Below are positions 1 to 34,421 of a stretch of 34,421 nt of DNA, piece after piece. Origin of the DNA: a virus. Numbering within the stretch: position 1 is the first letter of the stretch; the number at the start of each line of letters is the position of its first letter. The DNA lies in the IMG/VR virus record IMGVR_UViG_3300009285_006595, positions 1 to 34,421 of that record; one strand, written 5' to 3'. The notes under the pieces were generated by a model. The model was not told the DNA's origin. It did not search any database and saw nothing but the letters and a program-made list of their open reading frames with translations. The position numbers and the translations under genes are program-made.

Positions 1-684
1 AGTGTTTCGGCAGTTGTCTCTACTGGCTTTGAGGTTCCTCTAACCCAAGTCCGAAGTGAGGTTGAGTGGCGTCGTTTTAATATTTTGTCAGAGTCATCGA
101 ATTACATAACTCATTACTTTATTTTGGGCAACGACCAGATAGCTCTTTATCCAACGCCGTCAGCCAGCGTGACTAATGGTCTGAGGTTAATCTATCAGCC
201 ACAGGACGTTTCTTTAACAAAAGATGACTATACTACTGGTACAGTTAGCATCACCACTAGTACGACAACTGTTACTGGTAGTGGCACTAGTTGGACATCG
301 GCTTCCCATGATGGTATGTGGCTACAGGTTACCGACGGCTCTGATGGCAATTGGTATGAGGTTGATTCAGTTGTCAGCACGACCAGTATCACATTAGCAA
401 AAGCGTATAGCGGGCCAACAGTTTCGGGAGTTGCCTATAAGTTGGGGCAAATGTTTATCTTCCCTGGAGAATATGATGATGCGCCAGTAGATTATGCCCT
501 GGTTCGCTACTATGAAGCTAAGAATAATCCCAGTCGAGCCACCTATCACCAGCGGCGCTATGAGGATGTCGTCAACAAGGCGGTTCAAGCCTATGCCAGT
601 TCTTCAACTTCTAATGTTATTACCGATGCTGACGATGCTGATTCAATTACTAATCCTTGGTTATGGCCACCAGCAACGGGGTAG
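1..684 (+). CDS. Phage head-tail adaptor-like structural protein (5' partial)
   Basis: The frame is open from base 1, so the true start lies before the window; 227 codons are visible. Seen: a Gly/Ser/Thr-rich beta region at about residues 75-145 with a WYEV pattern, of the kind found in phage structural proteins, then a helical end containing VDYALVRYYEAKNNPSRATYH. Known: podoviral adaptors that sit between portal and tail have helical bundles and lie just upstream of nozzle genes. Inference: the position three bases before a nozzle-like gene, and the portal at the other end of the window, suggest a connector/adaptor role. It could instead be another tail-completion protein. Confidence 0.6.
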   Translation, partial: SVSAVVSTGFEVPLTQVRSEVEWRRFNILSESSNYITHYFILGNDQIALYPTPSASVTNGLRLIYQPQDVSLTKDDYTTGTVSITTSTTTVTGSGTSWTSASHDGMWLQVTDGSDGNWYEVDSVVSTTSITLAKAYSGPTVSGVAYKLGQMFIFPGEYDDAPVDYALVRYYEAKNNPSRATYHQRRYEDVVNKAVQAYASSSTSNVITDADDADSITNPWLWPPATG

Positions 685-687
685 ACC

Positions 688-2631
688 ATGCCAGCAATAC
701 CAGTAGTCTTTAAGAGATTCGACGGCGGTTGGAGCACTGGCAATAAGCTTGGTTTGGCCAATTCTCAAGCCTATACTGAAGCTTTAGATTTCCGGAAAAA
801 CCCCTCACAGTTAACTGTTTTACCTAAATTGGGCAAAGAGTCTGCTAGCGTGGTAACTGACCTAGTGACTAATGCCGTTATGGTAACTGACGGTTCAATT
901 TATTCTATCGGCGATAGTGGTAATTTCTATAAACGGACTACTGCTGGCAGCTGGAGCCTGATCGGTAGCGCTAGTGCTACCAGTCACGGCTTAAGCTACC
1001 GGCCCGACTCAGATTATATCTATATTCCTGGCACAGTTTCAGTTAGTACCTACGGGCCATTATCTGGTACCCCTAGTTTATCGACGGCCTATTACAATAC
1101 CTCAGTTTCAACTTATGATAATACTGCCACCGCTGGTTTCAATGTTGATACCAACCAAAGTGGTAGCGGTAGCACCACCGCCTTGGCTACATCTATAGCT
1201 GAAACTGCGGTCGCTCGACGTTTTTTCCAGCTAGACATAGAACCTTTAACTACAATTAGCATTTATGTGGTCGCCAAGGGAACCGGTAACTGGACTGTTA
1301 CCCTGCATGACGGATTAAATAATGCTCTAGCCTCTAAAACTATTGCTAATGGCAGTTTAAGCAATGGGGCCTTTAATAACTTTACCTTTACGACACCGGT
1401 ACGCTTACATGTTAAACCTAATGCCAGGACCTATCATTTTCATGTCACTTCTACCCAAACCGATGGTACAGTGGCTTCTAGTTCTTCTAATGATCTTGCA
1501 ACCTGTGACTTACAGCTTTATGCTGACCGATTGGTCAATCCAACTAACGGCCTACATCCAATGGTTAGATTCCAGCAATTCGAATGTATTGGCAATGCCA
1601 ACTATTTATCTGTCTGGGAACCAATTTCCGAGCCACCCACAAATAGTGAATGGCTCCGACATCGGCTTAGCTTTCCGCAGGGCTATGAAGTTTGTGGCCT
1701 AGCAGTATTTAACGAATACCTGGCAATTGCCTTGGAGAAAGTTTCGACTTCCTCAACCTCTATTCCTCAGCAGGGCTTAATTGCCTGGTGGGATGGTTTG
1801 ACCGATTCTAACGATATTCATCCCAATTACTTTACCGAGATACCCGAAGGCGCACCCTATGGTCTGACCACCTATAAAAATAATATCTACTATTATGCCG
1901 GTGGTGTCTGGTGGCGGATTGCCTCACCAGCCTCTCAACCAGAGAAAATCTTTACCTTCCCAGGTTCAGACACCGAGTATTCCGGCGCTACTGCGCCGAT
2001 TAAAATCTATCCTAACGCCGGAGCTGTCAGGCGGGGGGTTCTTTTGACTGCTTATCCATCCGAGACTACCGACACCTCAATTAATTATGGTGTTTATTCG
2101 TGGGGAGCAGTAGATAGTAAATTTCCAGAAAGCTTTGGCTACTCTTATATTATAAGCCCAGGCACAAAAAACTATTCGGCTGCTAATAATCTAAAAATTG
2201 GCATGGTACGAAGTTTTGGCGATATTTTATTAGTATCATGGCGAGAAGATGATGCCAGTGGTGATTTCGGCGTAGATTCAGTTACTAACGCTTCGGCACC
2301 AGCAACTAGTTCCAGCTGGCAATCAATTATTATGGATGATGGTTTTACTTCTAAAGTTAAGAAAGCTCTGTATATCGAGTGCACCTTCACTACATTGCCG
2401 TCTGGTGCTAGTTTCGTTCTAAAGTATAAAATTGACCGTGGTAGCTGGACAAGCTCCAGTAGTCTTTCGTCTACTAGTTTTACTAATGAACGTAATATCG
2501 CTAGGTTCGATATTAATCAGGTATTTACTGAAATCCAAATAGGTTTAGATGTGACTAGTGGTTCAACCACGCCAACTTTTACCAGTATTTCTTTAGTTTA
2601 TGATAATACCCAAGATGAAGGGCTGCGTTAA
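688..2631 (+). CDS. Large beta-rich tail protein, nozzle-like
   Basis: 647 residues, rich in Ser, Thr, Gly and aromatics, with repeated short beta-strand patterns and no signal peptide. The N-terminus (FKRFDGGWSTGNKLG) and a middle full of GLTTYKNNIYYYAGGVWWRI-type strands fit beta-propeller tail nozzle proteins of short-tailed phages such as the T7 gp12 or P22 gp10 type. The gene follows the adaptor by three bases and overlaps the next gene by one base (TAATG), so it belongs to the virion operon. The assignment rests on composition and order rather than on a motif. A different tail-hub protein is possible. Confidence 0.55.
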   Translation: MPAIPVVFKRFDGGWSTGNKLGLANSQAYTEALDFRKNPSQLTVLPKLGKESASVVTDLVTNAVMVTDGSIYSIGDSGNFYKRTTAGSWSLIGSASATSHGLSYRPDSDYIYIPGTVSVSTYGPLSGTPSLSTAYYNTSVSTYDNTATAGFNVDTNQSGSGSTTALATSIAETAVARRFFQLDIEPLTTISIYVVAKGTGNWTVTLHDGLNNALASKTIANGSLSNGAFNNFTFTTPVRLHVKPNARTYHFHVTSTQTDGTVASSSSNDLATCDLQLYADRLVNPTNGLHPMVRFQQFECIGNANYLSVWEPISEPPTNSEWLRHRLSFPQGYEVCGLAVFNEYLAIALEKVSTSSTSIPQQGLIAWWDGLTDSNDIHPNYFTEIPEGAPYGLTTYKNNIYYYAGGVWWRIASPASQPEKIFTFPGSDTEYSGATAPIKIYPNAGAVRRGVLLTAYPSETTDTSINYGVYSWGAVDSKFPESFGYSYIISPGTKNYSAANNLKIGMVRSFGDILLVSWREDDASGDFGVDSVTNASAPATSSSWQSIIMDDGFTSKVKKALYIECTFTTLPSGASFVLKYKIDRGSWTSSSSLSSTSFTNERNIARFDINQVFTEIQIGLDVTSGSTTPTFTSISLVYDNTQDEGLR

Positions 2632-4727
2632 TGGTTTTACTATGGGACGTAGAAGAAGTAGCTGGCGGTAGCACTGCAACTACAGTGAACCCGCAGGTGG
2701 GTTCCGCTCATCCCACCGACCCTCAAATGGGCAGTTATCCTGTGGCCACGGTTGAATCATTACCCCCAGCGCCAGCTTCCACCGGACTGGAGCGAGTTCT
2801 ACCTCGCCAAGTCAGCACTGGCAGTCTACGCGGGCAACTTAGTATTGGTGGTTCGGCTATGCAGATTGATTCAACTGGGTCAACCATTCGCGCTGGACAG
2901 ACCGACTATGATGCCGGCACTGGTTTTTGGATGGGCATTGATAGCGGCACACCTAAGTTCTCAATAGGCAATTCTTCGGGTAATAAACTAACTTGGAATG
3001 GTACGACATTATCTATTACCGGTTCACTAACGGCTACTACGGGCGCAATAGGCGGTTGGACGATAGGCACTACAGCCCTAACTTCTGGTTCGGGGGCTAA
3101 TAGCGTTGGCTTGGATTCTGCTGGCACGAATCCGGCTCTTTATGCTGGTTCCGCCACACCAGCTTCGGCGCCCTTCAGAGTAACTCAGGCCGGTGCCCTA
3201 ACCGCCTCTAACGCTACAATTACTGGTTCTATTACTTCTACATCTGGGACAATCGGCGGTTGGACTATCGGTGCAACTACTATTACAGGAGGGAGTGCAA
3301 CACTAGATTCAACAGGAGTAGTTACTATCGGGACTACTAATGATGTCATTATCGCCTCTGCTGTTGATGCTACTTATCGTCTTTGGGTTGGCAATGCGGT
3401 GGCAGCCTCTGCCCCATTTTCTGTCACTAAGGCCGGAGCTGTTGCGGCATCAAATATTACGATAACAGGTGGGGCCGTCTCTGGCGTCCCTATAAGTGGA
3501 ATACCAAATTCAACTGTCACCGACATATCGCTCTTAGAGTGTTCTCATGATCTCGTGTTTTCGGTGACAGATGCAGATACAGTGGCATGGGCATTAGGTA
3601 CGATTATTTTCTCAAATGGGAGAACATTCTCAATTTCTGCGGGTAATACAGGGGATATGGTGGCACTTACTTATATTTATCTTGATCCAGCAGTTTCTTC
3701 TACCGTCCTTCAAGCGACTACAACTTATTCTACTGCGATGGGGGCAAATAAGAGATTAATTGGTACCGCACAAAATCATACGGTGACTGCTTCGTTTATC
3801 CCATACGGTGCCGGAGTTCCCCTTATAGATGGAGCAAATATTGGGGCGTTGTCTATTACTGCAGGAAATATAGCAGCAGCAGCAATCACTGCAGGCAAGA
3901 TAAGCGTTTCTACCCTTTCTTCTATAGTCGCAGATATAGGGACAATCACAGCCGGTAGTATTTCTGTCGTTAATGGACTTAATACAATCGGGTTTACGCC
4001 CAGTGGGGCAAATGCTATTTTTTCGGGGACAACAGGGTCTCCTGAATTTAAGGTCACTCCAGCAGGTGCTTTGACAGCAACTTCAGCCACCATCACGGGT
4101 AGTATCACTTCAACCTCTGGCACAATTGGTGGATTCACTATTGGCGCGGATTATTTGAGAGATACCGCTGATTCTATGGGACTAGCCTCCACCGCTACTG
4201 CTAGTGATGATGTCCGTTTTTGGGCTGGTGATAGTTTTACTAATCGAGCCTCAGCAGCCTTCAGAGTAACTGAGAGCGGGGCGGTGACGGTTACAAGCGG
4301 TTCAGTTCAAGGTTCATTAGTCACTTCAGGGTCCATCACCGGCGATAAGATTGCTGCCGAAACCATCACCGCTAGTAATATTGATGCACTTAATCTATCA
4401 GGTAAGACCTTAACAGCAGACACCGGTACTATCGGGGGTTGGACATTAAGCAGCAATCAGATAGTCGGGCCATCGGGAGCAGTTATCCGCTCCGGTCAGA
4501 CCGACTTTTCCGTTGGTACTGGATTTTGGCTGGGGAATGTCGAGGGCACACCTAAATTCTCTATCGGGTCAGCTTCAGGAAACAAGATGGAGTGGGATGG
4601 AACTTATCTTAGAGTGACTGGAGCCTTTACGCCCGCCTCAGTTTATAAAGCTTATACTTATGTAGTGGCAGACCTTCCGATTCCACCGACTACAGCCGGT
4701 TTTAACAGCCCAGCGGGGGTAGCCTAA
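2631..4727 (+). CDS. Repetitive tail fibre or tail-associated protein
   Basis: 698 residues, low complexity, dominated by Thr, Ser, Gly and Ala. A recurring module is visible: TSGTIGGWTIG or close variants at about residues 140, 205, 500 and 600, each preceded by ATITGSITS-like strands and followed by an APFRVTQAGAL-type strand. Such repeats form beta-helical or triple-stranded shafts in phage fibres. Two segments (near 90-130 and 620-660) are near copies (RAGQTDYDAGTGFWMG and RSGQTDFSVGTGFWLG), suggesting internal duplication. Both ends overlap neighbouring genes by one base, giving tight translational coupling. Probably a fibre or baseplate decoration; the receptor is unknown. Confidence 0.65.
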   Translation: MVLLWDVEEVAGGSTATTVNPQVGSAHPTDPQMGSYPVATVESLPPAPASTGLERVLPRQVSTGSLRGQLSIGGSAMQIDSTGSTIRAGQTDYDAGTGFWMGIDSGTPKFSIGNSSGNKLTWNGTTLSITGSLTATTGAIGGWTIGTTALTSGSGANSVGLDSAGTNPALYAGSATPASAPFRVTQAGALTASNATITGSITSTSGTIGGWTIGATTITGGSATLDSTGVVTIGTTNDVIIASAVDATYRLWVGNAVAASAPFSVTKAGAVAASNITITGGAVSGVPISGIPNSTVTDISLLECSHDLVFSVTDADTVAWALGTIIFSNGRTFSISAGNTGDMVALTYIYLDPAVSSTVLQATTTYSTAMGANKRLIGTAQNHTVTASFIPYGAGVPLIDGANIGALSITAGNIAAAAITAGKISVSTLSSIVADIGTITAGSISVVNGLNTIGFTPSGANAIFSGTTGSPEFKVTPAGALTATSATITGSITSTSGTIGGFTIGADYLRDTADSMGLASTATASDDVRFWAGDSFTNRASAAFRVTESGAVTVTSGSVQGSLVTSGSITGDKIAAETITASNIDALNLSGKTLTADTGTIGGWTLSSNQIVGPSGAVIRSGQTDFSVGTGFWLGNVEGTPKFSIGSASGNKMEWDGTYLRVTGAFTPASVYKAYTYVVADLPIPPTTAGFNSPAGVA

Positions 4728-6877
4728 TGGCCTCTCGCTACTGGGTCGGGAATAGTACCTCACCAGACACTCTGTATTGGACTAGCGGCAACACTACCCC
4801 TTGGTCAGCTACATCAGGCGGAGCTGGTGGAGCATCAGAGCCAACAAGTTCAGATAACGTCTTTTTTGATGCTAACTCAGGTAACTGCGACCTTAGACAT
4901 GGCAGCGCTCAGAACTGTAATAATTTAGATTGCACGGGATATACGGGCACTTGGTCCACTTCTGGGGGTGGGATTGGTACGAACCTTCAGATTTATGGCA
5001 ATTTCACCCTAAGTTCAGGTATGACCTGGAGCGGCTCTAAACATTTATCTTTCCTTGCCACTGCGACTGGTAAGACCGTTACTACCAATGGGATACAGAT
5101 AGTCAACCAAGCTACCTTCGCGGGTGTTGGAGGTGGCTGGACACTCCAAGATACACTTATAGTAAATGGCGTCCTAAAACTAAGCGGTGGCACCCTAAAT
5201 CTCGGAAATCAAAACGTTACTGCTCTGCAAGTAGACATATCTGGTTCATCTACACGCACATTGACTATGGGTTCGGGAACTATAACTATCACTAGTCCTG
5301 GCAGTGGTAGTTCAATCTGGAACGCCTCCACCACGACAAATCTTACTTTAAATGCTAATACTTCGACTATAAAATTAACCGGAGCTTTAACTTCCGGCTC
5401 GCTTTTTTCTGGTGGTGGCCTTACTTACAATAACTTCTGGAACGCCACCACCGGCAGCTATAGTGTTGATATTGATGGGTCTAATACCTTCAACGACCTG
5501 AAGGTTGATGCTGGCCGAACACAGAAGTTTTATGCTGGTACGACTAGCACGGTTACTACCTTAACGGCTGTCGGTACTTCGGGCAGCCCAATTACAATCA
5601 CCTCCGCTACTAACTCCACCCATACTCTCTCTGATTCAGCCGGAACAAATACTGTTTCATATTGCACGATTTCTTACTCGGTCGCTTCAGGCGGGGCAAC
5701 TTGGGCAGCAAATGACGGCACTAACACCGATGGTGGGAACAACTCTGGTTGGACATTCGACCAATTTACAAATCCGACTAATGCTTACTCATCAAATGAC
5801 ACTTACGCTACAGTTGCTTCGACTGATGGGGATATAACTGTCCAATTATCTGGTGATGCTGGTGCAAATTATACTTCGGCTCTAACCAAAACTTTTACTG
5901 GCGTAGAGGCTTCTCAAACCTATGGCAACGGTTCAACTGAACTATGGGGACGTACATGGACTGGCGATGATGTTGACGATACAAGTTTTAGAGTCAAAGT
6001 AGGTGCCGGAACTAAGTATCAGGTTTATACGACCCTTGGTTTTGCGCCTGCGGCATCAGTTATTCTTACTGGTATTGAAGTTTCCGTAGAGGCTAAATGG
6101 AATGGTGCGACTACTTCAATCGACCATATCAAAGTTAAGATTTATTACGGAACTTCAACAGTTCCAGTCGAGGCTGGGACAATAGCTTATGCTACAGATG
6201 GTGGCTCGGCCGGAACAGGTGCGCTGGCAGCCTATAATGGCTCTGCTTGGAAACAACTCAACGATACCGTTACTTTAACGGGTGATGTCACAGGTACGGG
6301 TACAGGCTCATTCGCCACGACATTAGCTGCTGGTTCAGCTTCGAACTTGAACTCCGGTACTTTACTGGCAGCTCGGATGCCGGCTTTGACTGGTGGCGTA
6401 ACAAGCTCGGCCGGATCGATAGCTACAACTGTCAAAGAAATCAGTAGTGATGTGCTAACTACCGACTCCAACCCCTATAAGTTTTATGCTTATCGCAGTG
6501 CGGCCATGACCAGCTCTAACGCAGCTACTAAAGTCGCCCACGATGCTGAACTTTATGACACGAATAGTAATTTCGATGCAGTAACCAACAATCGCTACAC
6601 GGCTCCGGTCAATGGTTTTTATCTGTTTATCGCTGGTTGTAACAATGACAGTGCTTCAGCGACACCAATTTTCTCTTATCTTTATAAAAATGGCGCTGAC
6701 GTTATGATCGGCAGTGGTGATAAATCAGCTACCGGTGTATATAGTCAGGTTGTGGCTATCTTACAACTAGTAGCCACTGATTATGTTGAGCATTTTTTTA
6801 TAGGTGGTAGCGGCAGTTCAGTCGACGAAGGTTCCAACCGAACTTTTTTCCAAGGCATTCTATTGTGTCGGACTTAG
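4727..6877 (+). CDS. Tail fibre/adhesin with C-terminal C1q-like domain
   Basis: 716 residues. The N-terminus (MASRYWVGNSTSPDTLYW) and the first 330 residues are a beta-rich Ser/Thr/Gly repeat region resembling a parallel beta-helix adhesin. A second region around 345-470 is a separate jelly-roll-like segment. The last 135 residues match the C1q/TNF-like pattern: FYAYRSAAMTSSNAATKV, LYDTNSNFD, RYTAPVNGFYLF, then a final strand FFQGILLCRT. C1q-like tips trimerise and bind ligands at the ends of phage fibres. Its place as last in the fibre pair suggests the receptor-binding protein. The C1q call is firmer than the rest. Confidence 0.7.
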   Translation: MASRYWVGNSTSPDTLYWTSGNTTPWSATSGGAGGASEPTSSDNVFFDANSGNCDLRHGSAQNCNNLDCTGYTGTWSTSGGGIGTNLQIYGNFTLSSGMTWSGSKHLSFLATATGKTVTTNGIQIVNQATFAGVGGGWTLQDTLIVNGVLKLSGGTLNLGNQNVTALQVDISGSSTRTLTMGSGTITITSPGSGSSIWNASTTTNLTLNANTSTIKLTGALTSGSLFSGGGLTYNNFWNATTGSYSVDIDGSNTFNDLKVDAGRTQKFYAGTTSTVTTLTAVGTSGSPITITSATNSTHTLSDSAGTNTVSYCTISYSVASGGATWAANDGTNTDGGNNSGWTFDQFTNPTNAYSSNDTYATVASTDGDITVQLSGDAGANYTSALTKTFTGVEASQTYGNGSTELWGRTWTGDDVDDTSFRVKVGAGTKYQVYTTLGFAPAASVILTGIEVSVEAKWNGATTSIDHIKVKIYYGTSTVPVEAGTIAYATDGGSAGTGALAAYNGSAWKQLNDTVTLTGDVTGTGTGSFATTLAAGSASNLNSGTLLAARMPALTGGVTSSAGSIATTVKEISSDVLTTDSNPYKFYAYRSAAMTSSNAATKVAHDAELYDTNSNFDAVTNNRYTAPVNGFYLFIAGCNNDSASATPIFSYLYKNGADVMIGSGDKSATGVYSQVVAILQLVATDYVEHFFIGGSGSSVDEGSNRTFFQGILLCRT

Positions 6878-6878
6878 T

Positions 6879-6892
6879 AGGTTATAATAAAG
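6879..6892 (+). promoter_or_regulatory. Candidate late promoter -10 (GGTTATAAT motif)
   Basis: A perfect TATAAT (6883-6888) lies in the 64-base gap between the fibre and the repeat-protein gene, in the context AGGTTATAATAAAG. Close copies occur near 12104 and 13018, always in intergenic gaps of the late region. No convincing -35 box is seen. The gap also holds a small hairpin (CCACC loop GGTGG, 6903-6918) just downstream, which may stabilise the 5' end or act as a weak terminator of read-through. Confidence 0.5.
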
Positions 6893-6941
6893 ACAGAGGA
6901 AGGCCACCGCTGGTGGTCTATTTAATTTGAAGGAATTATAA

Positions 6942-8210
6942 ATGCCGCCACAAACTCCACCACAACCCAAAACAGCTGATACAGCTCTGACTGATGTTCA
7001 AAGTTACCAGACTGGCATGAAACAGCCTGGTGCTATTCTGCAAGAGCGAGAGCAGGCTCTGGGCGTACCGCAAGCCCAGCAACAGGTCTCCGGTTTACGG
7101 CAGGCTATCACTAATACTACTAATCTACTTAATCAGATAGCTCCTTCGGTCCAAGGTCGTACAGCTACTTCTCAAGTAACAGCCGCCCAAGCTAACCGTC
7201 AGATAGCCAATGAGCAAGCCCCAATTCAGGAGAATCTAGCTAGTTTAGGCCAGCAATATGGTCAAGCTTCTGGTGATTTGAATACTGCCATGGCTCGATC
7301 ACAAGCCCAAGCTCAGATGGAAGCTGAAGGCCAGCAGAATCAATTTGGTAATTTACGACAGATATACCAAGATGTCTTTGGCGGCGAACAGGCCGGTAAG
7401 CAATTTGGTTTACAGGAACGGCAGTTAGGCGAGAATGTTCGACAGTTTGATGTCGGTCAGAGCCTAAGTGAACGTCAGTTCGCCCAAGGCCAGCAAGAGT
7501 TTGGTCAACAATTCGGTGAGGGCCAACGCCAGTTTAACGTCGGACAAGGTTTAGCTGAACGTCAATTTGCTCAAGGCCAAGAAGAATTTACTAAACAGTT
7601 TGGTTTACAAGAGCAGCAATTTGGCGAGAGTCAACAGCAATTTGACGATAGACAAGCAACAGACAAACAGCAATTTGAGGCTAATCTAGCCCTTCAGCAG
7701 CAACAGTTTGGCCTTAGCGAGCAACAAGCCACCGAACAGCGGCGCCAGTTCGACGCTAGTCAAACCGCTGAGATGCAAAAATTTCAGTCTCAGTTTGGCT
7801 TGCAAGAACAACAATTTGCTCAAACTCAGGAAGAATTTACCAAGCAATTTGGTCTGTCTAGGGAGCAGTTCGCTCAAGACCAGGAACAGTTTACCAAGCA
7901 GTTTGGATTATCCGAAAACCAGTTTGCTGAGACTCAGCGTCAGTTTAATGCTAATTTCGGTGAGGATATTCGTAAGTTTGATATTCAGCAGACTGAGGCT
8001 AAACGTCAGTTTGATGCTGGACTATTACTCGATAAAGACCGCTTTAATCTTTCGGATAGAGAGGAAAAAGAACAGAGCCGTCAGTTTGAAGTTCAGCAAT
8101 CTCTGGCTAGAGCAGAATTTAACGCTCAGATGGAGATGGAACGAATTAAGCTAGCTGACGCTAATCGTCAATTCGACCAACAAAGAGACCTTGGTTACTA
8201 CAGTAGGTAA
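6942..8210 (+). CDS. Phe/Gln hendecad-repeat coiled-coil virion protein
   Basis: 422 residues. From about residue 130 to 410 the protein is built of QF-centred repeats (QFAQGQEEFTKQFGLQEQQF and relatives) in which Phe recurs at alternating spacings of 7 and 4, an 11-residue hendecad pattern. Such repeats give long straight or slightly right-handed helices. The first 130 residues are Gln/Ala-rich helix. Start supported by GAAGGAATTATAAATG. It sits just before the giant ejection-type protein, where short-tailed phages encode internal core proteins, so a DNA-ejection or internal virion role is inferred. No enzyme motif is visible. A scaffold or tail-needle-like role cannot be excluded. Confidence 0.6.
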   Translation: MPPQTPPQPKTADTALTDVQSYQTGMKQPGAILQEREQALGVPQAQQQVSGLRQAITNTTNLLNQIAPSVQGRTATSQVTAAQANRQIANEQAPIQENLASLGQQYGQASGDLNTAMARSQAQAQMEAEGQQNQFGNLRQIYQDVFGGEQAGKQFGLQERQLGENVRQFDVGQSLSERQFAQGQQEFGQQFGEGQRQFNVGQGLAERQFAQGQEEFTKQFGLQEQQFGESQQQFDDRQATDKQQFEANLALQQQQFGLSEQQATEQRRQFDASQTAEMQKFQSQFGLQEQQFAQTQEEFTKQFGLSREQFAQDQEQFTKQFGLSENQFAETQRQFNANFGEDIRKFDIQQTEAKRQFDAGLLLDKDRFNLSDREEKEQSRQFEVQQSLARAEFNAQMEMERIKLADANRQFDQQRDLGYYSR

Positions 8211-8218
8211 GAGTAATT

Positions 8219-11200
8219 ATGCCTCTACCATTCTTCAATCTACAAGCTACTAGACAATATGCTAGACCAGTTCAACCTCCGACAGTCCCGTCTGGTTTAT
8301 TTGGTATACCAGCTGCTGTTCAGGCAGCTCGCAATATTGAGCGTAACCAACTACAACGTGAGCTGGCTACACGATTAAGCCCTACAACTCAACGGTTTTT
8401 ACAGACTCCACCAAATGCTCGGCAGTTAATCGAGAAATATATAGGCTTTCGGCCTTCACCAATACCAACTGACCCGCAAGCCCAGATTGAGTATTACACT
8501 AAACAATTACGGGCAGGCAAGGTTAGTAAGGCTGAATATAATCAACGTGTCAAACAACTAGCACCGCAGATTCACGATGCCGGCACTAATTTGGCCACAG
8601 TTGGTGGTGGAGTATTACGAACGATAGCTAGAGGTTTACCGACGTTGGGAGCTTCAGCTCAGCAGCTGATTACTCGTAAGCCGGTAACTTTAAAACCTAA
8701 TCGAGCTGGACAGTTCATCTTCGGCAAACAGCCGATTGAATCTATCCAAGAAAGCGCCCGCAAAACTGAAGAATCTCATCCTGGTGGCTTTGGTGTAGGT
8801 CCTTTTAGTCTTTCGCCTAAGATGACTGGGGCGCTGTATAGCGCTGGAAGCTTGGGCTTAAACGCTGCTATGGCTGCGCCTATTTTAAAAGGTACAGTCG
8901 CTGGAGCAAAAACAATTGGCCCACCAATGGCTAAGACTGCTGGCAAAGTGGCAGCTGATGAAGCTGGATTTATCAGGATACCAGGCATACCAGACCGACT
9001 CGCTCCAAAGGGAATGCTAGCTCAAATGACTGGCGGTCAGATAAAAAAAGTGACGTCTGGCATTTCACCATTGACTGAGATTGGTATAGCACCTTTCCGC
9101 GATATTTCTTTATCTAAAATAGCTGATGTCAAACCTCATTTCTCAACTGCCCCAGCCAGAAAATTAGAGGCTGAGATTAATAAGGCAGCTATCAAGTTTG
9201 GTCTGAAAATTAACAAGTCTAGTCCTAGTGCTGGTATTTGGGAGAGTAAATTAGAACCCTCTTATTCCGTAACGGTTAGGGGCACCGCTTCAGCGGCTGA
9301 TAGTTATGGCGCTCATCTTGGAAAATATGCTAATCAGCAGGCAGTCATTATCTTTCGACCTGGTACTGGCGATAGTACTAAGTATATTTTGCAGGTCAAA
9401 GACATGGATAGTGCGATAGCTAAAATGCACCAACGAGGCATCCAAGGTGGCACTGTAGATGGCAATAAACTGGTTATTGTTGATTTTGATAATTCCTTAC
9501 AAAATCGTATAATTGAACTGTCAAAAGACTTAGGTGTTCGTCCTGATGCCACTAAGGGTCTTGGCAAATTGATAGGAGAAAAAGATTATGATAGCATTCT
9601 CGCCGGAGCCAGAGGAGCCAGAGGAAGATTTCGAGATAATCCTAGTCCCCAAGCCCAAACCCTAAGAGCCTTTCCTGAAACTGTCAGGACTTCGCCATTT
9701 ACACCTAATGATTATGCTCAGACTATAAAGGCTATGCCACTAAAGCACCGACCGCAGGGGCCGGTGATAGAAAGAGCTTTCAAGGATATCCAGAAGAATC
9801 CCTTAGCAGCCTTTGAGTCAGCCAAAAAGCCACTGCCAGCTGGAGCTAGTGATTATGAGGTTGCCAAACGACAACTTTTAATTGGCTATTTAGCTAAAAA
9901 TAAAATGCACGATCTAGCTGACGAAGTTTTACTACCTACGGCTGAAACTGCCACTGAAACAGCTAGGGCACTGGCTATGTTTGGAGCTTTTTCCCGCTCC
10001 ACACCAACTGGCATTTACTCTTATGTCAAACAATTTGGTGCGAGTGATGATGTAGCTAATAATTTCTTTGTTAGAGCCGGCAAAATCGCCAAAATTACTA
10101 ATCCCAAAAAACAAGCGCAAGAACGATTCGGATTATTACAGGATGCTGCCAGATATAATCCCAGCCCACGTTCTGCCCAGTTGATTGAAGCCTGGCGAGG
10201 TTTATTACTGCTCAATCCAATCACTCAGTTAGGTAATATTATTGGTACCGCTCAGGAAGCTATACAAATGCAGGGTATAGTCAATCCGTTGGCTACAGCT
10301 ATAGATGTAGGTATAGCTGGAGCCGGTAAGGGATTAAAGAAGCTTGGTCTATTCAGGGGTTCTAAGAAATTGGGTCAACGTTCGCGGACTTGGAGTCCAA
10401 CTGATGTGCCCAGATATTTAGAGGGGCAGGGTAAGGGCATTGGCGGTTTGGGAGAATATGCTAAAACTGGTTATGACCCTAGGAACCCTATGCTCAAGTA
10501 TGATGTCGACCCGACTAAAGGTCCTGTTAGATTCTCTAAATCTAAATTAGGCAATGTCGGTCGAGCTGTCTCCCAAGCGCCTTTTAGGATGTTAGGAGCG
10601 GCTGACCAACCGTTTTGGTACGGTGCCCAGAATGTAGCTCTAAAAGACTTAGCCCGCACGGCTGCCAAGAACAAAGGCTTAAAAGGTGACGCCAGGAAAC
10701 AGTTTATAGAAAAATTTATAACTAAAGGCAAACCTCAGACCAAAGCTGCCGAGGAAGCTAATTACGCTATTTTTGCTAACCCGACTAAGCTAGGACAGGC
10801 TGGCAGTGGTGTGGCCAACTTAGGTTGGTTCGGTAAATTTACTGTGCCTTTTGCTCGCACGCCTGGTTCAATCGGTACGAGATTATTTGTTGACCGCTCA
10901 CCCCTGGGAATCGCCAAAGCTATTGGACAACTATCTAAGATTAAGACTGGCCAGTTTGACCAGCGGCTGTTTACTCAGACTTTAGCTAATTCGATTACTG
11001 GCACAACTGAAGCCGCTTTGTTGGGCAAATATCTAACTGATAAAGGGTTAATTAATTTGAATTATCCGTCTAACCCAAGCGAACGAAAGCGCTGGGAATT
11101 AGAGGGTAGACAGTCTTATTCTATCCGGTTTGGCAAACGCTGGTTGAGCCTTAACTATATTCAGCCTTTTGGCTCAGTCATAGCTTATGGGGCAGCCTAT

Positions 11201-12103
11201 AGCCAGGCTCGCAAAAAAGGACAATCTGTCCAAGATGCTATAGCTACAGCTACTGGACAGGCTGGAAGGTCGCTAAGCTCCCAGTCTTTCGTCCAGGGTC
11301 TGAGTCGTGTGATTGGCGCTGTCCAAGAGCCGGAGCGCAAAGCTTCAACTTATGTTGAGTCGGCAGTTGGCGGCGTCAATCCAACCTTTATTAGGGGTAT
11401 CGCGCGATCTACTGATCCAAAACAACGCCAAGTTGAGGGTGTTAAGGAAGCCCTAATGGCCGGTATCCCTGGTTTGCGCCAAAAATTAACGCCCCGTCAA
11501 ACTGCTTTTGGTGAAGATGTGCCGCGCTCGACTAGTTTCTGGAGTGCTATGTTCAATCCGGCCAGACCGTCAGATGTTCGTGGCGGTCCATTAGAAGCCG
11601 AGATGCGTCGCCTAGCTGATGCTGGTGAGAGTATTGTCCCGCCATCTATAGACAGAGATTTCCTGGGAGAAGGTCAGACACTGACCAAAGAACAGATATA
11701 TGACCTCAATAAAACTATTGGTCCAGCTATCAAAGAGCGTTGGCAAAAAGCCATTGATGATCCACGCTACAAAGCTCTGAGTGATGAAGATAAAAGTCAG
11801 GTCTTGAGTGCTATCTCCAAAGAAGTTCGTAAACAGGTTAAGGCTACTGGCAAAGTCGGTGACATGAAGGATTATGTTGAGGTCCAGCGCCTAGAAGATG
11901 TCGACGAACAGATTAGAACTAAAGCCGGACCAGAGGTTTTGGAGCTATATAAATTAAGCAAAACCAAGCTTAAAGCGGCTCTAGCTAATAATCCTAATCG
12001 GGAGACCCTAGAAAAAGCTTTATTGGAATATGATAGCGCGCGGGTTAAAAATGGCTTTATCAAGAAAGGTCAATATGTCAATGGACTATATTCAAAACAC
12101 TAG
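8219..12103 (+). CDS. Giant internal virion/ejection-type protein
   Basis: 1294 residues, the largest gene present, starting after GGTAAGAGTAATTATG. Visible parts: a Pro-rich N-terminus (1-60); a Gly/Ala-rich hydrophobic stretch (about 135-260) that could cross a membrane; a compact alpha/beta domain (about 305-470) containing SYSVTVRGTASAADSYGAHL and GGTVDGNKLVIVDFD; a segment near 660-700 (LLLLNPITQLGNIIG); and a C-terminal region (about 850-1100) with GWFGKFTVPFARTPGSIGTR that resembles large polyvalent-protein-associated domains (LPD38-like) of phage ejection proteins. Known: such giants are injected with DNA. No protease or lysozyme motif was found. The function of the alpha/beta domain is unknown. 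Confidence 0.6.
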   Translation: MPLPFFNLQATRQYARPVQPPTVPSGLFGIPAAVQAARNIERNQLQRELATRLSPTTQRFLQTPPNARQLIEKYIGFRPSPIPTDPQAQIEYYTKQLRAGKVSKAEYNQRVKQLAPQIHDAGTNLATVGGGVLRTIARGLPTLGASAQQLITRKPVTLKPNRAGQFIFGKQPIESIQESARKTEESHPGGFGVGPFSLSPKMTGALYSAGSLGLNAAMAAPILKGTVAGAKTIGPPMAKTAGKVAADEAGFIRIPGIPDRLAPKGMLAQMTGGQIKKVTSGISPLTEIGIAPFRDISLSKIADVKPHFSTAPARKLEAEINKAAIKFGLKINKSSPSAGIWESKLEPSYSVTVRGTASAADSYGAHLGKYANQQAVIIFRPGTGDSTKYILQVKDMDSAIAKMHQRGIQGGTVDGNKLVIVDFDNSLQNRIIELSKDLGVRPDATKGLGKLIGEKDYDSILAGARGARGRFRDNPSPQAQTLRAFPETVRTSPFTPNDYAQTIKAMPLKHRPQGPVIERAFKDIQKNPLAAFESAKKPLPAGASDYEVAKRQLLIGYLAKNKMHDLADEVLLPTAETATETARALAMFGAFSRSTPTGIYSYVKQFGASDDVANNFFVRAGKIAKITNPKKQAQERFGLLQDAARYNPSPRSAQLIEAWRGLLLLNPITQLGNIIGTAQEAIQMQGIVNPLATAIDVGIAGAGKGLKKLGLFRGSKKLGQRSRTWSPTDVPRYLEGQGKGIGGLGEYAKTGYDPRNPMLKYDVDPTKGPVRFSKSKLGNVGRAVSQAPFRMLGAADQPFWYGAQNVALKDLARTAAKNKGLKGDARKQFIEKFITKGKPQTKAAEEANYAIFANPTKLGQAGSGVANLGWFGKFTVPFARTPGSIGTRLFVDRSPLGIAKAIGQLSKIKTGQFDQRLFTQTLANSITGTTEAALLGKYLTDKGLINLNYPSNPSERKRWELEGRQSYSIRFGKRWLSLNYIQPFGSVIAYGAAYSQARKKGQSVQDAIATATGQAGRSLSSQSFVQGLSRVIGAVQEPERKASTYVESAVGGVNPTFIRGIARSTDPKQRQVEGVKEALMAGIPGLRQKLTPRQTAFGEDVPRSTSFWSAMFNPARPSDVRGGPLEAEMRRLADAGESIVPPSIDRDFLGEGQTLTKEQIYDLNKTIGPAIKERWQKAIDDPRYKALSDEDKSQVLSAISKEVRKQVKATGKVGDMKDYVEVQRLEDVDEQIRTKAGPEVLELYKLSKTKLKAALANNPNRETLEKALLEYDSARVKNGFIKKGQYVNGLYSKH

Positions 12104-12113
12104 GTTATACTTG
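12102..12113 (+). promoter_or_regulatory. Candidate late promoter -10 before lysis cassette
   Basis: AGGTTATACT at 12102-12111 follows the stop of the giant gene directly and shares the GGTTATAMT core with the sites at 6880 and 13018. It would start a transcript about 25 bases before the XhlA-like gene. No clear -35 box. Confidence 0.4.
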
Positions 12114-12142
12114 AAAGAGAAGATTAAGATTTGGGGAATAAT

Positions 12143-12346
12143 ATGACAGTTAAAGAAATTGAACGCTTGGCGGTTTTGGAAACTGACATGAAGTATGTTA
12201 AAGAAGCTGTCACTAACCATATCCCTACAGCCATAGAAGACTTAGACCGTAAGATACAGAAGATTAACTTGAGATTGGCTTATGCTTCTGGTGCTTTGCT
12301 AGTTTTATTAAGTCTTATACAGATAGCAATTAACAAATGGGGGTAG
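12143..12346 (+). CDS. XhlA/holin-like small membrane protein
   Basis: 67 residues. Residues 1-45 form a charged helix with a heptad-like pattern (LETDMKYVKEAVTNHIPTAI), followed by one hydrophobic segment (LAYASGALLVLLSLIQIAI) and a short basic tail. This is the topology of XhlA-type haemolysin/holin-associated proteins next to phage endolysins. The ATG at 12143 is chosen over an upstream TTG at 12131 because GGGGAATAAT precedes it. The gene overlaps the first possible start of the CHAP gene, consistent with a lysis cassette. Confidence 0.65.
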   Translation: MTVKEIERLAVLETDMKYVKEAVTNHIPTAIEDLDRKIQKINLRLAYASGALLVLLSLIQIAINKWG

Positions 12347-12348
12347 AG

Positions 12349-13014
12349 ATGGACGCCAACGCTTGGGCTAACCAATACTTAGGTCAGCAGATTGGTGATA
12401 ACTCTCGTAAATGGGTTGGCGAGTGCGTGTCGTTTATCAAGCGTTATGCCCAAGAGGCCCAAGACGTACCAAACGCCGATTCGGTTCTATACGTCCCCGA
12501 AGATAAAGCCAAGAATATGTGGCTTAAGTTCACTCCAGCAATGGCAGTCTATTATGACAAAGTCCCCGTCCCGAAAGTCGGTGATATTGCGGTTTATAAC
12601 GGTGGAAAATACGGTGACGTAGCAGTTTATATAGGTACTGGTAGAGTTGTTGGACAGCTAGGCACGCCAGTTTTTAAGCCAGTTAATATCAGACCTGTAG
12701 GTTCACCAATAGGTTATTTAAGAAGGAAAGGAGACGATATGTTGACACAAGGAGCCAAAGACAAATATTTAAAGATGGGTTTCAGGCGGGAACCGACAGC
12801 CGCTGAACTGCAAGACCCAAAGCTGGATGACGGCAATTTCCTAGCCGATCATGTCTGGAATAATGGCGGTGAGCAAAACTATCTTCATGGTAATGATGCT
12901 CTTAACGCTCAGGTAGCTGATCTTACTAAGAAACTGGAGATTGCTCAGGCAGCCAATGGTGATGCAACTCGTTGGCAGACTCTCAAAGCTTTAATCAAAC
13001 AATTAATAAGCTAA
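12349..13014 (+). CDS. CHAP-like endolysin or tail amidase, altered active site
   Basis: 221 residues. N-terminal CHAP-like (NlpC/P60 superfamily) domain: WVGECVSFIKRYA carries the expected nucleophile Cys26, and VPKVGDIAVYNGGKYGDVAVYIG matches the second motif, but the catalytic His (usually YGHVA) is Asp90. Residues 135-221 form a helical, charged tail that may bind the wall or oligomerise. Start at 12349 because GGGGGTAG lies just upstream; an ATG at 12337 is also possible. It is next to the XhlA-like gene, so peptidoglycan hydrolysis at lysis is inferred. The missing His means activity is uncertain unless another residue substitutes. Confidence 0.65.
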   Translation: MDANAWANQYLGQQIGDNSRKWVGECVSFIKRYAQEAQDVPNADSVLYVPEDKAKNMWLKFTPAMAVYYDKVPVPKVGDIAVYNGGKYGDVAVYIGTGRVVGQLGTPVFKPVNIRPVGSPIGYLRRKGDDMLTQGAKDKYLKMGFRREPTAAELQDPKLDDGNFLADHVWNNGGEQNYLHGNDALNAQVADLTKKLEIAQAANGDATRWQTLKALIKQLIS

Positions 13015-13016
13015 AA

Positions 13017-13032
13017 GGGTTATAATAAAAGT
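13017..13032 (+). promoter_or_regulatory. Candidate leaderless promoter
   Basis: A perfect TATAAT (13021-13026) lies in the 18-base gap after the CHAP gene, with six bases (AAAAGT) between it and the ATG at 13033. A transcript would begin at or next to the start codon. The nearest purine-rich Shine-Dalgarno-like run (AAAAGGG) is about 14 bases away, too far for normal use. The core matches the GGTTATAMT sites at 6880 and 12104. Confidence 0.5.
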
Positions 13033-13245
13033 ATGGCAGTGAAGAATCCTTACAATTCAATTGGAAAACGATTACAACCAGCTGCGAAGGGCAGTGCGAA
13101 GGGTATGCAGCGTCAGGCCGTAGAGGATATGGATATAATGATGCAAAATGCTGACGACTATAAACCCAATAGTCCTGGCCTTAAACGATTCCTCAAAAAA
13201 AGATTACAAAAAAAGCGTAAACCGGTTCGGATTTTGAAGGCATAG
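13033..13245 (+). CDS. Small basic protein of unknown function
   Basis: 70 residues with a strongly basic end (KRFLKKRLQKKRKPVRIL) and an N-terminal KGSAKGMQRQ region; the middle is acidic (VEDMDIMMQNADDY). No recognised domain. It lies in the lysis region between the CHAP gene and another basic protein, one base apart from the latter. The start codon has no usable Shine-Dalgarno and sits six bases behind TATAAT. A nucleic-acid-binding or virion-decorating role is possible but unsupported. Confidence 0.6.
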   Translation: MAVKNPYNSIGKRLQPAAKGSAKGMQRQAVEDMDIMMQNADDYKPNSPGLKRFLKKRLQKKRKPVRILKA

Positions 13246-13246
13246 T

Positions 13247-13435
13247 ATGGCTAAGACGAAAGTCAAAAAGACCGGCAGCTACAAAGGCCAGCCCAATAAG
13301 CTGGGTGGCGGTGGCCGGTTCAAGCAAATGGTGGATAAGGGGATGAGTCCTGGCCTGGTTGCTTTTATTGGTCGTAAGAAATATGGAGCCAAGCGCATGG
13401 CCAAATGGTCTGCCGCTGGCCGAAAGGGGAAATAA
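13247..13435 (+). CDS. Small Lys/Gly-rich basic protein
   Basis: 62 residues, about one quarter Lys or Arg. Contains KGQPNKLGGGGRFKQMVDKG and a helical tail FIGRKKYGAKRMAKWSAAG. Similar short basic proteins often sit near lysis or structural genes in phages, but I cannot name a family. GAAGG precedes the ATG, and the stop overlaps the next ATG by one base. DNA binding is a guess from charge only. Confidence 0.6.
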   Translation: MAKTKVKKTGSYKGQPNKLGGGGRFKQMVDKGMSPGLVAFIGRKKYGAKRMAKWSAAGRKGK

Positions 13436-13596
13436 TGCGAGAATTTATTGGACGACTAAGCTCTCGAAAATTTTTGTTAGCAGTAGCTGCTTTTCTGGCA
13501 GCTGTAGCTAATGATGAATGGGGTGTAGCCCTTGGTGTTGTTCTGGGCTACCTTGGCGTTGAAGGCGCTAAAGACGCTATAGAAGCTAGAGGCTAG
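13435..13596 (+). CDS. Putative holin (small membrane protein)
   Basis: 53 residues: a short basic N-terminus (MREFIGRLSSRKF), a hydrophobic helix (LLAVAAFLAAVA), a turn with NDEW, a second hydrophobic stretch (GVALGVVLGYLGV) and a polar end. Size and topology fit a class II-like holin, and the neighbours are a CHAP-like and an XhlA-like gene. The start follows AAAGGGGAAATA. The last four bases overlap the end of the convergent zinc-ribbon gene. Confidence 0.6.
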   Translation: MREFIGRLSSRKFLLAVAAFLAAVANDEWGVALGVVLGYLGVEGAKDAIEARG

Positions 13597-13859
13597 CCAT
13601 ACTGTCTGATATCCTCATCTGACCAGCCAGCCTCTTTAGCTTTGTCTGGGTAAACTTTTATAAATTCAGGATCAAAACTTTGGATGATATCCTTGGCATA
13701 TTCCCGTCGCTGCCACTGGCGTTCGTATTGACGTCCGTAGAGGGCTGTCGGTCGATAGGCGGCTAGACAGTTGTCGCAGAAGCCCTCAATGTATTCCCCG
13801 TTCTTAACAGCTGAGCGGATTATTTCAGATTCCGTGCGACAGTTGTTGCACTTTTTCAT
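13593..13859 (-). CDS. Zinc-ribbon phage protein of unknown function
   Basis: 88 residues. Two CxxC pairs (CNNC near residue 4 and CDNC near residue 29) form a probable zinc ribbon, followed by a charged helix QYERQWQRREYAKDIIQ and a short conserved-looking end (YPDKAKEAGWSDEDIRQYG). Comparable CxxC/AKDIIQ proteins occur in other phages without known function. I start at 13859 rather than the farther in-frame codon because the extra 22 residues are hydrophobic and would run through the promoter and into the HNH gene. It converges on the holin gene with a 4-base overlap. Confidence 0.65.
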   Translation of the reverse strand: MKKCNNCRTESEIIRSAVKNGEYIEGFCDNCLAAYRPTALYGRQYERQWQRREYAKDIIQSFDPEFIKVYPDKAKEAGWSDEDIRQYG

Positions 13860-13881
13860 CTGTTTATAGTATACTATATAT
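13860..13881. promoter_or_regulatory. Bidirectional promoter in a 22-base gap
   Basis: The whole gap between two divergent start codons contains the palindrome AGTATACT (13868-13875). On the plus strand TATACT (13870-13875) ends six bases before the HNH ATG. On the minus strand TATACT (13873-13868) ends eight bases before the zinc-ribbon ATG. No Shine-Dalgarno is present for either gene, so both messages would be leaderless or nearly so. Confidence 0.45.
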
Positions 13882-14460
13882 ATGACCAGAAAGGCAAAAC
13901 AATGTAGTATAAAAGGATGTTCCAAGAAGGCTAAGCTCCGCAGTTGGTGTTATATGCATTACGCTCGATGGCAGCGTCATGGTGACCCAAGAATTGTAAA
14001 GTATGAACATCATGGTTTATATAAAGATAGTAACGGAAACCGTAGGCCCGAACATATAGCTTGGGACCATATGCTGCAAAGATGTTATAACAATAATAAT
14101 CAACGCTGGCATAGATATGGGGCGCGCGGAATAAGGGTATGCCCCAGATGGCGTAATTCTTTTAAGAATTTTTTAAGAGATATGGGAGAACGACCAAGCC
14201 TTAAGCACACTTTGGAGCGTAGGAATAATAATGGAGACTATACTCCAAGTAATTGTATATGGGCCACAAATAAAGAACAGACGAATAATACAGGACGAAA
14301 TATCTGCGTCACTGCTTTCGGTCGTACCCAAACAATCTCTCAATGGGCAGACGAATATCACCTAAACTACAAAACTTTGTACCATCGCATTAAAAAGGGA
14401 TGGATGGGGGACAGGTTATTTAGCCCAGCAGACCGCCGTAGACCCAAAAAATATTTCTAA
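13882..14460 (+). CDS. HNH-family endonuclease (stand-alone)
   Basis: 192 residues. N-terminal Cys-rich element (C8, C13, C23, H26) looks like a zinc-binding module. The centre carries the phage HNH/AP2-type signature: HIAWDHMLQRCYN, RYGARGIRVCPRWRNSFKNF, then TLERRNNNGDYTPSNCIWAT. A C-terminal region (TISQWADEYHLNYKTLYHRIKKG) is a helix-turn-helix DNA-reading segment. Such genes are selfish homing endonucleases. It is plus-strand in a minus-strand block between the zinc-ribbon gene and the chaperonin operon, consistent with a late insertion. The start has no Shine-Dalgarno. Confidence 0.85.
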   Translation: MTRKAKQCSIKGCSKKAKLRSWCYMHYARWQRHGDPRIVKYEHHGLYKDSNGNRRPEHIAWDHMLQRCYNNNNQRWHRYGARGIRVCPRWRNSFKNFLRDMGERPSLKHTLERRNNNGDYTPSNCIWATNKEQTNNTGRNICVTAFGRTQTISQWADEYHLNYKTLYHRIKKGWMGDRLFSPADRRRPKKYF

Positions 14461-14482
14461 CTTTTATAAACCTGGGCACTTA

Positions 14483-14713
14483 TCACTCATTCAACAGTTT
14501 AATTCGTTCATCGGATTCCATCTCTCGAAGTTCATCCATGGTCATAGGTTCAGCAAAACCAACTGACGGTGGTTTAGCTTCAGCCTGAGCCTTCTTCAGA
14601 GCCTCTAGGCGATGAATTATACCTTGCAGGCTATTTCTAACCTCTCGTAGGTAAAACCCCGCCCAGAAGGCCAGGGGAACGGCTACGGCTAGGGCTAATA
14701 TCAGCTCAGTCAT
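14483..14713 (-). CDS. Small single-pass membrane protein in the chaperonin operon
   Basis: 76 residues. One N-terminal membrane helix (LILALAVAVPLAFWAGFYL) followed by a charged cytoplasmic helix (REVRNSLQGIIHRLEALKKAQAEA) and an acidic tail (MTMDELREMESDERIKLL). It overlaps the groEL end by eight bases, so it is co-transcribed and coupled with groEL. The family is unrecognised. It might tether something to the membrane, but no link to chaperonin function can be shown from sequence. Confidence 0.6.
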   Translation of the reverse strand: MTELILALAVAVPLAFWAGFYLREVRNSLQGIIHRLEALKKAQAEAKPPSVGFAEPMTMDELREMESDERIKLLNE

Positions 14714-16292
14714 CTTCTTTATCTATAAAAATATTTAAACAATCAATCGTAACCACATTAGCGGCCATCGAGGCTGAGTTTTCTACAACTTGTTCGATGA
14801 CTAAATAAGGATCTAGGATACCTTCGGCTACTAAATCAACTAATTCGTCAGCCTTTTTAAGATTAAAACCATAGCCATAGGGCGCTTCCAGCACTTGACT
14901 AAGCTTAACGTCAGCCGGTAGGTTGGCATTATCCATTAACTTTTTAAAGACATTCTGCAAAGACAAAGCAAAAATTTGACCGATACTCTTAGTCTTAGAT
15001 AGCTCCAGTAAGACTACGCCCCCGCCAGGTACTACACCAGTAGCCGCAGCGGCACGAGCAGCTTGAATTGAATCCTCAATCCTAAACTCTTTTTCCTCAC
15101 GCTCAGTATCGGTTGCTCCACCAATTCTGAAAACTGCTATCCGGCCTTCCAGTTTGGCTAACCTATCCCTTAGTTTCTCTATAATGGCATCAACAGTTTC
15201 ATTATCTATCCGGTCTTTTATTTCAGCTTTGCGTCGCTCCAAATCTTCCTTAGAACCCTGGCCGCCAAAAACAGTCGTTTCATTAGCTGTACAGGTTACC
15301 TTCTCGGCTCGACCAAAATAAGAAGCATCAATATCAGCCAGGTTGCTGCCGGCGGCAATTAATTTACCACCGCTATAGATAGCCAAATCTTCCAAATATT
15401 TAACACCCATATCGCCCATTGGTGGTGTCTTGGTGACCGTGCCATCGAAGATACCCTTTTGGATGTTGGCTACGATAGTGTTGTAGGCATCAGCGTCAAA
15501 CTCACCGAAAAAAGCAATCCGCAGCGGTTCACGCAGCGGTGAGTTGAAGTCTAGGCCCTGTTCTTCATGGGCTAGTTCACCAAGCTTATTAAGTAAAATC
15601 AAAATATCTGAGCTAGAATTAATTAAGCGTGAACTAACTACTACATAAGGGCTTGACAGCTCTTTCTTACCCTGGCTGATAGCTGTGAAGCCCTGTTGCA
15701 AGAAGTAACCTTTAATATAAGTCCGATCAACGCCGTCAATCGGAGCTTTCTCGGTTATCAGACCACCGTCCGGTCCAACCGTTTCGATAGCCTCGGCGAT
15801 TAACTTACCCAGTAAAGGGTCGCCGCTAGAAACACCGGCTACCTGCTCTAATTGACCTTTTTTGACCGGTTTGGTCAGCGATTTAAGATTATCTAAAACT
15901 TTGTGGCTGTCATCTAAAATTTGCTGTTTAATATCCATCGGGTTGAAACCGGCGGCGATTTGCTGTAAGCCGAGTTGGATTAAATTGTGGGCTAGTATAA
16001 CAGTGGCAGTTGTGCCATCTCCCGCCACTTTGTTAGTAGCTTGAGAAGCCTCAATCAAAAAGGCGGCACCAATATTCTCAGCACGGTCCTCTATATAGCT
16101 TTCACGGGCGACAGTCACGCCATCACGAGTAATTACTGGACGGCCATAGGTCTTTTCTAGGGCTACATTACGGCCTTTAGGACCAAAAGTTATAGAAACA
16201 GCCTTATAAACTATCTCGGAACCTCTGAGCAAAGCCTGGCGAGCGTCAGCTCCAAAAATAAACAGCTTGCCATCTTTTTTTTCTTGAGCCAT
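14706..16292 (-). CDS. groEL: Phage-encoded GroEL (group I chaperonin)
   Basis: 528 residues, full length for group I chaperonins (E. coli 548). ATP-site residues are kept: FGPKGRN (36-42), RDGVTVA with Asp58 (E. coli Asp52), GDGTTAT with Asp92 (E. coli Asp87), RIED with Asp407 (E. coli Asp398), VVPGGG (420-425) and GILDP (491-495). It differs in the apical domain, where the E. coli GYLSPYF substrate-binding strand is GYFLQQGF, lacks about 11 residues after GGGVVLLEL, and has no GGM tail, ending DKEDD. It lies directly behind groES with no gap and a GAGG Shine-Dalgarno. An ATP-driven folding chamber, perhaps for capsid or other phage proteins, is the likely role. Confidence 0.95.
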   Translation of the reverse strand: MAQEKKDGKLFIFGADARQALLRGSEIVYKAVSITFGPKGRNVALEKTYGRPVITRDGVTVARESYIEDRAENIGAAFLIEASQATNKVAGDGTTATVILAHNLIQLGLQQIAAGFNPMDIKQQILDDSHKVLDNLKSLTKPVKKGQLEQVAGVSSGDPLLGKLIAEAIETVGPDGGLITEKAPIDGVDRTYIKGYFLQQGFTAISQGKKELSSPYVVVSSRLINSSSDILILLNKLGELAHEEQGLDFNSPLREPLRIAFFGEFDADAYNTIVANIQKGIFDGTVTKTPPMGDMGVKYLEDLAIYSGGKLIAAGSNLADIDASYFGRAEKVTCTANETTVFGGQGSKEDLERRKAEIKDRIDNETVDAIIEKLRDRLAKLEGRIAVFRIGGATDTEREEKEFRIEDSIQAARAAAATGVVPGGGVVLLELSKTKSIGQIFALSLQNVFKKLMDNANLPADVKLSQVLEAPYGYGFNLKKADELVDLVAEGILDPYLVIEQVVENSASMAANVVTIDCLNIFIDKEDD

Positions 16293-16634
16293 TTACGCCT
16301 CTACTCCCATTATTGATGATAATTTCACAAATACATATTGCTTGCCGTCATACTCAATATCAGTGCCTGACTCACTACGCTCTGGCCAGTAAACTCGCTC
16401 GCCTACTAAAGATTTATATTTATCATGGACCTGCCTGAGTAAATCTTCATCCATCAAGCTCTTGTCAAAAGCATAAGTGTTCATCCCGTAGTAAGTCATA
16501 AAATCCGATATAGCCACTACTTTACCGCTCCTGATGCCCTCACTAATTATCTTGCCGCCGGCAAATCCATAAGGGTTCTTTTCGATTTCAACCATAAAAA
16601 AGTCATTTAAAGGTTTGAGCTTTGATTCAGCCAT
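16293..16634 (-). CDS. groES: Phage-encoded GroES-like co-chaperonin
   Basis: 113 residues from ATG 16634. It opens with LKPLNDFFMVEIEKNPYG, like the first GroES strand, then a mobile-loop region with GGKII (a possible IVL-type GroEL anchor) and SGKVVAI (as in GEVLAVG), and ends GERVYWPERSESGTDIEYDGKQYVFVKLSSIMGV, the closing GroES strands. About 25-30 extra residues (DFMTYYGMNTYAFDKSLMDE and following) are inserted in the middle compared with E. coli GroES, as in other divergent phage co-chaperonins. The start is set by a promoter whose -10 lies downstream of an alternative TTG at 16667. It would cap the adjacent GroEL. Confidence 0.85.
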   Translation of the reverse strand: MAESKLKPLNDFFMVEIEKNPYGFAGGKIISEGIRSGKVVAISDFMTYYGMNTYAFDKSLMDEDLLRQVHDKYKSLVGERVYWPERSESGTDIEYDGKQYVFVKLSSIMGVEA

Positions 16635-16658
16635 AAATCGTTGTAATTCCTGGTTCTC

Positions 16659-16687
16659 ATTGTCCAAAACACTACCAAATATGTCAA
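16659..16687 (-). promoter_or_regulatory. Promoter of the groES-groEL operon
   Basis: On the minus strand TTGACA (plus 16687-16682), a 17-base spacer and GACAAT (16664-16659) form a good sigma-70-type promoter. Transcription would begin near 16652, leaving a short leader with AGGAA before the groES ATG at 16634. This placement decides the groES start. Confidence 0.6.
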
Positions 16688-16696
16688 GTGCAGGTG

Positions 16697-16702
16697 CATA
16701 AT
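16697..16702 (+). promoter_or_regulatory. -10 box of a divergent, possibly leaderless gene
   Basis: CATAAT ends seven bases before the ATG at 16710, and no Shine-Dalgarno is present. It lies back to back with the groES promoter, so the two transcripts diverge from one 50-base region. Confidence 0.35.
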
Positions 16703-16709
16703 TAAATTA

Positions 16710-16991
16710 ATGAAAACTCTAGTAATACTACCCAACTTAGAAGTCCGCCTAAAAAGTGGTATTACCCATGGTTGGACCGAAGATTTGTTATACCGCGCCC
16801 ATACTGGTAGCACCAGTGAATTGGTTGATTTAATGGCTACAGCTGAACTACTCAGGTTAGATGAACGGCGTAAGGCAGCCGAAGGTTTAGCTGAAATTCT
16901 AAGTCAGCGTATCCGTAAAGGTTTCGGTAATATTATAGAAGTTGATATTGTAGATGGCTTGCGGGAATGGCATGAAAATGAACTCCTATGA
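16710..16991 (+). CDS. Hypothetical protein
   Basis: 93 residues, mixed beta/alpha: an initial strand (KTLVILPNLEVRLKSG), then helices (TSELVDLMATAELLRLDERRKAAEGLAEILSQ by pattern) and a final acidic helix (DGLREWHENEL). No known motif. It opens a plus-strand group of four genes and overlaps the next gene. The unusual start without a Shine-Dalgarno is noted under the -10 feature. The function cannot be assigned. Confidence 0.6.
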   Translation: MKTLVILPNLEVRLKSGITHGWTEDLLYRAHTGSTSELVDLMATAELLRLDERRKAAEGLAEILSQRIRKGFGNIIEVDIVDGLREWHENELL

Positions 16992-17253
16992 AGAATATGA
17001 TCCTAAGATTTGGAGTTCAACTAATTTCCTGATTTGGTGCAAGTCTTTAGAAAAGAAGGTGACGGAACGAAGTGTTGGCGAAATCGCAGTAACTCAGGCC
17101 GTTCCGTCACCTCACGAGCAGATAGATAAATGGCAACTCCCCGAACTACTGAGATATACACTAGGCATGGAGGTAGAGGTTAATTTTGTACCTGAATATC
17201 AAGATTTCCAAGCTATCGTTGCGAAACTAGCCCATGATATAATTAAGGCTTAA
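16972..17253 (+). CDS. Hypothetical protein
   Basis: 93 residues from ATG 16972, preceded by CGGGAATGGC. ATGs at 16954 and 16978 are alternatives. Mostly helical with no recognised domain; it contains WSSTNFLIWCKSLEKKV and a C-terminal FQAIVAKLAHDIIK helix. It overlaps the previous gene by about 20 bases and lies four bases before the glutaredoxin-like gene, so one transcript is likely. An internal sequence, GTGACGGAACGAAG (17060-17073), has a partial inverse copy (GTTCCGTCAC, 17101-17110), which could form a hairpin in the message. Confidence 0.55.
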   Translation: MKMNSYEEYDPKIWSSTNFLIWCKSLEKKVTERSVGEIAVTQAVPSPHEQIDKWQLPELLRYTLGMEVEVNFVPEYQDFQAIVAKLAHDIIKA

Positions 17254-17257
17254 TTCT

Positions 17258-17473
17258 ATGACTCTTATTATTTATTCTCGATCCAGTTGTGCCCCTTGCA
17301 AAACATTAAAATACTGGCTTAATAGGAAGCAAATCAAATTTAAAGAAGTAGATTTGGACAAACAACCTATTGATAATATTTATCTAGCACCAACAATTGA
17401 CATAGATGGCCAGCGCTACGCCGGCATTAACCTGCCGATGTTAATAAATATTATTACTACAGCTAGGGCTTGA
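17258..17473 (+). CDS. Glutaredoxin/NrdH-like thiol redox protein
   Basis: 71 residues with a minimal thioredoxin fold: first strand TLIIYSRSS, active site C11-A-P-C14, helix KTLKYWLNRKQI, second strand FKEVDLDKQ, cis-Pro loop LAPTIDI (Pro45) and the last strand/helix. Known relatives transfer electrons to ribonucleotide reductase or reduce disulphides, and phages often carry them. No reductase gene is in this window, so the partner would be host-encoded. Start supported by AAGG upstream. Slightly shorter than typical NrdH (75-80). Confidence 0.8.
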   Translation: MTLIIYSRSSCAPCKTLKYWLNRKQIKFKEVDLDKQPIDNIYLAPTIDIDGQRYAGINLPMLINIITTARA

Positions 17474-17499
17474 CTTGGTTCATTAGGCCTTGCTATGGT
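17470..17499 (+). promoter_or_regulatory. Promoter before the transglycosylase gene, with leader hairpin
   Basis: TTGACT (17470-17475), an 18-base spacer and TATGGT (17494-17499) form a plausible promoter starting about 17506. The leader holds AGGA near 17513 and a small GGGC/GCCC hairpin (17524-17535) between it and the TTG start, which could bring the two closer or control access. Confidence 0.4.
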
Positions 17500-17541
17500 G
17501 GTAGTGCTATGCAGGAACTTGCTGGGCTTTAGCCCGCCACT

Positions 17542-18261
17542 TTGAACCTCGATAAGTTTGAGTTATTTCTTGAAGAACCCCCTGGCGCCAAGAAAAGGGT
17601 AAGAGCTTCTGTCGCCAGAAAGCTCCAGGCTGACATCCGCAAGGAGTTTTGGTTCGGTCTTATAAAGTCGGGCTATAATCGAATCAGTCGACTACGTTCC
17701 AAGCTTAAAACCACCCTCTCAGCTCAGGCTCAGAGGGTTTTTAAGTGGTACAAAAAACCCCGAAAGCATTTAGAAGTTAGGATTAAATTCACTTGGACTA
17801 AGGTCTTAATCTTATTCATACTCGGTGCAGTTCTATGGCCAAACGAAGGCAAAGTAATAGCAGTTGATCCAGCCGTATCATTGCCGTCATTAAATTCTTA
17901 TCCTGCGCTCACAGCAGCCCTAGGGCTTGACGAAATACCCAAAGCTGAGTATTTGCCTATTATCGAGCCGGAAGCCCCCAGCCAAGCTCCTAGTGCGGTT
18001 ACAGGAAATATAGAGCAAATAATAACCAAGTGGGCTAACAATTATGATGTAAGTCCTGAGCGGTTATTAAGAGTCGCCAGGTGCGAATCGGGTCTTAATG
18101 CCCAAGCCCATAACCCATCCGGCGCAACAGGACTTTTCCAATTCATGCCCTCTACGTTTTATAGCAACGGAGGAATTGACATTTACAGCGCTGAAGATCA
18201 ATCAAGGGTAGCAGCCCTTATGTTTAGTCAGGGCCAGGCTGGACAGTGGGTTTGCCAATAG
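17542..18261 (+). CDS. Membrane-anchored lytic transglycosylase (SLT/Rpf-like)
   Basis: 239 residues. A basic N-terminal region (1-85), one membrane helix at about 87-100 (VLILFILGAVLWP), a Pro/Ala linker, then a lysozyme-fold domain: WANNYDVSPERLLRVARCESGLNAQAHNPSGATGLFQFMPSTF, with Glu182 as the expected catalytic acid. It would cleave glycan strands outside the membrane, either at entry (virion-carried) or at lysis. The only possible start is TTG 17542, since a stop lies just upstream and no ATG comes before the catalytic domain; it lacks a normal Shine-Dalgarno. The C-terminus ends soon after the core (GQAGQWVCQ). Confidence 0.8.
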   Translation: MNLDKFELFLEEPPGAKKRVRASVARKLQADIRKEFWFGLIKSGYNRISRLRSKLKTTLSAQAQRVFKWYKKPRKHLEVRIKFTWTKVLILFILGAVLWPNEGKVIAVDPAVSLPSLNSYPALTAALGLDEIPKAEYLPIIEPEAPSQAPSAVTGNIEQIITKWANNYDVSPERLLRVARCESGLNAQAHNPSGATGLFQFMPSTFYSNGGIDIYSAEDQSRVAALMFSQGQAGQWVCQ

Positions 18262-18545
18262 ACCCCCCTTTGCTTTTACAGCTATTCAGAGTTTGATGTG
18301 GTTTAAAACGATGACGGTGGCATTCTTAATGAGTATTACTAAGACCATAGCGTCTATTCTTATTTTAAGTCGCTAATTACGACTAGAGGTTGCCCCGACT
18401 TAGGGAATCTATGGCCTTAGTAATTAAACCAGGTTGCCGTAACAGGGGGTCATTCACAATAAGTCCGATCAGTTCCTACCATTCGTCAGAACACTTATTA
18501 GTGGACTAGCAGAGCCTGGATTTTTACTCACTAAGGGGAGTCGTG
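18261..18545 (+). ncRNA. Candidate structured RNA with nested helices
   Basis: No gene fits this gap. Reading the plus strand, successive segments pair in nested order: 18261-18267 with 18445-18451 (GACCCCC/GGGGGTC); 18300-18306 with 18424-18430 (GGTTTAA/TTAAACC); 18336-18350 with 18409-18423 (15 pairs, one A-C mismatch); 18366-18372 with 18396-18402 (TAAGTCG/CGACTTA). A second domain follows: 18458-18464 with 18493-18499 plus 18472-18475 with 18489-18492, and 18498-18503 with 18529-18534. The octamer AGGTTGCC occurs twice (18387, 18431). This nesting is unlikely by chance, but no family is recognised. It could be a long 3' UTR of the transglycosylase message or a separate RNA. Confidence 0.5.
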
Positions 18546-18564
18546 CAAAGTTTTAAAGTACGGC

Positions 18565-18592
18565 TTGACAAAAGATTTCAATTTGCTACTAT
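18565..18592 (+). promoter_or_regulatory. Strong promoter facing a terminator
   Basis: TTGACA (18565-18570), 16 bases, then TACTAT (18587-18592). The predicted start near 18599 leaves only about 40 bases before the terminator at 18612-18639, so the transcript would be a very short RNA. No gene follows on this strand. Confidence 0.5.
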
Positions 18593-18611
18593 AGGAGTAA
18601 CACGAAGTCAG

Positions 18612-18639
18612 GGCGCTGCATCTAGCGCCTTTTTCTTTT
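18612..18639 (+). terminator. Rho-independent terminator
   Basis: GGCGCT, a 6-base loop and AGCGCC form a perfect 6-pair GC-rich stem followed by TTTTTCTTTT. It ends plus-strand transcription before the convergent minus-strand module. Confidence 0.85.
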
Positions 18640-18646
18640 GTTAAAC

Positions 18647-18675
18647 ACTATTTGTCTTCCACGAAGTCAAATAGT
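18647..18675 (-). terminator. Hairpin, likely terminator of the minus-strand module
   Basis: ACTATTTG and CAAATAGT enclose CTTC/GAAG around a 3-base loop, with one mismatch between the two helices, giving 12 pairs. It lies 22 bases beyond the RusA stop and is followed on the minus strand by GTTTAAC, a weak T tract. The 10-base CACGAAGTCA in its loop side (18660-18669) also occurs at 18601-18610. Confidence 0.5.
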
Positions 18676-18696
18676 TATTCTTATTATAGCAGTTTT

Positions 18697-19050
18697 TTAT
18701 TGAAGTTCTTCAATTTCTATAGCACCCTCTTTAGCCCAGTATTTTTCGGCATAAATCTGCCAGACATAACTATCATTGTCTTTATCTAAAGCATCAAGCG
18801 TGGACTTAATTAAATTGTCAAGATCGGGTTTCTGACGATGGGATTTGGTATTCATGGCTAGCCTCTTTTTATTAGACCAACTAGGCGGCATCGGCATATA
18901 AAAAACCAGCCGTAAACTGGCTGGTAGCTCCTGCCGATATAAATAACGCAGCCGGTTGCAATAGGCAAAATAGCGCTGAGCCGGCTTAGTCCAAGTAGCT
19001 TTGTAGTTAATCCGCGGTGCTGGCTGGGGGGTTATTTTTATTAATGGCAT
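18697..19050 (-). CDS. rusA: RusA-like Holliday junction resolvase
   Basis: 117 residues, typical RusA length (about 120). Core: LRLVFYMPMPPSWSNKKR, then KPDLDNLIKSTLDAL with Asp76 and Asp78, then DKDNDSYVWQIYAEKYW, giving the third acidic position (around Asp91). These acids bind metal in RusA, which cuts four-way junctions as a dimer. Start at 19050 because GGAGG lies seven bases upstream; a longer open frame to 19113 lacks one and would add hydrophobic residues. It overlaps the preceding gene by 44 bases and is the last gene of the module. Likely role: resolving branched DNA before packaging. Confidence 0.88.
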   Translation of the reverse strand: MPLIKITPQPAPRINYKATWTKPAQRYFAYCNRLRYLYRQELPASLRLVFYMPMPPSWSNKKRLAMNTKSHRQKPDLDNLIKSTLDALDKDNDSYVWQIYAEKYWAKEGAIEIEELQ

Positions 19051-19216
19051 TTTGTCTAGCCTCCACACCTTTTTTAGACATTCGCTTAGCAAAATCAGGG
19101 TTATTAAAAGCACCGCCGCCGTGATGCTTAACTTGCTTGCGAATATCGCGCATATGCTGACGATAGGCCTCTAGCGAGCCATATTTCTTGATTAAGGTTG
19201 CTTTGGTTTGGTTCAT
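19007..19216 (-). CDS. Small basic phage protein (KYGSLEAYRQHMRDI type)
   Basis: 69 residues. Resembles short phage proteins with the pattern KYGS-EAYRQHMRDI...GGGAFNNPDFAKRMSKKGVEARQ, which are rich in Gly and basic residues and have no assigned function. It overlaps rusA by 44 bases in another frame. The start has no obvious Shine-Dalgarno; TGATACT lies 15 bases upstream on the same strand and could be an extended -10. A DNA- or RNA-binding role is only a guess from charge. Confidence 0.6.
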   Translation of the reverse strand: MNQTKATLIKKYGSLEAYRQHMRDIRKQVKHHGGGAFNNPDFAKRMSKKGVEARQNAINKNNPPASTAD

Positions 19217-19235
19217 AGTTGTTGACTTAATAGTA

Positions 19236-19523
19236 TCAGAACCATCGGTGCCTGGGTTTCTGTTCTACTTCTATTAGTCTGGACTGAACTGGATGGACTA
19301 TAAACACTGGTGCTTGCAGTGCTGACTGGCTAGGTCTACTCTTTAGGGTATACCGGTAGAGATTACCCCTGACTCGGTGGGCTTTGATAACCCAGCCACG
19401 ACGCCGCAGCTCAGCGATACGGGACGAATATTTAAAAATATTCATGTTTATCATATCGCGGCTGGTAATCCCTTGCGACCCTGAAGCCCTCAGAGCCGCA
19501 ATTATTTTTTCACACTGAGTCAT
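19236..19523 (-). CDS. Winged helix-turn-helix protein
   Basis: 95 residues. Residues 1-60 follow a winged-helix pattern: EKIIAALRASGSQGITSRDMINMNIFKYSSRIAELRRRGWVIKAHR then a beta wing (GNLYRYTLK). The rest is a Pro/Gln-rich tail. It resembles phage proteins that decide on DNA sites by an SSRIAELR recognition helix. The start overlaps the stop of the next upstream gene by four bases, so expression is coupled. It may be a transcription regulator or a replication accessory factor. Confidence 0.65.
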   Translation of the reverse strand: MTQCEKIIAALRASGSQGITSRDMINMNIFKYSSRIAELRRRGWVIKAHRVRGNLYRYTLKSRPSQSALQAPVFIVHPVQSRLIEVEQKPRHRWF

Positions 19524-20188
19524 TTTTGCCAGTAGGTGCCGTATGGCGTAGCTTTGTTCGGTTTATCCGTCTGCTGGATACCATTCAAGACAGCTATTAA
19601 TTGGTAAACAGCTTGCGTTAGTCGGTCAATCGACTGTTCCAACCCGACCACTTCCACCTTGGTTGCCGTGCTAATAGCGGGTGGAAGTTCGACAGAATGG
19701 GCAACAGGGATATCAGTGGAAGTAGAAACGTACGAACCCTGTTTAACTTTTCTTATAGCAGTCAAACTACGTCCACTAATCTTTTTTATTTGCTTGTAGG
19801 TAAAACCTAAACCAAATAGCTTTTTGATATGTTTAACCTCGTTTTGTGATAGATGGCTGCGAGTTACCGGTTGAAGTTGAGGGTACGCAGCAGCTTCAAT
19901 TGGGATTGGGGCTTCATTAGAGAAGGAGGCTAATTCCGCCACGTCACTTGGCGCCAGTCCGACCCATCTTTGTTGTTTGGCTTGTTCGTATTTTCTTAGG
20001 CGCTCAGTGCCTTGTCTCACTAAGCGTTGGTAGCTTTTAAAATCTTTAGCTTTTTTTACCTTGTCAATCGTGCTCCAACTACGACTAGTTACTTTAACTG
20101 TTTGGCTGGTGCTTAATCCAGCTGTCAGCAAATCTTTTAGATATTTAAACTCTTTTGGTCTCATTATTTTGAAATGTTTATTCTTCAC
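19520..20188 (-). CDS. Double helix-turn-helix DNA-binding protein
   Basis: 222 residues. Two related HTH units are visible: residues about 10-55 (EFKYLKDLLTAGLSTSQTVKVTSRSWSTIDKV) and 112-158 (EVKHIKKLFGLGFTYKQIKKISGRSLTAIRKV). Both follow the helix, GLSxxQ/GFTYKQ, sxxS-I-KVK scheme of homeodomain-like HTHs, so one arose by duplication. A linker with many Pro and Val follows, and the end is a short helix (EQSIDRLTQAVYQLIAVLNG) able to dimerise. GTG start after AAGGAG. The palindrome TTGACAAGTCAA lies just upstream (plus 20212-20223) and is a possible operator. Confidence 0.65.
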   Translation of the reverse strand: MKNKHFKIMRPKEFKYLKDLLTAGLSTSQTVKVTSRSWSTIDKVKKAKDFKSYQRLVRQGTERLRKYEQAKQQRWVGLAPSDVAELASFSNEAPIPIEAAAYPQLQPVTRSHLSQNEVKHIKKLFGLGFTYKQIKKISGRSLTAIRKVKQGSYVSTSTDIPVAHSVELPPAISTATKVEVVGLEQSIDRLTQAVYQLIAVLNGIQQTDKPNKATPYGTYWQK

Positions 20189-20261
20189 TGTTATTTCTCC
20201 TTAAATTATTACTTGACTTGTCAATCGTCTTTACATCATAGGTTTCTCCTAACATACAATT

Positions 20262-20849
20262 TTAGAAGGGGATACTGCTCAGGTCTATTGGTTCATCGCC
20301 AATATCTTCAATTACTATATCTTCATCTTCAGCCTGTTCGTTCTTAATCGAAGTCGCCTTTTTCTTGGCTTTATCATAGCCGGATTCAGAGCTTAGCTCA
20401 CCAGCTAAAGGTTCGCCTGGTTTATAAAAGCTCATTCGTTGACCATCCTCAATCTTGGTGTCCAGGTCTATGTCCTGGGCTTCTTCAATTTGCCTAGCCA
20501 TGAGAGTCGCGGATTTAGGCAGGGCCGTGACAACGTGTTTAGTTTCTAACTCTGAGCCAGTAGTAGTAATTTTAATATCAACTTTTCTTAAATTAGCCCC
20601 GAAATCCTCATCTTGGTGAACAGCTTGAAGTTGTCTAGCTACACCTGGCGTAGTATTGAAGATTCTAGCTTTATCTTCGTTATAGTCCCAAACTACAAAG
20701 GCAAAACGAGTATTGCCGAATTTGTCCATAGATACCACCGGATCAGTGGTAAGTACTCTCAGCTTGCGTGGGCTGGTATCAGCGCTAAGCCGGACAAACA
20801 GTCCATCCATTTTAAATTTAAAGTTTCTAAAAGGGTCTGAATCAGCCAT
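20262..20849 (-). CDS. SSB-like single-stranded DNA-binding protein
   Basis: 195 residues. Residues 1-120 are beta-rich, as in an OB fold (FKFKMDGLFVRL, TRFAFVVWDYNED, KVDIKITTTGS). From 140 on it is disordered and acidic (EQAEDEDIVIEDIGDEPIDLSSIPF), ending in IPF. An acidic tail with a C-terminal PF is the hallmark by which bacterial and phage SSBs recruit partners. It sits between a RecB-like nuclease and HTH proteins in the DNA module; an AAGGAGCC Shine-Dalgarno precedes its ATG. I cannot align the OB fold by eye, so the call rests mainly on the tail and neighbours. Confidence 0.6.
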   Translation of the reverse strand: MADSDPFRNFKFKMDGLFVRLSADTSPRKLRVLTTDPVVSMDKFGNTRFAFVVWDYNEDKARIFNTTPGVARQLQAVHQDEDFGANLRKVDIKITTTGSELETKHVVTALPKSATLMARQIEEAQDIDLDTKIEDGQRMSFYKPGEPLAGELSSESGYDKAKKKATSIKNEQAEDEDIVIEDIGDEPIDLSSIPF

Positions 20850-20851
20850 AA

Positions 20852-21709
20852 CTAGGCTCCTTTCTTATTAATTGTCTGTCCGAACAGTCGCACGCTATCA
20901 GGAAAAACTACCAACTCAGGCGGTTCAGGAAATTTACCAAGATATTCCAGAGCTGTGTCATAAATCCGGTCAAAGCTCTTGGCCGGCAAACTGGCGTACT
21001 GCATATCATAATGTAACTTATGCCGCGGGCTATAGCGCCAGATAAAAGCCTTAGAGGCTGGCTTTTCTTTGGCATAGCTTTGGTTATACATAGATCGGTA
21101 TTTACTGGCTTGAACTTTATGATTGTAACTAGACCGGCCAGTAAATTTATAATCCATCACGAATTTGACTGGATGTGTCCTGCCAACTAGTGGTTTAGCT
21201 AAAACAAACTCATCATTAACTAGCTTAATAGCTCCCAAAGGCTTCAGCAGAGCCTCTAAGCGGCGTTTATCAGCAATAGTTACGAAATCCAGGGTGCCGC
21301 CAACTTTACGCTTAGGATCAGCTACAATCAGCTCAGTGCGGGATTCTTTGGGCAGTTTGCCGTCTGGAAATAAAAATCTAAGAGTTCTAATAAAAGTAAC
21401 GATAGCGTCTTTTTCATAAGTACTAGGGTAATCTTCCAAATAAAGTTCTGAACCGGCAGTTAATGATTCCAAGGCATGATGTAATTTAGAGCCGCGGTCT
21501 TTAGTCATAGTCAGCAACTCCAGGCTTTCTTCTTCACTACTGCGTCGTAAGTATTGCCTCAAGCCTTCTGGAAACGGTGCGCCAATGTCTAAGATGTGGG
21601 TCAGGCTGACATAGTATTCATCATTACCATAATAATAATGCTCAAGGTCTAAATCTATTCTGGTTAATTTGCAATTGCTCAACTGCTGTGTAAATTGGCT
21701 CAAGCTCAT
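20852..21709 (-). CDS. RecB/Cas4-like PD-(D/E)XK nuclease
   Basis: 285 residues. Motifs in order: RGSKLHHALESL (72-83, the His motif), RTEL (Glu126), GGTLDFV with Asp141, VMDYKFTG with Asp186 and Lys188, and Q200xxKYRSMY. This is the RecB-type exonuclease layout (H, GxxD, DxK, QxxxY). No Cys cluster is seen, so it is unlikely to be an iron-sulphur Cas4. Known relatives resect DNA ends for recombination. It leads a minus-strand operon with the SSB-like gene two bases behind, and has its own structured leader and promoter at 21898. Confidence 0.85.
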   Translation of the reverse strand: MSLSQFTQQLSNCKLTRIDLDLEHYYYGNDEYYVSLTHILDIGAPFPEGLRQYLRRSSEEESLELLTMTKDRGSKLHHALESLTAGSELYLEDYPSTYEKDAIVTFIRTLRFLFPDGKLPKESRTELIVADPKRKVGGTLDFVTIADKRRLEALLKPLGAIKLVNDEFVLAKPLVGRTHPVKFVMDYKFTGRSSYNHKVQASKYRSMYNQSYAKEKPASKAFIWRYSPRHKLHYDMQYASLPAKSFDRIYDTALEYLGKFPEPPELVVFPDSVRLFGQTINKKGA

Positions 21710-21830
21710 AAAATCCTCAAGGTCTGTTTATAACAAGACCCAAAACTCCTTTTTTAGGGTGGGTAGGGCCGGCAGTGGAGGGTGATCCAGCCGGCCCTAT
21801 CATTTTGTTGGATGATTATATCTCGTGATG
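21710..21830 (-). promoter_or_regulatory. Structured leader of the nuclease-SSB operon
   Basis: On the minus strand the leader can fold into successive hairpins: ATCATCC/GGATGAT at plus 21811-21843 around an inner CTC/GAG; TAGGGCCGGC/GCCGGCCCTA at about 21768-21803; and GGTCT/AGACC (21720-21740) ending seven bases before GAGG and the ATG. The GC-rich 10-pair stem could pause or regulate transcription or translation. No riboswitch class is recognised. Confidence 0.45.
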
Positions 21831-21890
21831 GAGTTATCATCCTAAAAGTGCTAACAGCATTACCTAGACCGGAGACTAGATAAAGTGTTC

Positions 21891-21926
21891 AACGTCAATG
21901 GTATTACGTTAATGATTGGTTGTCAA
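21891..21926 (-). promoter_or_regulatory. Promoter with overlapping operator
   Basis: Minus-strand TTGACA (plus 21926-21921), a 17-base spacer and TACCAT (21903-21898). An inverted repeat AACGT-N10-ACGTT (21891-21910) overlaps the -10, so a repressor there would block RNA polymerase. Confidence 0.6.
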
Positions 21927-21934
21927 GTACTTTT

Positions 21935-21979
21935 TTGCTGAAAATTTCTACGTTTACTTGCTGAAAATTTCTACGTTTA
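21935..21979. repeat. Two identical 22-base direct repeats
   Basis: Perfect copies at 21935-21956 and 21958-21979, with a 23-base period (about two helical turns) and the core GAAAATTTCTACG. They sit just upstream of the -35 box of the minus-strand promoter, where an activator or a co-operative repressor would bind. An iteron role is also possible. Confidence 0.7.
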
Positions 21980-22002
21980 TAGCTGACCAATTTGATATTT
22001 TT

Positions 22003-22089
22003 TTAATACGGTGGTTTCTTGACAACAGCGTGATATAGTATTATAACTGTACAGATTACAGCTATAATAATTAAACTGATTCGGTGCAT
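22003..22089 (-). CDS. 28-residue single-pass membrane peptide
   Basis: MHRISLIIIAVICTVIILYH followed by a basic, Pro-containing end. The ATG is preceded by AAAGGA at a seven-base spacing, which supports translation. It lies between the 124-residue gene and the nuclease control region. Function unknown; size and hydrophobicity fit toxin-like, lysis-modulating or superinfection-exclusion peptides. Confidence 0.5.
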   Translation of the reverse strand: MHRISLIIIAVICTVIILYHAVVKKPPY

Positions 22090-22117
22090 TTGGTAGTCCT
22101 TTACTACCCTACCCTGT

Positions 22118-22492
22118 TTAGTAGCTGGCTATTATTTTAGTCGGCTGGCCGGTTCTAGCTTCTTGTAGTTCGCACAGATCAACAAAATCGCTAAAACTTT
22201 TTTGAACTCTTTTTATTTCAGCCGGTGTGTCATCATATATTATACGATGACGTTCAGCCACTAGCCTTAGCACCGCCGGCAGACGTTCACGGAGTAACGC
22301 GGCGGCTATTTCAGCTTTACCGTTGTCACTACTAAACGCTTCCGGTACTAGGGCTTTGGTGGCGTACGGTTCGCCATGATAGGCTTCGCGCAAATAACCA
22401 ACGTGGCCGCTAGTGACACTAAAACCAGTTATCTGAGCTTGCTTGTTAGCTTTAGTCATACCGCGCCATTGAGCGTATATATCAATTCCCAT
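22118..22492 (-). CDS. Conserved-type phage protein, function unknown
   Basis: 124 residues, beginning MGIDIYAQWRGMTKANKQAQ and containing GHVGYLREAYHGEPYAT, a very characteristic motif I recognise from uncharacterised proteins in unrelated phages and bacteria. The second half is helical (EIAAALLRERLPAVLRLVAERH). Conserved Asp, His and Tyr suggest an enzyme or metal-binding fold, but none is demonstrated. Good AAAGGA Shine-Dalgarno. It follows the VWA/MoxR genes on the same strand after a 192-base gap that holds a strong hairpin. Confidence 0.7.
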   Translation of the reverse strand: MGIDIYAQWRGMTKANKQAQITGFSVTSGHVGYLREAYHGEPYATKALVPEAFSSDNGKAEIAAALLRERLPAVLRLVAERHRIIYDDTPAEIKRVQKSFSDFVDLCELQEARTGQPTKIIASY

Positions 22493-22684
22493 TTTAATAT
22501 CCTTTCTACCCTGATTAAAAAATATATAAGGTACAAGGCGCGCAACCGCAGGGTGGGTTGTTAAATCGGTTGCGCGCCCCTCAAGCTAGTTAAAAGTTCA
22601 ACTATTCAGACCGGCGCACAAAAAACAGGTAGTTCATATCATCTTGGTTATTAAAATGCCATGTCGCACAATATTATTTACTCC
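22493..22684 (-). other. Intergenic region with 12-pair GC hairpin
   Basis: GGCGCGCAACCG (22537-22548) and CGGTTGCGCGCC (22567-22578) form a perfect inverted repeat with an 18-base loop. Read on the minus strand it is followed after about 14 bases by a T-rich run (near 22517-22522), so it may attenuate transcription between the VWA gene and the next one, or stabilise RNA ends. No gene of reasonable size is seen; an 11-codon frame exists but is not convincing. Confidence 0.55.
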
Positions 22685-23692
22685 TTAACCGCGCTTTATA
22701 TGCCGCGTCAGCCAGTCTAAAATCACCGGCTGAAGTTCGGTAGCGTCAGCAATTTGCTGATTATCAGCTATTACGTCACAAGGATCGCCAATGCCGACTC
22801 CGAAAAAACTGGCCAGATGTTTATTAGCATTAAGTATACGGCGTGTTAAATCAAAGTCATCAACTCGGCCATCACTCAAGGCTATAACTAAGTTCTGGCC
22901 GCTCAAGCCGGTTAGCATTTTAGTGGCCAACTGTAAGCCGGTGGCCATATCGGTACTACCGCCCTCGGCTTCGATGATATTATCAAACAGGGCTTGAGTA
23001 TCGGGCTTTTGGCCGAAGTCATGCCGGATAGCAGTTTTACATTCCTCACTAAAACCGATAACCGCAAAATTGATGTTTAATTTATCAAAATGGTTGACTA
23101 AAAAAACCGCTAGATAGGCGGCCAGACTAATTCTAGTCATACCGCGCGTTGTCACTTCGTTATCTGTATTCGGTAATTTGGATATTGCTACATGAATTTC
23201 TCTATCATAATTTTTGGCTGAAGTGTGCATGCTTCCAGATTCGTCAACTAATAAAATAACATTGTAATGCTTGCCCTTGCGGCCTTGCTTTTGACTAAAA
23301 ACATTCGTTGCGCCAACGCCGGTACGCCAGAGGTGCTTCATACCCAGCTTGCCGCGTTGCCGCCGACTGATAACCCGATCATACTTGTTATCAGTCATTA
23401 CGCTAGACAGGCGTTGTCTAAAAACTGGGTTGATATAATTCAAGTTGAGTTTATCAGGCAAGGCCGGTGCGGTAGGGCTGGCCGGACTGCTACTTTGACT
23501 GTTGCTGATACTAGCCGCGTCCGGCGGTGCTGGTGGGCGTGGTAGTGAACGGCTATAACCTATAGAAACAGTTGCCGAAAGTGACGCATCATCAACCGGT
23601 ACAAGGTCAATATCGCCACTATCTTGGACAACTACCTCATAAGTTCTTTGAGTAGTAATATCTTGGACAGTACCGGCCAGCTTGTAGCTCAT
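22685..23692 (-). CDS. VWA-domain protein (CobT/CoxE-like partner of the AAA+ ATPase)
   Basis: 335 residues. Residues 1-45 form a small beta domain; 46-85 is a Pro/Ser-rich linker; the C-terminal von Willebrand A domain starts near 143 (YNVILLVDESGSMH). MIDAS metal site is complete: DESGS (150-154), Thr247 in GGSTD, and Asp274 in SDG. Such proteins work with MoxR/CobS-type ATPases as adaptors that present substrates. The gene overlaps the ATPase gene stop/start by four bases (ATGA). Known phage relatives are labelled CobT-like; cobalt chelation is not implied, since the large chelatase subunit is absent. Confidence 0.85.
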   Translation of the reverse strand: MSYKLAGTVQDITTQRTYEVVVQDSGDIDLVPVDDASLSATVSIGYSRSLPRPPAPPDAASISNSQSSSPASPTAPALPDKLNLNYINPVFRQRLSSVMTDNKYDRVISRRQRGKLGMKHLWRTGVGATNVFSQKQGRKGKHYNVILLVDESGSMHTSAKNYDREIHVAISKLPNTDNEVTTRGMTRISLAAYLAVFLVNHFDKLNINFAVIGFSEECKTAIRHDFGQKPDTQALFDNIIEAEGGSTDMATGLQLATKMLTGLSGQNLVIALSDGRVDDFDLTRRILNANKHLASFFGVGIGDPCDVIADNQQIADATELQPVILDWLTRHIKRG

Positions 23693-24927
23693 GCTTTTAT
23701 TGGTGCTTTAGTCAGTTCAGTTATTAGCTGGCTTTTTATGTCAGCGCGCATTTTAACTTCTTTGTCTATTAAAGCCTGTTCTTTGGTTTTTAGTTCGGCC
23801 TCTTTAGTTCTGAAGTTGGCAATATGCTGGTTTATTTCGTCTAGGTTAAGTGTGTCTAGCACCGTTTCAGTTTGCTGGTATTCGCCGGTTATATCAGCAA
23901 TTATCTGTTTGATGGCCTTACTATCGCCGTTGGCCTTGTTGATTATGGCTACTTCTAGAGCTTTACTCATACCTAGTGCTGGCAATAGCTGGCCGGCCTG
24001 TATCAGATCGCGGGTTGAACAGGTGTAAAACAGCTTGTTGTCGGCTTTGGCGTGGCGGATAGCAATACCGATATCAGTTAGTTGTTTGGCTATGTCTATA
24101 TCAAGGCCGAGTTTGCGGCTGATAACATCAGCCTCGGTTTTAGGGCTAGGATATTTCAGTTCGATGACCATATTAAAGCGTGACTTAAAGGCTTTGTTTA
24201 AGTCTTTAGTGCCGGCGTATTCGTCAACAGGGTTCATGGTAGCAAAAAACCTAAAGTTTTTATGTGGCTTGACTACCTCGGCGTTATGATTAACAACAGT
24301 AACCGATCTATCATCGTCTAACAGGCTGTGCAAAGTAAATAGTATTTCCGGTAGCGCGGCGTTGATCTCATCAACTATCAGCCAATAACCGGCTTTCATG
24401 GCCATCAATAAAATGCCGTCCTGCCAGATCGTTGCGCCTTTACTAAGCGTGTATTTGCCAACAAAGTCATCAACCGTTGTTTCGCCGGTTAGATTAAACC
24501 TAAGCCATTTATGGCCAGCCTGTTCGGCCAATTCTTTGACTATAGTAGTTTTGCCTGTACCGGTATCACCGACTAGTAGCACCGGCAAGCTGTGTTTGAT
24601 GGCTACTTTCAGACAAGTTTTGGCTTTAGCTTGGCCTAAGATAGCATGAGGGCTTAAACTAGGCTTAATTAAGACTACAGGCTTAACTTTGACTTTGGCT
24701 TTGGCTTTAGTTGACGTGGCCTTAGTCAACCAGTGCACAGACCAGTTGAACATGCCATTGTCTATATCCAGTTTAACCAACTTGAAATTGCCAGACCAGA
24801 TGATATCTTTTATCTCGGCCATTTGGTTTTTATAGCCGTTCATGTCGCTATTCCAACCAGGATAGTCAACAGTTTTGGAATCAGCTGTTATTTTGACTTT
24901 ATCGCCTATTTTCAGACTACCGGCCAT
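23689..24927 (-). CDS. MoxR/CobS-like AAA+ ATPase
   Basis: 412 residues from ATG 24927. An N-terminal small beta domain (SLKIGDKVKITADSK to NWSVHWL, residues 4-67), a basic linker, then an AAA+ core: Walker A GDTGTGKTT (120-128), Walker B YWLIVDEIN (181-189), sensor 1 ATMNP (229-233) and an arginine-finger candidate AFKSRF (246-251). This matches MoxR-family hexamers (RavA, CobS, NorQ). The C-terminus is a long charged coiled-coil-like helix. Start 24927 is chosen because it overlaps the upstream stop and begins the conserved domain; ATG 24957 is possible. With the VWA gene it forms a remodelling pair whose target is unknown. Confidence 0.88.
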   Translation of the reverse strand: MAGSLKIGDKVKITADSKTVDYPGWNSDMNGYKNQMAEIKDIIWSGNFKLVKLDIDNGMFNWSVHWLTKATSTKAKAKVKVKPVVLIKPSLSPHAILGQAKAKTCLKVAIKHSLPVLLVGDTGTGKTTIVKELAEQAGHKWLRFNLTGETTVDDFVGKYTLSKGATIWQDGILLMAMKAGYWLIVDEINAALPEILFTLHSLLDDDRSVTVVNHNAEVVKPHKNFRFFATMNPVDEYAGTKDLNKAFKSRFNMVIELKYPSPKTEADVISRKLGLDIDIAKQLTDIGIAIRHAKADNKLFYTCSTRDLIQAGQLLPALGMSKALEVAIINKANGDSKAIKQIIADITGEYQQTETVLDTLNLDEINQHIANFRTKEAELKTKEQALIDKEVKMRADIKSQLITELTKAPIKA

Positions 24928-25318
24928 CTTGACTATCACTTTCCGGCAATTCACCATAGATTTCTTTTAACATTTTGGCCACAAAAACGCATTTTATGAG
25001 TACAGACTTTTGGCGTAAGTGCTCCGCGGCTTCAGGATCGACCTTGCCGAACATATTTTTATGGCGGTGTTGCAAATGCGCTTGCGCGCTTTTATCTATG
25101 TCCGACAGCTCGTCAACTAGTCTAACGACTAAGCCCCAGTTGCCAACGTGTTGCAAAACAGTGTTCATGGTGGAAATACTATCATCAAGGTCACTGGCAT
25201 TTGTTTCTTCACTCATAAACCATTCGACATATTCTCGGGCTTTGTTAAAAGCTATTTTGAAGTCTTTGGCTTTTTCGCGCTGTATTAATTCCTCGGTGAT
25301 GTTTAGTTGGACACTCAT
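24917..25318 (-). CDS. Helical hypothetical protein
   Basis: 133 residues, almost entirely helical, rich in Glu, Lys and Asp (LIQREKAKDFKIAFNKAREY, then a second half ending AKMLKEIYGELPESD). No motif recognised. AAGGAG Shine-Dalgarno. It overlaps the MoxR start by 11 bases and therefore may be co-translated with the ATPase, possibly as a third component of the MoxR/VWA system, but there is no direct evidence. Confidence 0.65.
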   Translation of the reverse strand: MSVQLNITEELIQREKAKDFKIAFNKAREYVEWFMSEETNASDLDDSISTMNTVLQHVGNWGLVVRLVDELSDIDKSAQAHLQHRHKNMFGKVDPEAAEHLRQKSVLIKCVFVAKMLKEIYGELPESDSQDGR

Positions 25319-25342
25319 TTTTATGTACTCCTTGTTGTTAAA

Positions 25343-25648
25343 TTAGTTATTTGCTTGATAGTGTTCGGCGTTACCAACTGTACCTTTTGATCCGTCTATA
25401 AGTTGCCAACAAGCCGGTACAGTGTTGCCATAGTAGTCAGTGATCGGCTCAAGCGGTAGCACACAAGCACCGGCCTCTAGCGCGTCCATAGCCACGCGGC
25501 CATAATGCCCCTCTAAGTGCCAAGCCTGTCCGTTGTCTATTTGGCATTGCAAATTAGCGTTAGCACCGGCCATAATTCGCCGGTGGACGGCTTTATAGCG
25601 GCCTAAAAACGCTTTATCTAGTTTTTGAGCTTGCTTAGTGGTTGTCAT
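25343..25648 (-). CDS. Hypothetical protein
   Basis: 101 residues with a helical start (AQKLDKAFLGRYKAVHRRIM) and a mixed end containing AWHLEGHYGRVAMDALEAGACVL and PITDYYGNTVPACWQLIDG. His, Cys and Tyr are frequent but form no known metal motif. GAGGG lies eight bases before the ATG. It is 24 bases ahead of the helical protein gene on the same strand, so part of the same operon. No function assigned. Confidence 0.6.
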   Translation of the reverse strand: MTTTKQAQKLDKAFLGRYKAVHRRIMAGANANLQCQIDNGQAWHLEGHYGRVAMDALEAGACVLPLEPITDYYGNTVPACWQLIDGSKGTVGNAEHYQANN

Positions 25649-25661
25649 GTTTTACCCTCTC

Positions 25662-25742
25662 TTATAGCCATAGCAGTAAGTAAACTGCTATAAAAATTAT
25701 TAAAATTGTTAAAAACTCTTGAATTGATTGTTTTATGTTCAT
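25662..25742 (-). CDS. 26-residue membrane peptide
   Basis: MNIKQSIQEFLTILIIFIAV and a further hydrophobic end (YLLLWL). It starts one base after the stop of another hydrophobic frame and lacks its own Shine-Dalgarno, so translation would depend on coupling. Possible paired membrane peptides; function unknown. Confidence 0.4.
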   Translation of the reverse strand: MNIKQSIQEFLTILIIFIAVYLLLWL

Positions 25743-25743
25743 T

Positions 25744-25839
25744 TTATTTATAGGTGCTGGCCAGCGCCAGAATTATGATAGTGATAAACAAAAGCCAGAG
25801 CGTTAGACCGGCTAGCTTATCGGTTATTAGTTTTTTGAT
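25744..25839 (-). CDS. 31-residue membrane peptide with possible AUC start
   Basis: The frame reads IKKLITDKLAGLTLWLLFIT and on to ASTYK. A strong AAAGGAG lies seven bases before an ATC codon; no ATG, GTG or TTG exists between the upstream in-frame stop and the hydrophobic segment. Basic residues then one membrane helix then a short polar end is a convincing topology. If real, it uses a rare AUC start and couples to the next peptide. Confidence 0.35.
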   Translation of the reverse strand: MKKLITDKLAGLTLWLLFITIIILALASTYK

Positions 25840-25858
25840 ATTTCGACTCCTTTGGTTG

Positions 25859-26213
25859 ATCTATAACACTGTTTGACACTCGGCTTATTAAAGTTATTCT
25901 TTGTTTAAGTCGGCTAGCTTATATTCGCCGGATTTAATTTTCTTTAGCGTTTCGGCTTTGGTTTCGCCTAAAAACTGGTTGCGGTATTTGCCAGTTGTTA
26001 CCGAGTAATCCCAGTAATTCTTGTCTAGGGTTACGCCGTCCCAGTTCTGGACTGCTATAACGCTGTCATAGCTTTGGAAAATCCTATCTGCACCGATATT
26101 TAATATAAACTGATTAGCAACTTTATTGCCGTTTGAACCTGTCATGTTTTGCACTCTTGAGATACGCATATTGTTACCTGCTTTCATGCCAAGTGCCAGA
26201 CAGTGTTATAGAT
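25859..26213. repeat. Inverted 25-base repeat flanking one gene
   Basis: The element ATCTATAACACTGT plus a further about 11 bases (near TTGACACTCGGC) occurs at 25859-25884 on the plus strand and, with three to four changes, at 26213-26188 on the minus strand. The two copies bracket the 91-residue gene exactly. Each contains TATAAC, a possible -10. Confidence 0.55.
25894..26169 (-). CDS. Phage protein of the TTGKYRNQFLGE type
   Basis: 91 residues from ATG 26169, preceded by AGGTAACAAT; ATG 26187 lacks a Shine-Dalgarno. The sequence VANQFILNIGADRIFQSYDS, then WDYSVTTGKYRNQFLGETKAETLKKIKSGEY, is a pattern I recognise from many uncharacterised phage proteins (I think the DUF8033 type; the number is unverified). 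Small alpha/beta fold, no catalytic motif. It is the first gene of the minus module and is bracketed by the inverted repeat elements. Function unknown. Confidence 0.65.
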   Translation of the reverse strand: MRISRVQNMTGSNGNKVANQFILNIGADRIFQSYDSVIAVQNWDGVTLDKNYWDYSVTTGKYRNQFLGETKAETLKKIKSGEYKLADLNKE

Positions 26214-26219
26214 TATTAA

Positions 26220-26380
26220 AGTGCTTGGAGCAGATCGCCGGCAAGTCCAAGCGTTATAAACAAATTATTGTTGTTGCTTGCGCCGGCAATCTCTAGTTGT
26301 TGATTATAGGTGAATGGTTATTATACGTCAATGGTTTATCCACAGCTTTGTTAAAAAATGATTATGTTATATATTATGAG
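26220..26380. other. Candidate replication origin at the strand switch
   Basis: Between divergent modules lies a perfect DnaA box TTATCCACA (26336-26344), next to an AT-rich stretch (26347-26380) that could melt. On its left are a 7-pair inverted repeat GCTTGGA/TCCAAGC (26223-26229, 26246-26252) and a longer imperfect pair GATCGCCGGCAAG / CTTGCGCCGGCAATC (26233-26245, 26277-26291). A second identical DnaA box lies at 27787-27795, inside a gene. The position, where the minus and plus gene blocks diverge, fits an origin. Confidence 0.45.
26348..26375 (+). promoter_or_regulatory. Promoter of the packaging module
   Basis: TTGTTA (26348-26353), a 16-base spacer and TATATT (26370-26375). The transcript would start near 26382 and carry AAGG just before the ATG at 26393. 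Confidence 0.45.
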
Positions 26381-26392
26381 CGTAAGGCTAAA

Positions 26393-26605
26393 ATGCTTAA
26401 TAGTACTGATATTAAGTTAGTAGTTATCAATCAATGCTTAGTTACTAGTTGGACGTTCAGACCGGCTAGATTAATTAGCTATAAGGATTATGTTCGAGGG
26501 GCTAAAATAACTAACGCGCGGATCAGAGCTAAGTACGCCGCACCGCGTGGTGCTAGAGTACCAGTTGAGTATTTGGACAGTGGCCGGCGAATAGTGAGGC
26601 TGTAG
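26393..26605 (+). CDS. Hypothetical protein at start of the packaging module
   Basis: 70 residues from ATG 26393 (AAGG upstream). A longer TTG-started frame from 26297 would run through the DnaA box and promoter and is less likely. Beta-rich start (DIKLVVINQCLVTSWTF) followed by a basic second half (GAKITNARIRAKYAAPRGAR). No family recognised. Its stop TAG is part of TAGAAT, a possible -10 for the next gene. Confidence 0.55.
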   Translation: MLNSTDIKLVVINQCLVTSWTFRPARLISYKDYVRGAKITNARIRAKYAAPRGARVPVEYLDSGRRIVRL

Positions 26606-26614
26606 AATAGAGTT

Positions 26615-27067
26615 ATGAGCAATAATAGTGATAAGCAAATGCCGTTGTTAGACAGTGTGGCTTTAGCTAAGAGTCTAGGGCTTAGACCTAAGAGTAAGGC
26701 GACACTTGATGAGTTGATTGCTAATCCAAAGATAAGTCAGGTAGACGCTTATCTCAAGCATCATAAAACTACTAGTAGACCAACGGCACGCGCTCATGCT
26801 GCTAGGTTGACAGCTAAGGACAATTCAAAAATCTACACTGCTGCACATGTTGGTATTGCCAAAAAAAATATTGTGCATATGGCTAGTGATAACAGCGTCC
26901 AGCCGGCTACTCGGCTTAAAGCTAATCAGGATATTTTAGACCGCAACGAGGGCAAGCCAACAATCAAAACTATCTCAACCACTCGAAATCTCAATATCAA
27001 TATTGAAGCGTCCGAACAGCTAAAAAGCCAATTCACCGAGTTTTTAAAGCAAAAGACCCAAAGTTGA
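26615..27067 (+). CDS. Putative terminase small subunit
   Basis: 150 residues. Contains NPKISQVDAYLKHHKTTSRPTARAHAARLTAKDNSKIY, the HTH-plus-loop pattern typical of small terminases (a helix-turn-helix that recognises the packaging site), then IVHMASDNSVQPATRLKANQDILDRNEGKP and a helical end for oligomerisation. The start sits six bases after TAGAAT and has no Shine-Dalgarno. In many phages it lies directly before the large terminase; here about 3 kb of small genes intervene. Binding the packaging site is the expected role. Confidence 0.7.
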   Translation: MSNNSDKQMPLLDSVALAKSLGLRPKSKATLDELIANPKISQVDAYLKHHKTTSRPTARAHAARLTAKDNSKIYTAAHVGIAKKNIVHMASDNSVQPATRLKANQDILDRNEGKPTIKTISTTRNLNINIEASEQLKSQFTEFLKQKTQS

Positions 27068-27588
27068 GCCATTCTAAGCCATTCTAAGCCATTTTCGATA
27101 CTAACTTGAGCCTTATTATCGTCTTTTCAGGTAAATGGCATGTCGTGAAATACATATTGTACGACGTGTGCCCCAGAGGTCAAGCCAGTGCTGGCCTGTA
27201 CTGGCTAGTCTATACACTATATACAGTGTACATAGTAGGTATACTTATTTTTATTTTATTACTATTGTACTGGTTGTTGTGATCTAGCCGGTGCTGATTG
27301 ATTGATTGTATTGCTATTGAATTGTATCAGTGACAGCGGTGGTTGCGTAGCGCGTAATAAAAGATCGCGCGCGCGTGGGGTCGACAAGAATGCGCGCATC
27401 GGCAGGGGTGGGGTAGGCCACAGGTGGCGATTGTCTTAGGGTCCCATTAGAGGGAACCACAGCTTTTTCCGAGCCTACCCAGGCCTTTCCGAGCCTACTT
27501 TTGTTCTTCTAAAAAACCCTTGACTATACTGACTAGTACAGTATATACTGACCAGTACAATATAACTAAAGAAAGGTCAGGATAGCTT
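27068..27588 (+). other. Gene-free region: repeats, GC palindromes and folded RNA candidate
   Basis: 520 bases without a gene. Contents: three tandem copies of GCCATTCTAA at the left end (27067-27094); an inverted repeat ACACT/AGTGT near 27210-27230; alternating CGCGCGCGCG (27366-27375) and the palindrome ATGCGCGCAT (27390-27399); an 8-pair helix GGGTAGGC/GCCTACCC (27411-27418, 27473-27480) enclosing two hairpins (27417-27428 and 27440-27458), a three-way-junction shape; a direct repeat TTTCCGAGCCTAC (27467-27479 and 27487-27499); then promoter and operators. A packaging (cos/pac) site or a regulatory RNA are both possible. Confidence 0.45.
27520..27547 (+). promoter_or_regulatory. Regulated promoter with tandem operators
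   Basis: TTGACT (27520-27525), 16 bases, TATATA (27542-27547). Two copies of TATACTGACYAGTACA (27525-27540, 27544-27559; period 19) overlap spacer and -10, so a bound protein would repress. Each copy contains a short inverted TACTG/CAGTA-type pair. A second -10-like TATAAC follows at 27561. Confidence 0.55.
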
Positions 27589-27714
27589 ATGTGGAAATTA
27601 ACTAAATGGTACGAGAAAACAGTTTATGTAATTGGTTGGATCATGGTTGCTCTATGGGCGATGTACTTGGTTTTTATACTAGCCTTTACGGCTGGTGGGG
27701 GCTATAACACCTAA
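27589..27714 (+). CDS. 41-residue membrane peptide
   Basis: Starts MWKLTKWYEKTVYVIGWIMV and continues with one hydrophobic helix (ALWAMYLVFILAF), ending in Gly-rich residues. GGATAGCTT lies before the ATG and its stop overlaps the next ATG by one base (TAATG). It is the first gene after the operator-controlled promoter. Function unknown. Confidence 0.55.
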   Translation: MWKLTKWYEKTVYVIGWIMVALWAMYLVFILAFTAGGGYNT

Positions 27715-27977
27715 TGCCCCAGGTGACTGTCTATATTCGCAAGGAGGATATAGCTAAGTGGAAAGCTCTGACAAAGAAGTCAGAGTTTATCCACAATGCT
27801 CTTAATGGTGTGGGTGATTTTGAAAAGTACGTACTTGATGTAGTTGACAAAAACTTGGGTGGTGATTTGAAAGGATTAGACCCAATAGTTAAGCCCATCA
27901 AAACCCTCCCTATAAAGCCTACAGGCCCTGCCAGTGAGTTTGAACACTTCCTCAAGCAAAAGCAGGGCAAGAAATAG
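27714..27977 (+). CDS. Ribbon-helix-helix-like regulator
   Basis: 87 residues. The N-terminus (MPQVTVYIRKEDIAKWKAL, then KKSEFIHNAL) matches a ribbon-helix-helix: one beta strand, a helix, then a K-SEFI turn and second helix, as in Arc/CopG. The C-terminal half is Lys/Pro-rich and less structured. Such dimers bind tandem operators; the two repeats at 27525-27559 lie about 150 bases upstream, so autoregulation is plausible. It overlaps the membrane peptide gene by one base. Confidence 0.6.
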   Translation: MPQVTVYIRKEDIAKWKALTKKSEFIHNALNGVGDFEKYVLDVVDKNLGGDLKGLDPIVKPIKTLPIKPTGPASEFEHFLKQKQGKK

Positions 27978-28044
27978 TGAGCCATCTAATGGATAAGGTT
28001 AATTATGGTTGGGTGCGAATTAAATTAAGTAAAGGAGAATAACG

Positions 28045-28290
28045 ATGGCATACGATGATGCGCCAAGCGACAAAATATTCAACGAGATTAAGGCTGCCGC
28101 CATTGAGATATGGCAGACCTATGACGACACGCATGGTTATGCCACCGAGAAAATTAATCAGGTTAATTACCTAACTAATTTCAAGGACAACTGGGGAACT
28201 ATGATTGGTATGTTCGACGGCCTCAATCAGCATAAACTACTTGTCAAACTATCTCCCGAAGCCCAAGCAAAAATAAAGGAATGGCTATGA
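28045..28290 (+). CDS. Small acidic helical protein, unknown
   Basis: 81 residues: SDKIFNEIKAAAIEIWQTYDD, HGYATEKINQVNYLTNFKDNW, a Met-rich turn and helix KLLVKLSPEAQAKIKEWL. The start follows AAGGAGAATAACG. All-helical with no known motif. It is the first of a chain of short overlapping genes (28045-30036) between the RHH regulator and the large terminase. No function assigned. Confidence 0.6.
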   Translation: MAYDDAPSDKIFNEIKAAAIEIWQTYDDTHGYATEKINQVNYLTNFKDNWGTMIGMFDGLNQHKLLVKLSPEAQAKIKEWL

Positions 28291-28324
28291 CCGCCCCACT
28301 AAGCTATATGGTTGGGAGGGGTGA

Positions 28325-28546
28325 ATGAGTAGCGATAACTTTTTAAGCGTTGAACCGAATAAGAATAAATGGGAAGTCTGGGTGCGAAGTGCATCTACTG
28401 GAGCCGGTTATCCAGATGGTGGTCAGTTTAACACCAGAGATGAAGCTATTAACCATGCCATTGATGTACAGACCACGGAAGTAATTGAATATGGGATGCG
28501 AATCTCGGCCCCACCCATTAAAGCCAAGGATAAAACAATAGAATGA
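28325..28546 (+). CDS. Hypothetical protein
   Basis: 73 residues. It opens with beta strands (FLSVEPNKNKWEVWVRSAST), then GGQFNTRDEAINHAIDVQTT, a strand-helix layout common in small alpha/beta phage proteins that modify host components, then a basic end. GGGAGGGG precedes the ATG. Its stop overlaps the next ATG by four bases. Family unknown. Confidence 0.6.
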   Translation: MSSDNFLSVEPNKNKWEVWVRSASTGAGYPDGGQFNTRDEAINHAIDVQTTEVIEYGMRISAPPIKAKDKTIE

Positions 28547-28698
28547 GTAAGAAAACCAACGATGATTTAACTGCCGTCATTAAATTAGCTGATGCTGTTT
28601 ATGATGGCTGGGCGACGCCAGGCTGGAGAGTCAGATATAAAGGTCGGGTAGCGTTTCGTAAACTAGCTTTACAATTATTCAAGGAGATTAAGCCATGA
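28543..28698 (+). CDS. Hypothetical 51-residue protein
   Basis: ATGA overlaps at both ends connect it to its neighbours. Short helix (LTAVIKLADAVYDGW), then a basic strand and helix (RYKGRVAFRKLALQLFKEI). Such small basic proteins are common in phage early regions. No motif. Confidence 0.5.
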   Translation: MSKKTNDDLTAVIKLADAVYDGWATPGWRVRYKGRVAFRKLALQLFKEIKP

Positions 28699-28970
28699 CC
28701 AAGCCAACAGCAAAGTATACAGTTGCAGTAGATGACAAGATTATGGATATTTACATGGAAGCCCAAGCCTATAAACTCACCCCCAAACAATTTAATGACC
28801 AGTTAAAAGCTGAATTAGGAAAGCTGTTTATGGATGAGATTATTGGGGCGGATGAAGTAGTGACAATAGGTATAGCCAAAATAATACAAAGAGATGTCCG
28901 ACTACTCAGAAATGAACTTAAAGCTGAAATACGTCAACGCATAACTGATACTTTTGGGGAGGTTGATTGA
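28695..28970 (+). CDS. Helical hypothetical protein
   Basis: 91 residues, nearly all helix: DKIMDIYMEAQAYKLTPKQF, a second segment ending DEIIGADEVVTIGIAK and a final basic/acidic helix (LLRNELKAEIRQRITDTF). No recognised motif. Stop/start overlap with the 51-residue gene and one-base gap to the zinc-knuckle gene indicate one polycistronic message. Function unknown. Confidence 0.6.
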   Translation: MTKPTAKYTVAVDDKIMDIYMEAQAYKLTPKQFNDQLKAELGKLFMDEIIGADEVVTIGIAKIIQRDVRLLRNELKAEIRQRITDTFGEVD

Positions 28971-28971
28971 G

Positions 28972-29064
28972 ATGGGGCCAAGCGGAAACAAATGTTACTG
29001 GTGTAAGAAGTGGGGACATAACTGGCTTAACTGCCCCATCACATTAAAGGACATTAAGGAGTAA
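28972..29064 (+). CDS. 30-residue CCHC zinc-knuckle peptide
   Basis: The peptide starts MGPSGNK and reads CYWCKKWGHNWLNC from residue 8: Cys8-x2-Cys11-x4-His16-x4-Cys21, exactly the spacing of retroviral nucleocapsid zinc knuckles, with aromatic residues Tyr9, Trp10, Trp14 and Trp18. GGGGAGG eight bases upstream gives one of the best Shine-Dalgarno sites in the window. It would bind one zinc and probably single-stranded nucleic acid. Nothing else is attached, so it is a stand-alone finger. Confidence 0.6.
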   Translation: MGPSGNKCYWCKKWGHNWLNCPITLKDIKE

Positions 29065-29071
29065 AGGTATT

Positions 29072-29758
29072 ATGGCAAAGTTAGATTGGGAAAGGGAGAT
29101 AGAGGCCTTAGTGGCTAAAAATATAACCCGTGAAACTCACGGTGGAGCTGTTAATCGTGTCCGCTACACTTTGACCCAACAACTCCAACAACTTATAGAT
29201 AAAGCTAGATTGAGTGGGGCGTATAGTGCTGAAGTTTGGCGAGAAGTAGGCGATGGCTGGGGGCTTTTTTATCAGGTCAGTAGTGCTGGCCGAGTACGGT
29301 CTGTAGCTAGAGGCAGGAACACAGGCCGAATACTTAAGCCAGCCTTGATTGGTCGAGGTTACCCCAGAGTAAGTCTCTTTAGTTCTACCGATGGTAAGAA
29401 AGATATGTTGGTGCATAGATTAGTCGCCCAAGCGTTTATCCCTAATCCCGACAATCTACCCTGTATTAACCACAAAGACGGCAACAAGCTAAACAACTGC
29501 GTTAACAACCTAGAATGGTGTACCCACGCCTACAACAACATACACGCCGTCGAGAATGGCTTGAGCAATATCACGGGTGCAAACAGCTCTAGTGCTAGAT
29601 TCACCCATGAAGACGTAGAGATTGTGCGAGCGTTAAAGGGTAAGGAAACAGGCAGGTCAGTTGCTAAAAGATATGGCGTTGACCCATCAACTGTCTATAA
29701 CGTATGGAAAGGCTTTACTTATAAGCCAGTAGACCAACTTAATGCTAAAGAAGGATAG
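29072..29758 (+). CDS. HNH homing endonuclease with NUMOD4 and HTH
   Basis: 228 residues. Residues 53-100 match a NUMOD4 module (EVWREVGDGWGLFYQVSSAG); 112-160 an HNH domain (LVHRLVAQAF, INHKDGNKLNNCVNNLEWCTH with His and Asn catalytic positions); 175-215 an HTH (VEIVRALKGKETGRSVAKRYGVDPSTVYNVWKG). The first 50 residues (LDWEREIEALVAKNITRE) look unrelated and may be the remains of the gene it fused into. Homing enzymes of this type cut intronless/HNH-less alleles. A loose AAGGAG lies before the ATG. It is followed directly by a 51-residue gene. Confidence 0.85.
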   Translation: MAKLDWEREIEALVAKNITRETHGGAVNRVRYTLTQQLQQLIDKARLSGAYSAEVWREVGDGWGLFYQVSSAGRVRSVARGRNTGRILKPALIGRGYPRVSLFSSTDGKKDMLVHRLVAQAFIPNPDNLPCINHKDGNKLNNCVNNLEWCTHAYNNIHAVENGLSNITGANSSSARFTHEDVEIVRALKGKETGRSVAKRYGVDPSTVYNVWKGFTYKPVDQLNAKEG

Positions 29759-29914
29759 ATGAAAACTAGGTGTTTACAATGTATCGAAAATGGTCAAGTG
29801 GTATATCAGCCAATTCAGTTTTATGTGCTTGAGGGATGGGCGGCTCCTGTACCTCTTTGTGTTGCCCACGCTCCACTCCTGCCACCCACCCCAGTAAAGG
29901 AACTAAATAAGTAA
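29759..29914 (+). CDS. 51-residue Cys/His zinc-binding-like protein
   Basis: Begins MKTRCLQC and includes LCVAH: a CxxC (5, 8) paired with CxxH (34, 37), a possible treble-clef-like or ribbon zinc site. The remaining sequence is hydrophobic/Pro-rich. AAGGA precedes the ATG, which directly follows the HNH stop; its stop overlaps the next ATG by one base. Confidence 0.5.
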   Translation: MKTRCLQCIENGQVVYQPIQFYVLEGWAAPVPLCVAHAPLLPPTPVKELNK

Positions 29915-30036
29915 TGAGGATTCTGATCAAAGCTGGCCAAGTTGCGGTCTACGATGGTCAGGTGTTTTATATATCGGACACAATATTAATCGGCAGTTTA
30001 ATAGATTATAGTGAGGCCGTCAGACTGTTACACTAA
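29914..30036 (+). CDS. 40-residue hypothetical protein
   Basis: Beta-rich (MRILIKAGQVAVYDGQVFYI) then ILIGSLIDYSEAVRLLH. It overlaps the preceding gene by one base and ends six bases before the large terminase start. No motif. Translation by coupling is likely. Confidence 0.45.
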   Translation: MRILIKAGQVAVYDGQVFYISDTILIGSLIDYSEAVRLLH

Positions 30037-30042
30037 GAGTAG

Positions 30043-32535
30043 ATGACTGAAAATGCTCAATTAGAGGCCAGTAATGTTTTGGCCTGGATCACTTTAAACA
30101 GCTTTGTTAATGAGTATAACAAGCCGATTGAGTTCGTTAATCACCGGTTTATGATTGATTATATGGTTGATGACCATCCGACTATTGTGACCAAGAAGGC
30201 GGCTCAGGTGGGCATGACAGTGGCTGAGACCCTGAGGGCCATCCACGAGGCCAGTTTCGGCCATAAGAACGTGATCCACACGCTCCAGACCTCGGATGTC
30301 ATTAAAGGCTTTGTAGCGCCTAAGGTTAATCCGATAATCGAATATAATCCTAAAATTAGAGCTTTGATGAAGGTAGACAGTGAGAGCCTGAAGCAGTTTG
30401 GCGAAAATTTTATTTACTACCGTGGCGCTCAGGCCGAGAGTCAAGCTATTAACATTACGGCCGATGTGTTAAATATTGATGAATATGACCGCTCCAACCA
30501 AAAAGTCGTTGAAGTCTATCGGTCGCGGCTGGACGCCTCGCCAGACCCCAAAATTCGTTATTTTTCTAATCCAAGCGCTATCGGTTTTGGCGTTGATGGC
30601 TTGTATCAGCAGTCTGACCAGCGGCATTGGTTTATTACTTGCCATCGCTGTGGTCATGCTAATTTTATGGATTGGCAGCCTAGCGACGAGTTAAACCACT
30701 ATGTCGATGTCGATAAAGCTATATATGCCTGTGGCAAATGCGGTAAGGAGATTACTGACAAAGACAGGATTAACGGCGAATGGGTGACTAAATATCCAGA
30801 TCGTAAGATTCATGGCTACTGGGTCAGTCAGCTGATGGCACCCTGGGTCAGCGCTCAGCATATTATAGAAAAGCAGATAACTTCCAGCACCGAGTATTTT
30901 CATAATTTTGTGCTGGGCAAGGCTTATACTCCGACTGATTTGATAGTCAATCGGGATACCATCTTACGGGCTTGTAGTCCTAGCTTGATCCCCAAGGTCC
31001 AGGTGGCGATTGGTGTTGATAATGGTGTAGTTAAACACTGGGTGGCTGGTACGCCCCAGGGCGTCTTTGACTATGGCAAGACTGAAAGCTGGGAGGAGAT
31101 CGAGCGATTACTGCTGATGTATAACGCCGTTATGGTGATTGACGCTAACCCTTATCCGAATATCCCTAAACAGCTGGTGGAGAAATATAAAGGTCGGGTT
31201 TTTATTAACTATTACAAACGGGACAGCAAGAACTTAGGGATTGTGCTGTGGCGTGAGGGTAAGGAGTATGGTGTGGTGACAGCTGATCGAACCAAGGTCT
31301 TCGACTTGGTGGCTAATGAGATTGCCGAGAGTCGTCTGTTATTTCGTCAGACGCCGCACCAATTAGAGGGATATATCAGCCATTGGGCTAATATCTATCG
31401 GACGGTTGATACTGATGCTAGGGGCTTAGAGCGGGGCGTCTGGGTGACGCAGGAAGGTCGGCCAGATCATTATTGTTTTGATGGGAGTACATTTATTAAG
31501 ACTTTGCGTGGTGATATTAAGATTAAAAATGTAAGAAAAAGCGATCATGTTCTGACCAGTAAAGGTTATTGTCGGGTTACTAGGGCTTGGTTGACTAAGA
31601 AAAACGCTAAAGTTAAAAAATATAAATTTAGTAATGGCGCGGAAATTATAGCTACGCCTAACCATAGAATAGCTACTGAGAAAGGATTTATCCCATTGCA
31701 CGATATAGTTTATTCCGATAAGATCAAAGTATGGTCAAGACCAAAACAATTATTTTCCAAGGCGTTACATATCGTCGATACCCAAATTCAAAAACTAGAA
31801 GCGAGAGAGTCTATTATATGCCAAACGGAACAGAACGGGCCAAGGGCCGCAAGCGTTATCACCAGGAACTCTGGATTCACTATAACGGTCTTGTCCCAAA
31901 AGGCTTTGTCGTTCACCACGCTGATGACAACTCCCTCAACAACTCATTGGACAATCTCGAACTTATCGAACGAGGAGAACATCAATCAAACCATAGTCTG
32001 CAACATTTCCAAGACCCTAAGTACGTTAAACGCAACAAACGACTATTGGATATTATCCGACCTAAGTCTCATGCTTGGCGTAGGACTGAGCAGGGTAAAA
32101 AATGGCATAGCGAACATGCTAAAAAAACTTGGTATCGTCGGGAGCCACTTTTGCTTAAATGTATTGGGTGTGGTACGGAATTTTTTAGTTACTGGAAACA
32201 CCATACTAAGTGGTGTTCAAGAGCGTGTATCAATCGAATTTATCAGCGAAAACTTAGGGCAAAGAAACGTCTACAATCTAACAGTTGAAGGCAACCACGA
32301 GTACTATGCTAACGGAATCTTAGTCAGTAATTGTCATGCCCAGATTTACCAGCGTATTGCCTTGTCTCGGCAGCTAGGCGCCTCCATGGGTATTGGCTTT
32401 GTAGAGCCGTTGACAAAAGAGAAGCCTAAGGCTGATTATATTAATAGTGAGGGCAAGTTGGTTACCGACTTGTCTGAACAGATAGAAGAAGCCCTGTCGG
32501 GTGATAATATAAGCACTGATTGGCGTTATCAATGA
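30043..32535 (+). CDS. terL: Large terminase (GpA type) interrupted by an intein
   Basis: 830 residues as read, 544 after removing the 286-residue intein. ATPase: Walker A-like KKAAQVGMT (51-59) and Walker B VLNIDEYD (142-149). A four-Cys zinc site (200, 203, 230, 233) typical of lambda GpA-like terminases. Nuclease: Asp326 (GVDNG), Asp367 (VIDAN) and Asp475 in RPDHY. The intein starts at Cys478 and ends before Cys764, so splicing joins DHY to CHAQIYQR and restores the conserved third nuclease motif. Without splicing the nuclease is broken. Start at 30043 has GAG six bases upstream; its end overlaps the next gene (ATGA). It drives DNA packaging with the small subunit. Confidence 0.92.
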   Translation: MTENAQLEASNVLAWITLNSFVNEYNKPIEFVNHRFMIDYMVDDHPTIVTKKAAQVGMTVAETLRAIHEASFGHKNVIHTLQTSDVIKGFVAPKVNPIIEYNPKIRALMKVDSESLKQFGENFIYYRGAQAESQAINITADVLNIDEYDRSNQKVVEVYRSRLDASPDPKIRYFSNPSAIGFGVDGLYQQSDQRHWFITCHRCGHANFMDWQPSDELNHYVDVDKAIYACGKCGKEITDKDRINGEWVTKYPDRKIHGYWVSQLMAPWVSAQHIIEKQITSSTEYFHNFVLGKAYTPTDLIVNRDTILRACSPSLIPKVQVAIGVDNGVVKHWVAGTPQGVFDYGKTESWEEIERLLLMYNAVMVIDANPYPNIPKQLVEKYKGRVFINYYKRDSKNLGIVLWREGKEYGVVTADRTKVFDLVANEIAESRLLFRQTPHQLEGYISHWANIYRTVDTDARGLERGVWVTQEGRPDHYCFDGSTFIKTLRGDIKIKNVRKSDHVLTSKGYCRVTRAWLTKKNAKVKKYKFSNGAEIIATPNHRIATEKGFIPLHDIVYSDKIKVWSRPKQLFSKALHIVDTQIQKLEARESIICQTEQNGPRAASVITRNSGFTITVLSQKALSFTTLMTTPSTTHWTISNLSNEENINQTIVCNISKTLSTLNATNDYWILSDLSLMLGVGLSRVKNGIANMLKKLGIVGSHFCLNVLGVVRNFLVTGNTILSGVQERVSIEFISENLGQRNVYNLTVEGNHEYYANGILVSNCHAQIYQRIALSRQLGASMGIGFVEPLTKEKPKADYINSEGKLVTDLSEQIEEALSGDNISTDWRYQ
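31474..32331 (+). mobile_element. Intein inside terL (Hint halves plus spacer)
   Basis: Encodes 286 residues (478-763 of the product). N-terminal Hint block starts CFDGSTFIKTLRGDIKIKNV with the Cys1 nucleophile; block B TPNHRIA has the usual Thr and His; the C-terminal block is NVYNLTVEGNHEYYANGILV then SN before Cys+1. The penultimate residue is Ser rather than His, seen in some active inteins. About 180 residues between the halves show no endonuclease motif in this frame, but an HNH gene lies there in another frame. Insertion at the catalytic DHY motif is a typical intein site. Confidence 0.9.
31731..32288 (+). CDS. HNH homing endonuclease nested out of frame in the intein
   Basis: 185 residues in a different frame from terL. 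HNH core: LWIHYNGLVPKGFVVHHADD, with His62-His63, then NNSLDNLELIERGEHQSNH with Asn71 and His84. C-terminal zinc ribbon: CIGC (144, 147) and CSRAC (162, 166) followed by a basic tail. The ATG is at the end of the Hint N-half and the stop lies inside the Hint C-block, so it fills exactly the place where an in-frame endonuclease domain sits in large inteins. No strong Shine-Dalgarno is seen; reinitiation or frameshifting may be needed. A homing role for the intein is the natural inference. Confidence 0.85.
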   Translation: MVKTKTIIFQGVTYRRYPNSKTRSERVYYMPNGTERAKGRKRYHQELWIHYNGLVPKGFVVHHADDNSLNNSLDNLELIERGEHQSNHSLQHFQDPKYVKRNKRLLDIIRPKSHAWRRTEQGKKWHSEHAKKTWYRREPLLLKCIGCGTEFFSYWKHHTKWCSRACINRIYQRKLRAKKRLQSNS

Positions 32536-32780
32536 TTACTCAAACTCCTGAAAAAGACTATCGAACAAGAGTCACGGTTTTTTTGCAAGCTGATGGTCGT
32601 CAACGCTATTTCAATTTTTACTGTATCTATTGTGGTAATAAAGTTTGTGAGCTAAGCGGTGGTCAGGTCTACATGCTGCGGGACCTAGACGATATTTCTA
32701 GGCAGTCCGATAAGCCTAAACAAAATGTTCGTTGCTATGGTAAGTTCTGTCGGGCTTGGTTTGAATTCACCTTAAATTGA
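32532..32780 (+). CDS. Small Cys-rich (zinc) protein between terL and portal
   Basis: 82 residues from ATG 32532, overlapping the terL stop (ATGA); a TTG 12 bases upstream is less likely. Cys pairs CIYC and CYGKFC (with another Cys in KVCELSG) suggest one zinc ribbon: CIYCGNKV ... RCYGKFCRAWFEF. Similar small zinc-ribbon proteins occur next to terminases in phages and may be accessory packaging or regulatory factors. Function unknown. Confidence 0.6.
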   Translation: MITQTPEKDYRTRVTVFLQADGRQRYFNFYCIYCGNKVCELSGGQVYMLRDLDDISRQSDKPKQNVRCYGKFCRAWFEFTLN

Positions 32781-32823
32781 AATAATTTTCTAAGGTGTTA
32801 ATTTCGTGGTAAGCTTAGGATAG

Positions 32824-34421
32824 ATGGCAGATTCTGAATTTATTAGTCAATTAGACCCACAGCAAGTTACTGACGAGGCTGTTTCGTTGTTTGACCTTGG
32901 TTTGGACGACGAAAAATTAGTTAAGCTATTGGTCGATGAGTTAGATAAAGATGTTAGCCACTGGAACGAAAAGCCCTGGCGGTTGCAAGAAACCGATGAG
33001 CAAAATATTAAGTATTATCTGGGGGACCAGCTAGACCTCAGCCAGTTTTTACCTCACCAAGCACCTTATATAGATAACCGTCTGTTTACTAGCATTCGGG
33101 CTATTTTAGCTTATGTCTGTGGTCAACTGGCCAAACCTTCGATTCTGCCCTCCAAAACTGATGACAAGTATCAGCGCATTAGTCGGCAGATGGAAGAAAC
33201 TCTCTACCAGCATGCCCGTGACCATGATGCCAATGAACAGTTGAAACTAGCTGTTAAGAATCTGTTGGTTCGCAAACGTGGGGTGCTAAAACTGCGGTTT
33301 GATGAATACTATGGACCCTTTGGTGATATCTGCACCGAGAACGTTGATCCGGCTGATGTGGTGGTCAGTCGTTACGCTCGTTTTGGCTGTGACCCTGATC
33401 GTGTTTATTTGCGTCAGAAATGTACTATTGAGGAGTTAATTTCAAAATTCCCTGACAAAAAAGCTAAGATTTTGGCTTATTTCAGTGTTGTTCGTGAGGT
33501 TCATTCTCAAATGTCGCGAATGATAACTTACTGGGAGTGCTGGTTTTCTTATTGGGACAAAACCAAGAAGCAGGGGCTGGCCTGGTTCTTGCCTAACGCT
33601 GCCTGGCTACTGGGCAAAATGGAAAACCCTAACTGGATTTATACTGGCGACTCAACTCAGGAGCGACTTATTAATATGACCTTTGAGCCGGTAAAACCGT
33701 TTATTTGGTTGAACTATGTTAGTACCGGTCGCAGTTATATTGACGAGACCTGTCTGGTTGACCAGGCCATGCCGTTGCAAAATATTCTTAATAAGCGTGG
33801 CCGGCAGATTGTGGAAAATGCTGATTATGCTAACCCGCGCACATTGGTTGATAAACGGGTTATGAATGAAGCTGATGCTAATAGGTTTATTAATAAGCAT
33901 CCTAAGACTATCGGTTTAGTTGACACTACTTCAACAGCCAATGACATCGAGAAGTCGGTTAAGGTAATTCCAGGTCAACAATTACCGGATTTTGTGTTGT
34001 CCGATAAGTTTGATACTCGTAATGAAATTGATGTGATGATGGGCACACCCAATGTCTTTCGGGGAGAGCAACCGACTGGCAAACGTAATCCGACACTCGG
34101 CCAGGATATGCTGATTAAAAATCAGGCTGGAGCCTTGCAGGATGATTTAGTGCGGGTGGTTGATAATGCAATGGCCCAATACTATACCTATTTATTACAA
34201 ATGATGAAGGTCTATCTGCCAGATGATTATTGGTTAATGACTAAAGGCGGCAAGGGTGAGTATGCCAAGATTGTTCTTAGTTCTGACCAGCTCGACACTA
34301 ATGTTCGTATCAGCATCCAGACTGACTCGACATTACCGCTAGATAAACAAAGCCTGCGGGCTACTGCCCTTCAGCTAGCTCAGATTCCTGGTCGGATTGA
34401 TGATTTGTCCTTGTATGAAAT
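32824..34421 (+). CDS. Portal protein (3' partial)
   Basis: The frame is open from ATG 32824 to the window end: 532 codons. It begins MADSEFISQLDPQQVTDEAV; further on IKYYLGDQLDLSQFLPHQAP and YIDNRLFTSIRAILAYVCGQ form the usual portal N-terminal pattern (a helix, then RLFTSIRAI), followed by a beta-rich wing/clip and, near residue 435, TGKRNPTLGQDM, then a helix as in portal stems. Known podoviral portals are 500-720 residues. It forms the dodecameric DNA gate and docks terminase and adaptor. Placement after terL and a zinc-protein gene is the standard packaging order. The end lies beyond the window. Confidence 0.85.
   Translation, partial: MADSEFISQLDPQQVTDEAVSLFDLGLDDEKLVKLLVDELDKDVSHWNEKPWRLQETDEQNIKYYLGDQLDLSQFLPHQAPYIDNRLFTSIRAILAYVCGQLAKPSILPSKTDDKYQRISRQMEETLYQHARDHDANEQLKLAVKNLLVRKRGVLKLRFDEYYGPFGDICTENVDPADVVVSRYARFGCDPDRVYLRQKCTIEELISKFPDKKAKILAYFSVVREVHSQMSRMITYWECWFSYWDKTKKQGLAWFLPNAAWLLGKMENPNWIYTGDSTQERLINMTFEPVKPFIWLNYVSTGRSYIDETCLVDQAMPLQNILNKRGRQIVENADYANPRTLVDKRVMNEADANRFINKHPKTIGLVDTTSTANDIEKSVKVIPGQQLPDFVLSDKFDTRNEIDVMMGTPNVFRGEQPTGKRNPTLGQDMLIKNQAGALQDDLVRVVDNAMAQYYTYLLQMMKVYLPDDYWLMTKGGKGEYAKIVLSSDQLDTNVRISIQTDSTLPLDKQSLRATALQLAQIPGRIDDLSLYE

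Follow-up and report, generated by a model that had tools for sequence, protein, structure and literature searches.

A possible promoter–terminator cassette beside a non-coding spacer at the early/late junction of a phage contig

Does the non-coding DNA at the meeting point of two opposing phage gene blocks encode a large structured RNA? The question arose in the IMG/VR record IMGVR_UViG_3300009285_006595, of which we analyzed positions 1 to 34,421 (hereafter, the window), all of it a viral contig. An SLT-type transglycosylase gene closes the late-strand (+) block ahead of the junction, and a RusA-like endonuclease gene is the final gene of the early (−) operon, whose strand carries AAA ATPase, VWA, exonuclease, SSB-like and RusA genes; the labels "early" and "late" rest on gene content. 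Given that the transglycosylase gene ends at 18261 and the early block at 18697, the 435-bp gap between them is a tail-to-tail junction. The original prediction placed an RNA of nested helices in 285 bases of this gap, on the late strand.

The statement that neither a coding frame nor a known RNA class fits these 285 bases held throughout. They contain no gene-sized reading frame, and a coding remnant was rejected on the absence of significant PHROG matches to their stop-to-stop pieces. Across the whole window no Rfam family reached its gathering score, the matches to RNAI and ctRNA falling far below theirs, and neither with introns allowed nor without them did ARAGORN, at its default threshold, find a tRNA or tmRNA. 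The stretch had also been compared with GOLLD and ROOL as a possible further type of large phage RNA. These are non-coding, structured phage RNAs, and many GOLLD RNAs exceed 800 nt (PMC12286853). The candidate resembles them in being non-coding, structured and phage-borne but would measure about 285–415 nt at most, and the window has no tRNA island. Neither family was matched in 17400–19600 at E values up to 10 in Rfam searches, and we excluded both on model match, size and the absent tRNAs.

All four inverted repeats of the proposed RNA are present on the + strand, in the correct nested order and in non-coding DNA (Table 1), but the fold built from them lies within the range of chance. The 285-mer reached −73.5 kcal/mol on the + strand compared to −68.7 kcal/mol for shuffled sequences (z −1.07), and 34 of 200 shuffles were as good, so that the comparison set in advance as the test went against the nested RNA. 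For the inner 192 nt the z-score was −1.87, with 21 of 500 shuffles as good. Base-pair probabilities were at most 0.01 for the two outer 7-bp helices and about 0.73 for the innermost, whereas the 16-bp stem was predicted apart from its A–C mismatch and fraying ends, making the 16-nt repeat the only robust helix of the four. No second repeat of this kind occurs in the window, and 7 of 100 shuffled windows contain one. The "second hairpin domain" said to follow (18454–18545) was less stable than its shuffles (z +1.44). The repeated octamer, AGGTTGCC, does occur twice in the stretch, at 18387 and 18431, but its window count of 3 was reached by 15 of 100 shuffled windows. As the fold did not depart from its shuffles and neither outer helix is predicted to form, we rejected a new family of structured + strand RNA. 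Such signal as exists points to the opposite strand and to the adjoining 18548–18677. The more modest suggestion that the stretch belongs to the 3′ end of the transglycosylase message fits: because the first convincing intrinsic terminator after the gene is at 18610–18631, the stretch would be, on the + strand, part of the SLT 3′ untranslated region (UTR).

Relatives of the junction were sought with GroEL, SLT, RusA, the AAA ATPase (alone and aligned) and a small ORF at 19007–19216 as anchors, and the adjoining element described below was additionally sought with exact patterns, a nucleotide search of phages and plasmids, and a covariance model. No homologue of the 285 bases was found in the collections searched, and their similarity to the spacers of L006, L019 and other phages was not significant. 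The sole homologous sequence found for the junction lies outside the reported stretch, in a 130-base element that starts just beyond it. Over all of these searches only the phage of L006 (IMGVR_UViG_3300025324_000016) carries this element, and exact-pattern matches outside that phage were at chance level. Over the best 100 bp the two copies are 95% identical, compared to 68.5% in DNA for the best shared gene segment and about 26–62% for shared proteins (AAA 49%, VWA 34%, small ORF 59%). The element is in the same position in both phages, just past the final early gene, which is RusA for the window and a NinG-like gene for L006. It folds more stably than shuffles on both strands (z −4.5 on +, −3.95 on −), and between its two available sequences there are zero compensatory double changes.

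On the side of the element that corresponds to the window spacer, L006 has non-coding DNA of about 700 bp that is unrelated and folds strongly. This region (L006 10690–11440) is structured on the + strand (z −4.3) and has tRNA-Leu-like ends about 225 nt apart (GGCGGAACAGGTAGACGC ... GCGAGGTGCAAATCCTCGC); a tRNA-Leu-like reading of 10707–10932 is plausible by eye, and we rejected it since ARAGORN support did not exceed that of shuffles. Elsewhere in L006, 827 nt after the VWA gene (3296–4122) contain no frame of at least 70 amino acids and several long hairpins (z −7.0). Among the regions we examined, the most convincing candidate for a structured RNA is a non-coding stretch of about 200 nt in the early operon of L019 (9585–9785), with a 13-bp closing stem and a z-score of −6.5.

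The window, L002, L003 and L006 phages are mosaic. The window encodes its own GroEL (14706–16667; Pfam Cpn60) with a GroES-like reading frame adjoining on the − strand, and the latter resembles a frame beside the GroEL of L002. L002 and L003 carry relatives that adjoin their terminase, and L006 shares only early genes with the window. In the window, the gene for the large terminase subunit (30043–32535) has an intein splicing domain inside it, and an early promoter region at 21710–22117 (TTGACA at 21926 on the − strand; − strand z −4.1) contains two perfect tandem 22-nt repeats, TTGCTGAAAATTTCTACGTTTA, that are operator-like.

We tentatively propose, at somewhat less than an even chance, that the 130-base element is an insulator cassette encoding a short, OOP-like RNA and that the reported 285 bases are a variable spacer within the SLT 3′ UTR. 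The element has an extended −10 promoter conserved in L006, which is the only TTGACA/extended −10 site of such quality in the 34-kb contig, followed by an intrinsic terminator that is intact in both phages, and this unit is directed at the early operon's end. A short antisense RNA of this kind would have its own conserved promoter and an intrinsic terminator, as found here. Firing toward the early operon, the strong promoter would yield a transcript that meets the terminator after about 38 bases, and the same terminator would also stop the SLT message of the late strand. In this way the cassette would serve as an insulator and a source of antisense-type RNA, keeping early and late transcription apart: the opposing promoter and the RNA, with its 5′ tail CACGAAGUC, may block early transcripts extending beyond RusA or pair with them. 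The only other places complementary to the predicted RNA are the second copy of a 9-base repeat within the element and a 12-nt chance match. The sequences themselves show the features, their conservation and a comparable arrangement in a third phage; transcription, the roadblock and RNA pairing are what we infer. The 285 bases would then simply separate the late gene end from the cassette, with no independent nested RNA.

Table 1 Features of the early/late junction in the window (inverted repeats are given as left arm/right arm).
Feature	Position	Strand	Remarks
SLT-type transglycosylase gene	17542–18261	+	Pfam SLT E 1.7e-10, Transglycosylas E 4.5e-8
Reported stretch, non-coding variable spacer	18261–18545		Fold z −1.07 (+), −2.60 (−); no homologue; no Rfam match
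Outermost exact inverted repeat, 7	18261–18267/18445–18451	+	
Second exact inverted repeat, 7	18300–18306/18424–18430	+	
16-nt inverted repeat arms	18335–18350/18409–18424		15/16 as DNA; 16/16 on − strand RNA with one G–U
Innermost exact inverted repeat, 7	18366–18372/18396–18402	+	
Conserved non-coding element	18548–18677		90% identical over 135 bp to L006 10555–10689
Promoter TTGACA-16-TACTAT, extended −10 (TGCTACTAT)	18565–18592	+	Conserved in L006
Predicted short RNA, about 38 nt	18599–18637	+	Start predicted from the locations of promoter and terminator
Direct repeat copy 1, CACGAAGTC	18601–18609	+	In predicted 5′ tail of short RNA
Intrinsic terminator AGGGCGCTGCATCTAGCGCCTT + TTTCTTTT	18610–18631	+	GC-rich hairpin with T tract; intact in window and L006
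Hairpin ACTATTTG...CAAATAGT	18647–18675	−	First hairpin of candidate − strand RNA
Candidate early-strand extended −10 (TGCTATAAT)	18683–18691	−	Predicted start about 18676, edge of conserved element
RusA-like endonuclease gene	18697–19113	−	Pfam RusA E 3.1e-17

A similar arrangement is present in a third phage, G007 (L019/L037); its AAA protein and that of the window share about 48% identity. Near 12.8–13.15 kb, at its own convergent early/late junction, a promoter of unrelated sequence (TTGACA-18-TGTTATCAT at 13142 on the − strand) is followed by a terminator, the pair facing the early operon as a second, independent cassette. The late reading frame of G007 ends about 10 bp or less from this promoter, leaving virtually no spacer where the window has about 285 bp; what is common to the phages is the layout of the cassette, not the spacer. 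The cassette is the simplest account of the junction, combining an element far more alike than any shared gene, the same location in two phages, a unique promoter, an intact terminator, an unrelated counterpart in G007, and a variable spacer with a non-significant + strand fold. Against it, the predicted RNA is very short, L021, with convergent genes about 13 nt apart, lacks a cassette of this kind, and the significant − strand fold of the whole junction (z −3.8) is superfluous to the cassette reading.

Antisense RNAs of the OOP and sar type end at an intrinsic terminator, and OOP is 77 nt long. In phages lambda and P22, the short antisense RNAs OOP and sar are each transcribed from a promoter of their own and act on messages of the opposite strand (PMC12197685). 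The predicted RNA of the window is likewise phage-encoded and short, with its own promoter and terminator, and is directed against phage genes of the opposite strand. It differs in its position at an early/late convergent junction and in its predicted length of about 38 nt compared to 77 nt for OOP. At most, the cassette may work like OOP and sar, and we claim no membership by sequence.

The − strand fold raises the question of whether a longer RNA is transcribed from the early strand. On this strand the 285-mer had a z-score of −2.60 with 1 of 200 shuffles as good, and the hairpin region 18330–18430 reached −4.25 compared to −2.56 on the + strand, one reason being that the lone mismatch of the 16-nt repeat becomes G–U instead of A–C. 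The − strand stretch nevertheless ranks just 19th among 342 tiled windows of the contig, and coding windows reach similar z-scores; stability alone therefore proves little. A single − strand non-coding RNA of about 415 nt, starting at 18676 and reaching 18262, with the 130-base element as conserved 5′ domain and the reported stretch as variable 3′ domain, seems unlikely to us. The complete span 18262–18676 is unusually stable on this strand (z −3.78; 0 of 100 shuffles as good), as is the matching strand of L006 (−4.27 compared to −1.53 on the other), and the 16-bp stem is perfect solely here. In both phages a candidate − strand promoter would put the start at the element's edge, L006 having TTGACA-18-TAAACT at 10520–10549, which corresponds in place to TGCTATAAT at 18691–18683, and one stem pair changes from U–G to U–A with pairing retained. 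Apart from the similar z-scores of coding windows, several points weigh against this long RNA: the 3′ parts of the two phages are not significantly similar (16 of 200 shuffles did as well), the element's two sequences have no compensatory double change, and a loop-closing pair (C–G in the window, C–A in L006) is broken on the − strand but kept as U–G on the + strand. The short + strand RNA would, on this reading, be an antisense regulator of the 5′ part. In ColE1 RNAI/RNAII and plasmid CopA/CopT, a short, strong antisense RNA faces the 5′ region of a longer, structured RNA. The antisense layout would be the same only if the early-strand RNA is real, both window transcripts being predicted; unlike those systems, the junction has no link to replication, and the Rfam RNAI and ctRNA scores are far below gathering. 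We regard as rather improbable the extension of this idea to a bipartite early/late locus, in which a structured early-strand RNA would join a near-invariant 130-nt 5′ domain to an exchangeable 3′ domain (285 nt in the window, about 700 nt in L006) and be checked by a tiny, strongly transcribed antisense RNA, placing both strands of the 130 bp under selection.

An ordinary convergent spacer with a terminator, its fold due to chance and its element spread recently by recombination, would account for the non-significant + strand fold, the modest − strand rank and the lack of a relative in the other collections searched, and recent transfer would explain the 95% identity equally well. From two copies of the element, a recent horizontal transfer of about 130 bp cannot be told apart from strong selection. 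This plain reading leaves aside both the cassette of unrelated sequence but matching layout at the equivalent junction of G007 and a promoter that is the contig's sole TTGACA/extended −10 site, and we consider it unlikely. The element might instead act as DNA. Two copies of its 9-mer CACGAAGTC lie 59 bp apart in the window; each phage has two and neither genome has any other, with copy 2 (18660–18668 on +) inside the hairpin at 18647–18675. In the window an A comes directly after each copy, and in L006 an extra C stands before this A at both; such matched change (GTCA/GTCA, GTCCA/GTCCA) is expected if one factor recognizes both, and the repeats would then be putative operators at which a phage regulator controls the strong promoter. 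Gene conversion could likewise make the copies change together, copy 2 is also part of a hairpin, and the comparison rests on two genomes; we hold this operator reading to be very improbable.

If the cassette reading is correct, these phages would shield the place where opposing operons converge by means of a dedicated promoter–terminator cassette, of which the layout recurs and not the sequence. The locus also carries a caution, in that nested inverted repeats that the eye picks out in a phage spacer can be no more stable as a fold than shuffled sequence, with the selected sequence next door.

Follow-up and report, generated by a model that had tools for sequence, protein, structure and literature searches.

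A phage terminase intein with an HNH endonuclease gene overprinted in its -1 frame, and its relatives

Textbook inteins become mobile through the in-frame fusion of an endonuclease. A viral DNA from IMG/VR (record IMGVR_UViG_3300009285_006595, positions 1 to 34,421; the whole stretch of 34,421 nucleotides is called the window here) raises the question of whether an intein may carry a complete homing endonuclease gene in a frame other than its own and, if so, how such an arrangement is read, maintained, and spread.

The terL intein and the HNH gene within it

The terL gene of the window and the elements nested in it are listed below.

30043..32535 (+): terL, a single open frame of 830 aa, intein included
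30043..31473 (+): N-extein, comprising the TerL ATPase and the greater part of the nuclease domain, with EGRPDHY at its end
31474..32331 (+): intein, 286 aa, Cys1 to Asn286 (TerL residues 478 to 763), followed by Cys+1
31474..31728 (+): Hint N segment, with Cys1 and T61xxH64
31719..31721 (+): TAA in the HNH frame, a stop just ahead of the HNH start
31731..32288 (+): ORF of the putative HNH homing endonuclease, 185 aa, shifted by -1 relative to the intein frame; ATG at 31731, TGA at 32286-32288
31744..32217 (+): intein-frame linker, residues 91 to 248, an open frame over the same bases as the HNH gene
31914..31994 (+): HNH motif region (H62-H63 ... N71/N75 ... H84/H88)
32160..32228 (+): zinc ribbon of the HNH protein (C144-C147-C162-C166)
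32218..32331 (+): Hint C segment, residues 249 to 286, ending in VSN (TIGR01443)
32218..32288 (+): doubly constrained stretch, encoding the HNH C terminus (zinc ligand C166) and a Hint C strand in two frames
32332..32535 (+): C-extein (C+1 HAQIYQRIALSRQL...) and TerL stop

The terL product matches GpA_ATPase (PF05876; E 4.6e-24) and phrog_675 (E 2.6e-86), and its joined exteins align across the junction with the intein-less TerL of Bacillus phage BSP38. The insertion bears the marks of a class 1 intein (N-terminal Cys, the TxxH of block B, C-terminal Asn, and Cys+1), and Pfam Intein_splicing, TIGR01445 (N-terminal), and TIGR01443 (C-terminal) all score over their cutoffs, with the Intein_splicing match skipping the middle. 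In the AlphaFold model of the intein, pLDDT is 94 to 98 for residues 1 to 80, 89 for residues 81 to 90, and about 97 for residues 261 to 286, and Foldseek matches the model to the gp41-1 intein (6qaz; E 1.7e-7, TMt 0.83) and to other mini-inteins, which are the nearest solved fold and have no endonuclease gene inside. The clear Hint ends described in an earlier note on this DNA are thus upheld by three splicing models and by the structural comparisons. Linker residues 91 to 248 have pLDDT values mostly of 44 to 55, with one helix reaching 74, suggesting that this part of the chain is mostly unstructured.

Across 66 aligned inteins of the family described below, C1, H64, and N286 do not vary. 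The +1 residue is Cys, Ser, or Thr in 153/153 family inteins with clean borders, a count to be read with the fact that the border search itself demanded N followed by C, S, or T. The penultimate residue is Ser in the window and, in the family, His in 79/153 and Ser in 54/153 members; Ser in place of His can slow splicing. Because the window intein is one continuous ORF with IntN and IntC on the same chain, it does not qualify as a split intein. An RNA intron was also considered, and no Rfam match was found anywhere in the window.

The ORF in the middle of the intein matches PF13392 (HNH_3; E 8e-12) and phrog_15471 (E 2e-20), and its AlphaFold model has a mean pLDDT of 95.5; in a Foldseek search of the PDB, the only match was a weak one, to I-HmuI (E 0.11). 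H62, H63, N71, N75, and H84 as well as the zinc cysteines C144, C147, C162, and C166 are unchanged in 68/68 aligned HNH members. A complete HNH protein with a zinc ribbon is therefore encoded out of frame, as had been noted from the sequence. The ATG lies just after the Hint N segment and 9 nt past an in-frame TAA. That the gene also ends at the Hint border, as the earlier note had it, is slightly off, since the last ~24 HNH codons, including that of the last zinc cysteine (32226-32228), overlap the Hint C segment by about 71 nt.

Elsewhere in the window, a second, unrelated NUMOD4/HNH_3 endonuclease-like ORF lies upstream of TerL (29072-29758, plus strand), and ORFs resembling phage-encoded GroEL and GroES were recognized by eye (14706-16292 and 16293-16667, both on the minus strand).

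Conservation of the phase among nested inteins

The window is a metagenome-derived virus contig, and sequencing or assembly indels at both borders of an ordinary in-frame HNH could in principle have displaced it from the intein frame. Nevertheless, two contigs of other metagenomic origin (L009 and L010) align to the window TerL without gaps and have an identical intein. In both of these contigs, about 650 bp that are absent from the window (at 32781-32793) separate TerL from the portal gene; the extra segment of L009 contains a 198-aa HNH-like ORF (L009:2636-3232).

Homology searches that relied on HNH protein similarity, and that were blind to frame, yielded 159 distinct inteins of this nested kind from phages and prophages, namely, that of the window and at least 158 others. 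Set 1 comprises 73 distinct loci in which both Hint halves lie in one open frame around the HNH gene, and set 2 comprises 85 new distinct inteins obtained out of sample by two further searches seeded from other clades. The phase is identical in all 73 members of set 1 and in all 85 of set 2. The 159th intein (L102), whose C block scores below the cutoff and which was assigned by eye, has the same phase and no stop. No in-frame HNH of this family within a contiguous intein was found in either sample. One locus (L097) was scored as "phase 0" by the script; there, a stop separates IntN from the HNH gene. The same phase occurs in relatives from Tetrasphaera phage TJE1, Acinetobacter phage Highwayman, Rhodobacteraceae phage LS06-2018-MD07, and a fecal phage contig. 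The usual definition of an endonuclease intein, by which the endonuclease shares the frame and the chain of the Hint domain, applied to none of the 158 classified nested inteins, including that of the window.

Random indels would be expected to produce mixed phases, and the sequenced genomes of TJE1 and Highwayman, like all 158 classified nested inteins, share a single one. The artifact reading is thus refuted by phase conservation, and we assign it a vanishingly small probability. Both observations that the earlier note had named as fatal to its proposal, namely, indels restoring the frame and homologs with an in-frame HNH, are absent: the independent contigs are identical without gaps, relatives occur in sequenced phage genomes, and 0/158 automatically classified nested inteins have the HNH in frame. 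The frame relation that was to be sought in related terminase inteins is shared by 158/158.

Stop avoidance and selection on the two frames

In set 1, the intein frame contains no stops in 13,919 codons, compared with 151 expected from within-gene synonymous shuffling, 296 expected from host codon usage, and 1226 present in the other shifted frame; in set 2, there are no stops in the intein frame versus 1582 in the other shifted frame, with the provision for both sets that membership demands one open frame around the HNH gene, so that the zero arises partly by construction. Independent support comes from the observation that nearly all Hint-flanked HNH genes found belong to the nested class, share one phase, and show a stop-avoiding codon choice. 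Freestanding and split relatives have 1 to 12 stops in the corresponding frame, and the 15 such controls tested by shuffling are near the expected stop count. In the nested genes, a Leu, Val, or Ile codon that precedes an A-starting codon ends in C or T in 366/366 cases and never in A or G, and Met precedes an A-starting codon in 0/109 cases, versus 15/32 in the controls.

The structure of the code offers a possible explanation for the phase itself. A stop in the nested phase needs an HNH codon NTA before A or G, or NTG before A, and hence a T at the second HNH position, so that Leu, Ile, Val, and Met codons are the main ones concerned. A T-ending codon before AA, AG, or GA always creates a stop in the other shifted phase, where 15.7 stops per gene are expected versus 4.1 in the nested phase, a difference of about fourfold. 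The observed phase is thus predictable, because synonymous choice mostly avoids its stops. The stop codons of the HNH genes overlap the intein dipeptides YN (41/158), VE (19/158), YD (11/158), and AD (11/158), suggesting that the codons of conserved Hint residues, with Y-N and Y-D among the commonest, often furnish the HNH stop.

Comparison of related pairs indicates which product is constrained. At HNH codon positions 1, 2, and 3, L029 and L036, for example, differ at 3, 10, and 35 sites, and L005 and L094 differ at 45, 42, and 104 sites. The most variable position in the compared pairs, HNH position 3, is position 2 of the intein frame. This concentration of substitutions implies that the HNH protein is conserved and that the linker in the intein frame is free to change and only kept open. 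The AlphaFold models agree, with high confidence for the Hint ends and the HNH protein and low confidence for the linker.

For the window alone, the statistics are modest. When the HNH protein sequence and the codon composition of its gene are held fixed, the probability of an open intein frame is 0.15; under host codon usage, 6.6 stops are expected, and 0/400 resamples were open. A chance near 10^-4, as estimated in the earlier note, is thus too strong for this one sequence. On its own codons, the window by itself might even be compatible with an HNH gene that is dead cargo in an intein frame that is open by accident. At the family level, we reject this explanation as extremely improbable, for the catalytic residues and zinc cysteines do not vary among 68 members, the third-position bias indicates purifying selection, and no stops occur across 158 members. 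Selection for keeping both frames open, which the earlier note had considered likely, is strongly supported by the sequences (in set 1, none of 13,919 codons is a stop, where 151 stops were expected, and a further 85 out-of-sample inteins have none).

Expression of the HNH gene

A start codon (ATG, GTG, or TTG) is available for the HNH gene in 157/158 members, and in 87% of the family a stop in the HNH frame lies either downstream of the Hint N end or no farther than 60 nt upstream of it, which together favor internal initiation over frameshifting. Shine-Dalgarno-like 4-mers precede 24/73 HNH starts (33%), a modest enrichment over same-phase internal start codons (17.5%); no Shine-Dalgarno-like sequence was found at the HNH start of the window. 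The HNH lies in the -1 frame of the intein, and the commonest programmed shift in bacteria goes in this direction, so that the protein might be conceived of as a Hint-HNH fusion made by programmed ribosomal frameshifting, with no initiation of its own. We consider this unlikely, given the start codons and upstream stops just described and given that only 9 nt of open HNH frame precede the ATG in the window, a stretch with no X XXY YYZ heptamer.

Insertion site and spread

The N-exteins of the nested inteins match Terminase_6N (42/68), Terminase_3 (27/68), GpA_ATPase (5/68), and TerL_ATPase (2/68). Among the 153 members with clean borders, DH-, NH-, or DD-like residues stand just upstream of the intein in 120 and D-A/S/T/C just downstream in 120, a motif which we take to be the TerL nuclease motif. 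Many related TerLs are without this intein.

A trace of recent movement is found in one pair of relatives. The inteins of L082 and L083 differ at 0/915 positions, compared with 48/831 and 94/1281 in the flanks (about 6 to 7%), and the identical tract (2675-3852) extends beyond the intein (2702-3616) by 27 nt on the left and 236 nt on the right. This gene-conversion-like tract is what homing with coconversion would leave. The window and L010 (0/858 differences in the intein, 17/600 in the left flank) show a less specific pattern that would fit homing and also ordinary recombination. The sequences show that nested inteins have spread horizontally, with a recent homing-like event in a relative of the window.

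The freestanding relatives of this HNH adjoin terminase genes, and HNH proteins are components of packaging machines according to a passage of PMC12613952 that cites Kala et al. 2014, both of which would suit a packaging helper of TerL in place of a homing enzyme. A helper of this kind seems improbable to us, because the intein that harbors the HNH gene occupies a fixed site in TerL proteins of unrelated families, because L082/L083 bear the homing signature, and because many related TerLs have no such HNH-bearing intein.

On the evidence of architecture, phase conservation, stop avoidance, purifying selection on the HNH, and insertion site, we think it very probable that the window carries an intein with an overprinted endonuclease, spliced from the TerL frame and mobilized by a separately made HNH protein. 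The element would be a contiguous class 1 intein in which the slot between the Hint halves that an endonuclease domain usually takes holds a complete HNH gene, overprinted in the -1 frame. Ribosomes translating terL would keep to the Hint frame across the HNH DNA and produce a long disordered linker, after which the two Hint halves would pair and TerL would be spliced. The HNH protein would be made separately, most likely by internal initiation at an ATG or GTG right after the Hint N segment, and we infer that it cuts intein-less terL at the nuclease-motif site, upon which recombination would copy in the whole element. Selection would preserve both the HNH protein sequence and the stop-free Hint frame.

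Freestanding and split relatives and the origin of nesting

HNH genes of the same family also occur in other states. Freestanding relatives are found near terminase genes, and L096-L099, L265, L268, and L270 are split TerL inteins in which IntN ends at a stop that is followed by an HNH gene of this family; L266 was classed as a split TerL intein by the script only. Where the contig continues and the half was detected, IntC starts within or after the HNH gene. The script phases of the split loci vary for IntN and are 1 for each IntC detected.

In the HNH tree, nested, freestanding, and split forms are interleaved, and at least 5 state changes are needed on supported branches (the bootstrap had not settled); the tree would fit one origin of nesting with escapes as well as several invasions. 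Among the origins offered in the earlier note, a frameshifted fusion produced by indels is excluded, leaving an out-of-frame invasion kept as a stable overlapping code. It is quite possible, although we hold this only tentatively, that the overprinted inteins are a large and old class, repeatedly formed by the capture of a freestanding HNH gene targeting the TerL nuclease motif, and that they offer a path toward split inteins once the linker is interrupted by a stop.

Three further arrangements were observed at these loci. In L258, a TerL ORF lacking this intein precedes an HNH gene, after which comes an ORF resembling IntC-TerL-C, perhaps the remnant of an incomplete transfer. Three N-exteins of set 1 match Intein_splicing and one matches LAGLIDADG_3, indicating that some TerL genes carry a second intein. 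An intein-like start is also present in the TerL of L019.

Relation to known systems

In canonical endonuclease inteins, such as PI-SceI and, in our collection, an in-frame HNH within an intein-like insertion of an RtcB-like protein (L114), the Hint domain is likewise interrupted at the endonuclease slot and the element homes, but the endonuclease shares the frame and the chain of the intein, whereas that of the window is out of frame and probably a separate protein. In the "fractured genes" reportedly described by Dassa et al. in 2009, a freestanding endonuclease lies between the halves of a split intein; there, as here, an endonuclease gene with a start and a stop of its own separates IntN from IntC, but the window intein is one continuous chain, whose frame also runs through the HNH DNA.

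The closest published case is the ShiLan element, an out-of-frame HNH hidden in an insertion of a phage DNA methylase whose host frame remains open; it is mobile, has no detectable ribosome-binding site, and is thought not to splice (PMC11855218). Another methylase with such a hidden HNH has been reported (PMC12613952). ShiLan and the window share an HNH gene that is out of frame inside an insertion open in the frame of the host gene, and neither has a detectable ribosome-binding site at the HNH. However, ShiLan has no Hint domain, whereas the HNH gene of the window is surrounded by a full intein, its overlap reaches conserved Hint sequence, and its class is large, phase-locked, and located in TerL. 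TerL is a frequent intein host; the inteins reported from mycobacteriophage TerLs lie in the ATPase domain (PMC5050341), in contrast to the nuclease motif occupied by the nested inteins. In line with the earlier note, which knew of no well-described intein of this kind, our literature searches for a published intein with an out-of-frame endonuclease returned only ShiLan-type cases; a preprint on noncanonical actinobacteriophage inteins (10.1101/2025.01.02.630785) may describe related cases.

The nested inteins thus form a widespread class in which a splicing domain and an endonuclease would be obtained as separate proteins from the same bases, with no compatible fusion needed. Overprinting makes the endonuclease of an intein invisible to the annotation of the host gene, as in TJE1 and Highwayman, where terL is the only annotation at the intein locus. 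The class is a clean and recurrent case of gene overlap in which the constraint on both frames can be measured. It also ties together, through one HNH family, endonucleases that are freestanding, nested in inteins, or placed between the halves of split inteins, and it offers a direct test of how homing, splicing, and internal translation coexist.
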